Below are positions 1-64,000 of a stretch of DNA of 64,000 nucleotides, piece after piece. A program made the translations under genes and the position numbers. The stretch's first letter is position 1, and the number at the start of each line of letters is the position of its first letter. This DNA is from Oscillospiraceae bacterium. Lineage in GTDB: Bacteria; Bacillota; Clostridia; Oscillospirales; Ruminococcaceae. The stretch covers positions 310,001 through 374,000 of the forward strand of contig CABIZB010000003.1 in NCBI GenBank assembly GCA_902363145.1, in the 5' to 3' direction. The notes beneath the pieces were generated by a model. That model was not told the DNA's origin, did not search any database, and saw nothing but the letters and a program-made list of their open reading frames with translations.

Positions 1-1
1 G

Positions 2-2707
2 CATGACATTCCCGAGGATCAGCTTACCGAAGAGGAACGCATCAAAAAGGACAAGCAGATAAAATATGAGATAATGAGCGGCGACTATGACCGCAAGTAT
101 ATGCCCGATGAGCTGAAAACCGACGCAGAGCTGCGGGCGGAGCGTGAGGAAAAGGAAGCTGCCGAGAAAAAGACGAAGAAAACCAAGGTAAAGCCCGTCA
201 AAAAGCGTTTTGATGTTGATATCACAGAGGGCATAAAGGGCCTGAGGGATATCTACGACGAGGAAGAGGATGATTTTGACAAGAAATACGGTTCTTCTCC
301 TCTGCTGACGGACACCGACCTTATCCCCAAACGTGAAAAGCGTGAGATTCCCTTTGAGATCGAACAGCCCGAGGGCATGAGCCTTTCGGAAAAGATGGAG
401 CGTCAGGACGAGTACGAGGAAAAATATGCCTCTGCCGAGCCAAAGCGTGAACACAATAAGGTCAAGCCCGAAAAGGTAACTCCCAAGAAGGCTGTCCGTG
501 AGCGTGACCCATTCGACAAATATGCCGATGATAACGACCTTGACAGTATCCTGAGCCAGTACGAAAAGACCGAGCGTCCCAAGACGCTGGCACGAAGCGA
601 TACATCGCATCTCAAGGGCTTTACCGACATCTTCAACAAGCTCCTTGCCAAGGAAGAGTCGGACGGCGAAGGCTCCGAGCTGCTGGAAGAGAGCAAGAAG
701 ATAAAGCATCAGAACAATCCCTCAGCTATTGAAAGAAAGAAGATATCCGATATCGACCTTGACCTTTCGGACAAGCTCATTCAGGACACAGCCCAGATAA
801 GCCGCAGCAAGGCTGACACCGAGCTGGAAAAAATGAGCGCCCTTAAAGAGCGCAGAAGCAAGAAGATAAAGGATTTCGTCCTTGTGGGCGACGAAGAGGA
901 AAACACCGAGGCGGAGGTAGCCGAGGAAAAGGAAAATGAAGAGATAGACGACTTCAAGAGCCTTGAAGATGCTCCCGATATTGAAAAGCATATCGCCGAG
1001 CAGAAAGGCCGTCTGGCAGGCAGACTGGTTGTGCTGTTCATCTGCTTCATAGCCTCTACCTATATGGCGATAGCAAACGACTTCAACCTCCCCGTACTTG
1101 AAACATTCACACTGATAAACAAGCGCAGCCAGCCCGACGTTTTCCTGTTCATCAACAGCGTTATCGGCGTTGTTGCGGGATTTGTGGCATCGCAGACCAT
1201 ATCCAGCGGCATTTCAAAGCTCTTTTCCATGAAAGCCGACTGCGACACCCTTTCGGCAATGGCGCTTATTTCGGGACTGCTGACCTCAATGGTATCCCTG
1301 GCGGATTCCAATATGGTTCGTGGCAGCTTCGTTTACATCTATATCCCCGTTGCGGTGGGCGCACTTATCTTCAACACCATAGGCAAGCTGCTCATCATCA
1401 GCAGAACACAGCGCAGCTTCTCCTACATTTCGGGAGACAATGACCGCTACGCCCTCTTTATCGTGGAGGACGAGGACAAGGCGCAGAACTTCACAAGAGG
1501 CGCTCTCACTGACTTCCCCATTCTTGCGGGAATGCAGAAAACAGAGGTCATCACCGATTTCCTTAAAACATCATACGCCAACGACAGCACCGACAGGTTC
1601 TGCCGTATAGTTTCCCCCATAATCGCAGGCGCAGGTCTGCTGCTGGGCATGATCTCGGCACTGCTGGGCATAAGCGAGCACGGAACGATAGGCGCTGTCT
1701 GCATGGGTCTTTCCACATTCTCAGCCTGCGCATCTATCTGCTCATGCTTCTCAATGATGTTGGTGATAAATATGCCGATGGAAAAGGCATCTGTAAAGTA
1801 TAACGCAAAGCAGGGCGCTATCATCGGCTTTGACAGCATCGACGAATTTGCCGATACCAACAGCATTATGATAGACGCTTCACAGCTGTTCCCTCCCGGA
1901 AGCATTATCCTCAGGAACATAAAGTCCTTCCCCGATACAAGCATTGACGAAGCCATTGTCGAGGCGGCAAGCCTTACAAGCCAGGCAGGCAGCGTGCTGA
2001 AAAATATGTTCTACGACATAATCGTGGGCAAGACTGAAATGCTCAACCCCGTTGAAAGCTACATTTACGAGGATTCAATGGGTCTGTGCGGCTGGATAAA
2101 CAACAAGCGTGTGCTCCTCGGAAACAGAGAGCTTATGCAGAACCACAGCATCGAGGGTCTCCCCTCAGTGGCAAAGGAAAAGGAATATACGGGCGAGGAC
2201 AAGATCGCCGTTTACCTTTCAATATCGGGTCAACTGTCGGCAATGTTCATAATCGAGCTTATGCCATCGCACCAGATAAAGAACGCACTTAAAGAGCTGG
2301 AGCGCAGCGGAATTGCAGTAATGCTCCGCTCAGTGGATTCCATGCTGTCGGTGCACAGGCTGTCAGAGCTTTTTGAAGTAACACCCGCACTGTTCAGGCT
2401 GATACCTTTCAGACTTCACACAGATTTCGAGCAAACCACCGAGTATGCAGCAAAGCGTCCCGCAACACTTGCCTGCTCGGGAAGATTTGCTTCCTTTGCT
2501 CAGCTGATAATCGGAGCAAACCGACTGAGAGGAACGATCTCCGCAGGAATAGCAATGCAGGCGGCAGAAATACTGCTGGGTATTCTGCTGACGCTGACGC
2601 TGGTGCTTCTCCATTCAATGGCAGAGCTTACGGTAACAAATATTCTGCTGTACAATCTGATATTTGTGGCGATATTTGCAATATTCAATGCAATACGAAA
2701 AGTTTAA
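2..2707 (+). CDS. P-type-ATPase-like membrane pseudoenzyme (5' end outside window)
   Basis: The reading frame is open from the window edge, so the start lies upstream; residues here count from the first Met at 74. Residues 1-310 are charged, Lys/Glu-rich and probably disordered. Membrane segments follow at about 317-335, 355-375, 395-442 and 511-568, with two or three more at 811-873. The order matches the core of heavy-metal (P1B) ATPases: INMP near 565 sits where CPx occurs, DASQL at 601 where DKTGT occurs, GNRELM near 682 resembles the nucleotide-domain segment, and a helix near 750 precedes where TGD would be. The phosphorylated Asp survives but the KTGT context is lost, and no TGD or GDG motif was found. 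I infer a catalytically dead relative. Its function is unknown. Confidence 0.6.
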   Translation, partial: HDIPEDQLTEEERIKKDKQIKYEIMSGDYDRKYMPDELKTDAELRAEREEKEAAEKKTKKTKVKPVKKRFDVDITEGIKGLRDIYDEEEDDFDKKYGSSPLLTDTDLIPKREKREIPFEIEQPEGMSLSEKMERQDEYEEKYASAEPKREHNKVKPEKVTPKKAVRERDPFDKYADDNDLDSILSQYEKTERPKTLARSDTSHLKGFTDIFNKLLAKEESDGEGSELLEESKKIKHQNNPSAIERKKISDIDLDLSDKLIQDTAQISRSKADTELEKMSALKERRSKKIKDFVLVGDEEENTEAEVAEEKENEEIDDFKSLEDAPDIEKHIAEQKGRLAGRLVVLFICFIASTYMAIANDFNLPVLETFTLINKRSQPDVFLFINSVIGVVAGFVASQTISSGISKLFSMKADCDTLSAMALISGLLTSMVSLADSNMVRGSFVYIYIPVAVGALIFNTIGKLLIISRTQRSFSYISGDNDRYALFIVEDEDKAQNFTRGALTDFPILAGMQKTEVITDFLKTSYANDSTDRFCRIVSPIIAGAGLLLGMISALLGISEHGTIGAVCMGLSTFSACASICSCFSMMLVINMPMEKASVKYNAKQGAIIGFDSIDEFADTNSIMIDASQLFPPGSIILRNIKSFPDTSIDEAIVEAASLTSQAGSVLKNMFYDIIVGKTEMLNPVESYIYEDSMGLCGWINNKRVLLGNRELMQNHSIEGLPSVAKEKEYTGEDKIAVYLSISGQLSAMFIIELMPSHQIKNALKELERSGIAVMLRSVDSMLSVHRLSELFEVTPALFRLIPFRLHTDFEQTTEYAAKRPATLACSGRFASFAQLIIGANRLRGTISAGIAMQAAEILLGILLTLTLVLLHSMAELTVTNILLYNLIFVAIFAIFNAIRKV

Positions 2708-2718
2708 TATGTAATATG

Positions 2719-2754
2719 ATCTCCCTGCATCACAAAGGTGCAGGGAGATTTTTT
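2719..2754 (+). terminator. Rho-independent terminator of the ATPase-like gene
   Basis: An 11-bp stem (ATCTCCCTGCA / TGCAGGGAGAT) with a short loop is followed by a T run. It lies 12 bases after the stop codon. Confidence 0.9.
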
Positions 2755-2778
2755 GTAATGTGAAGCCGAGAAACAAAT

Positions 2779-2812
2779 AATAAAGCCCTGCACCGCAAAA
2801 ACGGTGCAGAGC
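2779..2812 (-). terminator. Terminator of the secreted-protein gene
   Basis: The stem CTGCACCG / CGGTGCAG lies just beyond the stop codon at 2819. On the minus strand it is followed by a T-rich tail (GGCTTTATTATTT). Confidence 0.7.
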
Positions 2813-2818
2813 ATCATA

Positions 2819-3322
2819 TCATTCCTCAAGCCTTACAATAGACACAACGCTGCCGCTGTAGTCATCATATTCGCCGATGCTGCCCATGAGCCTGATGTCA
2901 TCGTCAAGCTCTTCGGTCTCGACGATAAACTCCACCATGTCTCCGTGCCCCTCCCACAGCTCAACATAGCGGTTGGAGGGGTCGGTGTGGCAGTCTGCCT
3001 TGATGTCTCCCACAACGGCGGTAAAGGAGTTGCCCGAATCAAGGGTTATCTCAAACCGCTCCCCGCAGCTGTCGGCATAGGCTGTGCCAAGGGCAACGCA
3101 CACATCTCCGTCAACACGCCTTATGCCCTGACTGTCGGTGTATGCGTGCTGCTGGAGGTCGTACTGAGCGGACGATGTATCGGTTATGGTGCGGTAATCC
3201 ATATATGTTTTGAACTCGGTGTTCACATCGGGCAGTGGCAGGGACTTGTCATATGCGCAGGCATTCGAACCCACGGCAGCCAGCAGTGCGGCGGATAATA
3301 CGGCAGCGGTCATCTTTTTCAT
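2819..3322 (-). CDS. Small secreted protein of unknown function
   Basis: This is a 167-residue protein with a clear signal peptide (MKKM, hydrophobic core, cleavage near ACA-YD at about 22-24), so it is exported. The mature part has a compact pattern: VALGTAY near 90, FEITLDSG, VVGDIKAD and a C-terminal VEFIVET. It resembles small beta-rich Firmicute proteins that I recall only as hypothetical. The start is supported by GGAAGGAA eight bases upstream. Repeat copy A1 begins 22 bp upstream of the start codon, so the native promoter has been displaced or lies inside the repeat. No functional partner is adjacent. Confidence 0.7.
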   Translation of the reverse strand: MKKMTAAVLSAALLAAVGSNACAYDKSLPLPDVNTEFKTYMDYRTITDTSSAQYDLQQHAYTDSQGIRRVDGDVCVALGTAYADSCGERFEITLDSGNSFTAVVGDIKADCHTDPSNRYVELWEGHGDMVEFIVETEELDDDIRLMGSIGEYDDYSGSVVSIVRLEE

Positions 3323-3344
3323 AGGTTACATTCCTTCCACATTT

Positions 3345-3504
3345 ATACTAATCTTCAATCAACCTACAGACAAATCCTCAGCTGAAATAAGCCCATTCTT
3401 CGTCAAGCTCCCTTGCTGGGCGGCAAGCCCGCCTGCGGTCGCTTTCCTTGACTGGTCTTATTTCATCTGTCGGCTTTGCCTATAGAGCGATTGAAGATCA
3501 GTAT
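3345..3504. repeat. Palindromic repeat, family A, copy 1 (160 bp)
   Basis: It starts ATACTAATC and ends as an imperfect reverse complement (ATCAGTAT). The two halves are reverse complements along nearly their whole length, so either strand folds into one long hairpin. The apex holds the GGGC/GCCC core shared with copies at 8271 and 14921; this copy is in the opposite orientation. It lies directly upstream of the secreted-protein gene. There is no coding capacity and no transposase; it is MITE-like. Confidence 0.85.
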
Positions 3505-3552
3505 TACAGAATTTTCTGACACGGTTTTATTCTTGACCGATTTTTTCTTGTT

Positions 3553-3652
3553 ATACTAAGCACCAATTAAAAACTATACAAAAATTGAGCATAATCTTGC
3601 ATATATGGATTATGCGATGATTTTTTTCTATAGTTTTATTGGTGATTAGTAT
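3553..3652. repeat. Palindromic repeat, family B, copy 1 (100 bp)
   Basis: The ends are ATACTAAGCACCAATTAAAA and the near-reverse-complement ATTGGTGATTAGTAT. An inner inverted repeat GCATAATC / GATTATGC lies between. Related copies are at 45970 and 56608. The right end matches family A ends at ATACTAATC, CAAT and CTATAG. Confidence 0.85.
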
Positions 3653-3778
3653 TATTCACATATAATAATATGAAAAGCAGGTGCGGAAAAGAACGGGAAA
3701 ATTTTATGGCAGATACAGATATAAACCGTCATATCATATGCGCCTGCACCGAATTTCCGCAAAACTTTTCCAAACCCC

Positions 3779-3807
3779 TTGCCAAGCCCGAAAATATATG
3801 CTACAAT
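3779..3807 (+). promoter_or_regulatory. Sigma-A promoter of the DtxR/MntR-family gene
   Basis: TTGCCA, a 17-bp spacer and TACAAT, with TATGC ahead of the -10 giving an extended -10. It is 33 bp from the start codon. The rest of the 3653-3840 stretch shows no gene. Confidence 0.75.
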
Positions 3808-3840
3808 ATAAATAATTTATATTTTTAAGGGAGCGATCAT

Positions 3841-4221
3841 ATGCCAATTTACGAATCGGGCGAAGATTATCTGGAGACTATACTTCTCCTTCACAGAAAA
3901 ACAGGCTTTGTCCGTTCGGTGGATATTGCCGCTGAGCTCAATTACTCAAAGCCAAGCATCAGCCGTGCTATGAATATCCTCAAGGACGATGGCTTCATCA
4001 CCGTTGAATCAGGCGGTCAGATAATGCTTACCGAAAAGGGCAAGGCAAAGGCTGAATCCATTTACGAGCGCCATGTTATCATAACCGAGTTCTTTGAAAA
4101 GGTGCTGGGCGTAGATCATGAGATAGCCGCTCACGATGCCTGCAAGATAGAACACATTATCAGCGACGAAAGCTATCAGAAGCTGAAAGAATTTACCGCT
4201 GAACATAAATTCCACGACTGA
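3841..4221 (+). CDS. DtxR/MntR-family metal-dependent transcriptional regulator
   Basis: This 126-residue protein has the N-terminal winged helix of the family: the opening SGEDYLETILLL, then a helix-turn-helix near 25-50 (VDIAAELNYSKPSISRAMNIL) and a wing ending LTEKG. The C-terminal metal-binding/dimerisation part contains ERH, D and E/H residues (ERHVIITEFF, HDACKIEH) as in MntR and IdeR. It ends before an SH3-like domain, as in short MntR forms. Such proteins repress manganese or iron uptake genes when metal is bound. The target is not visible, since no metal transporter lies next to it. It has its own promoter, an AGGGAGCG ribosome site and its own terminator. Confidence 0.85.
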   Translation: MPIYESGEDYLETILLLHRKTGFVRSVDIAAELNYSKPSISRAMNILKDDGFITVESGGQIMLTEKGKAKAESIYERHVIITEFFEKVLGVDHEIAAHDACKIEHIISDESYQKLKEFTAEHKFHD

Positions 4222-4225
4222 TATT

Positions 4226-4257
4226 TTCCTCGGGTCTGTGATCCGAGGAATTTTTTT
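4226..4257 (+). terminator. Terminator of the DtxR/MntR-family gene
   Basis: Stem TTCCTCGG / CCGAGGAA followed by seven T residues. Confidence 0.9.
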
Positions 4258-4288
4258 GTCTGCTGTTAGCACTCTGGCATCTCATCTG

Positions 4289-4315
4289 TTAGCACTCTTT
4301 TTATGTGAGTGCTAA
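4289..4315. promoter_or_regulatory. CIRCE operator (HrcA site) of the hsp20 cluster
   Basis: A perfect inverted repeat TTAGCACTC - 9 bp - GAGTGCTAA, the HrcA operator. A solitary half-site TTAGCACTC lies at 4266-4274. The operator is 166 bp before the first hsp20 start. The leader between contains a possible 16-codon ORF (4412-4462) with a closely spaced Shine-Dalgarno; it may be fortuitous. Confidence 0.95.
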
Positions 4316-4481
4316 GTTTCATCATTCTATCACAAAAGCATGATTTTTCTATCATAATAGGGCTGTATTATATAGACATCAAAAGGAGATAAGAAAGAGA
4401 GCAAAGGAAAGATGAAAGAAGATGGTTCCTATGCAATGCTTATCTCAATGATAATAATTTGATTTTAAAGGAGCGTTTTAT

Positions 4482-4889
4482 ATGTACGGATTAACACCTT
4501 TTGAAAGAAATTTCTTTGATTCAGTCAATGACTTTGACAAGGCATTTGCAAAGAGCGGCGTTCGTGCCTGCCGCACAGATATCAGAGAGGACGATGACAA
4601 GTTCATCATGGAGTCCGAGCTTCCCGGCTTTGACAAGGAAGATATCACCGTTGACCTCAACGGCAACTCACTTACACTGAAAGCAGAGCACAAGGCCGAG
4701 ACCGAGGAGAGCAAGAAAGGCAAGTATATCCGCCGTGAGCGCTCCTATGGCTCTTACGAAAGAACATTCGATATTGCGGGCATTGATACCGAAAACATCA
4801 CAGCAGATTACAAGAACGGTATCCTTACCATGGTGCTTCCCAAGAAGAAGCCTCAGGCTCCCGCTTCAAGAAAGCTTACAATAAACTGA
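4482..4889 (+). CDS. Small heat-shock protein Hsp20, copy 1
   Basis: A 135-residue alpha-crystallin-type chaperone that holds unfolding proteins without ATP. A short N-terminal arm (MYGLTPFERNFFD) leads into the alpha-crystallin domain (about 25-125), with CRTDIREDDDKFIMESELPGF, the IRRERSYGSYERTF strand region and the family's NGILTMVLPK motif near 108-117. The C-terminal tail ends LTIN. It is the first of three tandem paralogues behind a perfect CIRCE, so heat induction through HrcA is expected. The ribosome site is AAAGGAG. It is very similar to the next copy, which points to local duplication. Confidence 0.95.
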   Translation: MYGLTPFERNFFDSVNDFDKAFAKSGVRACRTDIREDDDKFIMESELPGFDKEDITVDLNGNSLTLKAEHKAETEESKKGKYIRRERSYGSYERTFDIAGIDTENITADYKNGILTMVLPKKKPQAPASRKLTIN

Positions 4890-4935
4890 TATCATAAACA
4901 TCAGCTTACAATATATAACGATCGGAGGAATCTAT

Positions 4936-5343
4936 ATGTACGGTTTAACTAATTACAGAAAAGGCGATTTTGATATCTTTGACCCCTTCAAGGGATTTTT
5001 CGACAATATGTCCGCTGACCCTTGCCGCACGGACATCAGGGACGAGGGAGACCGCTTCATAATGGAGTCCGAGCTTCCCGGTTTCAACAAAGAGGATATC
5101 TCAGTTGATATCAGCGGCAATTCTCTTACTCTCAAAGCCGAGCACAAGGCTGAGAACGAGGAGAAAAAGGAGGGCAAGTATATCCGCCGTGAGCGTTCTT
5201 ACGGCTCATATGAGCGTTCCTTTGATATCACAGGCATCGACAGCGACAAGATCACTGCCGACTACAAGAACGGTATCCTGATAATGGTGCTCCCCAAGAA
5301 GCAGCCTGAGGCTCCCGCTTCCAAGAAGCTTACCATTAACTGA
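4936..5343 (+). CDS. Small heat-shock protein Hsp20, copy 2
   Basis: A 135-residue paralogue of the preceding gene, with the same length, the same IRRERSYGSYERSFDI core, the NGILIMVLPK motif and the LTIN end. The N-terminal arm differs (MYGLTNYRKGDFDIFDPF) and matches copy 3 better, suggesting stepwise duplication. It follows copy 1 by 46 bp with its own GGAGG site, and is presumably cotranscribed from the CIRCE promoter. As an Hsp20 it should form oligomers that bind aggregation-prone clients for GroEL or Hsp70 refolding. Mixed oligomers among the three copies are possible but unproven. Confidence 0.95.
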   Translation: MYGLTNYRKGDFDIFDPFKGFFDNMSADPCRTDIRDEGDRFIMESELPGFNKEDISVDISGNSLTLKAEHKAENEEKKEGKYIRRERSYGSYERSFDITGIDSDKITADYKNGILIMVLPKKQPEAPASKKLTIN

Positions 5344-5453
5344 TATCATATATATCATCACGGAGGACACTTCCATGTTTAAGCTGTAGATATAATGACA
5401 GTGACCCGTTAAAGCAGGTCACACAGCAATATACTACGAATGGAGGAATTTAT
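5344..5453 (+). other. Spacer between hsp20 copies 2 and 3, with a four-codon ORF and a hairpin
   Basis: GGAGGA six bases ahead of an ATG at 5375 opens a four-codon frame (MFKL, stop at 5387-5389). A hairpin GTGACC / GGTCAC follows at 5401-5422, and the real GGAGG and start of copy 3 come after. It may be the decayed start of a lost hsp20 copy or a minimal leader. Confidence 0.35.
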
Positions 5454-5879
5454 ATGTATGGCTTAACAAATTACAGAAACAATGAAAACAGTATCTTCGA
5501 CCCCTTCAAGGATTTCTTCGGCGGACTTTTTTCCGATGATATGTCCGAAAACAGCTGCCGCACCGATATAAGGGACGAGGGTGACAGATATATTATCGAG
5601 TCTGAGCTTCCCGGATTCAACAAAGAGGATATCTCCGTTGATATCTCCGACGGCTATATGACCGTCAGCGCCGAGCACAGCACCGAGAACGAGGATAAGG
5701 ACGACAAGGGCAATTATATCCGCCGTGAACGCTCCTACGGTTCATTCAGCCGTTCCTTTGACATCTCGGACGTGGACGCTGACCATATCTCCGCCGAATA
5801 TAAGAACGGCGTTCTCGAAATGATCCTCCCTAAGACTCAGACAACCAAGCCTGAGACACGGCGTCTTACAGTTGGATAA
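5454..5879 (+). CDS. Small heat-shock protein Hsp20, copy 3
   Basis: The 141-residue, most divergent member of the tandem trio. It keeps SCRTDIRDEGD, ESELPGFNKEDISVDI, IRRERSYGSFSRSF and NGVLEMILPK. The N-terminal arm is longer (with FGGLFSDDMS), and the tail ends RRLTVG instead of LTIN. The changed arm and tail are the parts that set oligomer size and client choice in Hsp20s, so this copy may be specialised (inference). It has its own GGAGG site and sits 110 bp after copy 2. A terminator closes the cluster. Confidence 0.93.
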   Translation: MYGLTNYRNNENSIFDPFKDFFGGLFSDDMSENSCRTDIRDEGDRYIIESELPGFNKEDISVDISDGYMTVSAEHSTENEDKDDKGNYIRRERSYGSFSRSFDISDVDADHISAEYKNGVLEMILPKTQTTKPETRRLTVG

Positions 5880-5889
5880 CCTTGTTTTG

Positions 5890-5929
5890 CATGAGGCTGC
5901 ACAGTCAGTTCTGCGCAGCCTCATGTTTT
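5890..5929 (+). terminator. Terminator of the hsp20 cluster
   Basis: An 11-bp stem CATGAGGCTGC / GCAGCCTCATG followed by TTTT. Confidence 0.8.
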
Positions 5930-6041
5930 CTGAAAAGATCCCCATGAGCTGCGGACAGATGTAAATTGCATAATCGGTTTTTAAATTATTCTGCATTGAT
6001 TGTGCATAGTGACGAAAATGCAGGTAATTGCATAAAAACAC

Positions 6042-6069
6042 TTGATTTTTTCGCAGAACATGGTAAAAT
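6042..6069 (+). promoter_or_regulatory. Promoter of groESL
   Basis: TTGATT, a 16-bp spacer, then TAAAAT preceded by ATGG. The CIRCE element begins 5 bp downstream, so HrcA would cover the transcription start. Confidence 0.7.
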
Positions 6070-6073
6070 ATAT

Positions 6074-6100
6074 TTAGCACTCAAGAAATAAGAGTGCTAA
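6074..6100. promoter_or_regulatory. CIRCE operator of groESL
   Basis: A perfect TTAGCACTC - 9 bp - GAGTGCTAA at the transcription start of groES. It is identical in arms to the site before the hsp20 cluster, so both units belong to one HrcA regulon. No hrcA gene is in the window. Confidence 0.97.
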
Positions 6101-6116
6101 CACATGAATTGATTGA

Positions 6117-6452
<336 letters not shown>

Positions 6453-6461
6453 TGGGCATGA

Positions 6462-8135
<1,674 letters not shown>

Positions 8136-8161
8136 TACCGAAAAACAGCTGATAATATTTT

Positions 8162-8189
8162 CGCCCCGCAGAAATGCGGGGCGATTTTT
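8162..8189 (+). terminator. Terminator of groESL
   Basis: Stem CGCCCCGCA / TGCGGGGCG followed by a T run. Confidence 0.9.
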
Positions 8190-8270
8190 ATTTGCCCAAA
8201 AGCGGGCAACGGACAGCAAACAACGGACAAATAAAAATGCCTGCACAAATAAGAGCAAGGTAAAGGGTTT

Positions 8271-8429
8271 ATACTAATCTTCAATCGTTCTATAGGCAAA
8301 GCCGACAGATGAAATAAGACCAGTCTGGGAAAGCGACCGCAGGCGGGCTGCCGCCCGGCAAGGGAGCTTGACGAAGAATGGGCTTATTTCAGCCGAGGAT
8401 TTGTCTGTAGGTTGATAGAAGATTAGTAT
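8271..8429. repeat. Palindromic repeat, family A, copy 2 (159 bp)
   Basis: The ends are ATACTAATCTTCAATC and GATTAGTAT. Both arms (GAAATAAG / CTTATTTC and others) pair across a GC-rich apex GCAGGCGGGCTGCCGCCC. It is inverted relative to copy 1 and lies between the groEL and MATE terminators, where it disturbs no gene. The remaining bases of 8190-8480 show nothing recognisable. Confidence 0.87.
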
Positions 8430-8479
8430 TAGGTCAAGCCTTTTTCCCGAAAGGCTTGCGGGAGTCCGGAGGGCGACAT

Positions 8480-8520
8480 GAAAATAAAACACCCCGTATC
8501 CTAATCAGATACGGGGTGTT
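8480..8520 (-). terminator. Terminator of the first MATE gene
   Basis: A 13-bp stem AACACCCCGTATC / GATACGGGGTGTT abuts the stop codon. The minus-strand tail is TTTTATTTT. Confidence 0.9.
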
Positions 8521-8521
8521 G

Positions 8522-9892
8522 TTATGCCTGTTGAACCTGTGGCGTTTCCGCTCCGTACTTTTTAAGGAGCCGCCTGCGGCAGAGAAAATACGCGGGGATA
8601 AGGAAGCTGTCAGCCAGTATCCACGCTGCGGGAGATGCAAAGCAGGCTGCGTCAAATCCGAAAATGCCAACAAAATATGCAATGGTTCCTCTTCCAACCA
8701 TTTCAAGCACGCCTGCAAAGGTGGCTGTGGGAGAAAATCCCATTCCCTGAATGGTGAAGCGGACGATATTTACCAGCGCAAGAGGGAAATAGAACGATGC
8801 CAGTATGAGCAGGAACTGCTTTACCAGCGGGATAAGATGTGCGCTCTTTTCATCAAGGAATATCATTGCCAGATAGTCGCCTGTGAGCAGCAGGAACAGG
8901 AAGCTTGCCACTGAGTAGATAAGTCCCAGCAGAACGCATGAGCCCATGCCCTTGTTGAGCCTGTCCCACTTTCTTGCGCCCACGTTCTGACCCGCATATG
9001 TAGCCATGGTGCTTCCCATTGCGTCAAAGGGGCAGCAGAAGAACATGGAGAGCTTGTTTGCGGCGGTAACTGCGGTAACGTACATGGTTCCCAGCTGATT
9101 TACGGCTGTCTGGAGCACAACGCTTCCGATGGCGGTGATGGAATACTGGAGACCCATGGGAAGTCCCATTGCAAGGAGCATTCCTATGTTTTTGCCCGAG
9201 GGCTTCCAGTCGTCCTTATCCATTTTCAGCACGGGGAAGTCTCTGCAGACCTTGAAAAGGCAGCCGAAGCCCGACACAAACTGTGCGATGACTGTTGCAA
9301 TGGCAGCGCCGAAAACGTCCCACTTAAATGCAACGATGAACACGATATCGAGAATGATGTTGATTATGGAGGCGATAACCAGCCATACAACAGGTGTACG
9401 GCTGTCGCCCAGGGAACGGAGTATTGCGGCGGTCATATTGTAAAGAAAATATGCGGGGATGCCTGCAAATATAGTCAGGATATAAATGTATGCACGCTCA
9501 AAGATATCCTCGGGGGTACTGGTCATTTCAAGTATCTGTGTGCAGAAGATGACAGTTGCTGCGGTAATGACAGCACCGAAGATTATGCAAAGCCAAAGCG
9601 AGCCTGAAACATATTTTCTCAGCTGCTTGTAGTCCCCTGCGCCGAACATCTGGGAAACGGGTATTCCGAAGCCGTTGCATATGCCCATTACAAAGCCTAT
9701 GACAAGGAAATTCACCGAACCGGTGCTTCCCACGGCGGCAAGAGCGTCACCACCCAGAAATCTGCCGACTATTGCAGTGTCAGCCACATTGTAAAACTGC
9801 TGGAAGAGAAAACCGAACAGCAGAGGTATTCCAAAGCTTAAGATAAGCTTCATAGGTTTGCCCTCTGTAAGGTCACGAGTAACAGAAGCCAT
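8522..9892 (-). CDS. MATE-family multidrug/sodium antiporter
   Basis: A 456-residue exporter with about 12 membrane helices. It opens MASVTRDLTEGKPMKLILSFGIPLLFG, and the typical motif FYNVADTAIVGRFLGGDALAAVG follows near 33-55. A second-half repeat has ANKLSMFFCCPFDAMGSTMATYAGQNVGA. MATE proteins expel cationic drugs or metabolites using Na+ or H+ gradients; the substrate cannot be told. The start at 9892 is preferred over an ATG at 9910 because AAAGGACG lies eight bases before it. It is monocistronic with its own promoter and terminator. A second MATE gene lies at 42323. Confidence 0.93.
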   Translation of the reverse strand: MASVTRDLTEGKPMKLILSFGIPLLFGFLFQQFYNVADTAIVGRFLGGDALAAVGSTGSVNFLVIGFVMGICNGFGIPVSQMFGAGDYKQLRKYVSGSLWLCIIFGAVITAATVIFCTQILEMTSTPEDIFERAYIYILTIFAGIPAYFLYNMTAAILRSLGDSRTPVVWLVIASIINIILDIVFIVAFKWDVFGAAIATVIAQFVSGFGCLFKVCRDFPVLKMDKDDWKPSGKNIGMLLAMGLPMGLQYSITAIGSVVLQTAVNQLGTMYVTAVTAANKLSMFFCCPFDAMGSTMATYAGQNVGARKWDRLNKGMGSCVLLGLIYSVASFLFLLLTGDYLAMIFLDEKSAHLIPLVKQFLLILASFYFPLALVNIVRFTIQGMGFSPTATFAGVLEMVGRGTIAYFVGIFGFDAACFASPAAWILADSFLIPAYFLCRRRLLKKYGAETPQVQQA

Positions 9893-9942
9893 ATAAGCAC
9901 GTCCTTTCATTATAGAGCCGATATCTTCTCGGCAATTTTTAT

Positions 9943-9971
9943 ATTATAATGCTTTGTTTTGCAAAATACAA
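9943..9971 (-). promoter_or_regulatory. Promoter of the first MATE gene
   Basis: On the minus strand: TTGTAT, a 17-bp spacer, TATAAT. It lies about 50 bp upstream of the chosen start. Confidence 0.65.
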
Positions 9972-10101
9972 TGACAATTTTGGTCAGTATTTTGAACAAA
10001 AAATTTTCTGCATACTGCACAAAATCACCAAATTTTCAAACGTTTATTATGGTCACAGCAATAGAAAAACAGGAAATTCAAATATTATTTATCAATTACG
10101 G

Positions 10102-10130
10102 TTTCCAAAAGCGAATTATTATGATATACT
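10102..10130 (+). promoter_or_regulatory. Possible promoter of fhs
   Basis: TTTCCA, a 17-bp spacer, and TATACT preceded by TATGA (extended -10). The -35 is weak. The rest of the 9972-10206 stretch is AT-rich and shows no gene. Confidence 0.45.
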
Positions 10131-10206
10131 ATTTTATATGAGCCATACCGATTTGGAGTTATCGGTATATTTGGAAAACCCAAGAATGATATAGGGAGGA
10201 TACACC

Positions 10207-11877
10207 ATGCTTTCTGATATTGAGATAGCACAGCAGGCGAATATGAAAAAAATTACCGAGGTAGCGGCTTCACTCGGTATTTCTGAGGACGATATAGAGC
10301 CTTACGGTCATTACAAGGCAAAGCTTTCCGAAAAGCTTTTTGCTGAGACTGCAAATAAGCCCGACGGCAAGCTGATACTCGTTACCGCCATCAACCCCAC
10401 CCCCGCAGGCGAGGGCAAGACCACCATTTCCGTAGGTCTTACCGAGGCTATGGCAAAGATAGGCAAAAGGGCTGTACTCGCTCTCCGTGAGCCTTCTCTC
10501 GGTCCCGTGTTCGGCATCAAGGGCGGCGCAGCAGGCGGCGGATATGCTCAGGTAGTCCCTATGGAGGACATCAACCTGCACTTCACAGGCGATATGCACG
10601 CCATCACATCTGCAAACAATCTTCTCTGCGCACTGCTCGATAACCATATGCAGCAGGGCAACGCTCTGGGCATCGACCAGCGCAGAATAATGATCGACCG
10701 CTGCATGGATATGAACGACCGTGCCCTCAGAAACATCATCGTAGGTCTGGGCGGCAAGGTAAACGGCATTCCCCGTCAGGACAGCTTCAGAATTACCGTT
10801 GCCAGCGAAGTAATGGCTATTCTCTGCCTTGCTACCGACCTTGCAGACCTTAAAAAGAGACTGGGCAGCATTCTCGTTGCCTATAACTACAGCGGCGAGC
10901 CTGTTTATGCAAGGGATATCGGCGCTGAGGGCTCTATGACCGCTCTGTTAAAGGACGCTCTCAAGCCCAATATGGTTCAGACCCTTGAAAATAACCCCGT
11001 ACTTATGCACGGCGGTCCTTTCGCAAACATTGCCCACGGCTGCAACTCCGTAAGAGCAACAAAGCTTGCTCTTAAGCTTGGCGATTACTGCATCACCGAG
11101 GCAGGCTTCGGCGCTGACCTTGGCGCTGAAAAGTTCTGCGACATCAAGTGCCGTTTCGGCGGTATCTCCCCCGACTGCGCTGTTATCGTTGCAACTATCC
11201 GTGCCCTCAAGTACAACGGCGGCGTGCCTAAGGCAGAGCTTGCAGAGGAAAATGTTGAAGCTCTTGAAAAGGGCATCGTTAACCTGCTCACTCACATTGA
11301 AAATATGAAGAAGTTCGGTATCCCCGTTGTTGTTGCTATCAACCGCTTCGGAACCGACACCGACGCTGAAATTGCAGTAGTTGAAAAGTTCTGCCATGAG
11401 CTGGGCGTTGAAGTCTCCCTTGCAGAGATATTCGCAAAGGGCGGCGAGGGCGGAACAGACCTTGCCGAAAAGGTTTGCCGCACCATTGAAAACAACAAGG
11501 CTGATTTCAGGTTCCTTTATGATGAAAAGCTTCCTATCAGGGAAAAGATAGAAATTATCGCAAAGGAAATTTACCGTGCCGACGGCGTAAACTACACCAC
11601 TCAGGCAAACAAGGCTATCGCCGAAATAGAGCGTCTGGGCTTCACCGATACTCCTATCTGCGTGGCAAAGACACAGTACAGCCTTTCCGATGACCCCACA
11701 AAGCTTGGCAAGCCCGAGAACTTCACCATTACCGTAAGAGATGTGAAGCTTTCCGCAGGCGCAGGCTTTGTAGTCGCTCTCACAGGCGATATCATGATAA
11801 TGCCCGGTCTGCCCAAGGCACCCGCCGCAATGAAGATCGACTGCGACAACAACGGAAAGATAAGCGGACTTTTCTGA
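10207..11877 (+). CDS. fhs: Formate-tetrahydrofolate ligase
   Basis: A 556-residue enzyme that makes 10-formyl-THF from formate, THF and ATP, feeding one-carbon units to purines, methionine and, in acetogens, the Wood-Ljungdahl methyl branch. The ATP-binding signature [11 protein letters not shown] is at 63-73, followed by [24 protein letters not shown] near 98-120. The length is standard. The start is supported by GGGAGG. The gene is alone, but folate partners metF and metH are elsewhere in the window, consistent with supply of methyl groups for methionine. A weak structure with GGGCTG / CAGCCC arms follows the stop without a good T run. Confidence 0.98.
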
Positions 11878-12028
11878 TAATCAAAACGGGGCTGCTGCAG
11901 TATCATACTGTGACAGCCCTTAATTCTATGCAGACAAACTTTGATACTTTGTCCGTACCTGCGGATTTTATATAAGCACATATGCTTCTCGTACCCCCCT
12001 GTATATCAAACCTCGAAAGGATCTCCCT

Positions 12029-13075
12029 ATGGAAAGGATAAAAGCCATAACTCCGCCTGACAGCGCTGCGATGAAGCGTGCGCAGGATAAATGGAACAGC
12101 GTTGCAAAGCCCCTGCACAGTCTGGGTCAGCTGGAGGATATCATCATAAAAATTGCGGGCATAACAGGCAGCGAAAGCTTTTCTCTCGACAAGCGCTGCG
12201 TAGCGGTGATGTGCGCCGACCACGGTGTTGTTGAGGAGGGCGTGACCCAGAGCGACAGCAGCGTTACTGCCATAGTTGCAAAGTCCGTTGCAGAGGGCAG
12301 CTCCAACATAAATCTTATGGCCCGCTCCTGCAATGCAGATGTGTTCGCCTATGACGTGGGCATGAACCGTGATGTGGAAGCTAATGGGCTTATCCGCCTC
12401 AAGATATCATACGGCTCGGAAAACATTGCAAAGGGCGCCGCAATGACTTATTCTCAGGCGCAGGCAGCTCTTTCCGTGGGAATGGACGCAGTGCGTGACC
12501 TTAAAGAAAAGGGCTGCAAAATAATAGTCACGGGCGAAATGGGCATAGGAAACACCACCCCCGCCGCCGCCGTCACCTCAGTGATAACAAATGCCCTGCC
12601 CGAGGTCGTTACGGGAAAGGGCGCAGGTCTTGACAGCAAGGGGCTTGAACGGAAAATATCCGCCGTAAAGCGTGCTTTGGATATAAACCGTCCTGACCCT
12701 GACAATGCCCTTGATATCCTTTCAAAGATTGGGGGCTATGACATTGGCGCAATGACAGGTCTTTTCCTTGGGGGCGCATATTATCATGTTCCCATCGTTG
12801 CGGACGGAATGATATCCGCCGCTGCTGCAGCTCTGGCAATAAAATTCAACAAGCTGTCACGGGAATATATGCTCTGCTCCCACACCTCCTCCGAGCCTGC
12901 AGCGGCAATGCTTCTGGAATATATCGGGCTTAAAGCACCCATATGCGCAGGGCTTCATCTGGGTGAGGGCACAGGCGGTGTTCTGCTGCTCCCCCTTATT
13001 GACGCTGCCATGGCGGTATATAACTCATCTCATCTTTTTGAAGCGCTCTCAATAGAGCAGTACAAGGAGCTGTAA
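12029..13075 (+). CDS. cobT: Nicotinate-nucleotide:dimethylbenzimidazole phosphoribosyltransferase
   Basis: A 348-residue enzyme that activates the lower-ligand base of cobalamin to alpha-ribazole phosphate. Family motifs: CADHGVVEEGVTQS near 62-75, VTGEMGIGNTTPAAA near 168-182, and the catalytic glutamate segment LHLGEGTGG near 310. It is first in a cobT-cobU-cobS operon: its stop TAA shares one base with the cobU start. No cobalamin riboswitch was recognised in the 151 bp upstream. With only the tail of the pathway here, the window shows corrinoid salvage rather than de novo synthesis. Confidence 0.96.
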   Translation: MERIKAITPPDSAAMKRAQDKWNSVAKPLHSLGQLEDIIIKIAGITGSESFSLDKRCVAVMCADHGVVEEGVTQSDSSVTAIVAKSVAEGSSNINLMARSCNADVFAYDVGMNRDVEANGLIRLKISYGSENIAKGAAMTYSQAQAALSVGMDAVRDLKEKGCKIIVTGEMGIGNTTPAAAVTSVITNALPEVVTGKGAGLDSKGLERKISAVKRALDINRPDPDNALDILSKIGGYDIGAMTGLFLGGAYYHVPIVADGMISAAAAALAIKFNKLSREYMLCSHTSSEPAAAMLLEYIGLKAPICAGLHLGEGTGGVLLLPLIDAAMAVYNSSHLFEALSIEQYKEL

Positions 13076-13590
13076 TGCTTACACTTATAACAGGCGGCTG
13101 CAAATGCGGAAAATCCTCCATTGCCGAGGATATTCTTTCCGACTTCTGCGGCAGAAAGATATACATAGCCACAATGGAGCCTTTCGGCGAGGAAGCTCAC
13201 GCTGCCATCAGCCGACACCGCATAATGCGGAGCGGCAAGGGCTTTGAGACTGTGGAAAAATACACGGACATTCAGGATATAGACCTGCCCGACGGCTGTG
13301 CCGTGCTTCTTGAATGTGCCTGCAATCTTATGGCAAACGAGATATTCTCAAAGGGCGAGAGATCCCCTGCGCAGAAGATAATAACAGGAATATCAAAGCT
13401 TTCAGGTCGTGCCGACCGCTTTATAATCGTTACAAATCAGGTGGGCGATGACGGCATCGAGTACCCTGATGAGACTATGGAATACATCAGGCAAATGGGT
13501 CTGCTGAATGCCGCAATAGCACAGGCGGCAGACGTTGTTATCGAGGCTGTTTACGGCGTGCCTGTGTATCTGAAAGGAGTTGCAAAATGA
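13075..13590 (+). CDS. cobU: Adenosylcobinamide kinase / cobinamide-phosphate guanylyltransferase
   Basis: A 171-residue bifunctional enzyme that phosphorylates adenosylcobinamide and transfers GMP to it. The P-loop is GGCKCGKS at 7-14, and the RHRIMR segment near 41-46 includes the histidine expected to take the guanylyl group. It is slightly shorter than many CobU proteins but complete in motifs. It overlaps cobT by one base and cobS by four (ATGA), so translation is probably coupled. It makes the substrate of CobS. Confidence 0.95.
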   Translation: MLTLITGGCKCGKSSIAEDILSDFCGRKIYIATMEPFGEEAHAAISRHRIMRSGKGFETVEKYTDIQDIDLPDGCAVLLECACNLMANEIFSKGERSPAQKIITGISKLSGRADRFIIVTNQVGDDGIEYPDETMEYIRQMGLLNAAIAQAADVVIEAVYGVPVYLKGVAK

Positions 13591-14354
13591 GATCGCTTAT
13601 ATCGGCATTTGCCATGTACTCACGTATCCCCATGCCGCCCATTGAGTGGAAAGAGGAAAACAGGCGGTATGCTTTGTGCTTTTTTCCGCTGATAGGTGCG
13701 GTCATCGGGACGGTAATGCTGGGCTGGCAATGGCTTTGTAACGTGCTTGGAGCAGGCGATATGCTTTTTGCAGTCGGCTGCACGGTCATACCCATAGCCA
13801 TCACAGGCGGCATTCATCTGGACGGCTTCTGCGACGTAAGCGACGCAAAGGCTTCCTGCGCCGAAAAGGAAAAAGCTCTTGAAATAATGAAAGACTCCCG
13901 TGTGGGAGCCTTTGCGGTGATAGATCTGGCAATATATCTGCTTATCCAGACGGCACTTTTTGCGGAGCTTAGGAACACCTCTGCCATGCTGTGCGCAGCG
14001 CCGGTTTTCGTGCTCTCACGCTCTTTCAGCGGGCTTGCGGCAGTGACCCTTAAATGCGCAAAAAAAACGGGCACGCTCCAGGATTTCTCCCTGCCTGCCC
14101 ATAAAAAGATAACTGTTACCGTGCTTTCATGCACGGCTGTGTTGTCCGCCGTTTTGATGGTGCTTGCCTCCCCTGCCGTGGGAATATCCGCCGCTGTGGG
14201 TGGGATACTGTCATTTGCATATTACCGCAGCTTTTCATACAAGCGCTTCGGCGGCATCACAGGCGACATTGAAGGCTGGTTTTTGCAGATATGCGAGCTT
14301 ACATCTCTCGCATTCATCACAGCCGCCGTTAAGCTTGCTGCTTTTTTGACATAA
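13587..14354 (+). CDS. cobS: Adenosylcobinamide-GDP ribazoletransferase (cobalamin synthase)
   Basis: A 255-residue integral membrane enzyme that joins adenosylcobinamide-GDP and alpha-ribazole to finish cobalamin. Several membrane helices are visible. The conserved motif HLDGFCDVSDAKAS near 73-86 carries the metal-binding Asp residues, and GGITGD near 220 is also typical. It is last in cobTUS, with AAAGGAG inside the end of cobU. Its 3' end overlaps the convergent YczE-like gene by 26 bp, so there is no room for a private terminator. Confidence 0.94.
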   Translation: MRSLISAFAMYSRIPMPPIEWKEENRRYALCFFPLIGAVIGTVMLGWQWLCNVLGAGDMLFAVGCTVIPIAITGGIHLDGFCDVSDAKASCAEKEKALEIMKDSRVGAFAVIDLAIYLLIQTALFAELRNTSAMLCAAPVFVLSRSFSGLAAVTLKCAKKTGTLQDFSLPAHKKITVTVLSCTAVLSAVLMVLASPAVGISAAVGGILSFAYYRSFSYKRFGGITGDIEGWFLQICELTSLAFITAAVKLAAFLT

Positions 14355-14880
14355 AGCTTTTGAAATAAGACTGCTTGTCGATAATATCCCCTGCTATGCC
14401 AAGAATAGTACCTATTCCCAGTCCGTCAATGCGGCCGAGGCAGAAGAATGTAAGTCCTGCGGTGACGGCAAGGCAGGTAACATCAAAGCCTATCTTTATT
14501 TTGGGATAGGCTATTTTTGTTATATCCGCCAGCTCTCGGGGGAACAGGTCCGTAGGGACAATGGGCAGCTGACAGCGGTTTGACAGCGCTATTCCTATGC
14601 AGATAAGCACGTAGCTTATTATGAAATATACTATTCTCCACGCAAGAGAAGATGGCAGAACGTTTATCCACAGCTCATGAACGTCCAGCAGCTCGCTGAA
14701 CACAAAGCCCACCGCAAAGCTGAACAGATACGAGGTGACGAACTTCTTTCGCATTATCATAAGGCTCAGTATGCCTGCTCCCGAATACAGCATAAGCACC
14801 ACGCCGAAGCTGTTTATCAGCACAACAAGAGCCAGCGCAGCTTCACCTCTGAAAAGCTTTTTTCCGTTTGTTTCTATCAT
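14329..14880 (-). CDS. YczE/YitT-like integral membrane protein
   Basis: A 183-residue polytopic protein with about five membrane helices. Its pattern (NSFGVVLMLYSGAGI at 19-33, PIVPTDLFPRELA mid-protein, FFCLGRIDGLGIGTI near the end) fits the YczE/YyaS/YitT group, whose biochemical role is unknown. The ATG at 14880 is chosen because GGAGAG lies 10 bases upstream; the longer frame would run into repeat A3. A3 begins 40 bp upstream, where a promoter would be expected. It is convergent with and overlaps cobS by 26 bp. A role in B12 metabolism is not indicated. Confidence 0.72.
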   Translation of the reverse strand: MIETNGKKLFRGEAALALVVLINSFGVVLMLYSGAGILSLMIMRKKFVTSYLFSFAVGFVFSELLDVHELWINVLPSSLAWRIVYFIISYVLICIGIALSNRCQLPIVPTDLFPRELADITKIAYPKIKIGFDVTCLAVTAGLTFFCLGRIDGLGIGTILGIAGDIIDKQSYFKSFMSKKQQA

Positions 14881-14920
14881 TTGGCATGATCTCTCCATAA
14901 TAAATTCCGCATTATATTTT

Positions 14921-15080
14921 ATACTAATCTTTAATCGTTCTATAGACAAAGCCGACAGATGAAATAAGACCAGTCTAGGAAAGCGACTGCAGGCGGGCTT
15001 GTCGCCCGGCAAGGGAGCTTGACGAAGAATGGGCTTATTTCAGCCGAGGATTTGTCTATAGGTTGATTGAGGATTAGTAT
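14921..15080. repeat. Palindromic repeat, family A, copy 3 (160 bp)
   Basis: Same orientation as copy 2 and nearly identical to it: ends ATACTAATCTTTAATC and GGATTAGTAT, apex GCAGGCGGGCTTGTCGCCC. It sits in the presumed promoter region of the YczE-like gene. With the terminator at 15130-15163 it accounts for most of 14881-15186. Confidence 0.87.
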
Positions 15081-15129
15081 TACTACCATGAAAAGAACAA
15101 AGCAAACAGATTTTTTTGATGATATCTTA

Positions 15130-15163
15130 ACAAAACGGGGCTGCCGCATTTCTGCGACAGCCC
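15130..15163 (-). terminator. Terminator of the Fn3 protein gene
   Basis: GGGCTGTCGCA / TGCGGCAGCCC stem, read on the minus strand, followed by CGTTTTGTT. Confidence 0.7.
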
Positions 15164-15186
15164 TGAATTATTTATCGGATATTTTG

Positions 15187-16350
15187 TTATCTTATGGTAG
15201 GCGCCTTTTCCTGGCTTGCGCATCTTGCGGTAACAGGAGAGCTTGCCTTGCCGGCGTCATACTTTCTTGTGGAAGAGTTATAGACAACTGCTGCAACACG
15301 GAACTTGTAGTCCTTGTCGCCGATGATGCCTGTTACGGTGCACTTTGTGCCTTTAACGGTCTTGTAACGGACATACTTGCCCTTGGCTTCATCGTACATA
15401 TAGATCCTGTAGCCATCAGCACCCTTGACCTTGCTCCATGAAAGGATTATCTTGTTGGTTCCGGACTTTGCCTTTACGTTCTTGGGCGCAGCAAGCTTTG
15501 CCTGAGAAGCAATGGTGTCGGTGGAAGTGGAGGTAGAGGGCTTGGAGCTTGGCTTGTTGGGCTTGTTTGCAGGCTTCATGGTTTCGTAGTTGGAGTCATT
15601 GTTATTGGCAGCATTTGCGGCAGCCTTTACATTAACGGTTATGGAAGCAGCTGCCGAGTAGGTAGTGTTGGTAACGGTAGCTGTGTAGGTGTTGTTGTAA
15701 AGCAGCTTGTTGATAGTTATAGTGTTCTTTGTGGTATCGGAGAGAGCCACAACGTTTCCTCTGCTGTCGGTAAGTCTTACACGGAAGGTATCCACATAAG
15801 CCTTGTTGGAGGAAGCCACGGGATTTGTCCACGTAAGGGTGATAGAGGAATTAGTGCAGGAAGCGGTAAGATTTTCGGGCTTGCCGTATGCTTCGTAGCT
15901 GCTCATATCAGGCTTTACGGTGAACATTGCTGTGGAATCCACAAAGGGAACCAGGTCGCCTTCGTTGATGTCGTTGCCGTAAATTCCGATAACGCTGAGA
16001 GTGTATCGGGTATCAAGCAGTCTGCCGTTTACATCGGCATTAAGAGGAAGCTGAGTGTAGGGAATTACGATAGAAGTTTCGCTTGCGTTTGCGTAGCTGG
16101 TAGAGATTATGTTGGCGTTTTCATCGCACACCTGAATGAGATAGTATGTGCAGGGTGTAACAGCCTTCCATGTAGCCTTTACGCAGCTGTTGTAGAGCTT
16201 GTAGCTGATGTTTGTGGCATAAGCGTAGGTATTATATGCAGCGCTTACCGAAGTGCCGAAGCCGAAATCAGCAGCGGGAACAGCAACGGCGGTTCCTGCC
16301 ATCATAAGAGCTGCAAGCAGTGAAGCGGTGATCTTATAAGTATATTTCAT
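15187..16350 (-). CDS. Secreted fibronectin type III repeat protein
   Basis: A 387-residue exported protein. The signal peptide (MKYTYKITASLLAALMMAGTAVA) is followed by beta-rich segments. A module near 35-135 begins after VSAAYNTYAYATNISYK, a second is around 145-230 (PENLTASCTNSSITLTWTNP), and a clear C-terminal Fn3 domain follows a Ser/Thr/Pro-rich linker (AAPKNVKAKSGTNKIILSWSKVKGADGYRIYMYD, with DYKFRVAAV). Fn3 domains are binding or spacer modules; no catalytic domain, anchor or dockerin is seen. The ATG at 16350 is chosen for AAAGGATGG upstream. It is monocistronic. Confidence 0.82.
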   Translation of the reverse strand: MKYTYKITASLLAALMMAGTAVAVPAADFGFGTSVSAAYNTYAYATNISYKLYNSCVKATWKAVTPCTYYLIQVCDENANIISTSYANASETSIVIPYTQLPLNADVNGRLLDTRYTLSVIGIYGNDINEGDLVPFVDSTAMFTVKPDMSSYEAYGKPENLTASCTNSSITLTWTNPVASSNKAYVDTFRVRLTDSRGNVVALSDTTKNTITINKLLYNNTYTATVTNTTYSAAASITVNVKAAANAANNNDSNYETMKPANKPNKPSSKPSTSTSTDTIASQAKLAAPKNVKAKSGTNKIILSWSKVKGADGYRIYMYDEAKGKYVRYKTVKGTKCTVTGIIGDKDYKFRVAAVVYNSSTRKYDAGKASSPVTARCASQEKAPTIR

Positions 16351-16511
16351 AATAACCATCCTTTCGTCACGGATCATAGTGTGTTTATCCTGTACCTATA
16401 TAATACCATATATTCGTGTGAATTTCAACTGTCCGAGGCGTTTTGTAATAATTTGGTGTTAATTTGTAAACAGAAAAGCGCCCCCTTTTTCAAGAGAACG
16501 CTTTCCATAAT

Positions 16512-19013
16512 TTATACATTTGCGGAGCTGTCGGCATTTCCCTTTTCACGTTCCATGCGCTCTGCCGCAAGCTTGTTGGAGTTTTCTTCCAGTGACTGCC
16601 TGCTGGGCTTGTGAAGCTCATCATACTGCTTTACAAACTCCAGTGCGTCCTCCGCATTAAGTGGCTTGCTCATAAGGAAGCCCTGAATGTAGTCGCACTT
16701 CATCTCGCTGAGGATATTGTACTGCTCGATAGTCTCAACGCCCTCTACAACAGTTGCAATTCCAAGGTGCTTTACCATGTCGATGATAGAGCCTGTTATC
16801 TGATAATCCTTGTGCTTGCTGCATATCTCATCAACAAAGGACTTATCGACCTTCAGGCACTTGATTGGCATATCTTTAAGATATCCGAAGGAAGAATAGC
16901 CTGTTCCAAAATCATCAAGTGCAATGGCAATGCCCATATCTGCGATCTTCTGGATCACCTTGTCGTTGCCGTCCATGAAATCAACCAGACAGGTCTCGGT
17001 AAGCTCTACCTGGATATTTGCGGGATTGATGCCGAACACATCAATGGTTCTTGCCACCTTGTCCAGGAAGTCGCTCTTTTTGAGCTGAACTGCGGACACG
17101 TTTATGGACATGATAATGTCCTTGTTGTACTCGTTCATTTTCTTGAGATATCGGCAGGCAGTCTCGAATATCCATGTGCCTATCTCAACGATAGCGCCTG
17201 TTTCCTCAGCCACCTGTACAAAAGTAAAGGGAGGAACGAAGCCCAGCTCCTCGGATTCCCAGCGGATAAGCACCTCAAAGCCGTGGATATCGCCGTTCTG
17301 AACGGAAATGATGGGCTGGAAGTTAAGGAACATCTCGTTATTTGCCAGAGCGCTGTTGAGCTTCTGTGCGATAGTTGCTTTGCTGAGCACCTTCTGGTGG
17401 AGGGAAGCATTGTAATAAGCAGTTCTGCCCTTTCCTCTCTCCTTGGCACGGCTCATAGCGATATCAGCGTCACGCAGGAGCATATCTGCGTTGGTATCAT
17501 CATCGGGATAAACGGAGATACCTACTGAGAACTGCGCATACATCTTGTCGTTGAGTATCTCGATAGGCTCCCTGAAAGCATATCTCAGGTTAGCCACCAG
17601 TTCGTCGATAATGCCGTAATCGTCGTTGAATTCAGTAAGGATAACAAACTCGTCGCCGCTGAATCTGAACACCCTGTTCACAACAGTCCTGAGCCTCTGA
17701 CCGAATATTTTCAGGAACTCATCGCCCTGCCTGTGGCCAAGGGTCTCGGTGATCCACTTGAAGTTGTCGATATCAATGAAAAGAAGTGCAAAGCGCTTTC
17801 GGGACTCGTCCCTGCTCACTGCCAGATCATCGATATACTCGTACATCTTGTATCTGTTCTGGAGGCCTGTGGTGGGGTCAAGGTTTGTGTAATCGTCGAT
17901 AACAGCGTTCTTGTCCTGCAATGTCTGCGCCAGATTATCAACAGACTTTGCAATAAGACCTATCTCATTTTCCGACTTGGAATTTATCCTGAAATTGTAG
18001 TTTCCTGCGGATATCTCGGCAATGGAGCTGGATATCTCGGGGATATCCTTTGCCTCGTGGCGGATAACGTTCAGCGTTGCGATAAGCTCTATCACGAAAA
18101 GGCAGGCAAGAATGATTATCTGCTGGAGATACATCTTGCTGAAATTGCCGTCAGCCACATGACCGTCAAAAACGATGACCGTGCGCCAGCCCATGAGGAC
18201 GGTTCTGCTGAGAACGTAGCTTGTGGTGTTGCCGCTTCTGAAGCCCATGAGCGAGCCGCTTTCGTTGTTGGTTATAAGGCTCTTGAAATCAATGCTCCTG
18301 TCGGGGGAAATGGAAAGGAAGCCGTTGATATCCTGGGGCATACAAACGATATTGTTATCGCTGTCCAGCACAACAGCATATGCACCGTCAAAGAAAAGGC
18401 TGTTTTTGAGCTCTGCTGCAAGGTCAGCGGAAGATATCTCCGCTCCCACGCAGCCTGCGAACTCACCGTTGAAGTTTACGGGCTTTACAATAAGTATCTG
18501 GGAATCCTCTGAAAGGAAGCTTCCGTTTTCATCGGAAATGGTATATAAGTACGAATTCTGTGAAACAGCGCTTGCCGCATTTGAGAACCAGCCGTAATCC
18601 TCGGTATTTATCTTTGTCCTTACTCCAGAGCTTGAAACGGCAGAGCCGTCATTTGCGGAAACGCACCATATTACCTTTGAGCCGCTTGACGCAGCAAAAA
18701 TGCCGTTTATGGAATCCACCGCATACTTTTCGCCGCTTTCATCGGGGGAAGCAAGGTATCTGCATATCTCATTGTCCCTTGCCATTATCTCCAGCGGCAT
18801 ATTGGCAGCCGTTATGAAATCGTTGAACTTGTTTGCCGCTGCGTCCGACGAGTTCATTATCTCACGGGTAACATCGGTGTTGATATTGCTCCTTGTGATG
18901 ATAGAGGTCATACAGGCAAACAGCACTATGAATATAACATTAAAAACGAATATCAAGGCGATTATTCTCTTGATAAAGCTCTCCTTGAATGTGTTTTTCA
19001 GCTTTTTAAACAT
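16512..19013 (-). CDS. Membrane GGDEF-EAL cyclic-di-GMP signalling protein
   Basis: An 833-residue sensor. The N-terminus has one membrane helix (about 15-37), an extracytoplasmic Cache-like sensor to about 285, a second helix near 300-320 and a HAMP-like linker. Then comes a GGDEF domain whose active-site loop reads RFSGDEF (near 451), followed by an EAL domain with EVLIR in place of EAL (near 579) but intact DDFGTGYSS (near 703), KVDKSFV and EGVET. The phosphodiesterase half looks active. The cyclase half carries SGDEF, a variant whose activity cannot be assumed. The start at 19013 is preferred over 19055 because GGGG sits eight bases before it. It is monocistronic. Confidence 0.9.
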   Translation of the reverse strand: MFKKLKNTFKESFIKRIIALIFVFNVIFIVLFACMTSIITRSNINTDVTREIMNSSDAAANKFNDFITAANMPLEIMARDNEICRYLASPDESGEKYAVDSINGIFAASSGSKVIWCVSANDGSAVSSSGVRTKINTEDYGWFSNAASAVSQNSYLYTISDENGSFLSEDSQILIVKPVNFNGEFAGCVGAEISSADLAAELKNSLFFDGAYAVVLDSDNNIVCMPQDINGFLSISPDRSIDFKSLITNNESGSLMGFRSGNTTSYVLSRTVLMGWRTVIVFDGHVADGNFSKMYLQQIIILACLFVIELIATLNVIRHEAKDIPEISSSIAEISAGNYNFRINSKSENEIGLIAKSVDNLAQTLQDKNAVIDDYTNLDPTTGLQNRYKMYEYIDDLAVSRDESRKRFALLFIDIDNFKWITETLGHRQGDEFLKIFGQRLRTVVNRVFRFSGDEFVILTEFNDDYGIIDELVANLRYAFREPIEILNDKMYAQFSVGISVYPDDDTNADMLLRDADIAMSRAKERGKGRTAYYNASLHQKVLSKATIAQKLNSALANNEMFLNFQPIISVQNGDIHGFEVLIRWESEELGFVPPFTFVQVAEETGAIVEIGTWIFETACRYLKKMNEYNKDIIMSINVSAVQLKKSDFLDKVARTIDVFGINPANIQVELTETCLVDFMDGNDKVIQKIADMGIAIALDDFGTGYSSFGYLKDMPIKCLKVDKSFVDEICSKHKDYQITGSIIDMVKHLGIATVVEGVETIEQYNILSEMKCDYIQGFLMSKPLNAEDALEFVKQYDELHKPSRQSLEENSNKLAAERMEREKGNADSSANV

Positions 19014-19170
19014 AATTAACCCCGTTTCATGTTCAGTTTTGCCGTTCTCCCGCAAAGGAATGCGGCTAAAAACAGCCTTGTATCATTGCGTTATTATTAT
19101 AAAAAACACTTCTAAAACAAATTGCAACATATTATAACATATATGCCCGATTTTTTCAAGTTAAATTTCC

Positions 19171-20085
19171 TTAATTTTCAGAGCTGATATCAGACACATT
19201 TTCAGCCAGAGCTTTTTCATAGCTTTCCCTGAATTCTGCGGTAAGCCGCACAAAGCGCCTTGTGGCGGAAAAGCTGCCGTCGGGACATGGTGTGACCTTT
19301 ATCCTTGCGGAATATTCGCCGTGCTCGCCGCATTCTGCGCAGTTTATGGCTATATTCTGCGCCGTGCGTATCCATTTGCCTGTTTTCATCAGCCGCCTGC
19401 AAACAGGGCAGCGGCAGGTCCTTATGCGCCTGCCGTACATGGCTTCTGAGGCGCTGCGGATATTCTGATAGGTGCGGAAATACTTCTCGTTCCTTATTCT
19501 TTCCGCTTCAGCAATCATGTCGTCATACTGGGTAAGATAGTCGGCAAAGCCCATTTTCAGCCCCACGCAGGCGGCATAATATGCGTCGTTCAGGGCATCG
19601 TGCGCCCTGAGATTCATTTCTATACCGTAATGCTCCACCGCCGACTGTAAGCTATGCTGCCTGCCGTCGCAGAGTATCCTGCGGGCAAATATGATCTGGA
19701 GGTCGCAGAACTTAGGGTGCGCTTTCATATCCATGCCGTGGACTGCAAGATTGGCTTCAAGAATTTTTTCGTCCTCGCCGCCCCATGTGAGGATTATGCA
19801 GTCCTCACCGCACCATTCAAGAAACTGCTCATATGCCAGCGTGAACTTTACGCCGTAGGTCATGGCGGCTGTTCCCAGCCCTGTCACCCTGCCCACAGCG
19901 TGGTTCATCTTCTTGTAATACCGTGGTATAACGCAGGAATAGAACTTATCGCTAAGCGTTGTTCCGTCAGCTGATTTTACGGCTCCTATGCGTATTATCT
20001 CGCCGTGGAGAGGCACGGTGCTCATTACGGTATTTGCCTTGCCGTTGGGCTGGTTCCACTCCATGTCAAGAAAAATGTAGTTCAA
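19171..20085 (-). CDS. DEDDh-type 3'-5' exonuclease with zinc ribbon
   Basis: A 304-residue protein with a DnaQ/KapD-like exonuclease fold: first motif FLDMEWN (Asp7, Glu9), later AHDALNDAYY near 160 supplying His and Asp. After the nuclease domain comes a zinc ribbon (CRCPVC near 223-228 and CAECG near 250) likely to contact nucleic acid. Translation starts at TTG, preceded by AAAGG; no ATG or GTG in frame fits better. RNA trimming or DNA repair are both possible. It is followed upstream on the same strand by the CBS protein, 36 bp away, so cotranscription is plausible. Confidence 0.82.
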   Translation of the reverse strand: MNYIFLDMEWNQPNGKANTVMSTVPLHGEIIRIGAVKSADGTTLSDKFYSCVIPRYYKKMNHAVGRVTGLGTAAMTYGVKFTLAYEQFLEWCGEDCIILTWGGEDEKILEANLAVHGMDMKAHPKFCDLQIIFARRILCDGRQHSLQSAVEHYGIEMNLRAHDALNDAYYAACVGLKMGFADYLTQYDDMIAEAERIRNEKYFRTYQNIRSASEAMYGRRIRTCRCPVCRRLMKTGKWIRTAQNIAINCAECGEHGEYSARIKVTPCPDGSFSATRRFVRLTAEFRESYEKALAENVSDISSEN

Positions 20086-20121
20086 AATATCATATCCTTT
20101 CGCTGAGGGACAATGGCTGAG

Positions 20122-20544
20122 TTATTTTGCGCCGTTTATGCCGTCTGTCAGCCTGTGCTTCATGTGCATGAGCACGTCCTTTCGGGTAACGATGCCCGAA
20201 AACATTCCTCGGCTGTCGATAACGGGCACGAAGTTCTGCTCGATTATCCTGTTGAAGAGAATGTCCATATCCGCATCAATGGTCACAGCCTCAAAGCGGG
20301 TGTCGCTTACCAGGTCAGCAACCGTGTGACCGTTTGCGTCAGCGGCCTCAACACTGCCTGCGTCCAGCAGACGGTAAAGGAAATCACGTTCGCTGACTAC
20401 TCCCAGGTACATTCCCTCCCTGTCGATAACGGGAACGGCGGTAAAGCCGTGAGCGATAAACTCTTTCAGGCCTTCCTTTGCGGAAAGGTCGCCGTATATA
20501 TAAGCCACCATACTCTTGGGCTTTAAAAGCATTGCTGTATTCAT
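20122..20544 (-). CDS. Two-CBS-domain protein
   Basis: A 140-residue stand-alone pair of CBS domains. The first spans about 8-60 (GFTAVPVIDREGMYLGVVSERDFL) and the second about 75-130 (FVPVIDSRGMFSGIVTRKDVL). CBS pairs (Bateman modules) bind adenine nucleotides and regulate partners; no catalytic domain is present. It lies between the exonuclease gene and element C, with mreB upstream on the same strand. The partner is unknown. Confidence 0.88.
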   Translation of the reverse strand: MNTAMLLKPKSMVAYIYGDLSAKEGLKEFIAHGFTAVPVIDREGMYLGVVSERDFLYRLLDAGSVEAADANGHTVADLVSDTRFEAVTIDADMDILFNRIIEQNFVPVIDSRGMFSGIVTRKDVLMHMKHRLTDGINGAK

Positions 20545-20576
20545 AATGATTCTCCGTTTCTTACCCCGTGATTTTT

Positions 20577-20739
20577 AGAACCTGTCTTCATAAGAAATGT
20601 GTGCGGATTTTCGAGCATAATTTTGTTGCAGAGTAGGCAAAAATCCGCAGGCGGGCTTTCGCCCGGCAAGGATTTTTAACGCAGTCTGCGGCAAAATTTG
20701 CCGAAAAGACGTGCGCATATGCTTGTGAAGACGGGTTCT
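20577..20739. repeat. Palindromic repeat, family C (163 bp fold-back element)
   Basis: Terminal inverted repeats AGAACCTGTCTTCATAAG and, read from the other end, AGAACCCGTCTTCACAAG match at 16 of 18 positions. The interior is also an imperfect palindrome (GATTTTCG.GCA and its counterpart, then AAAAATCC / GGATTTTT). The apex GCAGGCGGGCTTTCGCCCGGCAAGG is almost identical to the apex of family A although the arms differ. It occupies the CBS-mreB intergenic space. Confidence 0.8.
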
Positions 20740-20753
20740 TAGATGTCCTATTA

Positions 20754-21770
20754 TCATATCTCGCTGTAGCCGTAAAGGGATATCTTCTCAAAGCCGTCCA
20801 GCAGAGTGTCAAGGTGGTCAAAGGCAAGACTCGTTCCCCTTGCCACACATCTCAGCGGGTCATCGGCGGCATATGTGTGTATCTTTGTCTCGCTTTCGAT
20901 GAGCTTGTCCAGCCCGCCTATCAAGGCACCTCCGCCTGTAAGGATTATTCCGCCTGAATGTATATCTCCCGCAAGCTCGGGAGGAGTCTGCTCCAGAACG
21001 CCTTTTATGGCATCCACAAGCTCGTCCGCTATGTCGATTATCGCCTTGTATATGTCATAATCATTGAGCTTCAGCCTTGCGGGAAGCCCTGTTACAAGGT
21101 TCCTGCCCTTAACGTCCATCTCCCTGCTGCCGTCGGGGGAAAACACATTTGCCAGCGTTATCTTTGCATTTTCCGCCGTGCGCTCTCCGATAAGGATACG
21201 GTACTTGTTCTGCACGTATTTGATGATGGCAGCGTCTATCTTGTTGCCCGCAAGCTTTACGGAATTCTTGGCAACTATGCCGTTCATGGAAAGCACGGCG
21301 ATATCGGTAGTTCCGCCGCCGATATCCACTACCATTCGTCCCCTTGCTTCCGAGATATCCGCACCTGCGCCCATAAGTGCCGCCACAGGCTCCTCGATAA
21401 GATATACCTTCTGCGCTCCCGCCTGACGGGCAGCTTCTATGACCGCCCTGCTCTCAACATCGGTGATAAGTGAGGGCACACACATAACTATGCGTGGCAT
21501 GAGCATCTGCCTGCCTGTAACACGGCGGATACACTCACGGACAAGCGTTTCGGTCATGTCATAGTCGGAGATAACGCCGTCGCACAAAGGGCGGATAACG
21601 GCAATATAATCGGGAGCCTTGCCTATCATCTTATAGGCTTCCGTTCCCACCGCCATAATGTCCTCTGTCTTTTTATTGTACGCCACCACGGCAGGCTCGT
21701 AGAAAACCACGCCCTTGCCCCTGATGCTTATCATAATGTTGGCAGTGCCAAGATCTATTCCAATATCCAT
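20754..21770 (-). CDS. mreB: MreB/Mbl-family actin-like cytoskeletal protein
   Basis: A 338-residue bacterial actin. Phosphate-binding motif DIGIDLGTANIMI at the start, EEPVAALMGAGADIS near 132-147, MVVDIGGGTTDIAV near 152-166, and GGGALIGGLDKLI near 280 match MreB. It polymerises under the membrane to guide cell-wall synthesis. No mreC or mreD follows, so it may be an Mbl- or MreBH-type second copy. The ATG at 21770 keeps the usual N-terminus; an in-frame ATG at 21782 is the alternative. It ends at 20754, about 15 bp from element C. Confidence 0.9.
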   Translation of the reverse strand: MDIGIDLGTANIMISIRGKGVVFYEPAVVAYNKKTEDIMAVGTEAYKMIGKAPDYIAVIRPLCDGVISDYDMTETLVRECIRRVTGRQMLMPRIVMCVPSLITDVESRAVIEAARQAGAQKVYLIEEPVAALMGAGADISEARGRMVVDIGGGTTDIAVLSMNGIVAKNSVKLAGNKIDAAIIKYVQNKYRILIGERTAENAKITLANVFSPDGSREMDVKGRNLVTGLPARLKLNDYDIYKAIIDIADELVDAIKGVLEQTPPELAGDIHSGGIILTGGGALIGGLDKLIESETKIHTYAADDPLRCVARGTSLAFDHLDTLLDGFEKISLYGYSEI

Positions 21771-21806
21771 ATGACCGACCATCTTTCAAATAATTTAGCA
21801 ATGATA

Positions 21807-24800
21807 TCACCAGCGCCATTCGGACATCATTTTCGCAAGCTTTGACTTTTCTCCGCCGCTCTTTCGCTTGAGCGCCTCGCCCGATACTCCCGCAGCGGTA
21901 AGGATAACGCCTGCCGCCAGAAGATATATCCACCATGTCCTGCTGTTCCACAGCCTTGCCGTAAGGAAAAGTGCCTCCACAACAGCGGAGACCGCAGCCA
22001 GCGCAAACCACCTTTTCTGCCGCAGTGCAAAGGAGATAAAAAGTATCAGCACTATTGCCGCTCCGAGTATCACTGCGTCAGCCGCATAACCCGACTTCAT
22101 CGCAGCGACGAACAGCACGATCACGCATATCACCGCATCTGCAAAGGAGACCAGGTCTGCCACGTCGCTGCCCTTGTAAATAAGCCTGATAAGCACTGCA
22201 AACGCCGCCGCAGGAATAATGTTCCACTCTGTCACAATTATCTCGGGAAGAGTGAGCACAGGCTGCGTCCACCAGAAGGGCATTATGACCAGTGCCGCCA
22301 GCGTAAGGAAAAGCTTATTGACGGAAGCAGAGTTTTCTTTCCTTACAAGGTTCAGCAGTATAAGCCCCACCATTCCTATGCCGAGCCATACGGCGTATTG
22401 TCCGCCGTCGCTCAGAAGAACTATCAGCTCGACCGCTGCGGTCATGGAAAAGAAGTCAAAGGACTTACCGTTCCACAGCTTTTTTCTGAAAACGATCCTG
22501 CCGATAACAGAAGCGATGACCGCACCTATGAGAACATATATCCACGGCATTTCGCTATAGCTTGTGTTCATATCGCTGAAATACGAGTAGGTGAGGAAGT
22601 ACCATGCCAGCATATCTATTGCCGCAAAAGCGGAATTTTTCCGCATAACAGCCGCCCCGCAGCCGAAAAGCATCAACAGCACTCCGCAGGGATAAAGCAG
22701 GCGGTCGCCCTCGCAGCCCTCATACATCAGCAGCACCGAATAAAGGGGCATGGCAGCCGCAAGGAAGCTTCCCCCACAGCTGTCAGCGGCAGAAAGGAAA
22801 GTGCTTTCGCCGAAAGCGCTTTCACCGTTTTTGGGGAAAATATACACGCCGAACATAAGTATCATCAGCACCGCCGCAGCAATATAAGCGGCAGTACCGC
22901 CGTTTGTTCTGCCAAGCTCATAGCCCAGCGCACATATCATAAACAGGGCAAAAAAGCCGTAGGCGCCCGAATATTTTCTTTTCACATCATAAGCCCAGCC
23001 GATGACCGCATATACCGTCACCGCTGCCGCCGCTGCAATTATCGGTTTATGCGCCGCAAAGGGATAAAGCAGGCATATCACGGGTATCCCCAGAGAAAAT
23101 GCCTTTGAAAACCGCCTGAGTGGCTTTATCAGCACCGCTGCGCAGGCAGCAATGCAGTAGATAACAGCCGTTACAGCGTAAGCGTCATAATATCTGAACT
23201 CGCCCAGCACCTTGAACGGGTCATAGGCATATATGGGGTACGCCAGCGCCAGAAAAGCTATTGGAAGCATTACGGAAGCCTTTCCGCCATTTCTGCCGCC
23301 AATGACCGCCGCAGCCGCTGTCATGAGCCACATGACAAATATCACCGCCGCACTGTATCGGCTGATATTCACGGCAAACATACAGATAAGCTCCGCCGCA
23401 AACACGGCTATACCAAGGTTATTGACATAAAAATACTTTTTGAGCGGCGAAAGCTCCGATAACGCATAATAAGCCAGCATAAGTGCGCCGAGAACGCAGA
23501 AAGCCGCTCCGTAAGGGGTTAATGTATGCACAAATGAAGCTGTTTCATACGCCAGCCAGCCGAATGTCACTGCCGACTGTACCCTTGCATATCCGCCGTT
23601 TCTCACGTTCACAAAGGCGGACTGCGCAAACATGACCGCCGCAGATATGAGCATGGTAAGCTCAAAGCCATTAAATCCGCCGCCTATTATCTCACAAAGC
23701 ACCGCACCGATGATGATGATTGTTGATATTACCCTTGAAAAGCCACTCAGCACTGCCCGCACATCTTCGCTGAAAAAGTTCATCATGCAAAGCATGGTAA
23801 TTGCCGCTATTACCGCAGAAGCGCATATTATCCAGCCGTCCGCCGATGAGGGGGAAATTCCCCTTATCACGCCTGCCAGCAGATACACGCCAAAGGCAAC
23901 CACCCCTGCGGAGGGCTGCCGTGACCTTGCCGCTCCCGCCATGAAAGATGCGGAGATAAGCACCGCAGGAAGCAGGAACCACAGGCTTCCGTCAGATATT
24001 ATAAGCGAAACAGCCGCAAGAGACCATGTGCAAACGGTGGTAAAAAAGTGAAATTCCTCACCCACTGCGCCCATGTGACATTTTATCTGCGGCTCAAACA
24101 AGGTCATGGCAAGCAGGACTATGCCTGCAAGTACAGCTGCAAAGTCTGCGTATTCCCTGAACTGTATCATCAACGCCACAAAGGCTGCGCTGAGAGAAGC
24201 ATATGCTATCCTTGAAAAGGACGTACTTTTATAAATATGTGTGCCCACGAAAAAGCAGCCCGAAAGCAGCAGGAACATGGTCATAAAGACCAGTGCGCAG
24301 CCTCCGCCGAAAAATGAGAACCATCTGCCGAAAACGCCCAGCATTCCCCCTGCCGCCGCAGCCGCAGGCAGAAGCACGCTTCCCAGCACGAAAAACACCT
24401 TTCCCGCTGCTTCAAGCTTCAGCTTTCTTGCCGCAATAAGGTGCATGGCAAAAAACACAGCCGAAAAGCTTATAAGCACCGCCGATTTAAAGAAATTATT
24501 CAGATTTCCCCATGCGGCAGCCGCAAAAACAAAGCCTGCCAGCGTGATGAACATTGCACCCAGAACCATTATAACAACGGAAGCATTGGTGCCGTTCTTG
24601 GGAGTCTCGGCATGGCTTTCGTGAGGTATATATGGCTGAGCCATTTCTTCATGCACAGGCGCTTGTGGGACGGCATACATATTTGCATATGTATTTTCGG
24701 ATTTATTTTCATTTTCCGACTTTGAATGATTTGAAGTATTCAAAGAAGATTTCTCGCCCTGAGGAACTGCCGGCTTTTCAGGCCCATGTATATCCTGCTT

Positions 24801-24947
24801 ATGAGAAACATCACTGTGAATGCCCTCCTGCCTGTCGGAAAGCTGCTTTCTGAGCCTTTTAAGCTCGGAAGCCTGACAGATGCAGACCACTCCCAGTATC
24901 AGCGGCGAAATGAGCCATATAAGTATGAATAAAACCAATATCTCCAT
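21807..24947 (-). CDS. Very large polytopic membrane protein (DUF2157/SCO7613-like)
   Basis: A 1046-residue protein. One N-terminal membrane helix (about 2-24) is followed by a polar linker to about 125, then dense hydrophobic segments for the rest of the chain, probably 25 or more helices. The section after the linker (VVIMVLGAMFITLAGFVFAAAAWGNL) resembles the DUF2157/SCO7613-type membrane proteins, which have no known activity. No catalytic motif was recognised. It has a consensus promoter at 25009-25037 and ends 37 bp before mreB on the same strand, so mreB may be cotranscribed. A cell-envelope role is a guess from position only. Confidence 0.7.
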   Translation of the reverse strand: MEILVLFILIWLISPLILGVVCICQASELKRLRKQLSDRQEGIHSDVSHKQDIHGPEKPAVPQGEKSSLNTSNHSKSENENKSENTYANMYAVPQAPVHEEMAQPYIPHESHAETPKNGTNASVVIMVLGAMFITLAGFVFAAAAWGNLNNFFKSAVLISFSAVFFAMHLIAARKLKLEAAGKVFFVLGSVLLPAAAAAGGMLGVFGRWFSFFGGGCALVFMTMFLLLSGCFFVGTHIYKSTSFSRIAYASLSAAFVALMIQFREYADFAAVLAGIVLLAMTLFEPQIKCHMGAVGEEFHFFTTVCTWSLAAVSLIISDGSLWFLLPAVLISASFMAGAARSRQPSAGVVAFGVYLLAGVIRGISPSSADGWIICASAVIAAITMLCMMNFFSEDVRAVLSGFSRVISTIIIIGAVLCEIIGGGFNGFELTMLISAAVMFAQSAFVNVRNGGYARVQSAVTFGWLAYETASFVHTLTPYGAAFCVLGALMLAYYALSELSPLKKYFYVNNLGIAVFAAELICMFAVNISRYSAAVIFVMWLMTAAAAVIGGRNGGKASVMLPIAFLALAYPIYAYDPFKVLGEFRYYDAYAVTAVIYCIAACAAVLIKPLRRFSKAFSLGIPVICLLYPFAAHKPIIAAAAAVTVYAVIGWAYDVKRKYSGAYGFFALFMICALGYELGRTNGGTAAYIAAAVLMILMFGVYIFPKNGESAFGESTFLSAADSCGGSFLAAAMPLYSVLLMYEGCEGDRLLYPCGVLLMLFGCGAAVMRKNSAFAAIDMLAWYFLTYSYFSDMNTSYSEMPWIYVLIGAVIASVIGRIVFRKKLWNGKSFDFFSMTAAVELIVLLSDGGQYAVWLGIGMVGLILLNLVRKENSASVNKLFLTLAALVIMPFWWTQPVLTLPEIIVTEWNIIPAAAFAVLIRLIYKGSDVADLVSFADAVICVIVLFVAAMKSGYAADAVILGAAIVLILFISFALRQKRWFALAAVSAVVEALFLTARLWNSRTWWIYLLAAGVILTAAGVSGEALKRKSGGEKSKLAKMMSEWRW

Positions 24948-25008
24948 ATAATACCGTCCTTTGTGCCATGCCGAAAAAATGTCCTTATTTAATGCAGTAC
25001 CTTAAAAT

Positions 25009-25037
25009 ATTATAACCTTTAGAACGGCTCATGTCAA
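25009..25037 (-). promoter_or_regulatory. Consensus sigma-A promoter of the large membrane protein
   Basis: On the minus strand: TTGACA, exactly 17 bp, TATAAT. Both hexamers are perfect. Confidence 0.85.
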
Positions 25038-25221
25038 TAGCGTAGTGAAGCGGCGAGCCTATTTGCGGGGAAAAATATAAGGTCGGCGCAGCTGTCTTTT
25101 CTAACGGGCATAGTATCATTTACCTGCCACACCTAAAGGCGTTGACAAGGCTGCTTTTTTAGGCTGTTCACTAAAGCTTCACTGTCCCTGATATCTGATG
25201 CGTGCGGTGGCAATATAACCC
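25038..25221. other. Intergenic stretch without recognised feature
   Basis: It lies between a minus-strand promoter and the permease terminator. I see no ORF with a ribosome site, no recognisable structured RNA and no repeat copy. Confidence 0.5.
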
Positions 25222-25268
25222 AAAAATCCCCTTTGCCGCAGGAAAATTGCCTGCGGCAAAGGGGATTT
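25222..25268 (-). terminator. Terminator of the sugar ABC transporter operon
   Basis: A long stem AAATCCCCTTTGCCGCAGG / CCTGCGGCAAAGGGGATTT with a six-base loop; the minus-strand tail is TTTTTGGG. Confidence 0.9.
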
Positions 25269-25278
25269 CGCAATTATG

Positions 25279-26151
25279 TCATTCCTTGACTGATCCGTTT
25301 ACAAGTCCGGCATATATCTGCTTCTGCAATGCAAGGAAGATCACAAGTGCAGGGATTATGCAGATAACGATGCCTGCGAAGATTATCTCCCACTTTGCGC
25401 CGTAGGGGCCCATGAAGCGGTACAGAGACGTGGACACAACGGAAAGATTTTCGGAGGGCATATAAAGCTGGGGAGTGTAGAAGTCATTGTATATCGAGAT
25501 GACCTTGATGATGAGCACTGTTGCGATAGCGGGTTTAAGAAGGGGAAGAATTATTTTGAAGAAAACTGTGAAGTAGTTGGCGCCGTCAATGATAGCACTT
25601 TCGTCCAGCGAATAGGAGATGTTGTTAAGGAACTGAATGAAAATGTATATTGAGATGATGTCTGTACCAATGTAAAGGATAATGGGTGCAGCCATTGTTC
25701 CCACAAGGTGGAAGGAGTTCATGATGCGGTAAACCGTTACCTGCATGGAGATAGCGGGGAAAAGAGTCGCCAGCAGGAATGCGGTTTTGAGCACCTTTCC
25801 GAAAAGTGTATGGAAGCGCTGGAGCACGTATGCTGTCATTGTACCTGTGATGATAGTACCTGTGCAGGAGATCATAATGATGATAGCTGTGTTTTTAAGT
25901 CCAAGCAGGACCTTTCCGTCGATAAAAGCTGTCTTGTAGTTATTCCACTCGACCTTTGTGGGGAGGGCAAATACATTGGAGGAAAGGAACTCCGTATTGC
26001 TTTTGAGCGAGCCTAAGAATACTACTATAAGAGGGATAAAGACTATCAGGCAGGCAAATACCAGAACTGCGTATTTAAGGAATTTGAACAGTCCTGCAAC
26101 AAATTTGCCGTTGGAATATGTTTCCTTGGAGGATACTGCGTTTGTACTCAT
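25279..26151 (-). CDS. Sugar ABC transporter permease, MalG-type
   Basis: A 290-residue inner-membrane permease with six helices. The EAA loop, which contacts the ATPase, is DESAIIDGANYFTVFFKIILPLLKPA near 190. The N-terminal cytoplasmic stretch and first long helix fit the carbohydrate uptake CUT1 MalG/MsmG group. It directly follows the MalF-type gene with no gap and ends the operon. No ATPase gene is present, as is common for CUT1 systems that share an MsmK-like ATPase. The sugar is not identifiable from sequence. Confidence 0.93.
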   Translation of the reverse strand: MSTNAVSSKETYSNGKFVAGLFKFLKYAVLVFACLIVFIPLIVVFLGSLKSNTEFLSSNVFALPTKVEWNNYKTAFIDGKVLLGLKNTAIIIMISCTGTIITGTMTAYVLQRFHTLFGKVLKTAFLLATLFPAISMQVTVYRIMNSFHLVGTMAAPIILYIGTDIISIYIFIQFLNNISYSLDESAIIDGANYFTVFFKIILPLLKPAIATVLIIKVISIYNDFYTPQLYMPSENLSVVSTSLYRFMGPYGAKWEIIFAGIVICIIPALVIFLALQKQIYAGLVNGSVKE

Positions 26152-27063
26152 TTACTTATCCTCCTTGAAAACAAGCTTCTGGATTATTGTTACCACCACG
26201 ATTATCAGGAACAACACTACAGCCATCGCCGAGGCAAGTCCGACCTTGTGGAACTTGAATGCCGTCTCTGTTGTCTGGATAACGAAGGTGCTTGAACCAA
26301 AACGTCCGCCTGTGATGATGAAAGGTATTTCGTACACGCTGATGGCACCCTTTACAGCCAGTATCATTTGCAGCAGGATAATGGGTCTGATGCTGGGCGC
26401 AATGATGTACCTGAATACCTGGAAACGGTTTGCACCGTCAAGCTCTGCCGCTTCATATATGTCGGGAGATACGGACTGGATAGCGCCTATGAACATTACA
26501 AGGTCAAATCCGATGTATCGCCAGATGGATACGAATACCAGGCAGATGTTTACAAGTCCCTCAGTGGAGAGAAATTTTACGGGGTCTCCGCCGAAGAGGG
26601 TGATTATTGAGTTGAGTGTTCCGTCGGTGTTTGTTACGCCGTCGCCCTTCTGGAAAAATCTGCGGAAAATAAGAGCGACCGCAACGGTGTTTATCATGTA
26701 GGGGAAGAAAAGCACTCCCTTGAAGAAGTTGGAGAAACGTATCTTCGAGCAGAGGATAGTTGCAAGGAACAGCGCCAGACCCAGCTGGATAAACGAACCT
26801 ACAAGATAGTAGATGCTGTTCTTGAATGCGTCGAAATATTCAGGGGTACTGAAAACCGTTTTATAGTTCTTAAGTCCCACGTTCTGAACATTTACGCCGA
26901 ATTCATCACGCTGTTCAAAGCTGAACTTTATCATTTCTGCGGCGGGAATGTATGTGAAAACAATCAAAAGAACAGTAGGTATCAGCAGAAAAAGGCAAAC
27001 TGTCACCATTTTTTCGATGTAAGATCTGCTGAGCCTGCCGTTCTTAACACGTACCTGATCCAT
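26152..27063 (-). CDS. Sugar ABC transporter permease, MalF-type
   Basis: A 303-residue permease with six membrane helices. The EAA loop reads YEAAELDGANRFQVFRYIIAPSIRP near 200, the MalF/MsmF pattern. It pairs with the MalG-type protein encoded immediately downstream. It is separated from the binding-protein gene by a 239-base spacer rich in stem-loops, which may lower permease expression relative to binding protein. The ribosome site is weak (GAGGGCTGACC before ATG), which also fits lower output. Confidence 0.93.
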   Translation of the reverse strand: MDQVRVKNGRLSRSYIEKMVTVCLFLLIPTVLLIVFTYIPAAEMIKFSFEQRDEFGVNVQNVGLKNYKTVFSTPEYFDAFKNSIYYLVGSFIQLGLALFLATILCSKIRFSNFFKGVLFFPYMINTVAVALIFRRFFQKGDGVTNTDGTLNSIITLFGGDPVKFLSTEGLVNICLVFVSIWRYIGFDLVMFIGAIQSVSPDIYEAAELDGANRFQVFRYIIAPSIRPIILLQMILAVKGAISVYEIPFIITGGRFGSSTFVIQTTETAFKFHKVGLASAMAVVLFLIIVVVTIIQKLVFKEDK

Positions 27064-27110
27064 TGGTCAGCCCTCATTCTTTACAGAGTTTTGCTCGGAG
27101 CGGTAAACCT

Positions 27111-27153
27111 GCGCATGGCTTGTGGGTCCTGATACAAATGTATCGCCATGCGC
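27111..27153 (-). promoter_or_regulatory. Stem-loop before the permease genes
   Basis: A perfect 9-bp stem GCGCATGGC / GCCATGCGC encloses a second hairpin GATAC-AAAT-GTATC. There is no T run, so it is not an ordinary terminator. It lies about 50 bases upstream of the MalF-type start, in the shared transcript. Confidence 0.6.
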
Positions 27154-27246
27154 CGTTTACTGCGTAAGGAGAAAAGATTCCGGTTTTACCCGGAGGCATA
27201 TGAAAAAAATCAAATTGGAGAAAATGCCAGTATTAAGTTCCCTTGT

Positions 27247-27279
27247 GTGCAGCCCGCATATCGCATATGCGAGCCGCAC
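27247..27279 (-). promoter_or_regulatory. mRNA stem-loop after the binding-protein gene
   Basis: A 15-bp stem starting GTGCGGCTCGCATAT. On the minus-strand transcript all 15 pairs form (two are G-U); on the plus strand the same two positions are A/C mismatches, so selection acts on the minus-strand RNA. No U tract follows. A small third hairpin TCCGG / CCGGA lies at 27179-27194. A role in transcript stabilisation or partial attenuation is inferred. Confidence 0.6.
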
Positions 27280-27302
27280 GGGGATCTATGAATGGAAAGC
27301 TA

Positions 27303-28727
27303 TTAGCCGAGGATCTCGTCTCTTGTCTTGTCCCAAGCAGCGTTTACGTCAGCGCAGATCTTGTCATAGGAATCTCTGCCCTCGCCCTTGAATGCTGCCT
27401 CAGCCATTCTGAACTTGTAGTTGGTGGAAGCGTCACCCCAAGGATCTACCTCGGAAGCCTTTGCGATCTCGTCCCACTTGCCCATGAGGTTCTCGGGAGC
27501 AGCGGTCTCAACGAACAGCTGTACGCCAAGCTCATCGAAGGAAGCAAGTGTCTCAGGCATTGCAGCGCCCTTAAGACCGGAGATCTCGCCCTCGTTCTGT
27601 GCAAATCCGGAATCGGTGCAGAACCATGTAGCGTATGCCATAGCAGCGTCTATGTTGGAGGAGTTCTTGTTAACGCTCATCATGTAGTCGTTCTGGGAAA
27701 CGGAGTAGATCTGTCCGTCAACGCTGTTGGGGAAAGGCATATATCCAACATCTGCGGGATCAGCGCCTACCTGCTCAGCAGCTTCCTGGAACTGGCTGAT
27801 AGCCCATGAACCGAGAACCATTGTGCCGATCTTGCCCTGAGCGAATGCAGGCTTGCAGCCTTCCCAGTCAGTGGTCATAGGATCTTCTTCGTGGAGCTTG
27901 GGATCAGCGTAGATGTCAAAGAGTGTGCCGTAAACTGCATCATAGGGGCTGCCCTTGGAGAAAAGCTCTTCCTTGTTTGTAAGGAGGTCGATGTTGTAGG
28001 AGGGATTTCCGGAAGCGCCTACTACCAGTGACTGCCACTGGGTAATGCACCAGCTTGCATTGTAGTTTGTATAGTAAGGAATAGCGTCGGTGTTTTCAGC
28101 GATCTTGCCGAGGCACTGAACGAATTCCTCTGTTGTCTTGGGAAGTTCGGTGATTCCTGCGTCTGCCCAGACCTTCTTGTTGTAAAGAACGCCGGATGCT
28201 GTACCGCCTGTAGGAAGCGCATATACGCTTCCGTCAACGCTGTAGTTTTCCAGCCAGTAGTACTTCTGGGAAAGGTCATCGTAGGAACCGAAGGAAGCGA
28301 AGAAGTTGGGGAGATCAGCCTGCTTGAGTGCCTGAGGAGTCATAAGTACGTCGCCGTAGTTGTCGGACTGCATCATTGTTGCAATGTCGTCAGCGTAGTT
28401 GGTGAAGGACTGATACTCAACTGTTACGTTAGGATAAAGAGCGTTGAAGCCCTCGGTAAGCTTTGCCATTGTGCCGTCCTGGTCACGGTCGGTACGGTGG
28501 TGAAGAACCTTGATTGTGCCGGAGATCTCGGAGTTGCCCTCAGCTGCCTGTGTGTCAGCCTGAGTGTCATCGGAAGCGCCGTTTGCAGCAGCAGTGGTCT
28601 CAGCGGAATTAGCTGCGGTAGTGGTTGTGTCACCTGTAGATGCGTTGTCGCCGCAGGCGGTGAAGAATGTGCCTGCCATCATTACAGCTGCACAAGCAGC
28701 AGCTGCTCTCTTGAATTTCATATTCAT
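27303..28727 (-). CDS. Sugar ABC transporter substrate-binding lipoprotein
   Basis: A 474-residue extracellular solute-binding protein. The signal peptide ends in lipobox FTAC, so Cys is lipidated and the protein sits outside the membrane. A Thr/Ala-rich linker precedes the binding fold, which begins GTIKVLHHRTDRDQDG near 68. GGTASGVLYNKKVWADAGI is typical of family-1 carbohydrate binders. It delivers sugar to the two permeases encoded downstream. The ATG at 28727 is chosen for the perfect GGAGG upstream. A divergent LacI regulator shares its promoter region. Confidence 0.93.
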   Translation of the reverse strand: MNMKFKRAAAACAAVMMAGTFFTACGDNASTGDTTTTAANSAETTAAANGASDDTQADTQAAEGNSEISGTIKVLHHRTDRDQDGTMAKLTEGFNALYPNVTVEYQSFTNYADDIATMMQSDNYGDVLMTPQALKQADLPNFFASFGSYDDLSQKYYWLENYSVDGSVYALPTGGTASGVLYNKKVWADAGITELPKTTEEFVQCLGKIAENTDAIPYYTNYNASWCITQWQSLVVGASGNPSYNIDLLTNKEELFSKGSPYDAVYGTLFDIYADPKLHEEDPMTTDWEGCKPAFAQGKIGTMVLGSWAISQFQEAAEQVGADPADVGYMPFPNSVDGQIYSVSQNDYMMSVNKNSSNIDAAMAYATWFCTDSGFAQNEGEISGLKGAAMPETLASFDELGVQLFVETAAPENLMGKWDEIAKASEVDPWGDASTNYKFRMAEAAFKGEGRDSYDKICADVNAAWDKTRDEILG

Positions 28728-28779
28728 TGTAAAACCTCCTAATAAAATTAACAGTGCCGTAGGTGTTTGCGATGTCTTA

Positions 28780-28807
28780 ATTATAGCAATATGAACATAT
28801 ATGTCAA
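28780..28807 (-). promoter_or_regulatory. Promoter of the sugar transporter operon
   Basis: On the minus strand: TTGACA, 16 bp, TATAAT, with TTGC before the -10. Confidence 0.8.
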
Positions 28808-28960
28808 GACTAAAAGGCAAGAAGCGGCGTTTTTACCAACCTGATTTTGTTAACATATTGCATATTCCACAACCTTGACTTATTTTTAGCTGATTACAGT
28901 ATAATATGCACATCATTTCGGTTCCATATTGTGGAAACTGCACACTATTTCACCGCTTCG

Positions 28961-28974
28961 AGAAATCGTTTTCA
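28961..28974. promoter_or_regulatory. Possible cre (CcpA) or LacI-family operator
   Basis: AGAAATCGTTTTCA matches the cre consensus TGWAANCGNTNWCA at all but the first base. A weaker CG-centred palindrome, CTAAATCGTTTCAG, follows 31 bp away (28992-29005), and AAACGTTT is at 29081-29088. The distance from the transporter promoter (over 150 bp) is large, so function is uncertain. Confidence 0.4.
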
Positions 28975-29129
28975 CCTTTTCATCACATTCGCTAAATCGT
29001 TTCAGAGACATTTGTATAACCATTTATTCATAATAAGTTTAATATGTCAAGTTAAGTTAATCTGTATATCGTGTTAATAAAAACGTTTAGGCTTGTTTTG
29101 TTAACTTTATTTTCTTTGATTTTTTATCG

Positions 29130-29143
29130 TCAAAACGGGTTGA
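29130..29143. promoter_or_regulatory. Candidate LacI-type operator over its own promoter
   Basis: TCAAAACGGGTTGA has outer arms TCAA / TTGA and a central CG, the LacI-family operator layout. It overlaps the -35 of the regulator's promoter by four bases, suggesting autoregulation. Confidence 0.45.
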
Positions 29144-29168
29144 AATCAGGTTAAAAATATGATATTAT
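29140..29168 (+). promoter_or_regulatory. Promoter of the LacI-family regulator
   Basis: TTGAAA, 17 bp, TATTAT, 34 bp before the start codon. Confidence 0.7.
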
Positions 29169-29202
29169 AGTAATATGAAATACCAGGAAGGTGGTCACTG
29201 AA

Positions 29203-30210
29203 ATGAGCAAAAGCGTAACCATGCGTGACATTGCAGATAAGCTGGAAATAAGCGTCGCCGCCGTATCAAAAGCATTGACAGGCAAAAGCGGCGTCAGCGC
29301 AGAGCTTAGAAGCAAGGTAAAGCGCACTGCCGATGAAATGGGCTACAAATTTGACGTAGAGACAAAAAAGAAATCCTCCCGCAGCAGCAACATCGGCATC
29401 ATCGTGGCGGAAAGATTTATTTCTGACAATTCATTCTATTTCAAATTCATTCACGGCATATCAAAAGCACTCCAGCAGCACGGAAACTACGCCCTTTTCC
29501 ATACTCTTACGGCCAAAAATGAGGAGAACGTTATCCTCCCCGATATATTTTTTCATCAGCGTGTTGACGGGATAATCGTGCTGGGTCAGATATCCGCAGC
29601 ATATATCCGTGCGGTCACTGATACGAAGATACCCGTGGTGTTCCTTGATTTCTATGACGAGCTTACATCGGGCAGCTGTATCGTCTGCGACAGCTTTTAC
29701 GCAAGCTACGAAATGACCAACCACCTTATACATAACGGTCACAAGAACATTGCATTTGTGGGGAATATCCACACCACCAGCAGTATTCAGGACAGATATC
29801 TGGGATATGTAAAGTCGCTTATAGAGCATGATCTTCCACTGAGGGACTATTTCCTTATAAGCGACCGTGACACAGCCACAGGAAAGATGATGCCGATATC
29901 ATTGCCGCTGATAATGCCCACAGCCTTTGTGTGCAACTGTGACGAGACCGCCTGCCACCTTATCACACAGCTGAAAGAAAGCGGATACAGGGTTCCCGAG
30001 GATATATCAGTCACGGGGTTTGATAACTCGGTTTACAGCAGCATAAGCGTTCCGAACATAACCACCATAGAAGTAAATACCGCACAGATGGCGAATGTCG
30101 CAGTGGAGGCATTGCTTGAAAAGATAGACTCGCCCTCATTTTCCATAGGAATGATACAGATCAAGGGAAAGATAATTTTCAAGGACTCGGTAATGTCGCT
30201 GAATTATTGA
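29203..30210 (+). CDS. LacI-family transcriptional regulator
   Basis: A 335-residue DNA-binding repressor. The N-terminal helix-turn-helix and hinge (VTMRDIADKLEISVAAVSKALTGKSGVS, about 4-31) is followed by a periplasmic-binding-protein-like sugar sensor (SSNIGIIVAERFISD near 62, then HQRVDGIIVLGQ, ISVTGFDNS). It is divergent from the sugar ABC operon and presumably controls it in response to the transported sugar. The ATG at 29203 is taken because AAGGTGG lies eight bases upstream; a GTG at 29191 overlaps that site. No strong terminator follows. Confidence 0.93.
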   Translation: MSKSVTMRDIADKLEISVAAVSKALTGKSGVSAELRSKVKRTADEMGYKFDVETKKKSSRSSNIGIIVAERFISDNSFYFKFIHGISKALQQHGNYALFHTLTAKNEENVILPDIFFHQRVDGIIVLGQISAAYIRAVTDTKIPVVFLDFYDELTSGSCIVCDSFYASYEMTNHLIHNGHKNIAFVGNIHTTSSIQDRYLGYVKSLIEHDLPLRDYFLISDRDTATGKMMPISLPLIMPTAFVCNCDETACHLITQLKESGYRVPEDISVTGFDNSVYSSISVPNITTIEVNTAQMANVAVEALLEKIDSPSFSIGMIQIKGKIIFKDSVMSLNY

Positions 30211-30370
30211 TAAGACAGCAATAAGCCAAGAGGCAAAACAGCAAAATAAAAAAATCAGCACAAATAAAATCAAGGCAAAGGTGTTATTTTTACCGAAAGG
30301 CTTGCAGTGGGATCGGCTAAATTATTGGTTGTCTATTGACTTAATCATTCTTGCCGATAACATCACCTAT

Positions 30371-30402
30371 AAAAAAATGCCGCAGAAAGCTCTGCGGCAT
30401 TT
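30371..30402 (-). terminator. Terminator of ilvBNC
   Basis: Stem AAATGCCGCAGA / TCTGCGGCATTT; the minus-strand tail is seven T residues. It is convergent with the LacI-family gene; the 30211-30370 gap shows nothing else. Confidence 0.9.
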
Positions 30403-30420
30403 GTGTTATTACTGATAAAA

Positions 30421-31485
<1,065 letters not shown>

Positions 31486-31512
31486 TCAAAGCGCAATGCT
31501 TCAAAAACGTGA

Positions 31513-32001
31513 TTACTTGATGGTAACGCTGCCCTTCTGGATAGCGATAACACCTGTACGGACGATCTCCTTGATGCCGTAGCCTGCGATAAGGTCGTGC
31601 ATTCTCTTGAGATGAACGGGAGAGTCGGAGATCTCAATGGTAAGGGTATTTGCGGTCATATCAACTATTCTTGCGCCCATTATCTCGCAGATAGTGAGTA
31701 TCTCGCCTCTCTGAGCGGGAGTTGCGCAGACCTTGATGAGCTGAAGCTCTCTTGCAAGAAGCTCCTCAGGCTCAAGAGTGCGTACCTTGATGGTATCAAC
31801 AAGCTTGTTGAGCTGCTTTTCAAGCTGCTGAGCTGTATGCTCGTCGCCGTCGGCAACGATGGTGATTCTGGAAACCTCGGGATCATCGGTAACACCCACT
31901 GCAAGGCTGTCGATATTGAAGCCTCTGCGTGAGAAAAGTCCCGAAACGCGTGAAAGCACGCCTGCATGGTTTTCAACGAGAATGGAAATTGTATGCTTCA
32001 T
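31513..32001 (-). CDS. ilvN: Acetolactate synthase small (regulatory) subunit
   Basis: A 162-residue regulatory subunit. The N-terminal ACT domain begins MKHTISILVENHAGVLSRVSGLFSRRGFNI, the classic valine-sensing fold; the second half (REGEILTICEIMGARIVDMT) is the AHAS small-subunit C-domain. It binds IlvB and confers feedback inhibition by valine. The ATG at 32001 is used because AAAGGTG lies upstream; the GTG at 32013 overlaps that site. It lies 31 bp after ilvB and 72 bp before ilvC. The family is also named IlvH. Confidence 0.96.
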   Translation of the reverse strand: MKHTISILVENHAGVLSRVSGLFSRRGFNIDSLAVGVTDDPEVSRITIVADGDEHTAQQLEKQLNKLVDTIKVRTLEPEELLARELQLIKVCATPAQRGEILTICEIMGARIVDMTANTLTIEISDSPVHLKRMHDLIAGYGIKEIVRTGVIAIQKGSVTIK

Positions 32002-32032
32002 ATGCACGGACACCTTTCTGATCTATCAAAAA

Positions 32033-33649
32033 TTAAAGTGTGGATTCAAGCTTATAGACATTGCATTCAAGGAGATAGGGCTTGTCGGAATTAACCAGCT
32101 TGTCTATCTTCTCCTCAGCCTCTGCCATGGTAACAACTCTGTCAGCCTCAATGCCGTAGGAACGGGCAAGAGCCACAAAATCGGGGCTTCCGTCCAGATG
32201 AACGGCTATCTGATGATCTTCATAGTTCTTGGTCTGAAGCTCTCTTACCATTCCGAGGCGGTTGTTTCTCATGATGATCATCTTAACTGCAATGCCCTCC
32301 TGCATGATGGTAGCAAGCTCCATCATCTGCATCTGGAACGAGCCGTCGCCGCAGACAACCACAACCTCACGATCGGGAGCTGCCATTTTTGCGCCCACTC
32401 CGCAGGGAACTGAGTAGCCCATGGTTCCCATGCCGCCTGTGGTAAGGAAACGTCCGCCCTCCTTGATTGCAAAGTTGTTGCAGCACCAGATCTGGTTCTG
32501 ACCAACATCGGCAACGCAGACTGTGTTTGCGGGAAGCTTGTCCGAAAGCTTTCTGAGGAACATTTTGGGGTTGATGTAGCCGTTTGTCTCCTCATTTTCG
32601 GGAACAGCATTCTTTATCTCCGCCAGTTCTTCCAGCCAGCTGTCACGCCTGCATGGGGTTATCATCTCGGTAAGCTCGGAAAGGATAGCCTTGCAGTCGC
32701 CTACCAGAGGGATATCAACGGGGATATTCTTGCCTATCTCGGCAGGGTCTATATCAATATGGATTATTTTCTTGTTTTCGGCAAGGAATGTGGGGGATTT
32801 TACTGCTCTGTCGCCCACTCTTGCGCCTATGAGTATCATGGTATCGCACTCGTTGACCGCACGGTTTGCGGACTTTACTCCGTGCATACCCAGCATTCCC
32901 AGATAAAGGGGGTGATCTGTGGGGAAGAGGCTGAGGCCCATCATTGTTGAAACCGCAGGTATCTGTGCCTTTTCGGCAAAGGCTGCAAGCTCATGCTCCG
33001 CACCTGCAAGGAAAACTCCTCCGCCTGCGCAGATAAGGGGTCTTTCAGCGCCCTCAATAGCCTCGCACAGCTTTTTTATCTGCATGGGGTTGCCCTTTAC
33101 GGTGGGCTTGTAGGTGCGCATCTTTACGGTCTCGGGATATGTAAAATCAATAAGAGTGTTCTGAACGTCCACGGGGACATCTATAAGAACGGGGCCCTTT
33201 CTGCCTGTGCCTGCGAGGTGGAACGCTTCCTTGAAAATCCTGGGAAGCTCGGCAGCGTCCTTTATGAGATAGCTGTACTTTACAAAAGGCTCCGCAGCAC
33301 CTGTGATATCCACTTCCTGGAAAACATCGCAGCCTATCTGGTCTGTGGAGACCTGACCTGTGATGCAGATAAGTGGGATACTGTCGGCATAAGCGGTAGC
33401 TATGGCAGTAAGCAGGTTCGTAGCGCCCGGTCCCGATGTGGCTATGCAGACAGCAGGCTTGTTGGTTATCCTTGCATATCCGCTTGCCGCATGGCCTGCG
33501 TTGGCTTCATGGCGCACCAGAACGTGCTTTATATCCGAGCGGTAAAGCTCGTCATAAAAAGGACAAATGGCAGCTCCGGGGTAGCCGAAGACGACCTTGA
33601 TACCCTCCATTTCAAGACATTTAACCATTGCCTGAGCAGCACGTATCAT
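32033..33649 (-). CDS. ilvB: Acetolactate synthase large (catalytic) subunit
   Basis: A 538-residue thiamine-diphosphate enzyme condensing pyruvate with pyruvate or 2-oxobutyrate. It shows VFGYPGAAICPFYDEL near 19-34, the catalytic glutamate in RHEANAGHAASGYARI (about 47-62), and the TPP/Mg motif GDGSFQMQMMELATI...NNRLGMV near 430-470. The 2-oxobutyrate needed for isoleucine comes from IlvA, encoded elsewhere in the window. The start at 33649 gives the usual N-terminus, but its AAAGG is 12-13 bases away, longer than usual. A consensus promoter lies 90 bp upstream. Confidence 0.97.
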   Translation of the reverse strand: MIRAAQAMVKCLEMEGIKVVFGYPGAAICPFYDELYRSDIKHVLVRHEANAGHAASGYARITNKPAVCIATSGPGATNLLTAIATAYADSIPLICITGQVSTDQIGCDVFQEVDITGAAEPFVKYSYLIKDAAELPRIFKEAFHLAGTGRKGPVLIDVPVDVQNTLIDFTYPETVKMRTYKPTVKGNPMQIKKLCEAIEGAERPLICAGGGVFLAGAEHELAAFAEKAQIPAVSTMMGLSLFPTDHPLYLGMLGMHGVKSANRAVNECDTMILIGARVGDRAVKSPTFLAENKKIIHIDIDPAEIGKNIPVDIPLVGDCKAILSELTEMITPCRRDSWLEELAEIKNAVPENEETNGYINPKMFLRKLSDKLPANTVCVADVGQNQIWCCNNFAIKEGGRFLTTGGMGTMGYSVPCGVGAKMAAPDREVVVVCGDGSFQMQMMELATIMQEGIAVKMIIMRNNRLGMVRELQTKNYEDHQIAVHLDGSPDFVALARSYGIEADRVVTMAEAEEKIDKLVNSDKPYLLECNVYKLESTL

Positions 33650-33738
33650 TCCTTTTCACGACCTTTCAAAATTTTAATAAATTACTATCCTAAAGCGAAC
33701 ATGGGTATAACACCGCTTTACAGTTCGCATATAGGTAT

Positions 33739-33767
33739 ATTATATTACAAACCTCTTTTTTCGTCAA
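33739..33767 (-). promoter_or_regulatory. Promoter of ilvBNC
   Basis: On the minus strand: TTGACG, exactly 17 bp, TATAAT. The roughly 80-base leader has a small GCGAAC / GTTCGC hairpin but no T-box. Confidence 0.85.
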
Positions 33768-33883
33768 GCAGTTATTGAAATAAAATTTTCCAAACGCTGA
33801 ATTTAACCTTTTGTTCACATTACCGTGCTAAAATATGATATAATTGATATCAAGGATTTTTGAATTACAAAGGACGTGACATT

Positions 33884-34357
33884 ATGCCCAACAATTCTTT
33901 TGAACACAAGCCTGCCGTAAGGGAGGTACTTACCGCCTGCGGCTTTGACTCACTGCACAACGAAAAGGAAGCCATGGCTGAGCTTATAATAAAGGTCTCC
34001 TGCGCATATAAGGTGTGGGATTTTGACCTATCAAGCGCTGCCAACACGATATTAAAATACAACGGACTTATAGTTGACGCAGCACAGGCAATACGCAAGA
34101 GCATGAAGGAATATGATTTTCACGGCGGATTTCACTTCTCCCTGGAGCATATGCTGAACGAGCAGGATAACCTTCACGATGAATTTGTGCTGCTGAGAAG
34201 ATATTCCGAGAAAAACCTCTTCCCCGTGGGAAACGCATTTTCGGAAATAATGTCCCTTGATGAGCAGGGAAAGGTGTATGCAGGCGAAAAATGCCTTGCC
34301 GACAGCTTTGAGATATTCATGGACAAGCTCATAGGTGACGCTTACAAGGATATTTAA
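33884..34357 (+). CDS. Unrecognised 157-residue soluble protein
   Basis: The start at 33884 has AAAGGACG upstream; an in-frame ATG at 33860 lacks one. The protein is acidic and mostly helical in character, with no signal peptide or membrane segment. Features include KPAVREVLTACGFDSL near 8-23, SLEHMLNEQDNLHDEF near 85 and a C-terminal DSFEIFMDKLIGDAYKDI. I cannot assign a family. It is followed after 12 bp by the BtuF-like lipoprotein gene, so the two are probably cotranscribed. Confidence 0.7.
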   Translation: MPNNSFEHKPAVREVLTACGFDSLHNEKEAMAELIIKVSCAYKVWDFDLSSAANTILKYNGLIVDAAQAIRKSMKEYDFHGGFHFSLEHMLNEQDNLHDEFVLLRRYSEKNLFPVGNAFSEIMSLDEQGKVYAGEKCLADSFEIFMDKLIGDAYKDI

Positions 34358-34369
34358 GAGGATACCGAG

Positions 34370-35329
34370 TTGAAAAAAATATTATCAGCATTTACGGCAG
34401 CCCTGATGCTGCTTCTGTGCTCATGCACAGCCATAAGTGAGAATGAAGATGCCCTGCCAGCCGCAGCCACCGTGGCAGAGCCGCAGCCCTACCCTGTGGA
34501 AGCGGGGAACCTTATCTTCAATTCTTCCCCCGTGACGGTAGGCTCCCTCTCCCCTGCCGTGACCGAAATGATATATGAGCTGGGCTACGGCGACAGGCTC
34601 ATATGCCGCAGCAGCTACTGCGATACTCCCGAAGAGGTCTTGTCTCTTCCCGAAACTGGAAGCGCCGCAAACCCAGATATCGAAAAGATAATCTCATATG
34701 CTCCCGAGCTGCTTATCACCCAAAGCCCTATCGCAAACAAGGACACCGTGCGCCTAAGTGAAGCGGGGATATCTCTGCTGACACTGCCCGCACCATCATC
34801 GCTTGAAGAGCTGTATGATAATTACGCCGCCCTTGCGGACATATTTGCGGGAAGCATTGAGGGTAATTCTCTGGCGGAAAATACCCTTGCGGATATGAAA
34901 TCTGCGGTAAATGAAGCCAAAAACTCCTGCGAAAGCATTGTTTTTATCATGAATATAGACGGCGACGAGATAACCGCAGGCACAGGCGACAGCTTTGCAG
35001 GCGACCTTTTCTCCGTTTTCGGCAGGAACATAGCGGAAAACGACACGGACTATACCATCACTGCCGAGGAGCTTATCAAGGCTGACCCACAGTATATTTT
35101 CCTTGCCCGTCCCCTTTCCGCATCTGATTTTGACAGCGAGCTGGCAGAACAGCTCTCCGCATTTTCCGAAGATCACGTTTTCTCCATAGACGCTTCCCTC
35201 ACCGAACGTCCCACCGCAAGGCTGGCGGAAACTATCCGCTCCGTATCGGAGGTCATGACCGGCACAAATGCGGAGACCACCGAATTTACAGGCGGATATG
35301 CGGAAATACACGAAACCTCCGGGCAGTGA
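34370..35329 (+). CDS. Substrate-binding lipoprotein, BtuF/FecB-type
   Basis: A 319-residue class III binding protein for cobalamin or iron-siderophore complexes. Signal MKKILSAFTAALMLLLCSC gives a lipidated Cys at about 19. VTVGSLSPAVTEMIYELGYGDRLICRSSYCDTPEEV near 57 and NPDIEKIISYAPELLIT near 100 are typical of BtuF. A long central helix is expected around 170-185. Translation starts at TTG (AGAGG upstream); there is no alternative. No BtuC or BtuD gene is adjacent, so its transporter is elsewhere. Cobalamin is attractive given cobTUS and metH, but heme or siderophore cannot be excluded. Confidence 0.82.
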   Translation: MKKILSAFTAALMLLLCSCTAISENEDALPAAATVAEPQPYPVEAGNLIFNSSPVTVGSLSPAVTEMIYELGYGDRLICRSSYCDTPEEVLSLPETGSAANPDIEKIISYAPELLITQSPIANKDTVRLSEAGISLLTLPAPSSLEELYDNYAALADIFAGSIEGNSLAENTLADMKSAVNEAKNSCESIVFIMNIDGDEITAGTGDSFAGDLFSVFGRNIAENDTDYTITAEELIKADPQYIFLARPLSASDFDSELAEQLSAFSEDHVFSIDASLTERPTARLAETIRSVSEVMTGTNAETTEFTGGYAEIHETSGQ

Positions 35330-35386
35330 TAATATGAACCGAAAGTTAATTCAACTTATCTGCAAATTGCACAAACATCAATATAA

Positions 35387-35431
35387 AGTGCCACGTGAAA
35401 TTATGCAGCATTTTCACGTGGCACTCTTTTA
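35387..35431 (+). terminator. Terminator of the BtuF-like gene
   Basis: A 14-bp stem AGTGCCACGTGAAA / TTTCACGTGGCACT followed by CTTTTAT. Confidence 0.9.
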
Positions 35432-35547
35432 TATTTTTCATAGGCAAATACTATCATATGAACATATCACAATATGGCGATGATTACAGCAGAGTGATTT
35501 GGCATATATTCACAAAAGATAGTAAATATGTATTTTTTTCATCGTGT

Positions 35548-35576
35548 TTGATTATTTTCCCCACGGGCGTTATTAT
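35548..35576 (+). promoter_or_regulatory. Possible promoter of pdxST
   Basis: TTGATT, 17 bp, TATTAT, 39 bp before the pdxS start. Confidence 0.5.
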
Positions 35577-35615
35577 GGTCTCACCACAACAGATACGGTC
35601 CAAGGAGGAAATGAT

Positions 35616-36491
35616 ATGAAAAACGAAAGATACGAGCTTAATAAGAACCTTGCCCAGATGCTCAAGGGCGGAGTTATAATGGACGTTACCACTCCCGAGC
35701 AGGCAAAGATCGCCGAGGCAGCAGGTGCCTGCGCAGTTATGGCGCTGGAAAGAATACCTGCCGATATCCGTGCAGCAGGCGGCGTTTCCAGAATGAGCGA
35801 CCCCAAGATGATAAAGGGCATTCAGGAAGCTGTTTCTATCCCCGTAATGGCAAAATGCCGTATCGGTCATTTTGCTGAGGCTCAGATACTCCAGGCCATT
35901 GAAATAGACTACATCGACGAGAGCGAAGTTCTCTCCCCCGCCGATGACAAGTACCACATCGACAAGACCGCCTTTGACGTTCCCTTCGTATGCGGCGCAA
36001 AGGACTTGGGCGAGGCTCTCCGCAGGATCAACGAGGGCGCTTCCATGATAAGGACTAAGGGCGAACCCGGCACAGGCGACGTTGTTCAGGCTGTACGCCA
36101 CATGAGAATGATGCAGAGCGAGATAAGACGTCTTGTCTCCATGAGTGCCGACGAGCTTTTCGACGCTGCAAAGGAGCTGCGTGTTCCCTATGACCTGGTG
36201 CTGTACGTTCACGAGAACGGCAAGCTGCCCGTAGTAAACTTCGCAGCAGGCGGCGTTGCAACTCCCGCAGACGCTTCCCTTATGATGCAGCTGGGCGCAG
36301 AGGGCGTGTTCGTGGGAAGCGGTATCTTCAAGTCGGGCAATCCCGAAAAGCGTGCCGCAGCTATCGTAAAGGCTGTTACCAACTACACCGATGCAAAGCT
36401 TATCGCTGAGCTTTCCGAAGACCTCGGCGAGGCAATGGTAGGCATCAACGAGCAGGAAATAGAGCTGCTCATGGCAGAAAGAGGAAAGTAA
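35616..36491 (+). CDS. pdxS: Pyridoxal 5'-phosphate synthase, synthase subunit
   Basis: A 291-residue TIM-barrel enzyme that makes PLP directly from ribose 5-phosphate, glyceraldehyde 3-phosphate and ammonia. It shows [41 protein letters not shown] (about 14-55) and the phosphate loop [11 protein letters not shown] near 145. The ATG at 35616 has a perfect AAGGAGG; the longer frame is non-coding. pdxT follows after one base, and the two form the 12+12 complex. The PLP serves IlvA, also in this window. Confidence 0.98.
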
Positions 36492-36492
36492 T

Positions 36493-37065
36493 ATGAATAT
36501 CGGCGTTCTTGCTTTGCAGGGAGCATTCATAGAGCATGAAAAAATGCTGTCAAAGCTTGGCGTGCAGTCTTTTGAGATACGTCAGAAAAGCGATATACAA
36601 AAGAGCATGGACGGCATCATAATCCCGGGCGGCGAAAGCACCGTTATGGGCAAGCTGCTCCGTGAGCTTGATATATATGACGAGCTTAAAGCTATGATAA
36701 CAAAGGGTCTGCCCGTTTTCGGCACCTGCGCAGGTCTTATCCTCCTTGCCAAAAAGATAGACGGCGAGGAGCCTCATCTGGCGGTAATGGATATCGAAGC
36801 AAAGCGCAACGCCTATGGCAGGCAGCTGGGCAGCTTTGCGGCAAAGGGCGACTTTGCCGGCAGAGAGATACCCATGGTATTTATCCGTGCCCCATATATC
36901 CCCGAGGTTTACGGTGAAACAAAGGTGCTTTCCGTCACAGACGGCAAGATAACCGCCGCAAGGGACAGAAATATGCTTGCCTGCGCATTCCACCCCGAGC
37001 TTTCGGAGGATACAACAGTGCATGAGTATTTCCTTGATATGATACGCTCAGCAAATGTTAAATAA
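36493..37065 (+). CDS. pdxT: Pyridoxal 5'-phosphate synthase, glutaminase subunit
   Basis: A 190-residue class I glutamine amidotransferase that supplies ammonia to PdxS. Visible are PGGESTVMGKLL near 46-57, the catalytic Cys in FGTCAGLILLA near 76-86, and the His-Glu pair in AFHPELSEDT near 170. The start is one base after the pdxS stop, so coupling is expected. The length is typical. Confidence 0.97.
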   Translation: MNIGVLALQGAFIEHEKMLSKLGVQSFEIRQKSDIQKSMDGIIIPGGESTVMGKLLRELDIYDELKAMITKGLPVFGTCAGLILLAKKIDGEEPHLAVMDIEAKRNAYGRQLGSFAAKGDFAGREIPMVFIRAPYIPEVYGETKVLSVTDGKITAARDRNMLACAFHPELSEDTTVHEYFLDMIRSANVK

Positions 37066-37099
37066 ATGTAACATACGCAGTTTGTAACAAATATACAAT

Positions 37100-37164
37100 A
37101 TCAGCTCATATCCCCACCCGTAAAATGTGCATCATTTTTATAAAGTGGGATATGGGCTGATTTT
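37100..37164 (+). terminator. Terminator of pdxST
   Basis: Long arms ATCAGCTCATATCCC / GGGATATGGGCTGAT (one G-U pair) with an AT-rich loop, then TTTT. The same arms could also serve the opposite strand weakly. Confidence 0.65.
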
Positions 37165-37294
37165 CCCCTTTATTCAATGTATATATCTGCCAATTTAGGC
37201 AGATGATATGATAATAAGATATATCATAATGCACAAAAGCGCCATAATATGCATTTTTTGTGTACAGCTTGCATAAGCCGCAAAAATGGGTATT

Positions 37295-37327
37295 ATATCA
37301 TATATAACATATAGGAATATATGATAT
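37295..37327. promoter_or_regulatory. Perfect inverted repeat before the ECF S-component gene
   Basis: ATATCATATAT and ATATATGATAT are exact reverse complements around an 11-bp centre, 35 bp before the start codon. A second small hairpin ATCTGCC / GGCAGAT lies at 37185-37204. Operator or leader hairpin are both possible; no known riboswitch was recognised. Confidence 0.45.
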
Positions 37328-37361
37328 GAGTATATGGATATGATCCAAGGGGGAATTACCA

Positions 37362-38165
37362 ATGGCAACAACAGTAAAAAACAAACGTCTTTATTCCATC
37401 GTTACCGTAGGTCTTATGGCGGCGCTGGTTTATGTAGGCAACTATCTCCAGATAAAAATACCTAACGGCGGTCTGGTAACAAGAATACATTTGGGCAACT
37501 CCATGTGCCTGCTGGCAGGTCTGCTTTTCGGACGACTGAGAGGCGGTCTTTCATCAGGTATCGGCGCAGCGCTTTATGACCTGTTCGACCCCGTGTACAT
37601 CGTTTCCGCACCCTACACATTCTTCTCAAAGTTTGCAATGGGCTTTACCGCAGGCCATATCAGAAAGCACTCAAAAAATGAAAAGAGCGCAGTTATCTGG
37701 GCGGCAGTTGCAGGTCAGCTGGTATATATCGTGCTTTACCTGCTCAAGACATTCATCAGCCAGATACTTCTCGGCGAGCCTGTTTCCGTTGCACTCAAGC
37801 TCACAGGCGTGAATGCAATAACCTCGACAATAAACGGAGTTCTTGCGTGCGTTATCGCAGTACCTCTTTACTTTGCACTTTCCAAGGCGCTTGCTCATAC
37901 AGGAATTGCGGAGCTTATCACCGAAAAGGAAGAAAACAAGGGCTGGCTCAATCCTCTCACCGCAGGACTTACTGCATTTGCGGTTATCGTTACAGCACTT
38001 TATACCATTGACCTTGCAAATACCAATAAGGTTAAGAAGCAGGAAGCTGAAAAGGAAGCTGCATATCAGCAGCAGATAGATGATCTTCAGTATGAGATAG
38101 ATTTTCTTAAAGATCAGCTTCAGATAGAGATACCTCCCCGTGAGACTGAGGAGGAAGCCGAATAA
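37362..38165 (+). CDS. ECF-type vitamin transporter S component with C-terminal coiled coil
   Basis: A 267-residue protein with about six membrane helices. The opening RLYSIVTVGLMAALVYVGNYLQIKIP is the ECF S-subunit pattern with the AAxxxA-like helix that binds the T component. It is followed by HLGNSMCLLAGLLFG and SSGIGAALYDLFDP, which shape the substrate pocket. After the last helix (about 205-222) a cytoplasmic Glu/Lys/Gln-rich tail (225-267) is predicted to form a coiled coil, unusual for S components. The substrate is unknown; pdxST next door makes a B6 vitamer one guess. The shared ECF module genes are not here. The ribosome site is AAGGGGG. Confidence 0.85.
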   Translation: MATTVKNKRLYSIVTVGLMAALVYVGNYLQIKIPNGGLVTRIHLGNSMCLLAGLLFGRLRGGLSSGIGAALYDLFDPVYIVSAPYTFFSKFAMGFTAGHIRKHSKNEKSAVIWAAVAGQLVYIVLYLLKTFISQILLGEPVSVALKLTGVNAITSTINGVLACVIAVPLYFALSKALAHTGIAELITEKEENKGWLNPLTAGLTAFAVIVTALYTIDLANTNKVKKQEAEKEAAYQQQIDDLQYEIDFLKDQLQIEIPPRETEEEAE

Positions 38166-38177
38166 CAGCATTGACCC

Positions 38178-38214
38178 AAGCGCCCTCACTTCAATGAAGT
38201 GGGGGCGCTTTTTT
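38178..38214 (+). terminator. Terminator of the ECF S-component gene
   Basis: AAGCGCCC.CACTTC / GAAGTGGGGGCGCTT stem followed by six T residues. Confidence 0.9.
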
Positions 38215-38230
38215 AATAGCAGATGAACGA

Positions 38231-38268
38231 AACAACGCCCCCGCTTCAGCCGAAACGGGGGCGTTGTT
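38231..38268 (-). terminator. Terminator of the metF-metH operon
   Basis: Stem AACAACGCCCCCG / CGGGGGCGTTGTT just beyond the metH stop; the minus-strand tail is only moderately T-rich. Confidence 0.7.
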
Positions 38269-38278
38269 ATTTATCATA

Positions 38279-40681
38279 TCAGTTTCCGTAAACCTCTTTT
38301 GCTGCGTCAACAGTTGCCTTTGCGTCCCTTGCATAATAATCTGCGCCGATCTTTTCGGCATATTCGGGAGTAAGGACTGCTCCGCCTACGACTATCTTGC
38401 AGTCAGGTCTTTCCTTTTTAACAAGCTCAATGGTATCCGCCATTGATTTGAGCGTGGTTGTCATAAGTGCCGAAAGTCCCACAAGCTTTACGCCGTCGAT
38501 CTTTGCGGCATCGACCACTGCCTGATACTCCACGTCTCTTCCAAGGTCGATGACCTCATAGCCGTAGTTTTCAAGCAGCACCTTTACGATGTTCTTGCCG
38601 ATATCGTGGATATCGCCCTTTACTGTTGCAAGTACGACCTTTCCCTTTGATACGCTGCTGTCGCCTGTGCTTATCTTTGACTTTATCACCTCAAACGCTG
38701 CCTGTGCAACGCCTGCGGACAATATGAGCTGGGGAAGGAATATCTTTCCGCTCTCGAAATCCGCTCCCGCCTTGTCAAGGGCAGGGATAAGCATATCGTC
38801 AACTATTATCATCGGGTCGGTGGTCTCAAGGAGCTTTTCGGTAATAGCCGCTCCCTCGCTTTTAAGTCCGTTCTGTACTGCAAAGAGAAGTCCCTCGGCA
38901 GTGGCATTTTCCGTTCTTGCTGTGCCTGCATTTGCGGCAGGAGCAGGGGCGGCGTTATTATATGTGGCAATGAACTCCATGGAGTCCTTGTCGATATTTG
39001 CAAGGAGCTTGTATGCTCTTACAGCGCCCGTCATAGCCGCCACATTGGGGTTGATGATAGGCAGATCAAGACCGCTTACCAGGCATATCTGCAAAAAGTT
39101 GCTGTTGATAAGCTCACGGTTTGGCAGACCGAAAGAGATATTCGATACACCCAGGACTGTTTTAAGTCCCAGCTCGGTCTTTACCCTATGGAGAGCCTTT
39201 ACGGTCTCCATAACGCCCTCCTGCTGAGCCGATGCGGTAAGGGTAAGGCAGTCGATGAAAACATCACGCTTGGGGATACCCATTGCAACCGCTCTGTTCA
39301 TTATCTTCTCCGCAATGGCAAAGCGCTGCTCCGCCTTGGGTGGGATACCGTTCTCGTCAAGGGCAAGTCCTACAACGGCGGCGCCGTACTTCTTTACGAT
39401 GGGAAGTATGCGTTCAAGTGACTTTTCCTCGCCGTTTACCGAGTTTACTATTGCCTTGCCGTTATACACACGAAGAGCCGCTTCCAGCACCTCGGGGATA
39501 GTGGAATCCACCTGCAGAGGCAGGTCGGTAACGCTTTGGAGAGCCTTGACTGTCCTTACCATCATAGCCTTTTCGTCAATATCGGGGAGCCCCACGTTTA
39601 CGTCCAGGATATCCGCACCTGCGCCTGCCTGCTCGATAGCCTGACCGAGAATATAGTCGATATCGCCGCTTTTCAGCGCTTCCTTAAAGCGCTTCTTTCC
39701 TGTGGGGTTGATACGCTCGCCGATAATTCTGGGCTGGTCGATAACAGCCGTGTTGGAATATGAGCATACTGCCGCAGGAATGCTTGCGCCCTTTGTGCGC
39801 ACAGATTCTCTTTCGGTATATTTCTCCTTTGAAAGACGTGCGGACAGCTCCGAGATATAGTCGGGGGTTGTTCCGCAGCAGCCGCCGAATATCTTTACGC
39901 CCATAGCCGCAAATTCAGAAGCAGCCTCCGCAAATTCATCGGGAAGCACGTCATAAAGGTTGGTGTTGGGGTCGGGCAGACCTGCGTTGGGCTTTACAGC
40001 CACAGGCAGAGTTGTCCACTTGCAGATCTCGCTCACAACCGGCATAAGGTCCTTGGGGCCGAGAGAGCAGTTTACGCCGATAGCGTCCGCTCCCAGTCCT
40101 TCAAGGGTAAGCGCCATGGCTGAGCATGAGCAGCCTGTAAAGGTTCGTCCGTTTCTCTCAAAGGTCATGGTGCAGATAACGGGCTTGTCGGTATTTTCCT
40201 TTGCCGCAAGGAGAGCTGCCTTGACCTCGTAAAGGTCTGTCATGGTCTCGAGGACGATAACGTCAGCGTCCTTTCCTGCCAGCATCTGCTCCTTGAAAAT
40301 GTCGTATGCTTCCTCAAAGGTAAGGCTTCCCGTAGGCTCCAGCAGCTGACCGATAGGCCCGATATCAAGAGCCGCATATGCTTCTTTGCCGCTTTCAGCA
40401 CACGCCTTTTTTGCAATGGCGATGCCTGTGCCTATTACCTCATCAACGGAATGACCGCAGTCCTCCAGCTTATAGCGGTTTGCGCCGAAGGTGTTGGCAT
40501 ACACTATCTGAGAGCCTGCGTCGATATACATTCTGTGGATATTTTTTATCATATCCGGGTGAGTAAGATTGAGCAGCTCGGGGATCTCCCCTGCTTCAAG
40601 TCCGCTTTTCTGGAGCATGGTTCCCATGGCTCCGTCAAGGAATATAAATTCATTCTGTGACAACAGCTTTTTAAAATCCAC
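38279..40681 (-). CDS. metH: Cobalamin-dependent methionine synthase (without activation domain)
   Basis: An 800-residue enzyme that transfers methyl from methyl-THF to homocysteine through methylcobalamin. Homocysteine domain 1-300 has the zinc cysteines in GVNCS (near 203) and GGCCGTT (near 267). The pterin domain is about 315-570 (RINPTGKKRFKEAL, DVNVG). The B12 cap and Rossmann domains run from about 590 to the end, with DIHDIGK near 690. The C-terminal SAM-dependent activation domain of the long form is absent and encoded by the overlapping gene upstream. The start is GTG at 40681, set by AGAGAGGT eight bases before. It is the last gene of the metF operon. Confidence 0.96.
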   Translation of the reverse strand: MDFKKLLSQNEFIFLDGAMGTMLQKSGLEAGEIPELLNLTHPDMIKNIHRMYIDAGSQIVYANTFGANRYKLEDCGHSVDEVIGTGIAIAKKACAESGKEAYAALDIGPIGQLLEPTGSLTFEEAYDIFKEQMLAGKDADVIVLETMTDLYEVKAALLAAKENTDKPVICTMTFERNGRTFTGCSCSAMALTLEGLGADAIGVNCSLGPKDLMPVVSEICKWTTLPVAVKPNAGLPDPNTNLYDVLPDEFAEAASEFAAMGVKIFGGCCGTTPDYISELSARLSKEKYTERESVRTKGASIPAAVCSYSNTAVIDQPRIIGERINPTGKKRFKEALKSGDIDYILGQAIEQAGAGADILDVNVGLPDIDEKAMMVRTVKALQSVTDLPLQVDSTIPEVLEAALRVYNGKAIVNSVNGEEKSLERILPIVKKYGAAVVGLALDENGIPPKAEQRFAIAEKIMNRAVAMGIPKRDVFIDCLTLTASAQQEGVMETVKALHRVKTELGLKTVLGVSNISFGLPNRELINSNFLQICLVSGLDLPIINPNVAAMTGAVRAYKLLANIDKDSMEFIATYNNAAPAPAANAGTARTENATAEGLLFAVQNGLKSEGAAITEKLLETTDPMIIVDDMLIPALDKAGADFESGKIFLPQLILSAGVAQAAFEVIKSKISTGDSSVSKGKVVLATVKGDIHDIGKNIVKVLLENYGYEVIDLGRDVEYQAVVDAAKIDGVKLVGLSALMTTTLKSMADTIELVKKERPDCKIVVGGAVLTPEYAEKIGADYYARDAKATVDAAKEVYGN

Positions 40682-41348
40682 AGTGTGTACCTCTCTTTCT
40701 GAAACGGCAAACGTCACGCATATTGCAGGTGACGCAGCCCCTCTTCTTTGAGGGAAGAGGCTTATCGGAAACGCCCATTACCGCCGTAACGGACTTTACC
40801 GGCGTAAGCATACTGCTGCCCGATGCGCACAGACCTATCTTTCTGGGGGCATCAAGCACATCAAGCAGCTGCTTCTGCATATTTATGGGGAAATCGCCGT
40901 ACCCGGGCGAATACCGCCAGGTAAAATATTTCCCGTCAAATTCTTTTTTAATTATCTCTTCCGCCTTAGCGCAGACCTGCTCAACGGCAGCCCCCGCAAA
41001 TGCGTCGGCAATGACAGCCTTTGCCATGTCCTCCACCTGAAGCCGGCGTATAAGCCTGTCCGCACCGCCGCCCACGGTGGCGCACATAACGATTACCCCC
41101 GAGCAGCCTTCAAGATGAGCCGCAATGTCGCTGCCGTTAAGCGCCAGAGTACAGCCGCTTATCACAGGCACGCCGTCCTTGAAGCTCAGGGGAAAATATC
41201 TGTAAAGGAACTTGGGCGAGATCACACCCAGAAGCCTGCTCTCGCACTCGTCCAGATACTTTCCTGCCGTCTCGCCGATGTTGTTCTCATCGTGGCAGCA
41301 AAGGTATCTAAGCGCCTCGTCCCTGTCTATCTCCGTTATTTCAACCAT
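40671..41348 (-). CDS. Free-standing MetH activation-domain protein
   Basis: A 225-residue protein matching the C-terminal reactivation domain of long MetH: WRYSPGYGDFPINMQKQLLDVL near 145-166 and MLTPVKSVTAVMGVS near 180-195 are the SAM/cobalamin-contacting motifs. The C-terminal Cys cluster (GCVTCNMRDVCRFRKRGTHC) is a striking extra. It should help reductively methylate oxidised cob(II)alamin on MetH. It starts at the last base of metF (TAATG) and overlaps the metH start by 11 bp, so all three are translationally coupled. Confidence 0.88.
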   Translation of the reverse strand: MVEITEIDRDEALRYLCCHDENNIGETAGKYLDECESRLLGVISPKFLYRYFPLSFKDGVPVISGCTLALNGSDIAAHLEGCSGVIVMCATVGGGADRLIRRLQVEDMAKAVIADAFAGAAVEQVCAKAEEIIKKEFDGKYFTWRYSPGYGDFPINMQKQLLDVLDAPRKIGLCASGSSMLTPVKSVTAVMGVSDKPLPSKKRGCVTCNMRDVCRFRKRGTHCGF

Positions 41349-42208
41349 TACAGCAGTCCCGAAACGGCAGAAGATATCTTTTCAGCCACGTAAGGATTGT
41401 TCATGGTGTAAAGGTGGATACCGTCCGCACCGCTTGAAATAAGGTCAACTATCTGGTCAATGGCGTATGCGATGCCCGCATCTCTGAGAGCCTCGGGATT
41501 GTTCTCGTATCTTGCCATCATTCTTGTGAACTTCACGGGAAGGCTTGCGCCGCACATGGATACCATGCGCTCTATCTGCTTCTTGTTGACAACGGGCATA
41601 ATACCTGCCTCGATAGGCACGTCTATGCCTGCTATCCTTGCCTTTTCAAGGAAGTTGTAGAAATGGCTGTTATCAAAGAAAAGCTGGGACATAAGGTGCT
41701 CTGCGCCTGCATCAACTTTTTCCTTGAGATATTTGATATCGGTTATCATATCGGGCGCTTCCACATGACACTCGGGGTAGCAGGCAGCGGAAATGTGGAA
41801 ATCCCCCTTAGATTTAATATATCTGATAAGGTCGCTTGCATAGCGGAAATCATTCTTGGGAGGGCGCTCAGGGTTGATATCTCCTCTGAGGGCAAGGATA
41901 TTCTCGATGCCGTCAGCTTTAAGTCCTTCAAGGATAATGTCTATATCCTGCTTTGTGTTGCTGACGCAGGTAAGGTGAGCCGCAGACTCAATGCCAAGGT
42001 CATTTTTGATATGCGCAGCTATCTTTCCTGTGATATTGTTTCCGTCAGAACCGCCTGCGCCGTATGTAACGCTTATGAAAGCGGGGTCAAGCTTTTTCAG
42101 GCTGTCAAGGGTGCTGTAAATAGTGTCGCAGGGCATATTTTTCTTGGGAGGGAACACCTCAAAGGAAAAAACGCACTTGCCCTTGCCAAATAATTCTGAT
42201 ATCCTCAT
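41348..42208 (-). CDS. metF: Methylenetetrahydrofolate reductase
   Basis: A 286-residue flavoprotein that reduces 5,10-methylene-THF to methyl-THF, the donor for MetH. The opening FSFEVFPPKK near 14-23 holds the catalytic glutamate, SVTYGAGGSDGNN near 47 is the family motif, and AEHLMSQLFFDNSHFYNFLEKARIAGI near 165-191 is typical. It is first in the metF - activation protein - metH operon, with GGAG upstream. No S-box riboswitch was recognised in the 114-bp leader region. Confidence 0.97.
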   Translation of the reverse strand: MRISELFGKGKCVFSFEVFPPKKNMPCDTIYSTLDSLKKLDPAFISVTYGAGGSDGNNITGKIAAHIKNDLGIESAAHLTCVSNTKQDIDIILEGLKADGIENILALRGDINPERPPKNDFRYASDLIRYIKSKGDFHISAACYPECHVEAPDMITDIKYLKEKVDAGAEHLMSQLFFDNSHFYNFLEKARIAGIDVPIEAGIMPVVNKKQIERMVSMCGASLPVKFTRMMARYENNPEALRDAGIAYAIDQIVDLISSGADGIHLYTMNNPYVAEKISSAVSGLL

Positions 42209-42252
42209 ATTTAAACAAACTCCTTTGTTATACTCATTATTCTTATTATAAT

Positions 42253-42258
42253 ATTATA
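42253..42258 (-). promoter_or_regulatory. Extended -10 of the metF operon
   Basis: On the minus strand AAAGTGTGGTATAAT: TATAAT with TGTGG ahead of it. No clear -35. It resembles the sirtuin and 52-kb promoters. Confidence 0.5.
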
Positions 42259-42322
42259 CCACACTTTAGTACGGCATTATGGTATATTTTGTGTCTGTTT
42301 TTTTTCGGGTTTGTATGATGTA

Positions 42323-43693
42323 TCAGTTAAGGCACCCTTTCATGCACTTTTTGTAGATGCGCATAAAGTATATTATCTCCGCAACTGCGGTTATTGACCA
42401 TGAAAAACTGTACAGCAGGTAAAGGGAGGTTATGGTCTGATAGTGTGCAAAAATGGTATATACCCATATTACCCTGAACACGCAGGAACCCATGATGACG
42501 ATGATCGTGGGCACAACGCTTTTGCCCAGTCCTCTTGAAGCGGCAATGGTGCAGTCCATAAAGGCGCTAATGGCATATGACCAGCCCATTATCGTCAGTC
42601 TTTCCATACCTGCCTCCGCAACGGCAGGCTCGTTGGTAAACAGGGACAAAAACTCTCTGCCGAATAAAAGCAGCGCTCCGCCGAAAATCCCGCCTGCCGC
42701 AAAGGAATAGAACAGGCTGATAAAATAGCTTTTTAGTATGCGGTCATTCTTTCCCTCGCCGTGATTTCGGCTGATAAAGCTTGCGCAGGCGGTGTAGATC
42801 GCCGCCATAACGTTGAAGATAAGTGTATCTGCATTCTGCGCCGCAGAATTGCCCGAAACCATAACAGCGTCAAAATGGTTTACGCCTGTCTGCACAAAAA
42901 GGTTCGCCACGGCAAATATGGCGTTCTGCATTCCCGTGGGTATGCCTATCATAAGCACTCCCCCGCAGGCGCTTGTGTCAAAATATTTGTTTGACAGCCG
43001 CAGCTTACAGCTGTCCTTTCGCCTCAGCAGGTGGCACATTATCATTGAAGCGGAAAGATACTGGGCGATAACACTGGCGATAGCAACGCCGTCCGCCGCC
43101 TTTTTGCACACGACCACAAAGAAAATGTTCAGGATAACATTCAGCACGCCCGCTATAGAAAGATATACCAACGGCTTTTTTGTCTCTCCGCAGGCGCTGA
43201 GAACGCCGTTGCCGAAGTTATACACCGCCATGGCAGGCATTCCCAGTGCGTATATTTTAAGGTAAAGCACAGCGCTTTCGATAAGCTCGTCCTTGGTTTT
43301 CAGAGTCTCAAGCATGGGGCGGGCAAAAATATTGCACACAAGGCAGAGGATAATTCCGATAATAAGGCAAACGATAAGCCCCGAATACACTGTCCTTGCC
43401 ACAGTCTCGCTGCTGCCCGAAGTCTTTTCCGCTCCCAGCTGATGAGCCGTTCTTACATTAACTCCTGCGCCCATGCCGATAAGTATGCCCGTAAAAAGCG
43501 ACACCAGCAGCGCCGTGGAGCCTACCGCTCCCAGAGCGATATAGTCCGCATATTTTCCCGCAATGGCAACATCACTGAGGTTAAAAAGCACCTCCAGCAT
43601 CTGGGTCATCATAAGTGGCAGGCTGAACACAAGGATATTTTTCCAGAGGGAGCCGCCTGTCATATCTATAGCATTTTTACCTTTTCCGCTCAT
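42323..43693 (-). CDS. MATE-family efflux transporter, second copy
   Basis: A 456-residue antiporter with about 12 membrane helices. The pattern LEVLFNLSDVAIAGKYADYIALGAVGST near 33-60 is the MATE motif. The second half has SFISRNHGEGKNDRI and a YAISAFMDCTIAASRGLGKS segment. It is distant from the MATE protein at 8522, so not a recent duplicate. GGAGG before the start supports position 43693. It ends 114 bp before metF on the same strand; no clear terminator is seen. The substrate is unknown. Confidence 0.93.
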   Translation of the reverse strand: MSGKGKNAIDMTGGSLWKNILVFSLPLMMTQMLEVLFNLSDVAIAGKYADYIALGAVGSTALLVSLFTGILIGMGAGVNVRTAHQLGAEKTSGSSETVARTVYSGLIVCLIIGIILCLVCNIFARPMLETLKTKDELIESAVLYLKIYALGMPAMAVYNFGNGVLSACGETKKPLVYLSIAGVLNVILNIFFVVVCKKAADGVAIASVIAQYLSASMIMCHLLRRKDSCKLRLSNKYFDTSACGGVLMIGIPTGMQNAIFAVANLFVQTGVNHFDAVMVSGNSAAQNADTLIFNVMAAIYTACASFISRNHGEGKNDRILKSYFISLFYSFAAGGIFGGALLLFGREFLSLFTNEPAVAEAGMERLTIMGWSYAISAFMDCTIAASRGLGKSVVPTIIVIMGSCVFRVIWVYTIFAHYQTITSLYLLYSFSWSITAVAEIIYFMRIYKKCMKGCLN

Positions 43694-43838
43694 TCATCTG
43701 ACCTCCAACAATCCAACTAAAATATGATGATATCACTTTTGTCGTATTATGTCAATGAACTATCTGTTCGAAATATATAGCTGAAATGTACGGAGATATA
43801 ATGCACTTATGAAAATATGCCGAATTTTCCAAAAGCCC

Positions 43839-43866
43839 TTGACAAATAAAATAAATGGACTATAAT
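43839..43866 (+). promoter_or_regulatory. Promoter of the T-box-ilvA-ridA transcript
   Basis: TTGACA, 16 bp, TATAAT. Confidence 0.85.
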
Positions 43867-43872
43867 AATAAG

Positions 43873-44169
43873 TAATCGGATAGTTTACAAATGCGCTGAC
43901 GGGGACGGAATGTCCGCAGGGAAGCCCTCAGAGAGCCTGCATACGGTGAAAGCAGGCGGCTTTTCGGATATGCTCCTATCACCCCTGAGCTTTGCTGCCC
44001 AACAGCTTGTCCAAGTAAGCAGCAGCGGGATTCTCCCGTTACAGAGAGTTTCCGTTGATTGACGGGAAAACGAGCGGCGTTGTGTATTTACTGTGTAAGT
44101 ACATTCGCAACAAGAGTGGTAACGTGGGTACATTTGTCCTCACCTCTTGAAAAAGGGGTGAGGTTTTTT
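43873..44169 (+). promoter_or_regulatory. T-box leader with ATC (isoleucine) specifier
   Basis: The leader precedes ilvA. Stem I includes an AGAGAG motif at 43930-43935, and the codon ATC at 43978-43980 stands directly before ACCCCTGAGC, the usual place of the specifier; ATC is read by tRNA-Ile. The T-box region AGAGTGGTAACGTGGG at 44113-44128 leads into a terminator (CCTCACCTCTT / AAGGGGTGAGG, then six T residues, 44138-44169). Uncharged tRNA-Ile should favour read-through into ilvA. Confidence 0.88.
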
Positions 44170-44208
44170 ATTTTTTCCGAAAAATATCATTTTAAAGGAG
44201 AATATTTT

Positions 44209-45414
44209 ATGCTGACACTTGATATGGTTTACAGCGCATCTTACAAGCTCAAAGAGGTTATCCGCAGAACTGACCTTATCCCCTCAAATAAAATTTCTGA
44301 CAAATGCAACGTGTTCCTTAAAACAGAGAACCTCCAGGTAACAGGTTCATTCAAGGTTCGTGGCGCATATTACAAGATATCCCAGCTTTCCGACGAGGAA
44401 AAGGCAAGGGGCGTTATCGCCTGCAGCGCAGGAAACCACGCTCAGGGCGTTGCTCTGGCAGCTGCAAAGAACGGCATCAAGTCCCTTATCTGCCTGCCCG
44501 ACTCCGCTCCTATCTCCAAGATAGAGGCAACACGTTCCTACGGTGCTGACATCTGCCTGGTTGACGGCGTTTATGATGACGCTTACGCAAAGGCAATAAG
44601 CCTCCGTGACGAAAAGGGCTACACATTCATTCACCCCTTTGATGACGAGTACGTTATCGCAGGTCAGGGAACTATCGGTCTGGAGCTTCTGGAGCAGCTT
44701 CCTCAGGTAGATGCTGTCGTTGTTCCCGTAGGCGGCGGCGGACTTATCTCAGGCGTTGCATTCACTCTTAAAAAGCTCAGGCCCGAAATAAAGGTTTACG
44801 GCGTTCAGGCAGCAGGCGCACCCAGCATGGTACAGTCTCTGGCTGACGGCAAGGTCGAAAAGCTCCACTCCGTTTCCACCATTGCAGACGGCATCAAGGT
44901 AATGGAGCCCGGCGAGCACACATTCCAGCTCTGCAAGGAGTATGTTGACGGCATTGTCACCGTTACAGATGACGAGATATCCTCTGCTATCCTCACCCTT
45001 ATCGAGCAGCACAAGCTCATCGCCGAGGGCGCAGGCGCAGTTCCCGTTGCAGCAGTTATGTTTGATAAGATACCCGACCTTGAAGGCAAGAACGTTGTAT
45101 GCTTAGTATCAGGCGGTAATATCGACGTTACTATCCTCAGCCGTGTTATTGAAAGAGGTCTCCAGAAGTCGGGAAGGACCTGCCTGCTGAATATCGAGCT
45201 TATTGACAAGCCGGGTCAGCTGAAGGGTGTTTCCGATATCATCGCAGCTCTGGGCGGAAATGTTATCTCCGTTCATCATGAGCGTGCAAACGAGGGCAGC
45301 GACATCAACGGCTGCTACCTGAGAATTACCCTTGAAACAAGAAATCACGCACACATTGAGGAAATAAAGAACGCACTCACAAAAGCAGGCTTCAAGCTTT
45401 ATGATAAAAACTAA
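44209..45414 (+). CDS. ilvA: Threonine ammonia-lyase (threonine deaminase)
   Basis: A 401-residue PLP enzyme converting threonine to 2-oxobutyrate and ammonia, the first step to isoleucine. The PLP lysine is in TGSFKVRGAYYK (near 45-56), the phosphate loop is SAGNHAQGVA near 82, and VGGGGLISGVA is near 178. One C-terminal ACT domain (about 325-400, LLNIELIDKPGQLKGVSDIIA) gives the short form often called catabolic. The Ile T-box shows a biosynthetic role here. AAAGGAG supports the start. ridA follows after 22 bp. Confidence 0.97.
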   Translation: MLTLDMVYSASYKLKEVIRRTDLIPSNKISDKCNVFLKTENLQVTGSFKVRGAYYKISQLSDEEKARGVIACSAGNHAQGVALAAAKNGIKSLICLPDSAPISKIEATRSYGADICLVDGVYDDAYAKAISLRDEKGYTFIHPFDDEYVIAGQGTIGLELLEQLPQVDAVVVPVGGGGLISGVAFTLKKLRPEIKVYGVQAAGAPSMVQSLADGKVEKLHSVSTIADGIKVMEPGEHTFQLCKEYVDGIVTVTDDEISSAILTLIEQHKLIAEGAGAVPVAAVMFDKIPDLEGKNVVCLVSGGNIDVTILSRVIERGLQKSGRTCLLNIELIDKPGQLKGVSDIIAALGGNVISVHHERANEGSDINGCYLRITLETRNHAHIEEIKNALTKAGFKLYDKN

Positions 45415-45436
45415 ATCAGATCAGGAGGAATTTATT

Positions 45437-45811
45437 ATGTCAGAAAAGATCTACACCAAAAACGCACCCGATGCAATAGGCCCCTATTCTCAGGCAGTAA
45501 AGAGCGGCAATCTGCTTTTTACCTCGGGTCAGATAGCTATCAACCCCGCAACAGGCAATGTTGACGCTCAGGGCATCGAGGCTCAGACCCGTCAGATCTG
45601 CGAGAACCTTAAAGCAGTTCTGGCAGAGGCAGGCTGCACTCTTGACAATGTTATCAAGACCACCTGCTTCCTTGACAACATGAACGATTTTGCCGCATTC
45701 AACGCAGTTTACGGCGAATATTTCACCAACAAGCCCGCACGCTCCTGCGTAGAAGTTGCAAAGCTTCCCAAGGGCGTTCTTGCTGAGGTCGAGGTAATTG
45801 CTGAGCTGTAA
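45437..45811 (+). CDS. ridA: Enamine/imine deaminase RidA
   Basis: A 124-residue YjgF/YER057c/UK114 protein that hydrolyses the 2-aminoacrylate or 2-aminocrotonate released by PLP dehydratases such as IlvA. Motifs: NAPDAIGPYSQAVKSGNLLFTSGQIA near 8-33, the arginine-containing ARSCVEVAKLPKGVLAEVEVIA near 102-124. It is downstream of ilvA in the same transcript under the T-box, so the protective deaminase is coexpressed with the enzyme that creates its substrate. AGGAGG precedes the start. Confidence 0.97.
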   Translation: MSEKIYTKNAPDAIGPYSQAVKSGNLLFTSGQIAINPATGNVDAQGIEAQTRQICENLKAVLAEAGCTLDNVIKTTCFLDNMNDFAAFNAVYGEYFTNKPARSCVEVAKLPKGVLAEVEVIAEL

Positions 45812-45826
45812 CGCTTGATGATACGA

Positions 45827-45869
45827 AAACTCCCGAACATTTCGATGTGAAATGTTCGGGAGTTTTTTT
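45827..45869 (+). terminator. Terminator of ilvA-ridA
   Basis: A 14-bp-plus stem ACTCCCGAACATTTC / GAAATGTTCGGGAGT, then seven T residues. Confidence 0.95.
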
Positions 45870-45969
45870 GTTGTGTATGGGGTTCAAGGAAGAGATGTTC
45901 GCTTGCCTTTTGCAAAGCCACGGAGAAACCATCAAGGGGAATGCCGTTTTTTGCCCTTGCTTTAGTTTA

Positions 45970-46060
45970 ATACTAAAAACTATACAAAAAATTGAGCATG
46001 ATCTTGCGTGTATGGGTTATGTGAAGATTTTTTGTCTATAGTTTTATTGGTGATTAGTAT
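45970..46060. repeat. Palindromic repeat, family B, copy 2 (91 bp)
   Basis: Internal sequence and right end match copy 1. The left end lacks the 11 bp around GCACCAATT, so its terminal inverted repeat is broken. It lies in the ridA / binding-protein intergenic space; nothing else is seen in 45870-46080. Confidence 0.8.
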
Positions 46061-46074
46061 AATGTCCTTTTTTA

Positions 46075-46127
46075 TTAACAAAAAAGACGCATCAAGAAAG
46101 ACGCATCAAGCAAGTGCCTGATGCGTC
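46075..46127 (-). terminator. Terminator with a duplicated 3' arm
   Basis: The minus-strand 5' arm AGACGCATCAG can pair with either of two identical copies of CTTGATGCGTCT (46098-46109 and 46084-46095). The outer copy is followed by a long T run. It closes the amino-acid-binding lipoprotein gene. Confidence 0.8.
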
Positions 46128-46150
46128 TTTGGTAATTTTAGGATTATATT

Positions 46151-47116
46151 TTACTGAGCAGCCTCAACAGTGGTGATATCGCTGCCGAACCACTTTGTGG
46201 AGATCTCGCCGAGCTTGCCGTCAGCCTTCATTTCGCCGAGGATCTTCTGTACCTCGTCACGAAGAGCCTGATCTTCCTTGCGGAAGCCGATAGCATACTC
46301 TTCTTCCTCAAGGCCGTCGGGAAGAACTCTGTAATCCTTGCCGGAAGAGGAGATCTCATAGTTTGCAACAACGCTGTCAAGGAAAACTGCGTCAACAAGG
46401 CCAAGCTCCATCTGCTGGAGAGCCTCAACGTTTGTTGCCATAGCGGTAACGGTGATAGGAGTATCGTTGGTGTAAAGCTCGGAAGCTTCGAGTATCTCCT
46501 GTGCGGAAGAACCGTTCTGAACGCCGATGTTCATGCCTGTAAGGTCAGTCATGGAAGCTGCGTCGGAGGAAGCGGGAACAACGAATACCATCTCGTTCTT
46601 CATGTAAGGGTCGGAAAGGTTCATCTGCTCCTGTCTGGAAGCGTTGATGCTCATGCCGTTCCAGATGCAGTCGATTCTGCCGACTGCAAGATCCTGCTCC
46701 TTGGTATCCCAGTCGATAGGCTCCTTAACAAGCTCAACGCCCATTCTGCTGCAAACTTCCTCTGCAACATCAATATCAAAGCCTACGATCTCATCGTTTT
46801 CATCGGTATAGCCCATGGGCTTGAAGGTAGCGTCAAGACCGAGAACGAACTTTCCGCTGTCAAGCACTTTCTGGAGGGACTGGTCGCCGTCAGCTGCGGT
46901 GTCATCACCCTCAGCAGCAGTATCGGCTGCAGTGTCCTCAGCGGCAGTATCTTCGGATGTCTCCTCGGAAGCAGCCTCGGAAGCGGCAGCTGTGGTGTCA
47001 GCATTGTCAGCTGTAGTGGTATCATTGGTATCAGCTGTAGTTCCGCAGCCTGCCAGCATCATAGATGCAGCAGCGGCAAAAGCTGTTACAGCAGAGATAA
47101 GCTTGATCTTTTTCAT
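46151..47116 (-). CDS. Amino-acid ABC transporter substrate-binding lipoprotein
   Basis: A 321-residue polar-amino-acid binding protein. The lipobox is LAGC, followed by an Ala/Glu/Thr-rich linker to about 80. The SBP family 3 fold begins SGKFVLGLDATFKPMGYTDENDEIVGFDIDVAEEV near 88; WNGMSINASRQEQMNLSDPYM near 155 and the IGVQNGSSAQ segment near 195 are typical of glutamine- or cystine-type binders. No permease or ATPase gene is adjacent. It has its own promoter and terminator. The exact amino acid is unknown. Confidence 0.92.
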   Translation of the reverse strand: MKKIKLISAVTAFAAAASMMLAGCGTTADTNDTTTADNADTTAAASEAASEETSEDTAAEDTAADTAAEGDDTAADGDQSLQKVLDSGKFVLGLDATFKPMGYTDENDEIVGFDIDVAEEVCSRMGVELVKEPIDWDTKEQDLAVGRIDCIWNGMSINASRQEQMNLSDPYMKNEMVFVVPASSDAASMTDLTGMNIGVQNGSSAQEILEASELYTNDTPITVTAMATNVEALQQMELGLVDAVFLDSVVANYEISSSGKDYRVLPDGLEEEEYAIGFRKEDQALRDEVQKILGEMKADGKLGEISTKWFGSDITTVEAAQ

Positions 47117-47174
47117 GGTATCTTCTCCTTTAAATCTTCAATATGTTCCGCCCACGCAGAACTCTCACTGAATA

Positions 47175-47203
47175 AATATAACACAATTCTTTTGTAAAGT
47201 AAA
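47175..47203 (-). promoter_or_regulatory. Promoter of the amino-acid-binding lipoprotein
   Basis: On the minus strand: TTTACT, 17 bp, TATATT, about 60 bp before the start. Confidence 0.55.
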
Positions 47204-47291
47204 GTGTTACCGTGATATTTTGGAACTTTACATATATTTCGGAAGAACTTAAAGGGGCTTTTATTGCATTATCATATAAATTTACAGGGAA

Positions 47292-48512
47292 TTATCCCTT
47301 CATTACGGTTATTGAAGTTACATCAACGCCTGCGCCCGTGCCCTTGAAGCTTATGCAGTCGATATCGGCAGCGGAGAAGCCGTTTTCTGCGACGGCAGAA
47401 GCCATATTTGCAAACTCAAACACCGCAACGCCGTCACCCGAAGAAGAAGCCACAACATCAATATCGGTGCCGCCCACGGTTACGGTCATATAAACGGTCA
47501 CGGGGATAGTGCCTGTCTGAGCGGTCTCGGCGGTGTAGCTTACTACCAGAAGTCCGCCGTCGGAGAGCATATCGGCAGAAAGTCCCTCGGCAGCAAGGCT
47601 TACAGTGCAGGAAGCCTCATTCTCGGCAGCAGCCTTATGCTCGGGAGTTATCTCGATGCCTGCCGCAAACTCTTCCGCAGTTTTCATGGAAACAGCCTCG
47701 GTCACTGCTTCGGTGGTCTCGCTTTCTGTAGTTTCCTCGGTTTCGGCCTCGGTAACTGTGGTAACTTCTGTATCGGATATCTCGCTGTCGGAGGTGATTT
47801 CGTTATCAACAGAAACTTCCGTAACAGCTTCATCAGCTGCCTCGGTAACGGTAACTGTGGTATCAACAGCAGGCTGGGACGAATTATGTCCGCCCATAAA
47901 ATAAACGCCTGCTCCCACCGCAGCAACAATGACCACTGCCGCAATTATAATAGCTGCAGTCTTGCCGCCCTTTTTCTTCTGAGAAACTTTCTCAGCCATT
48001 TTCTTAAATTCGGAGGAATCGGCAACATATGCGCCCATATCGGAAAAATCGTCCTTTGCTGGAGCTTCCTTTTCGGGCTTCTTTTCAGGCTCATTTTTCT
48101 CTTCCTGCTTTTCAGCCTTTGGAGCTTCCGCCTCGGAAGTCTCTGCTTTTGGTGCTTCCGGGGTCTTGGGCGCTTCGGGTGCTTCCGCTGCTTCAGAGAC
48201 TTCCGAAGCAATCTCCCCGGGCTTTTCGGTATGTATATCAACGCCCTCTATCTTAACTATCTCGGGTATGTCCTCAAGAGCCTTTTCGGCAGCCGCTTCA
48301 AGTATCTCAGCAGTTTCATCGGGAGATATCTCGGAGGGGTCTATGCCCTGAAAAACAGCCATGCTGTTTTCGTCGTCCGCATTTTCGGAAGCGGAATAAA
48401 TGTCACCTGTTTTATTTGTATCTGCAGAAACCTCAAGCACGGGAGTGCCGCACTCGGGGCAGAATTTGCTGGTCTCAAACAGCTGTGCGCCGCATTTTGA
48501 GCATATTGCCAT
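47292..48512 (-). CDS. Zinc-ribbon, single-span membrane protein with acidic linkers
   Basis: A 406-residue protein. The N-terminal zinc ribbon is CSKCGAQLFETSKFCPECG (residues 4-22). It is followed by a long Glu/Ala/Pro/Lys-rich cytoplasmic region with repeated APKAE/PEAPK units to about 180, then one membrane helix (TAAIIIAAVVIVAAVGAGVYF near 190-210). Outside there is a Thr/Glu/Val-rich linker (to about 275) and a C-terminal beta-rich domain of about 115 residues resembling carbohydrate- or cohesin-like folds only in general character. Its function is unknown; it may link the cytoplasm to the surface. Confidence 0.72.
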   Translation of the reverse strand: MAICSKCGAQLFETSKFCPECGTPVLEVSADTNKTGDIYSASENADDENSMAVFQGIDPSEISPDETAEILEAAAEKALEDIPEIVKIEGVDIHTEKPGEIASEVSEAAEAPEAPKTPEAPKAETSEAEAPKAEKQEEKNEPEKKPEKEAPAKDDFSDMGAYVADSSEFKKMAEKVSQKKKGGKTAAIIIAAVVIVAAVGAGVYFMGGHNSSQPAVDTTVTVTEAADEAVTEVSVDNEITSDSEISDTEVTTVTEAETEETTESETTEAVTEAVSMKTAEEFAAGIEITPEHKAAAENEASCTVSLAAEGLSADMLSDGGLLVVSYTAETAQTGTIPVTVYMTVTVGGTDIDVVASSSGDGVAVFEFANMASAVAENGFSAADIDCISFKGTGAGVDVTSITVMKG

Positions 48513-48601
48513 ATTGATCTTACCTCCGTATAATAAAATGCCGCATAATATCGCAATGTATATTATACGGCATAATTTGTTAATATATCAATTCAGCGGA
48601 G

Positions 48602-49609
48602 TTATCCCATTGTAAAAAATCTCTGTGTGGCTGTGTAGGTCTTGCCGGGAGCAAGCTCCTCATATCCGCTGAGTTCTGCGGGCATATCAAGGTTGGGGGC
48701 ATTTACCTGAGCGGTCATAGGCTCGGGGCAGAAATAGTTCATAAAGCCCTCGTGGTTCCATACTATCCAGAACTTGTACTTTTCATCTACCTCGTTGCAG
48801 ATGGTCTTGCCGCTGGCAGTATCGGTCATGATAGTGCCGTGGAAAGGCTTGCCGTCCAGCTCAAGAGTTCCGCCTGAATACATATCGTTGCAGATGTCCC
48901 TGAGAACGGGGCAGGTTCCGTTTATGTACTTCTTGTCATAATCGGTGAGCTTTGCACGCTTGCCTGTGGGCAGCCACTTGGACTTGTTGAAGAGAATATG
49001 CTCCACAGCGGGAACCTTCAGCCTGATATCCTCCTGAACAGCGCCGTCAACAAAGGGAGCGTTGATGGTGGTGTGTGTTGCGATAGATATGGGCATCATC
49101 TTGTCCGACTGATTGATAAGGGTTATCTTATGGGAAAGGCCCTTGTCGGAAAGCTCTATTCTTATTCTTACGGTGAACTTTACGGGGAAGCAGTTGAAGA
49201 AAAAGTCCTTTTCATCGTAAACATACTCGTTCTCCACAAAAGCGGTATTGCCCTTTGTGCCAAGCTCCTTTACGGTGTACGCTCTCTTCTGGATAAAGCC
49301 GTGGAGATGGTTGCCGAAGCGCTCCTCATTTACGGGCAGGCGATAAGTCGCATCAGATGTGTGCAGCACGCCCTTTTCAAAGCGGTTGGGCAGGTACAGG
49401 GTGGGAAGACCCCATATCTCGGGAGCGTTCATTATCTCGCCGATAGAAACGCTTCCGTTGTAGCGGAATATCTCCATTCCCCTTTTCTCGTCTCTGAAAC
49501 GGAGTACGTTGGAGCCCAGACCGTGAGCAACTATGGCATAATATCCGCCTGCGGAAAGCTCACAAACCTCTGTGCCCTTGTGGATCGCTTTTCTTGCATA
49601 AGTTTCCAT
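48602..49609 (-). CDS. Aldose 1-epimerase family protein
   Basis: A 335-residue GalM-like mutarotase. The family pattern is seen at GLGSNVLRFRDEKRGMEIFRY near 30-50, HLHGF near 105 and the second histidine region ATHTTINAPF near 180. The final third holds an IVWNHEGFMNYFCPEPMTA segment corresponding to the usual substrate-contacting part with Glu. It interconverts alpha and beta sugar anomers. It is the last gene in a same-strand row after sirtuin, nadC and the radical SAM gene (26-bp gap). AAGGAG precedes the start. Confidence 0.88.
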   Translation of the reverse strand: METYARKAIHKGTEVCELSAGGYYAIVAHGLGSNVLRFRDEKRGMEIFRYNGSVSIGEIMNAPEIWGLPTLYLPNRFEKGVLHTSDATYRLPVNEERFGNHLHGFIQKRAYTVKELGTKGNTAFVENEYVYDEKDFFFNCFPVKFTVRIRIELSDKGLSHKITLINQSDKMMPISIATHTTINAPFVDGAVQEDIRLKVPAVEHILFNKSKWLPTGKRAKLTDYDKKYINGTCPVLRDICNDMYSGGTLELDGKPFHGTIMTDTASGKTICNEVDEKYKFWIVWNHEGFMNYFCPEPMTAQVNAPNLDMPAELSGYEELAPGKTYTATQRFFTMG

Positions 49610-49635
49610 ATTCTATTTCTCCTTATATGTAACGA

Positions 49636-50244
49636 TCAGGTATCGTATTTTCTTATTCTGAGAGGTATGCCCAGCCTTTCGGATATCTCCTTGCTTTCCT
49701 CGATCTCACGCTCGGAGATAACATCTACAACGGTGAACATCACCTGAGGAACATACTTTTTGCAGTCCTGCGCAAAGTTGAGCAAAGCGCTGAAACTGTC
49801 CTCCCACTTAGGACGGGTAACAGCGTTGTAGTCCTTTTCATTGCCCGAATTAAGGCTTATGGAAACGATATCCACAGCCCCCTCCAGCATTGCTGCGGTG
49901 GGTCTGCCGTGAATTTTGTCCGAAAGCCCGTTGGTGTTCAGGCGTATTATCTTATGGGGATATCGCTTTTTCAGCTCTTTGCCGATAAAAACAACGTCCT
50001 CCGCCCTTTCCATAGGCTCGCCGTAGCCGCAGAAAACTATCTCATCAAACTCATCGGGAGAGTATTTGTCAAACTCTGCCAGAACTTCCTCGTTTGTGGG
50101 TTCTCTTTCAAGCCACAGGCTGTCGCTGCCGTATGCGCTGTCGCCGTTGTGGCGTATGCAGAACGTGCAGTTGCAGGGGCATCGGTTTGTCAGATTTATA
50201 TAAAGATTGCCGTGAACATTATAAACAAAGGTAAGACCTTTCAA
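49636..50244 (-). CDS. Radical SAM protein, TatD-associated type
   Basis: A 202-residue short radical SAM enzyme. The 4Fe-4S motif CPCNCTFC (CxxxCxxC, near 22-29) is followed by VFCGYGEPMER (SAM-binding GEP motif near 70-80) and IIRLNTNG near 98. It resembles the small radical SAM proteins usually found beside tatD, but no tatD gene is here. It starts at TTG with AGGAAG upstream, 16 bp after nadC, so coexpression with nadC and the sirtuin is likely. The substrate is unknown. Confidence 0.85.
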   Translation of the reverse strand: MKGLTFVYNVHGNLYINLTNRCPCNCTFCIRHNGDSAYGSDSLWLEREPTNEEVLAEFDKYSPDEFDEIVFCGYGEPMERAEDVVFIGKELKKRYPHKIIRLNTNGLSDKIHGRPTAAMLEGAVDIVSISLNSGNEKDYNAVTRPKWEDSFSALLNFAQDCKKYVPQVMFTVVDVISEREIEESKEISERLGIPLRIRKYDT

Positions 50245-50260
50245 AATAACACTTCCTATG

Positions 50261-51100
50261 TTACTTTCTGATTTTAAGTGAAATATCGAACGCCTTTACC
50301 GAATGGGTGATAGCGCCTACAGAAATAATGTCAACGCCTGTAGCCGCAGCAGCCGCAACGGTGTCGATATTGATGTTGCCCGAAGCCTCCAGAACAGCCT
50401 TGCCGTCTGCGATCTTTACGCACTCGGTCATTTCCTCCGGGGTCATGTTGTCAAGCATGATAACATCAACATTGCAGCCAAGAGCCTCGATAAGCTCTTC
50501 CTTGTTTCTTACCTCGACCTCAATCTTAGCCATATGGCCTATCTTCTTTTTAAGGGCGGTAACTGCGCCTGTGATGCCGCCGTATGCGTCAATGTGATTG
50601 TCCTTGAGCATAGCCGCATCGGAAAGATTGTAGCGGTGGTTGCGTCCGCCGCCTGCGGTGACAGCGTACTTTTCCAAAGCTCTCAGACCGGGGAGAGTCT
50701 TTCTTGTATCAACGATTGAAGCCTTTGTGCCGGCACAGGCTTCCACCAGCTTGTTTGTAGCTGTAGCAACGCCCGACATATGCTGGAGAATGTTAAGAGA
50801 GGTACGCTCCGCTTTAAGGATAGAACGTGTCTTTCCCTGAACTCTGGCGATGATATCGCCCTTTTTCACTTTTTCGCCGTCGTGAATGAACACCTCGCAC
50901 TTAACGCCGCTGTCGATGAAAGTAAATGTCCTCAGTGCGCAGTCGATTCCTGCCAGAACGCCCTCAGCCTTGGAGACAAACTCCGCAGTGGATATTTCGT
51001 CCTCAGGGATAAGCAGGTCGGTGGCAAGGTCAATGTAATTTATATCTTCTGACAATGCTCTCTTGATAACATCGTCAACATAAAATTCGGGTAAAAGCAT
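50261..51100 (-). CDS. nadC: Nicotinate-nucleotide pyrophosphorylase (quinolinate phosphoribosyltransferase)
   Basis: A 279-residue enzyme that makes nicotinate mononucleotide from quinolinate and PRPP, a committed step to NAD. It shows RTSLNILQHMSGVATATNKLVEA near 99-121, DTRKTLPGLRALEKYAVTAGGGRNHRYNLSDAAMLKDNH near 131-170, and the end VDIISVGAITHSVKAFDISLKI. nadA and nadB are not adjacent. It sits 24 bp after the sirtuin gene, an NAD consumer, in the same operon. NMN is also the phosphoribosyl donor for CobT. Confidence 0.97.
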   Translation of the reverse strand: MLLPEFYVDDVIKRALSEDINYIDLATDLLIPEDEISTAEFVSKAEGVLAGIDCALRTFTFIDSGVKCEVFIHDGEKVKKGDIIARVQGKTRSILKAERTSLNILQHMSGVATATNKLVEACAGTKASIVDTRKTLPGLRALEKYAVTAGGGRNHRYNLSDAAMLKDNHIDAYGGITGAVTALKKKIGHMAKIEVEVRNKEELIEALGCNVDVIMLDNMTPEEMTECVKIADGKAVLEASGNINIDTVAAAAATGVDIISVGAITHSVKAFDISLKIRK

Positions 51101-51124
51101 TTTATTTCCTCCGTGGATAATTTA

Positions 51125-51856
51125 TCAGTTGATGCAGTAGTCCAGAGTTTCGCCGATGCTCTCGGATATGAGCAGGTCGGCTCTGTCATCGTACTGGGTA
51201 GTGCTCTTGTTTATAAGAACAAGCTTGTTGCCCTTATAATATTCGATAAGACCGCTGGCAGGATATACGGAAAGCGATGTGCCGCCGATGATAAGAACAT
51301 CGCAGTTTTCGATAGCCTCGATAGCGCAGTCAACAGTGTGCTGGTTAAGGCTCTCCTGATAAAGCACCACATCGGGCTTGATAAGACCGCCGCACTGTGC
51401 GCACTCAGGGATAAAGGGAGAATTTTTTATGTACTCAGCATCAAACATAGCACCGCAGCGGACGCAGTAATTGCGGTGTACCGAGCCGTGAAGCTCATAC
51501 ACGGTCTTGCTGCCCGCAGCCTGATGAAGGCCGTCGATGTTCTGGGTGATAACTGCTTTGAGCTTGCCTCTTCTTTCAAGCTCCGCAAGAGCAAGGTGAG
51601 CTTTGTTGGGCTTAGCGTCAAGATAGAGCATCTTATCCTTATAGAACTCGTAAAACTCGCTTATATGGTTGCAGAAAAAGGTACGGCTCAGAATAGTCTC
51701 AGGGGGATATTTATATTTCATGTTATAAATTCCGTCCACGCTTCTGAAATCCGGAATACCGCTTTCCGTGGAAACACCTGCTCCGCCGAAAAAGACAATA
51801 TTATCCGATGAATCTATCCATTCCTTGAGCAGGGCGGTATTTTCGGTAATTGCCAT
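51125..51856 (-). CDS. Sir2-family NAD-dependent protein deacylase
   Basis: A 243-residue sirtuin. NAD-binding FFGGAGVSTESGIPDFRS near 21-38, catalytic histidine in ELHGSVHRNYC near 118-128, TQNIDGLHQAAG near 100, zinc cysteines in CVRCG and CAQCGG (near 128 and 152), and IGGTSLSVYPASG near 190 are all intact. It removes acyl groups from lysines and releases nicotinamide. The ATG at 51856 has AAAGGATTG upstream; longer frames lack support. It is first in the operon with nadC, the radical SAM gene and the epimerase gene. Confidence 0.95.
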   Translation of the reverse strand: MAITENTALLKEWIDSSDNIVFFGGAGVSTESGIPDFRSVDGIYNMKYKYPPETILSRTFFCNHISEFYEFYKDKMLYLDAKPNKAHLALAELERRGKLKAVITQNIDGLHQAAGSKTVYELHGSVHRNYCVRCGAMFDAEYIKNSPFIPECAQCGGLIKPDVVLYQESLNQHTVDCAIEAIENCDVLIIGGTSLSVYPASGLIEYYKGNKLVLINKSTTQYDDRADLLISESIGETLDYCIN

Positions 51857-51898
51857 AATAATCAATCCTTTCAAGCTCTTGCGTCTGCACATAAATTT

Positions 51899-51927
51899 AT
51901 TATAGCACACTTTTTTAAGGATTTCCA
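51899..51927 (-). promoter_or_regulatory. Promoter of the sirtuin-nadC operon
   Basis: On the minus strand: TGGAAA, 17 bp, TATAAT, with AAAAAAGTGTGC immediately before the -10. Confidence 0.65.
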
Positions 51928-51965
51928 CTGTTTTTTAAAATTTTTCTGATTTTTCTGAAAAGCTC

Positions 51966-51994
51966 TTGACAAATCATAAAAAGTGTGCTATGCT
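51966..51994 (+). promoter_or_regulatory. Promoter of the 32-codon gene and rtcB
   Basis: TTGACA, 17 bp, TATGCT, with AAAAAGTGTGC before the -10. A perfect 12-bp palindrome AATAAGCTTATT lies at 52002-52013, at the expected transcription start, and could be an operator. Confidence 0.8.
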
Positions 51995-52042
51995 TTTCGG
52001 CAATAAGCTTATTATCAAAATATTAAGAAGGAGGCGGAAACA

Positions 52043-52141
52043 ATGACAATGCTTAAAATATCACTTAAACTTACAGGTACATATAATAACATTCGGCAGC
52101 GCATTGGCATATCCGCACCTTTCAGAGGTCCTCTGCAATAA
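52043..52141 (+). CDS. Candidate 32-residue basic peptide gene
   Basis: The frame begins ATG-ACA-ATG and ends TAA. It encodes a cationic peptide with five Lys/Arg residues and one Asn pair, ending APFRGPLQ. There is no signal peptide or membrane helix. Evidence for real expression is contextual: a near-consensus promoter 49-77 bp upstream, an AAGGAGG seven bases before the ATG, and a strong terminator 28 bp after the stop. It may be a leader peptide controlling rtcB by attenuation, or an independent small protein. I recognise no homologue. Confidence 0.55.
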   Translation: MTMLKISLKLTGTYNNIRQRIGISAPFRGPLQ

Positions 52142-52169
52142 AATCAGGGGCAGATATAGTCATACATAA

Positions 52170-52201
52170 GGGCGCTTCCGGGTCGGAGCGCCCTTTTTTT
52201 T
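52170..52201 (+). terminator. Terminator between the 32-codon gene and rtcB
   Basis: GGGCGC.TCCG / CGGAGCGCCC stem with one bulged base, then eight T residues. Read-through would be needed for rtcB unless rtcB has its own promoter; none is obvious in the 34 bp that remain. Confidence 0.92.
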
Positions 52202-52235
52202 GCGCATTTGTGACCCACTTTCAAGGAGAATTTAC

Positions 52236-53435
52236 ATGATAGAATTAAACGGAAAATACAATACAGCAAAGGTTTTTACCGATAATATCGACAGCGCCTC
52301 GGTCTCCCAGATAATCGAGCTTTGCAGCCAGGAATTCACTATCGGCGAGAAAATAAGAATGATGCCCGATGTCCATGCAGGCGTTGGCTGCGTTATCGGC
52401 ACCACCATGACCATCACCGACAAAATTGTCCCCAACCTTGTGGGCGTTGACATCGGCTGCGGCATGGAGACTGTGCTTATCAGGGAAAAGCACATGGAGC
52501 TTATGCAGCTCGACAAGCTTATCAGGCGGACTATCCCCTCGGGCTTTGCCATAAGAAGCACTCCCCACAAGCTGGCGGAAGAGGCGTACATCTGCGCCCT
52601 CAGATGTGCCGACAAAATAGACCTGCGCCGTGCGGAGCGCTCTGTGGGCACTCTTGGCGGCGGCAACCACTTTATCGAAGCGGACAGGGGCGAAAAGGGC
52701 ATCTACATCGTTATCCACAGCGGCTCCCGTCATCTGGGTGCAGAGGTGGCAAAGTATTATCAGCAGCAGGCGGTAAAGCAGCTTGAACATTCGGGCGACG
52801 GCAAGATCCATGAGCTTATCGACAGTCTCAAGGCTCAGGGCAGGGAGAAAGATATCAGCCGTGAGCTTAAAAAGCTTGAAAGCACCAAGCGCATCACCGT
52901 GCCCAAAAATCTTGCTTACGTAAGCGGACAGCTTTTTGAGGACTACATTCACGATATGAAAATAGTCCAGCACTTTGCCGTGCTCAACCGCCGTGCCATG
53001 ATGACCGAGATAATCAGGGGAATGAAGCTCACGCCCGTTGAGCAGTTCACCACTATCCACAACTACATCGACACTGAAAACATGATACTCCGCAAAGGCT
53101 CTGTGTCCGCACAGGCGGGGGAAAAGCTGATTATCCCCATAAATATGCGTGACGGCAGCCTTATCTGCACAGGCAAGGGCAATCCTGACTGGAATTTCTC
53201 CGCTCCCCACGGTGCGGGACGTCTCATGAGCCGAGGCGAAGCCAAGCAGAGCTTTACCGTAAGCGAGTTCAAAAAGCAGATGGAGGGCATCTATACCACA
53301 TCTGTGAGTCAGGGCACACTGGATGAATGCCCCATGGCATACAAGGGCATGAACGATATCCTTGACAACATCGGCGACACTGCGGAGGTAAACGAGATAA
53401 TCAAGCCCATTTACAACTTCAAGGCAGGTGAGTAA
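52236..53435 (+). CDS. rtcB: RtcB-family RNA ligase
   Basis: A 399-residue ligase that joins RNA 2',3'-cyclic phosphate or 3'-phosphate to 5'-OH ends using GTP and Mn2+. Metal and guanylate residues lie in MPDVHAGVGCVIGTTM near 42-57, VGVDIGCGMETV near 68, LGGGNHFIEADR near 137, HSGSRHLG near 161 and APHGAGRLMSRGEA near 320-333, where the guanylated histidine is expected. It is shorter than E. coli or archaeal RtcB. No rtcA or rtcR is adjacent. A 58-residue basic protein follows. AAGGAG precedes the ATG at 52236. Confidence 0.95.
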   Translation: MIELNGKYNTAKVFTDNIDSASVSQIIELCSQEFTIGEKIRMMPDVHAGVGCVIGTTMTITDKIVPNLVGVDIGCGMETVLIREKHMELMQLDKLIRRTIPSGFAIRSTPHKLAEEAYICALRCADKIDLRRAERSVGTLGGGNHFIEADRGEKGIYIVIHSGSRHLGAEVAKYYQQQAVKQLEHSGDGKIHELIDSLKAQGREKDISRELKKLESTKRITVPKNLAYVSGQLFEDYIHDMKIVQHFAVLNRRAMMTEIIRGMKLTPVEQFTTIHNYIDTENMILRKGSVSAQAGEKLIIPINMRDGSLICTGKGNPDWNFSAPHGAGRLMSRGEAKQSFTVSEFKKQMEGIYTTSVSQGTLDECPMAYKGMNDILDNIGDTAEVNEIIKPIYNFKAGE

Positions 53436-53436
53436 A

Positions 53437-53613
53437 ATGAAAAGCTATGTTCCTTTGGAAAAGATGAGCAAGAAAGCAAAACGTGAATATTTTAACAAAC
53501 AGCGCAGAGACTGGGGCGGGCTTTCCCCTGTCACCCGCTGCGGTGGCACAAAGGGCTATGACCGTGCCGCCCATAAGGCGGAGAACAGGAAAGCCCTTGC
53601 AGAGATGAACTGA
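53437..53613 (+). CDS. Small basic protein cotranscribed with rtcB
   Basis: A 58-residue, strongly basic protein starting one base after the rtcB stop (AGGTG upstream). It is rich in Lys and Arg (KKAKREYFNKQRRDWGG near 12-28), with a TRCGGTKGYDRAAHKAENRK tail. It has no membrane segment. Such composition suits RNA or ribosome binding (inference). The tight coupling suggests a role with RtcB. I do not recognise a named family. Confidence 0.7.
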   Translation: MKSYVPLEKMSKKAKREYFNKQRRDWGGLSPVTRCGGTKGYDRAAHKAENRKALAEMN

Positions 53614-53632
53614 CAGCCTCTTTATTTTCCCC

Positions 53633-53662
53633 TTGACAATCCCACTCATTTTGGAGTAAAAT
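53633..53662 (+). promoter_or_regulatory. Promoter of the DUF4317 gene
   Basis: TTGACA, 18 bp, TAAAAT, 37 bp before the start codon. Confidence 0.7.
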
Positions 53663-53698
53663 AAAAGTTACCAATAACAAAGAAAAGGTGGAAACAAA

Positions 53699-54880
53699 AT
53701 GAACAAAAAAGAAGTGGCTGAAATAAAAAGAAGCTTTGCCGAGGGCTGCGGATTTTTTACCCTTAACCGTGTGCTTTACGCCTATGCGGACGCCGAAAAG
53801 AACATAAAGTACAGTGATGTTCGCAGCTGGGCAACTATTCCCGAGGACGAGGGCGCTGTGGTCATGGAGACGCTTAAAAAGGTTTTCAGCGGCACTCTCG
53901 GCAAAAATCTCAACGAGTACGGCTTTCCCAACGAGTCATATGAAGAGGGCGGCGCTCAGAATATCCTTTACGCCGCAGTAAAGGGAAAGCTGGAGGACGA
54001 AGAGGCAAACAAGGCGTTCATCGACCGCATTGTTGAAAATACCGCCATGTCCAGCGCATATACTATTATATCGGGTCACTGTACATACAGCATTCTTGTA
54101 AAGGACAAGAACGATGAGTGCATCGGCGAGGGCGACTCCGAGTACAACTTCATCGTAACTGCCATCTGCCCCGTAAACACAGGAGATGACGGCCTTTTCT
54201 ACGATGAGTCTCTGGAGACTATCGCAAAGAAGTCCAACACCGAGATGATAATTGCAAGAGCGCCTCAGGACGGCTTCTTCTACCCCATTTTCAGTGACCG
54301 TTCCCCTGACGTTAACCGTGTTATGTACTACACCCGCTCACCCAAGAAGCCCAATCTCTCCATTGTGGAGGACGTATTGGAGTGCCGCTTTGATTTCACT
54401 CCCGACGGTGAAAAGGAACGCTTCCGTGCAGTTCTCACCGATGTGTGCCGTGACGAGCTGGATTACACAGTTATCACCCGTGTAAACGACATTATCAAGG
54501 AAGTCATCGACCAGAACAAGAACGAGACCGAGCCTCCCGTAATTGACGCAAACAGAATGAAGACCATTCTTTCCGATGCGGGCGTAAGCGATGAAAAGCT
54601 TGAAGCCCTTGACGCAGTTTACAAGACTACTGTGGGCGACACCGCTCTGAAGGCGTCTAATCTTGTGGAGAACAAGACCGTTCTTTCCGTTCCCGAAATA
54701 ACCGTAAACATCAGCAAGGAAGCCACCGACAAGGTGCGCACAACCGTTATCCAGGGCAGAAAGTGCCTTATCATCGACCTTGACGACCCCAGTGTTACCA
54801 TCAACGGCATTGAAACCACCATTGAAACTTCTCAGAACTCCCCTGCCGCAGCTGCGGAAAATCAGCCTGTGACAGTCTGA
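53699..54880 (+). CDS. DUF4317 family protein
   Basis: A 393-residue soluble protein matching the Firmicute DUF4317 family: opening MNKKEVAEIKRSF, then the YADAEKNIKYSDV region near 28-40, LKKVFSGTLGKNLNEYGFP near 63-81 and the later DVLECRFDFTPDGEKERFRAVL region. There is no signal peptide. Its function is unknown in the family as far as I know. It is monocistronic with its own promoter, an AAAGGTGG ribosome site and a strong terminator. Confidence 0.85.
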   Translation: MNKKEVAEIKRSFAEGCGFFTLNRVLYAYADAEKNIKYSDVRSWATIPEDEGAVVMETLKKVFSGTLGKNLNEYGFPNESYEEGGAQNILYAAVKGKLEDEEANKAFIDRIVENTAMSSAYTIISGHCTYSILVKDKNDECIGEGDSEYNFIVTAICPVNTGDDGLFYDESLETIAKKSNTEMIIARAPQDGFFYPIFSDRSPDVNRVMYYTRSPKKPNLSIVEDVLECRFDFTPDGEKERFRAVLTDVCRDELDYTVITRVNDIIKEVIDQNKNETEPPVIDANRMKTILSDAGVSDEKLEALDAVYKTTVGDTALKASNLVENKTVLSVPEITVNISKEATDKVRTTVIQGRKCLIIDLDDPSVTINGIETTIETSQNSPAAAAENQPVTV

Positions 54881-54887
54881 AAATAGA

Positions 54888-54924
54888 GTGGGCTGCTGCA
54901 CGTATTGCAGCAGCCCCATTTTTT
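54888..54924 (+). terminator. Terminator of the DUF4317 gene
   Basis: A 12-bp stem TGGGCTGCTGCA / TGCAGCAGCCCCA followed by six T residues. Confidence 0.93.
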
Positions 54925-54937
54925 ACACACAAACACA

Positions 54938-54970
54938 AAGGAGCCGCTGCAATGCTGCAACAGCTCCTTT
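54938..54970 (-). terminator. Terminator of the sugar-binding lipoprotein gene
   Basis: AAAGGAGC / GCTCCTTT outer stem with GCTGCAATGCTGCA pairing inside; T runs occur on both strands, so it may serve both directions. Confidence 0.7.
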
Positions 54971-54984
54971 TTTATTGCTTGTTT

Positions 54985-56433
54985 TTATTCAACCGAATCA
55001 AGAGACTCATTGAACTCGTCAATGAGAACATTTACAGCGTCAGCCAGCGAATCTCTTACAGAAGGCCAGTCGTGACCGTAAAATGCAGCTCTGATACCAT
55101 ACTCGCCGCTGTCCAGAATGTTGTACATATCTGTGGGGCAGCCTGTGTGGATAGAATACATGGGGTGCTCAGCGGTCATTTCGTTGATCCTGTATCTCAT
55201 CTGGATCATATCGTCAGTCCAGCCGTAATCGTCCTTACGCTTTCTGTCTGCGATCTCGAGAGAGCCTGTGTCGGAGTTTGCAGCAAGTATGCACTCCATA
55301 AATCTTGCAACGCCCTCGGGGTTCTGTGCGCCCTTGCAGAGCATATAAGCTTCCAGACCTGCGGGGAGATAATACTCGTCAGCGTCGTCCATCTTGGGAA
55401 CGGGTACGAACATAACGTCCTCGGAGTTACCGAATTTGGGGTTCCAGATATCGGGAGAGCCTTCAAGAGTGTATGCGCCGCAAATGTAGAACAGCTCCTT
55501 GCCTTCGCCGATGAACTCGGGGTGCTCGCTCCAGTCAAAGAGAGACTTATCGAGAACAAGACCGTTCTGGCTCAGCTCATACATAAAGTTCATGGACTTT
55601 TCAAGGCGCTCATCATAAAGGTTGGAAACCAACTGACCGTCTCTCAGTTCAACGGGAGCAACGCCGCAGGTGAGCATAAGGGGCTTTTCATTGAACCAGC
55701 CGTCCAGACCGTACTGGTCAGCCTCGGGATCAACATATTCAAGAAGCATATTCTTGAATGTGGACCATGTCCATTCGCCCTTGTCAAGCAGCTCAACGGG
55801 ATCCTCAAAGCCCTGGGACTCGATGGTCTTCTTGTTGTAGATAACGACCTCGCCTGCTGTTGCCTGGGTAGCCATAAGGTAATGCTTGCCCTTGAGGCTG
55901 AACTTGTCGTTAAGCTCCTTTACTGGGTTCCAAAGGTCGGAATCGAAATCAACATAGCTGTCGTAGGACTCAAACTGACCGTTGGGGATACCCTTGGGGA
56001 AAGAGTCAAGGTCGCCGCCTGCGATGAAGTCGATGCCTGTACCGCCCAGAATGTTTGTGGAAAGGTCGGTAAAGCGCTGGCTCCATGTGGTGGGGATATA
56101 TTCAATGGTTCCGCCGTACTTCTTCTCGAAAAGCTCGAGAGAAAGCGCCTTGGTGTTGCCTGATGTGGTAGCGTGGAAAGGATCATAGAAAGAGAACCAC
56201 TTGATGTTCTTGTTTTCAAGCTCAACATCGGGAAGCAGCTTAGAAACATCGTCCATGGTAACCTGCTCCTCGGAAGCAAGTGTCTCGGTATTGATCTCAA
56301 CAGTTACCCCTGTTGTGGTGGTTGCGGAGGTGGTAGTATCCTCTGCTGTACCGGATGAACTGCCGCAGGCTGCAAAGCTCGAAGCCATCATAACAGCTGC
56401 AAGACCTGCTGCATATCTTTTAAAATTCTTCAT
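54985..56433 (-). CDS. Carbohydrate ABC transporter substrate-binding lipoprotein (orphan)
   Basis: A 482-residue extracellular binding protein. The signal peptide ends at lipobox FAAC, followed by a Ser/Thr-rich linker. The binding domain starts ENKNIKWFSFYDPFHATTSG near 73 and includes ATQATAGEVVIYNKKTIESQGFEDP near 190. WTWSTFKNMLLEYVD is a common sugar-SBP helix. Unlike the 27-kb system, no permease genes accompany it, so it must use permeases elsewhere or act as a sensor. AAAGGAG supports the start. The substrate is unknown. Confidence 0.9.
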   Translation of the reverse strand: MKNFKRYAAGLAAVMMASSFAACGSSSGTAEDTTTSATTTTGVTVEINTETLASEEQVTMDDVSKLLPDVELENKNIKWFSFYDPFHATTSGNTKALSLELFEKKYGGTIEYIPTTWSQRFTDLSTNILGGTGIDFIAGGDLDSFPKGIPNGQFESYDSYVDFDSDLWNPVKELNDKFSLKGKHYLMATQATAGEVVIYNKKTIESQGFEDPVELLDKGEWTWSTFKNMLLEYVDPEADQYGLDGWFNEKPLMLTCGVAPVELRDGQLVSNLYDERLEKSMNFMYELSQNGLVLDKSLFDWSEHPEFIGEGKELFYICGAYTLEGSPDIWNPKFGNSEDVMFVPVPKMDDADEYYLPAGLEAYMLCKGAQNPEGVARFMECILAANSDTGSLEIADRKRKDDYGWTDDMIQMRYRINEMTAEHPMYSIHTGCPTDMYNILDSGEYGIRAAFYGHDWPSVRDSLADAVNVLIDEFNESLDSVE

Positions 56434-56607
56434 AATAGTACTCCTTTCATTTCAAGAGAAAATGTGCATGATAAACTTTTTATAATTATAACATAAAGCT
56501 GCATTTCTGTCAACGTTTACATTGTACATTTTGACAAGAAAATAATTGGGTATATTGCCGAGGCTTTTTTAAATTAACCGCCTCGGCATGATATGTTTGA
56601 TAATTTG

Positions 56608-56661
56608 ATACTAAGCGCCAATCAAAAACTATATATCTATAGTTTTATTGGAAATTAGTAT
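56608..56661. repeat. Palindromic repeat, family B, copy 3 (54-bp terminal-repeat-only form)
   Basis: It consists of little more than the two ends: ATACTAAGCGCCAATCAAAA and, across CTATAG, TTTTATTGGAAATTAGTAT. The interior of copies 1 and 2 is missing. Its right half overlaps the 3' end of the VWA gene and contains that gene's stop codon (56645-56647). Confidence 0.82.
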
Positions 56662-58309
56662 CACGTCTCTTCATAGTGTTAACAAGATAAATGAACTCGT
56701 CCTTATAATCATCATCGGAATAATCGTACTTGGAAAGCTGTGCGGAAACGTCCTTATAGGTAACATCGCCGATGTATCTGCTGTTTCTCAGGAGCATGCC
56801 GAACTCTGCCACGCAGGAGGCAAAATTCATATCTGCGGACATTTTGTCGGAATAAAGTGACTTGTTAACGGGATATGTTAGCAGCTTGCTTTCGCTGCCC
56901 TCAGGCTCCTTGTAGCGGATATTCACGGTGAGAAGCTCGTCGCCCATAACGCCCTCGCTGTCAGAAGCATATTTCAGCTCGCTTTCGCCCAGCTCCATTT
57001 TGCTGTCAGCAGGAACTATCTCATAAAGCACGGTAACGCTGTGGCCTGCGCCTATCTCGCCTGCGTCCTTGGTGTCATCGTTAAAGTCCTCGGCAGCCAT
57101 GACCCTGTTCTCATAGCCGATAAGGCGATATCCCTTAACATTTGTGGGATTAAATTCCAGCTGGAACTTGACGTCCTTTGCAACAGTGAAAAGCGTGCCG
57201 CTCATTTCATCGACCAGCACCTTTTTTGCTTCCTTTTCGCTGTCGATGTAGGAGTAGTTTCCGTTGCCATAATCAGCCAGCGCTTCAAGGCGATTGTCCT
57301 TGTAATTGCCTGTGCCGAAACCCAGAACGGAGAGGAACACGCCGCTTTCACGCTTTTCCTCAATGAGCCTTGTAAGCTCCGACTCGGAGGAAAGTCCCAC
57401 ATTAAGGTCGCCGTCGGTGGCAAGGATAACTCTGTTGTTGCCGCCGTCGATAAAATATTTCTGAGCAATATCGTAAGCGGTATTGATGCCTGCCGCACCT
57501 GCTGTTGAGCCGCCTGCTTCAAGGTCGTTGATGGCACGGAGTATCTTTTTCCTGTCGTTTCCGTCAGCGCCTTCAAGCACCACCTCGTCCGAGCCGGCAT
57601 AGGTAACGATTGAAACACGGTCAGCGGCAGTTAGATTATCGGTAAGCATTGAGAAAGACTTCTGTACCAGCGGCAGCTTGTTGTCATCATACATGGAGCC
57701 GCTCACGTCAATAAGGAAAACCAGATTCATGGCAGGGCGCTCATCAAGCACAGCATCAAAGCCCTTGGTATTTATGCCGACCATTAAAAGCTCAGTTTCA
57801 TCGTTCCACGGGCAGTCGGAAAGCTCTGTATGAACTGCAAACGGCTCGCCGTCGGCAGGATCGGTATAATCATAGTCAAAGTAGTTGATAAACTCCTCGA
57901 TACGCACAGCATCGGGGGGAACGTCCATGCCGTCATCTATCATTCGGCGGACATTTGTGTATGAAGCTGTGTCAACATCGGCGGAGAATGTGGAAAGAGG
58001 TGCGGAAGATACTGCTGTATAGCCGTTTTCCTTGATGTAATTATACTCCTCGTCATTTTGCTGAATATCGGAGTCATCAACGCTGTTCATCTCAGGAGGC
58101 ATTGCTTCATCATCGGCAGGTGCAGCATCATTGGCATAATCCTCTGCTATAGCCGCCTCGGTGTAATGCTGCGCTCCCTTTTCGTTATTCACGGCATAAT
58201 CACTGCCGCTTGTGTCCATGGCATCACCGCAGGCGGTAAGGGTGGATACTGATGTTATAACTGCCATAAGGGCAGCAAGCTTTTTCATTGAGTTCATTTT
58301 TGTGTTCAT
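56645..58309 (-). CDS. VWA-domain lipoprotein (YfbK/DUF3520 type)
   Basis: A 554-residue surface lipoprotein: lipobox LTAC, an acidic linker, a von Willebrand N-terminal region (LSTFSADVDTASYTNVRRMID near 105) and a VWA domain with metal site DVSGSMYDDNK near 200. A C-terminal DUF3520-like part follows (SCVAEFGMLLRNSRYIG near 515). Its last four residues and stop lie inside repeat B3. The ATG at 58309 has AAAGGAACG upstream. It follows the anti-sigma gene by 23 bp, so it belongs to the ECF sigma operon and may be its main target or sensor partner. Confidence 0.88.
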   Translation of the reverse strand: MNTKMNSMKKLAALMAVITSVSTLTACGDAMDTSGSDYAVNNEKGAQHYTEAAIAEDYANDAAPADDEAMPPEMNSVDDSDIQQNDEEYNYIKENGYTAVSSAPLSTFSADVDTASYTNVRRMIDDGMDVPPDAVRIEEFINYFDYDYTDPADGEPFAVHTELSDCPWNDETELLMVGINTKGFDAVLDERPAMNLVFLIDVSGSMYDDNKLPLVQKSFSMLTDNLTAADRVSIVTYAGSDEVVLEGADGNDRKKILRAINDLEAGGSTAGAAGINTAYDIAQKYFIDGGNNRVILATDGDLNVGLSSESELTRLIEEKRESGVFLSVLGFGTGNYKDNRLEALADYGNGNYSYIDSEKEAKKVLVDEMSGTLFTVAKDVKFQLEFNPTNVKGYRLIGYENRVMAAEDFNDDTKDAGEIGAGHSVTVLYEIVPADSKMELGESELKYASDSEGVMGDELLTVNIRYKEPEGSESKLLTYPVNKSLYSDKMSADMNFASCVAEFGMLLRNSRYIGDVTYKDVSAQLSKYDYSDDDYKDEFIYLVNTMKRRDTNFQ

Positions 58310-58332
58310 AAGATCGTTCCTTTCAAGCATAT

Positions 58333-59223
58333 TCACGCCCGCAGCTTTTCCCAGCTCTCGAAAAGCTTTTCAAGCGAGCATTCCGCTGTTATGTTCATTC
58401 GGTCGTAAAAATAGTCGTCCTTATAGACCTGTGGGTAGGTAATGGTGCTGCCGTCCGCTGCAAGGGACTGCCAGCCGTTGTGATAGACCACTTCCCTGTC
58501 AAGGGTTATCTCTATCTGAGGGGCATTGTCGAAAACAACTCTGTACATTCCGTCACAGGCGCTGATCGGCAGCAGATACTCACGGTTGTCACGGAGAGCA
58601 TAGGGCGAGTCGGAATAAACGGTGACTTTTTCGGGGAGAGAAGTCTCGCTGTCGGAGATAAGATGCACCACTTCAAGGGTGTATGCGGTCATATCGCCCT
58701 CATTGTCGGAATACAGCACCTTGCCGTCGATGAAAAAGTCCGTCTCAGAAAGCACCTGAGCCTCCACAAAATACTCCTGCTCCGCCTCGCTGTGGGAAAG
58801 GGCATTGTAGATGCCGCTGTCGGTCTCGGCAAGGTCAAGGGTATAATAATTGTCGGTTGACTGAGTTTCCGTGGAATAATCCCAGCCCATTTCTGCGGCA
58901 ACTGACGGCATTTCAGCTTCATCTGCGGCATATTCGTCGCTTATTTCGGGAGCCATATCCGCCTGAGATGTTTCGTTTGATATCTCACTGTCGCTTATAA
59001 TGAGCCTGCCTGCGCAGAAAACTGCCGCTAAAACGGCTGCGGCGGAGACGAAAATCCTGACTGTTTTGCCTGATTTATGCGCACACTGCCTTGACGCTGA
59101 AACGAAAGGGGTGATATCCTTTTCCTCGTCAGGAGCGCCTGCGATCTTCTCCCAAAGCTTATCCATATCGGGTGCAGATGAATCAATATGTTTTATGTAG
59201 TCCTGTTCAAATTTTTTCATCAT
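58333..59223 (-). CDS. Putative transmembrane anti-sigma factor
   Basis: A 296-residue protein with a cytoplasmic N-terminus (1-52), one membrane helix (TVRIFVSAAAVLAAVFCAGRLII near 53-75) and an extracytoplasmic part with an acidic linker, then a beta-rich domain (VEAQVLSETDFFIDGKVLYS near 145). The start overlaps the sigma gene stop (ATGA), the usual sigma / anti-sigma arrangement. No zinc-finger HxxxCxxC is present in the N-terminus, so it would be a non-ZAS type. The assignment rests mainly on topology and context. Confidence 0.7.
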   Translation of the reverse strand: MMKKFEQDYIKHIDSSAPDMDKLWEKIAGAPDEEKDITPFVSASRQCAHKSGKTVRIFVSAAAVLAAVFCAGRLIISDSEISNETSQADMAPEISDEYAADEAEMPSVAAEMGWDYSTETQSTDNYYTLDLAETDSGIYNALSHSEAEQEYFVEAQVLSETDFFIDGKVLYSDNEGDMTAYTLEVVHLISDSETSLPEKVTVYSDSPYALRDNREYLLPISACDGMYRVVFDNAPQIEITLDREVVYHNGWQSLAADGSTITYPQVYKDDYFYDRMNITAECSLEKLFESWEKLRA

Positions 59224-59774
59224 AACACCTCCCCGTAAAGCTTTCTGAGTTTTTTCACTGCCGACTGATACCGCCAGGCAGCGGTACCGATGGGAATTTG
59301 CAGCACGTCCGAAATTTCCGCAAACGTAAGCTCGCAGTAAATTTTCAGATGGACGATCTCCCGCTGGTCGGCACTCAGGGCATCAAGCATCTGCTGCACT
59401 GCCATGTCTGACGATACGTTTTCCTCAGTATCGGCTGTATCAGCCACATCGGAAAGCGTACTGCTGTCGTCATCATCGGCTGATGATGTGGACGGAACCT
59501 CTCTGCTTTGCCTGCGGATAATATCCAGCGCAAGATTTCTGGCTGAAACAAGCAGCCATTTCTTGTGCCCCGTGCCTGCCCTGTAAATATGAGCAGCCTT
59601 TCTGAGCCTCAGGAAAAATTCTGAGGTAATATCCTCCGCAAGATGCGGACTTCTGCACAGGCTAAGTACGGAAGAATATATCATTCGCCCGTACTCCTCA
59701 TAGACCTGTTTAAGTCCCTGCATATCTCCGCCCGCAAGCATCGTCATACAGCTTGTAAAATTGCTTTCAGTCAT
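59220..59774 (-). CDS. ECF-type RNA polymerase sigma factor
   Basis: A 184-residue sigma factor. Region 2 spans about 17-82 (YEEYGRMIYSSVLSLCRSPHLAEDITSEFFLRLRKAA...WLLVSARNLALDIIRRQ). A flexible acidic Ser/Asp-rich linker follows (about 86-117), then region 4 at 120-175 (LDALSADQREIVHLKIYCELTFAEISDVLQIPIGTAAWRYQSAVKKL). The ATG at 59774 is chosen for GGGG eight bases upstream; a GTG at 59783 is an alternative. It heads an operon with the anti-sigma and VWA genes. Confidence 0.92.
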   Translation of the reverse strand: MTESNFTSCMTMLAGGDMQGLKQVYEEYGRMIYSSVLSLCRSPHLAEDITSEFFLRLRKAAHIYRAGTGHKKWLLVSARNLALDIIRRQSREVPSTSSADDDDSSTLSDVADTADTEENVSSDMAVQQMLDALSADQREIVHLKIYCELTFAEISDVLQIPIGTAAWRYQSAVKKLRKLYGEVL

Positions 59775-59807
59775 TATTTTCACCCCGTCTGACCGTTTTC
59801 ATATGTA

Positions 59808-59813
59808 TATACG
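59808..59813 (-). promoter_or_regulatory. Possible ECF-type -10 (CGTATA) of the sigma operon
   Basis: CGTATA on the minus strand, 34 bp before the sigma start, resembles the -10 of SigW-like promoters and would fit autoregulation. A TGAAAC-type -35 is not evident. Confidence 0.3.
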
Positions 59814-59876
59814 TCTGAATTGGAACAACTTTATGGCGTTTATTTGTAAACAATTTATTAAGTGAGCTGATAAAAG

Positions 59877-59907
59877 AAAAGACCTTTTCGCAAGGAAAAG
59901 GTCTTTT
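59877..59907 (-). terminator. Terminator of the fusA-tuf transcript
   Basis: A 13-bp stem AAAAGACCTTTTC / GAAAAGGTCTTTT; the minus-strand tail is TCTTTTATC. Confidence 0.88.
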
Positions 59908-59931
59908 CGGAAATTCAAGTGCGTATTGAGA

Positions 59932-61134
59932 TTATTCGTTGATCTTAGTAACAACGCCGGAACCAACGGTACGTCCACCCTCACGGATAGCGAAACGAAG
60001 TCCCTCTTCAATAGCGATAGGAGTGATGAGCTCAACTGCGATCTCAACGTTATCGCCGGGCATGCACATTTCCTTATCAGCAGGAAGTGTGATAACGCCG
60101 GTAACGTCAGTTGTTCTGAAGTAGAACTGAGGTCTGTAGTTGTTGAAGAAAGGAGTATGACGTCCGCCCTCTTCCTTCTTCAGTACGTAAACCTGACCGC
60201 TGAACTTGGTGTGGGGGTGAATAGAACCGGGCTTGCAAAGAACCTGGCCTCTTTCGATGTCAGTTCTCTGGATACCACGGAGAAGAGCACCGATGTTATC
60301 GCCTGCCTCAGCGTAGTCAAGGATCTTTCTGAACATTTCGATACCGGTAACAACAGTCTTAGCTCTCTCGGTAGTAAGACCGATGATCTCAACTTCGTCA
60401 CCAGTTCTGAGCTGACCTCTTTCAACTCTACCTGTAGCAACAGTACCACGACCGGTAATGGTGAATACGTCCTCAACAGGCATAAGGAAGGGCTGGTCTG
60501 CCTTTCTGTCGGGAGTAGGAATGTACTCGTCAACAGCGTCCATGAGTTCCTGAATGCACTTGTACTCAGGAGCGTTAGGATCGGTAGAAGTGGAGTTAAG
60601 AGCCTGGTAAGCAGAACCGATGATGATAGGAGTATCGTCGCCGGGGAAATCGTACTTATCGAGGGTCTCACGGATATCCATCTCAACAAGCTCGAGAAGC
60701 TCAGGATCGTCAACCTGGTCAGCCTTGTTCATGAATACAACGATGTAAGGAACGCCAACCTGACGAGCGAGAAGAAGGTGCTCCTTGGTCTGAGCCATAG
60801 GTCCATCAGTAGCAGCAACTACGAGGATAGCACCGTCCATCTGAGCAGCACCGGTGATCATGTTCTTAACATAGTCAGCGTGGCCCGGGCAGTCAACGTG
60901 AGCATAGTGACGCTTGTCAGTCTCGTACTCAACGTGAGCGGTATTGATTGTAATACCTCTTTCTCTCTCCTCGGGAGCCTTATCGATATCAGCATAGCCC
61001 TCAAACTGAGCCTGACCCTTAAGGGAAAGATACTTGGTGATAGCAGCGGTAAGAGTGGTCTTACCATGGTCAACGTGACCGATAGTACCAATGTTTACGT
61101 GGGGTTTGGTTCTTTCGAAATGTGCCTTTGCCAT
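59932..61134 (-). CDS. tuf: Elongation factor Tu
   Basis: A 400-residue GTPase that delivers aminoacyl-tRNA to the ribosome. G motifs are all present: [10 protein letters not shown] near 19-28, the switch I region with [23 protein letters not shown] near 81, NKADQVDD near 136 and SAYQAL near 174. The end is [13 protein letters not shown]. It follows fusA by 105 bp in the str-type order rpsG-fusA-tuf. AGGAGG precedes the start. The very long antisense frame covering tuf and fusA is a codon-bias artefact. Confidence 0.99.
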
Positions 61135-61239
61135 TGGAAATTTCCTCCTTTAATTAGTAAAGTTATAAGCCTATGCAACCATTTTAACAGATTATTAAGC
61201 GGATTGCAAGCGTTTTTTGTAAATTTTCAGCTAAAATTA

Positions 61240-63324
61240 TCAGCCGTTTGCCTTGTTTCTTGCAGACATGATCTTCTCTGCAACGGAACGAGGAACCTCT
61301 GTATAGCTGTCGGGCTCCATTGTGTAGTTACCACGGCCCTGAGTCTTGGAACGGAGGTCGTTGGAGTAACCAAACATCTCGGAAAGAGGAACAAGTGCAT
61401 CAACCTGAGCTGTGCCGTTGTTGATCTCCTGGCCGAGGATCTGTCCACGACGGGAGTTAAGGTCACCGATAACGGTACCCATGAAGTCCTCGGGAACAAA
61501 TACGGAAACCTTCATGATAGGCTCGAGAATGCAGGGATCAGCCTTCTTCATAGCTTCCTTGAAAGCCATAGAACCGGCGATGGAGAATGCCATTTCGGAG
61601 GAGTCGACCTCGTGGTAGGAGCCGTCGTAAAGAGTAACCTTAACGTCAACAACCTGATAACCGGCGAGAACGCCTGCCTTCATAGCGCCCTGAATACCCT
61701 TGTCAACAGCGGGGATGTATTCCTTAGGAATAGCACCGCCGACAACGGCATTAATAAACTCGTAACCCTTACCGGACTCGTTGGGTTCAACCTTGATCTT
61801 AACGTGACCGTACTGACCCTTACCACCGGACTGACGAGCATACTTGTGGTCAACATCAGCAAGCTTCTTGATTGTTTCCTTGTAAGCAACCTGAGGTGCA
61901 CCTACGTTAGCCTCAACCTTGAACTCTCTGAGGAGACGGTCAACGATGATATCCAGGTGAAGCTCACCCATACCTGCGATAATGGTCTGACCTGTTTCTT
62001 CGTCAGTCCATGTTCTGAAGGTAGGATCCTCTTCAGCAAGCTTTGCAAGGCCGATGCCCATCTTTTCCTGACCGGCCTTAGTCTTAGGCTCGATAGCGAG
62101 CTGGATAACAGGCTCGGGGAATTCCATGGACTCGAGGATTACAGGGTGCTTAGGATCGCAGAGTGTATCACCGGTAGTTGTATTCTTAAGACCTACGCAA
62201 GCAGCGATATCGCCGGCGTAGCAGGTCTCGATATCCTTTCTGTGGTTGGAGTGCATCTGAAGGATACGACCCATTCTTTCAGAGTTATCCTTAGTTGCAT
62301 TGAGCACAGTAGCACCTGCGTCAACAGTACCCGAATAAACTCTGAAGTAGCAGAGCTTACCAACGAAGGGGTCAGTTGCAATCTTGAATGCAAGTGCAGC
62401 GAAAGGTTCAGTATCGGATGTGATTCTCTCGGTCTCCTCACCTGTATCGGGGTCAACACCCTTGATAGGAGGAATATCGAGAGGAGAGGGCATATAATCA
62501 ACAACAGCGTCAAGAAGCTTCTGAACGCCCTTGTTCTTATAAGAGGTACCGCAGGTTACGGGAACGAACTTATTGGCGATGCAGCCTTCACGGATGCACT
62601 TCTTAAGTTCTTCTGTGGTAAGCTCTTCACCCTCAAGGTATTTTTCCATGAGCTCGTCGTCCATTTCAGCAGCAGCTTCAACAAGCTTCTCACGGTATTC
62701 GTTAGCCATGTCAACCATGTCAGCGGGAATATCCTCTACTCTGACATCCTTGCCAAGGTCATCGTAATACACGTCTGCCTTCATTTCAACCAGGTCAATG
62801 ATACCCTTAAAGTCATCTTCCGCACCGATAGGAAGCTGAATGGGCACTGCGTTACACTTGAGACGCTCGTGCATCATTTCAACAACACGGAAGAAGTTGG
62901 CACCCATAATATCCATCTTATTTACATAAGCCATTCTGGGTACCTGATATTTATCAGCCTGACGCCATACGGTCTCAGACTGGGGCTCAACGCCGCCCTT
63001 TGCGCAGAAAACAGTTACAGAACCGTCAAGAACTCGAAGCGAACGCTCAACCTCTACTGTAAAGTCAACGTGGCCGGGGGTGTCGATGATATTGATTCTA
63101 TGGCCTGCCCAGTGGCAAGTAGTAGCAGCGGAGGTAATTGTGATACCTCTCTCCTGCTCCTGAGCCATCCAGTCCATTGTTGCAGAACCATCGTGAGTTT
63201 CACCTATCTTATGGTTTACACCGGTATAGAAAAGGATACGCTCGGTGGTAGTTGTTTTACCTGCATCGATGTGAGCCATGATACCAATATTTCTTGTTTT
63301 TTCAAGTGAACAATCTCTTGGCAT
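61240..63324 (-). CDS. fusA: Elongation factor G
   Basis: A 694-residue translocation GTPase. GTP motifs: [16 protein letters not shown] near 16-31, [21 protein letters not shown] near 82, [10 protein letters not shown] near 136. Domains II to V follow, including GMGELHLDI (domain III, near 466) and ISAGxxD-like [16 protein letters not shown] at the C-terminal end. It is complete. It lies between rpsG (83-bp gap) and tuf. GGAGG sits seven bases before the ATG. Confidence 0.99.
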
Positions 63325-63407
63325 AGCTTTTCCTCCAAAAATCTGCTGCGGCTGTGATAACCGCAGCCGTCACGTTTATAACGTTTTGCTTCGGCTTTGC
63401 GGCCTGA

Positions 63408-63878
63408 TCACCATCTGTAGTGAGCAAATGCCTTGTTAGCCTCAGCCATCTTGTGAGTATCCTCACGCTTCTTGCAAGCTCCGCCCAGACCATTCATAGC
63501 GTCCATGATCTCAGCTGCGAGTCTCTCCTTCATGGTTCTCTCGCTTCTTGCTCTTGCGTAAGTTGTAAGCCATCTGAGTCCAAGAGTCTGCTTTCTCTCG
63601 GGTCTAACCTCCATAGGAACCTGGTAGGTAGCACCGCCTACACGGCGAGCCTTTACTTCCAGGAGAGGCATGATGTTTTCCATAGCCTCGTTGAATGCTT
63701 CAAGAGCATCCTTTCCTGTCTTTTCAGCAACGATCTCAAATGCGCCGTAAACGATCTTCTGAGCTACGCCCTTCTTACCGTCGAGCATGATATTGTTGAT
63801 AAGACGTGTAACGATCTCGGAATTGTAAACAGGATCACAGAGAACCTCACGCTTAGCTATTTTACCTCTTCTTGGCAC
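63408..63878 (-). CDS. rpsG: 30S ribosomal protein S7
   Basis: A 156-residue 30S head protein that binds 16S rRNA and touches the E-site tRNA. The start is GTG at 63878, giving the classic [12 protein letters not shown] start; AAGGAGG lies eight bases upstream, and an in-frame ATG seven codons earlier overlaps it. Motifs include [33 protein letters not shown] and the end [14 protein letters not shown]. rpsL normally precedes it and is probably just outside the window. Confidence 0.98.
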
Positions 63879-64000
63879 AATACTTCCCTCCTTCATAATA
63901 ATGATATCATAGGTACTCGTTTCTTCCACGACACGTCGTCCAATGCAGAGGTATCATCTATATTAAAATGAATAACTCCACAATTTAATCGCTGTGTGGT
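63879..64000 (-). other. Leader region upstream of rpsG
   Basis: There is no gene in this end piece. Two short perfect palindromes are visible, ATGATATCAT (63901-63910) and ACGACACGTCGT (63928-63939). They could belong to an rpsL-rpsG spacer structure, but this is speculative. Confidence 0.35.

Follow-up and report, generated by a model that had tools for sequence, protein, structure and literature searches.

A probable ribosome-mediated transcription attenuator upstream of the RNA ligase gene rtcB in a Ruminococcus-like family of Clostridia

The stretch of DNA analysed here, 64,000 nucleotides from an Oscillospiraceae bacterium and called the window below, carries on its forward strand an rtcB gene preceded by a compact transcription unit. 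A promoter of sigma-A type (51966-51994) is read from the sequence as TTGACA at 51966-51971, a 17-nt spacer and TATGCT at 51989-51994, with TG just 5' of the latter. Near the start site lies a perfect 12-bp palindrome, AATAAGCTTATT (52002-52013, no strand assigned), followed by the Shine-Dalgarno (SD) sequence AAGGAGG (52028-52034), by a leader open reading frame (ORF) of 32 codons from the ATG at 52043 to a TAA (52043-52141), recognised from the reading frame and from relatives, and by a predicted intrinsic terminator (52168-52201) whose hairpin of 11 pairs (52168-52195) is followed by T to 52201. The gene rtcB itself (52236-53435, from the ATG at 52236 to the stop at 53435) encodes a predicted protein of 399 amino acids that, by its profile match to PF01139 (E 2.1e-59; 202.3 bits against a cut-off of 27), is a member of the RtcB ligase family. 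One base past its stop begins the gene of a basic 58-aa protein belonging to a small unnamed family (53437-53613). This arrangement, with a promoter, a short ORF bearing an SD sequence and an intrinsic terminator ahead of a structural gene, is that of an attenuator. An earlier note on this DNA had placed all of these parts where we find them, and the layout recurs in relatives. The same note had held that rtcB has no obvious promoter of its own, and in our scan, too, the interval from the terminator to rtcB is free of promoter-like sites; a weak one (9/12) lies upstream of the terminator at 52043-52071. The next gene downstream of the 58-aa ORF encodes a DUF4317 protein (53699), and a promoter-like site matching at 11/12 positions is found at 53633. 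Divergent from rtcB, on the minus strand (48602-51928), are genes for a SIR2 family protein deacylase, a quinolinate phosphoribosyltransferase, a radical SAM protein and an aldose epimerase, two of the four concerning NAD. A GenBank entry from human faeces labelled as an unverified Bacteriophage sp. (MT836245.1; locus L381) is 99.1% identical to the window across 51125-54880 and looks like a fragment of a bacterial chromosome.

Loci for comparison came from a species-level scan with one genome per species, of which the best 80 of 199 rtcB loci were kept, and from a viral collection, which added 7. Among those best 80 of 199, the closest rtcB relatives (80-84% protein identity) belong to Oscillospiraceae and Ruminococcus assemblies, so the region is probably from a Ruminococcus-like member of the Clostridia. 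Upstream DNA, scanty at some loci, was inspected in 86 of the 87, with SD-preceded ORFs tabulated; the window's layout was seen at 32, giving a first set of 33 leaders counting the window, six of which (L036, L039, L040, L044, L051 and L052) were added by motif. In the family to which the genome of L016 belongs, rtcB (E <= 1e-100) was found in 82 of 396 genomes, at 84 places; 70 of these were inspected, 10 being earlier loci, and 27 of the other 60 were accepted by eye as new leaders. The 60 leaders chosen by eye form 44 clusters at 75% identity, which constitute the training set. An order-level search and three genus-level searches gave further loci, and automatic rules based on the SD sequence, ORF length, the energy of the pairing called P1 below and the terminator, with codon content ignored, were applied to them. 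In their first form, tried on earlier loci, the rules found leaders at 54 of 146, missing 10 hand-picked leaders and making 5 calls outside the hand list. In a looser form they passed 74 of 144 previously unseen loci, 40 others having been excluded beforehand (31 already seen, 6 without the 5' end of rtcB, 2 with less than 230 nt upstream and 1 duplicate). Two of the 74 (L175 and L189) are obvious false calls; the 72 that remain bring the rtcB leaders to 132 in all (60 by eye and 72 by rule), of which 73 clusters were tested. The false leaders were left out of the cluster tests of pairing, folding and promoters and kept in the held-out codon test, for which the 41 of the 74 that share less than 75% identity with every training leader form 31 clusters; the 33 close to a training leader are absent from every cluster test. 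All these counts are lower bounds, because several loci that fail the rules (among them L277-L279, L290, L291, L297 and L300) show leaders by eye.

The leader seems to be largely confined to the Ruminococcus-like family. At the order level, where a few of the 57 loci came from the family sample, the automatic rules called three leaders, of which only L218 looks right, and L218 is itself a family-sample locus. In the viral collection, no leader was recognised at the six RtcB loci inspected upstream, the seventh (L087) being without the start of rtcB, and no plasmid matched the leader. Some assemblies hold two copies of rtcB, each with its own leader (G344, contigs C9 and C21; G916, C40 and C211; G935, C96 and C101), and could be mixed.

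Across the family the promoter is strong by its boxes: among the 72 cluster representatives with enough upstream sequence, the best match has no mismatch in 12 positions in 47, which carry a perfect TTGACA-(16-18)-TATAAT, and a single mismatch in 14, against mostly 3-5 mismatches of 12 in shuffled sequence. The palindrome is a more local feature. Leaders of the window's class (L001-L005 and L091-L093) have inverted repeats of differing sequence, with 5-7 bp arms, within the 59 nt before the SD sequence; in L005, L091 and L093 the longest repeat lies away from the start site. The arms are only 3-4 bp long in six checked leaders of other classes. In the window's class the repeat may act as an operator or form a 5' hairpin.

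The leader ORF varies between 20 and 38 codons and exceeds the length expected by chance. When 33 ORF bodies were shuffled they remained open 19% of the time on average, while the other two frames of the real ORFs are open in 9 and 0 of 33 cases, frame 0 being open by construction. The encoded peptides vary widely between leaders, whereas the start site, the ORF and the RNA pairing described below are kept, so the regulatory act is likely to be the translation of the ORF rather than its product. A Met-Thr start is frequent; outside the stretch that forms the pairing arm no other common peptide motif was noticed, and that stretch is itself read in differing frames (L016 versus L007; the window versus L002). 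The earlier note had suggested that the leader peptide controls rtcB: control through the leader ORF agrees with these data, but a regulatory peptide product does not, given how widely the peptides differ.

The SD sequence and start codon of the leader (52027-52045) are predicted to pair with the end of the same ORF (52102-52123), and we call this helix P1 and its arms switch strands 1 and 2. In the window, GAAGG, GCGGA and CAATG of the SD-AUG region take part, with a z score of -4.3 and none of 200 dinucleotide shuffles as good. The mean z over 73 clusters is -3.11, a value that is inflated and not independent evidence, because P1 energy helped to choose the leaders. Cognate arms are stronger (mean -19.8 kcal/mol over the 73 clusters) than arms swapped between leaders (-15.0); the cognate pairing beats the mean non-cognate one in 70 of the 73, with a median rank of 8 of 73. 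Positions -4 to -2 carry several types of standard pair, and at position -2 there are 26 C-G, 16 G-C, 14 U-A, 5 A-U and 4 U-G pairs. Once the arm has been transcribed, the predicted probability of P1 exceeds 0.5 in 64 of the 73 clusters. A median of 15 nt separates the end of the 3' arm from the last base of the leader stop codon, which is in turn followed after a median of 30 nt (quartiles 25-38) by the terminator.

Folds in which the SD sequence was blocked brought out a second pairing, which played no part in the selection of leaders. Here the 5' arm and loop of the terminator pair with a stretch at and directly 5' of the P1 arm, as expected of an antiterminator. The mean z is -1.50 (SE 0.15) over 73 clusters and -1.52 over the 44 training clusters, in which the reversed and the complemented terminator strand gave -0.05 and -0.02; individual clusters fall below -2 in only 21 of the 73. 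Upstream pairing of the terminator 5' arm has a probability of 0.69 when the SD sequence is blocked, 0.56 when it is left free and 0.42 when P1 is enforced, the difference between blocked and enforced being greater than 0.1 in 55 of the 73 clusters and less than -0.1 in one. By complementarity and folding, therefore, an antiterminator that uses the 5' strand of the terminator is present. In the window it joins a 5' strand at 52091-52121 to a 3' strand at 52146-52183 that includes the terminator 5' arm and loop (strand 3, the hairpin's other side being strand 4), through the pairs 52091-52096:52178-52183, 52098-52102:52172-52176 and, with gaps, 52105-52121:52146-52162. It has 10 paired nucleotides in common with P1, and P1 is an anti-antiterminator helix that excludes the antiterminator, as found in leaders selected in part by P1. 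In the truncated window RNA the antiterminator is favoured even when the SD sequence is free (0.61, against 0.62 when blocked and 0.34 with P1 enforced). In the full-length window leader at equilibrium the terminator has a probability of 0.88 in either state, and equilibrium folds of the full-length leaders listed mostly favour the terminator either way, L052 being an exception; any switch must therefore act during transcription. The earlier note's suggestion that the terminator may be conditional is, in our view, probably right.

Taken together, the unit is probably a ribosome-mediated transcription attenuator of rtcB. The layout, P1, the antiterminator pairing, the terminator, the restriction of one leader class's DNA pattern to rtcB and the absence of RtcR from the genomes tested (the last two described below) stand on computation; ribosome pausing as the signal and read-through as the outcome are what we infer from them. 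In such a scheme the strong promoter would drive constant synthesis of a short leader RNA. As long as this RNA is free of ribosomes, its SD-AUG region would pair with the late arm of the ORF to form P1, the terminator would fold and rtcB would be off. A ribosome translating the whole ORF would cover the arm and then halt some 15 nt beyond its end, usually at a distance of 25-38 nt from the terminator, which again would be free to fold. A ribosome paused in the early codons, on the other hand, would block P1 and leave the late arm and its 5' flank free to pair with the terminator 5' strand, and transcription would continue into rtcB and, where present, the 58-aa gene. The most likely stimulus would be a loss of functional tRNA or other damage to translation.

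Under another explanation, the unit would stand alone as a small gene or small RNA that ends at its own terminator, and rtcB would be expressed by constant leaky read-through that the unit does not regulate. A terminator is found, and is strong, in each of the 60 leaders chosen by eye, and the equilibrium folds keep it whether the SD sequence is blocked or not, as this explanation would have it. The company that the leader keeps argues against it. Among 125 genomes of the genus of L016, 38 contain between them 40 matches to a DNA pattern for one leader class, other than the window's; the same pattern read backwards has none there. The 30 matches examined as loci all precede rtcB (L355, at a contig end, was judged by the first 31 codons of rtcB), and by coordinates the remaining 10 lie directly before it, so that the pattern of this class is restricted to rtcB. 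Since, moreover, the leaders do not share a conserved peptide, complementarity between the end of the ORF and the terminator 5' strand exceeds chance, and the window has no promoter-like site directly before rtcB, we consider an independent small gene unlikely.

The antiterminator could instead be controlled by a protein or ligand, for example RtcB, the 58-aa protein or broken RNA ends, with the ORF merely keeping the RNA open. In favour of this is a second partner of the switch arm, needless for a plain attenuator: in many leaders, among them L042, L016, L007 and L133, the region that separates the terminator from rtcB holds, immediately 5' of the rtcB SD sequence, a further stretch complementary to strand 2 (mean z -1.96 over 70 clusters; controls +0.33 and -0.29). 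In L042 this amounts, by reading, to 16 bp without a mismatch. Such a partner can pair only in read-through RNA. The window is without it (z 0.1) and has a partner between the ORF and the terminator instead (z -3.4). A further point in favour is the 58-aa gene, which is associated with rtcB: in the 396 family genomes both were found in 43, rtcB only in 39, the 58-aa protein only in 33 and neither in 281 (Fisher p 3e-15, with differing E-value limits for the two queries), and at 28 rtcB loci the gene follows on the same strand within 3 kb. It is present, however, at only 16 of 32 leader loci in the flank examined. P1 encloses long loops of variable size (median 51 nt, quartiles 46-56), with no constant unpaired core noticed by inspection, and an SD sequence, start codon and ORF occur in every leader, by definition of the set. 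Nor does any Rfam 15 family match the leader at the gathering score: the window has no match, and the single match among 15 relative loci is a cobalamin riboswitch away from the leader. (In L005 a cobalamin riboswitch lies at 6305-6514, downstream of rtcB and the 58-aa gene.) Control by a protein or ligand is accordingly, in our estimation, quite improbable. A role for P1 as a translational lock on a functional small peptide, whose gene the terminator would end, would account for the hiding of SD and AUG, but beyond the Met-Thr start no common motif was noticed outside the arm and the arm itself is read in differing frames, which makes this highly improbable.

The 58-aa protein has no Pfam or NCBIfam match in profile searches, and a homologue search returned four close proteins only (75-95% identity). 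Seven residues (K9, K12, K13, R23, W26, P31 and T33) are invariant in 13 aligned sequences, some of them cut short, and a structure model with two helices (pTM 0.36) is uninformative. The earlier note had proposed this protein as a possible RNA-binding helper in an RNA-repair module; the association of the two genes partly supports a link with RtcB, but the 58-aa gene is often absent or elsewhere.

If the unit is an attenuator read by ribosomes, its early codons should name the signal. The leaders show no run of any one control codon. Tyr occurs in codons 2-17 of 43 of the 44 training clusters (29.4 expected; other frames 24 and 31). Control by Tyr alone was rejected, with 22 of 31 held-out clusters (19.3 expected, z 1.2) and 17 and 21 in frames +1 and +2. 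Tyr or Phe is present in 29 of the 31 (26.4 expected, z 1.7; other frames 24 and 29), and their combined count is raised, at 86 against 64.2 expected in the held-out clusters (z 4.4) and 199 against 141.1 in the pooled 75 (z 6.9). In the pooled set the count of Thr (z 3.0) and the presence of Lys (z 3.1) are also somewhat raised, and Trp and Cys codons are not enriched in codons 2-17. Ordinary low-GC genes treated in the same way show an excess of Tyr (63 against 51.2) but not of Phe (65 against 67.1), so part of the Tyr excess of the leaders is shared with such genes, unlike the Phe excess. The best candidates for control codons are those for Tyr and Phe, on codon evidence that is suggestive only. 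The sole Tyr codon of the window is codon 14, and a ribosome there would, by reading, cover the outer pairs of the antiterminator.

A T-box reads intact uncharged tRNA. A cleaved tRNA could be invisible to a T-box and yet be detected by a translating ribosome. According to the available text of PMC7790460, cuts after nucleotide 36, in the anticodon loop, occur in tRNA-Trp, -Tyr, -Cys and -Phe of Salmonella under conditions that induce the rtc operon, and some of the fragments end in a cyclic phosphate. Cleavage in the variable loop is described, in excerpts of the respective papers, for retron-Eco7, which depletes tRNA-Tyr (PMC11555353), and for a Septu system that cuts tRNA-Tyr (PMC13096335). 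The cleavage of tRNA-Tyr and tRNA-Phe in Salmonella and the targeting of tRNA-Tyr by the two other systems make a reading in terms of tRNA damage attractive. It is conceivable, if still doubtful, that the leader is a sensor of tRNA damage free of any sensor protein, in which ribosomes pausing at Tyr and Phe codons whose tRNAs have been cut would turn on RNA repair.

In the enteric leader-peptide attenuators of the trp, his and pheA type, the ribosome decides between 1:2, 2:3 and 3:4 pairings. The rtcB leader has a like pairing logic, but differs from them in using the ribosome-binding site as strand 1 and a part of the ORF itself as strand 2, and in having no run of a single control codon. The nearest mechanism that we found is the leader of vmlR, an ABC-F resistance gene of Bacillus subtilis, which, in the accessible text of PMC9226507, combines an upstream ORF, an anti-antiterminator, an antiterminator and an intrinsic terminator, and in which stalling of the ribosome on the ORF prevents the anti-antiterminator and allows read-through. 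Layout and logic are alike, stalling being what we infer for the rtcB leader. In the same text the vmlR ORF has 3 codons, against 20-38 here, and its SD sequence is predicted to be single-stranded before the hairpin, whereas the rtcB leader builds the first strand of its anti-antiterminator from the SD sequence and AUG; control would fall on an RNA ligase gene rather than an ABC-F resistance gene.

As far as the available text of PMC7790460 goes, expression of RtcB from the Salmonella rsr-yrlBA-rtcBA operon is under the control of RNA damage through the activator RtcR, which binds broken tRNA with a cyclic phosphate. RtcR is described in the literature as sigma-54 dependent. RNA-damage control of RtcB has thus been demonstrated there and would be the corresponding supposition for the rtcB leaders, with transcription attenuation in place of an activator: RtcR was found in none of 20 leader-bearing relatives tested, not all of them complete, and the E. 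coli control was positive. In the open-access literature, as far as the available texts go, we found no description of an rtcB leader, attenuator or antiterminator, or of the control of RtcB in bacteria without RtcR.

Judged from sequence comparison and folding, the leader unit before rtcB is real, conserved and regulatory. If the proposed mechanism is true, pausing of ribosomes on a leader would govern expression of an RNA ligase, so that RNA repair would answer directly to failing translation, and the rtcB leader would be a natural reporter for tRNA cleavage. The use of the ribosome-binding site as the first strand of a switch is a variation to look for elsewhere. Because the control codons would name the relevant tRNA, the leader also offers a way to learn the substrate of RtcB in gut Clostridia.
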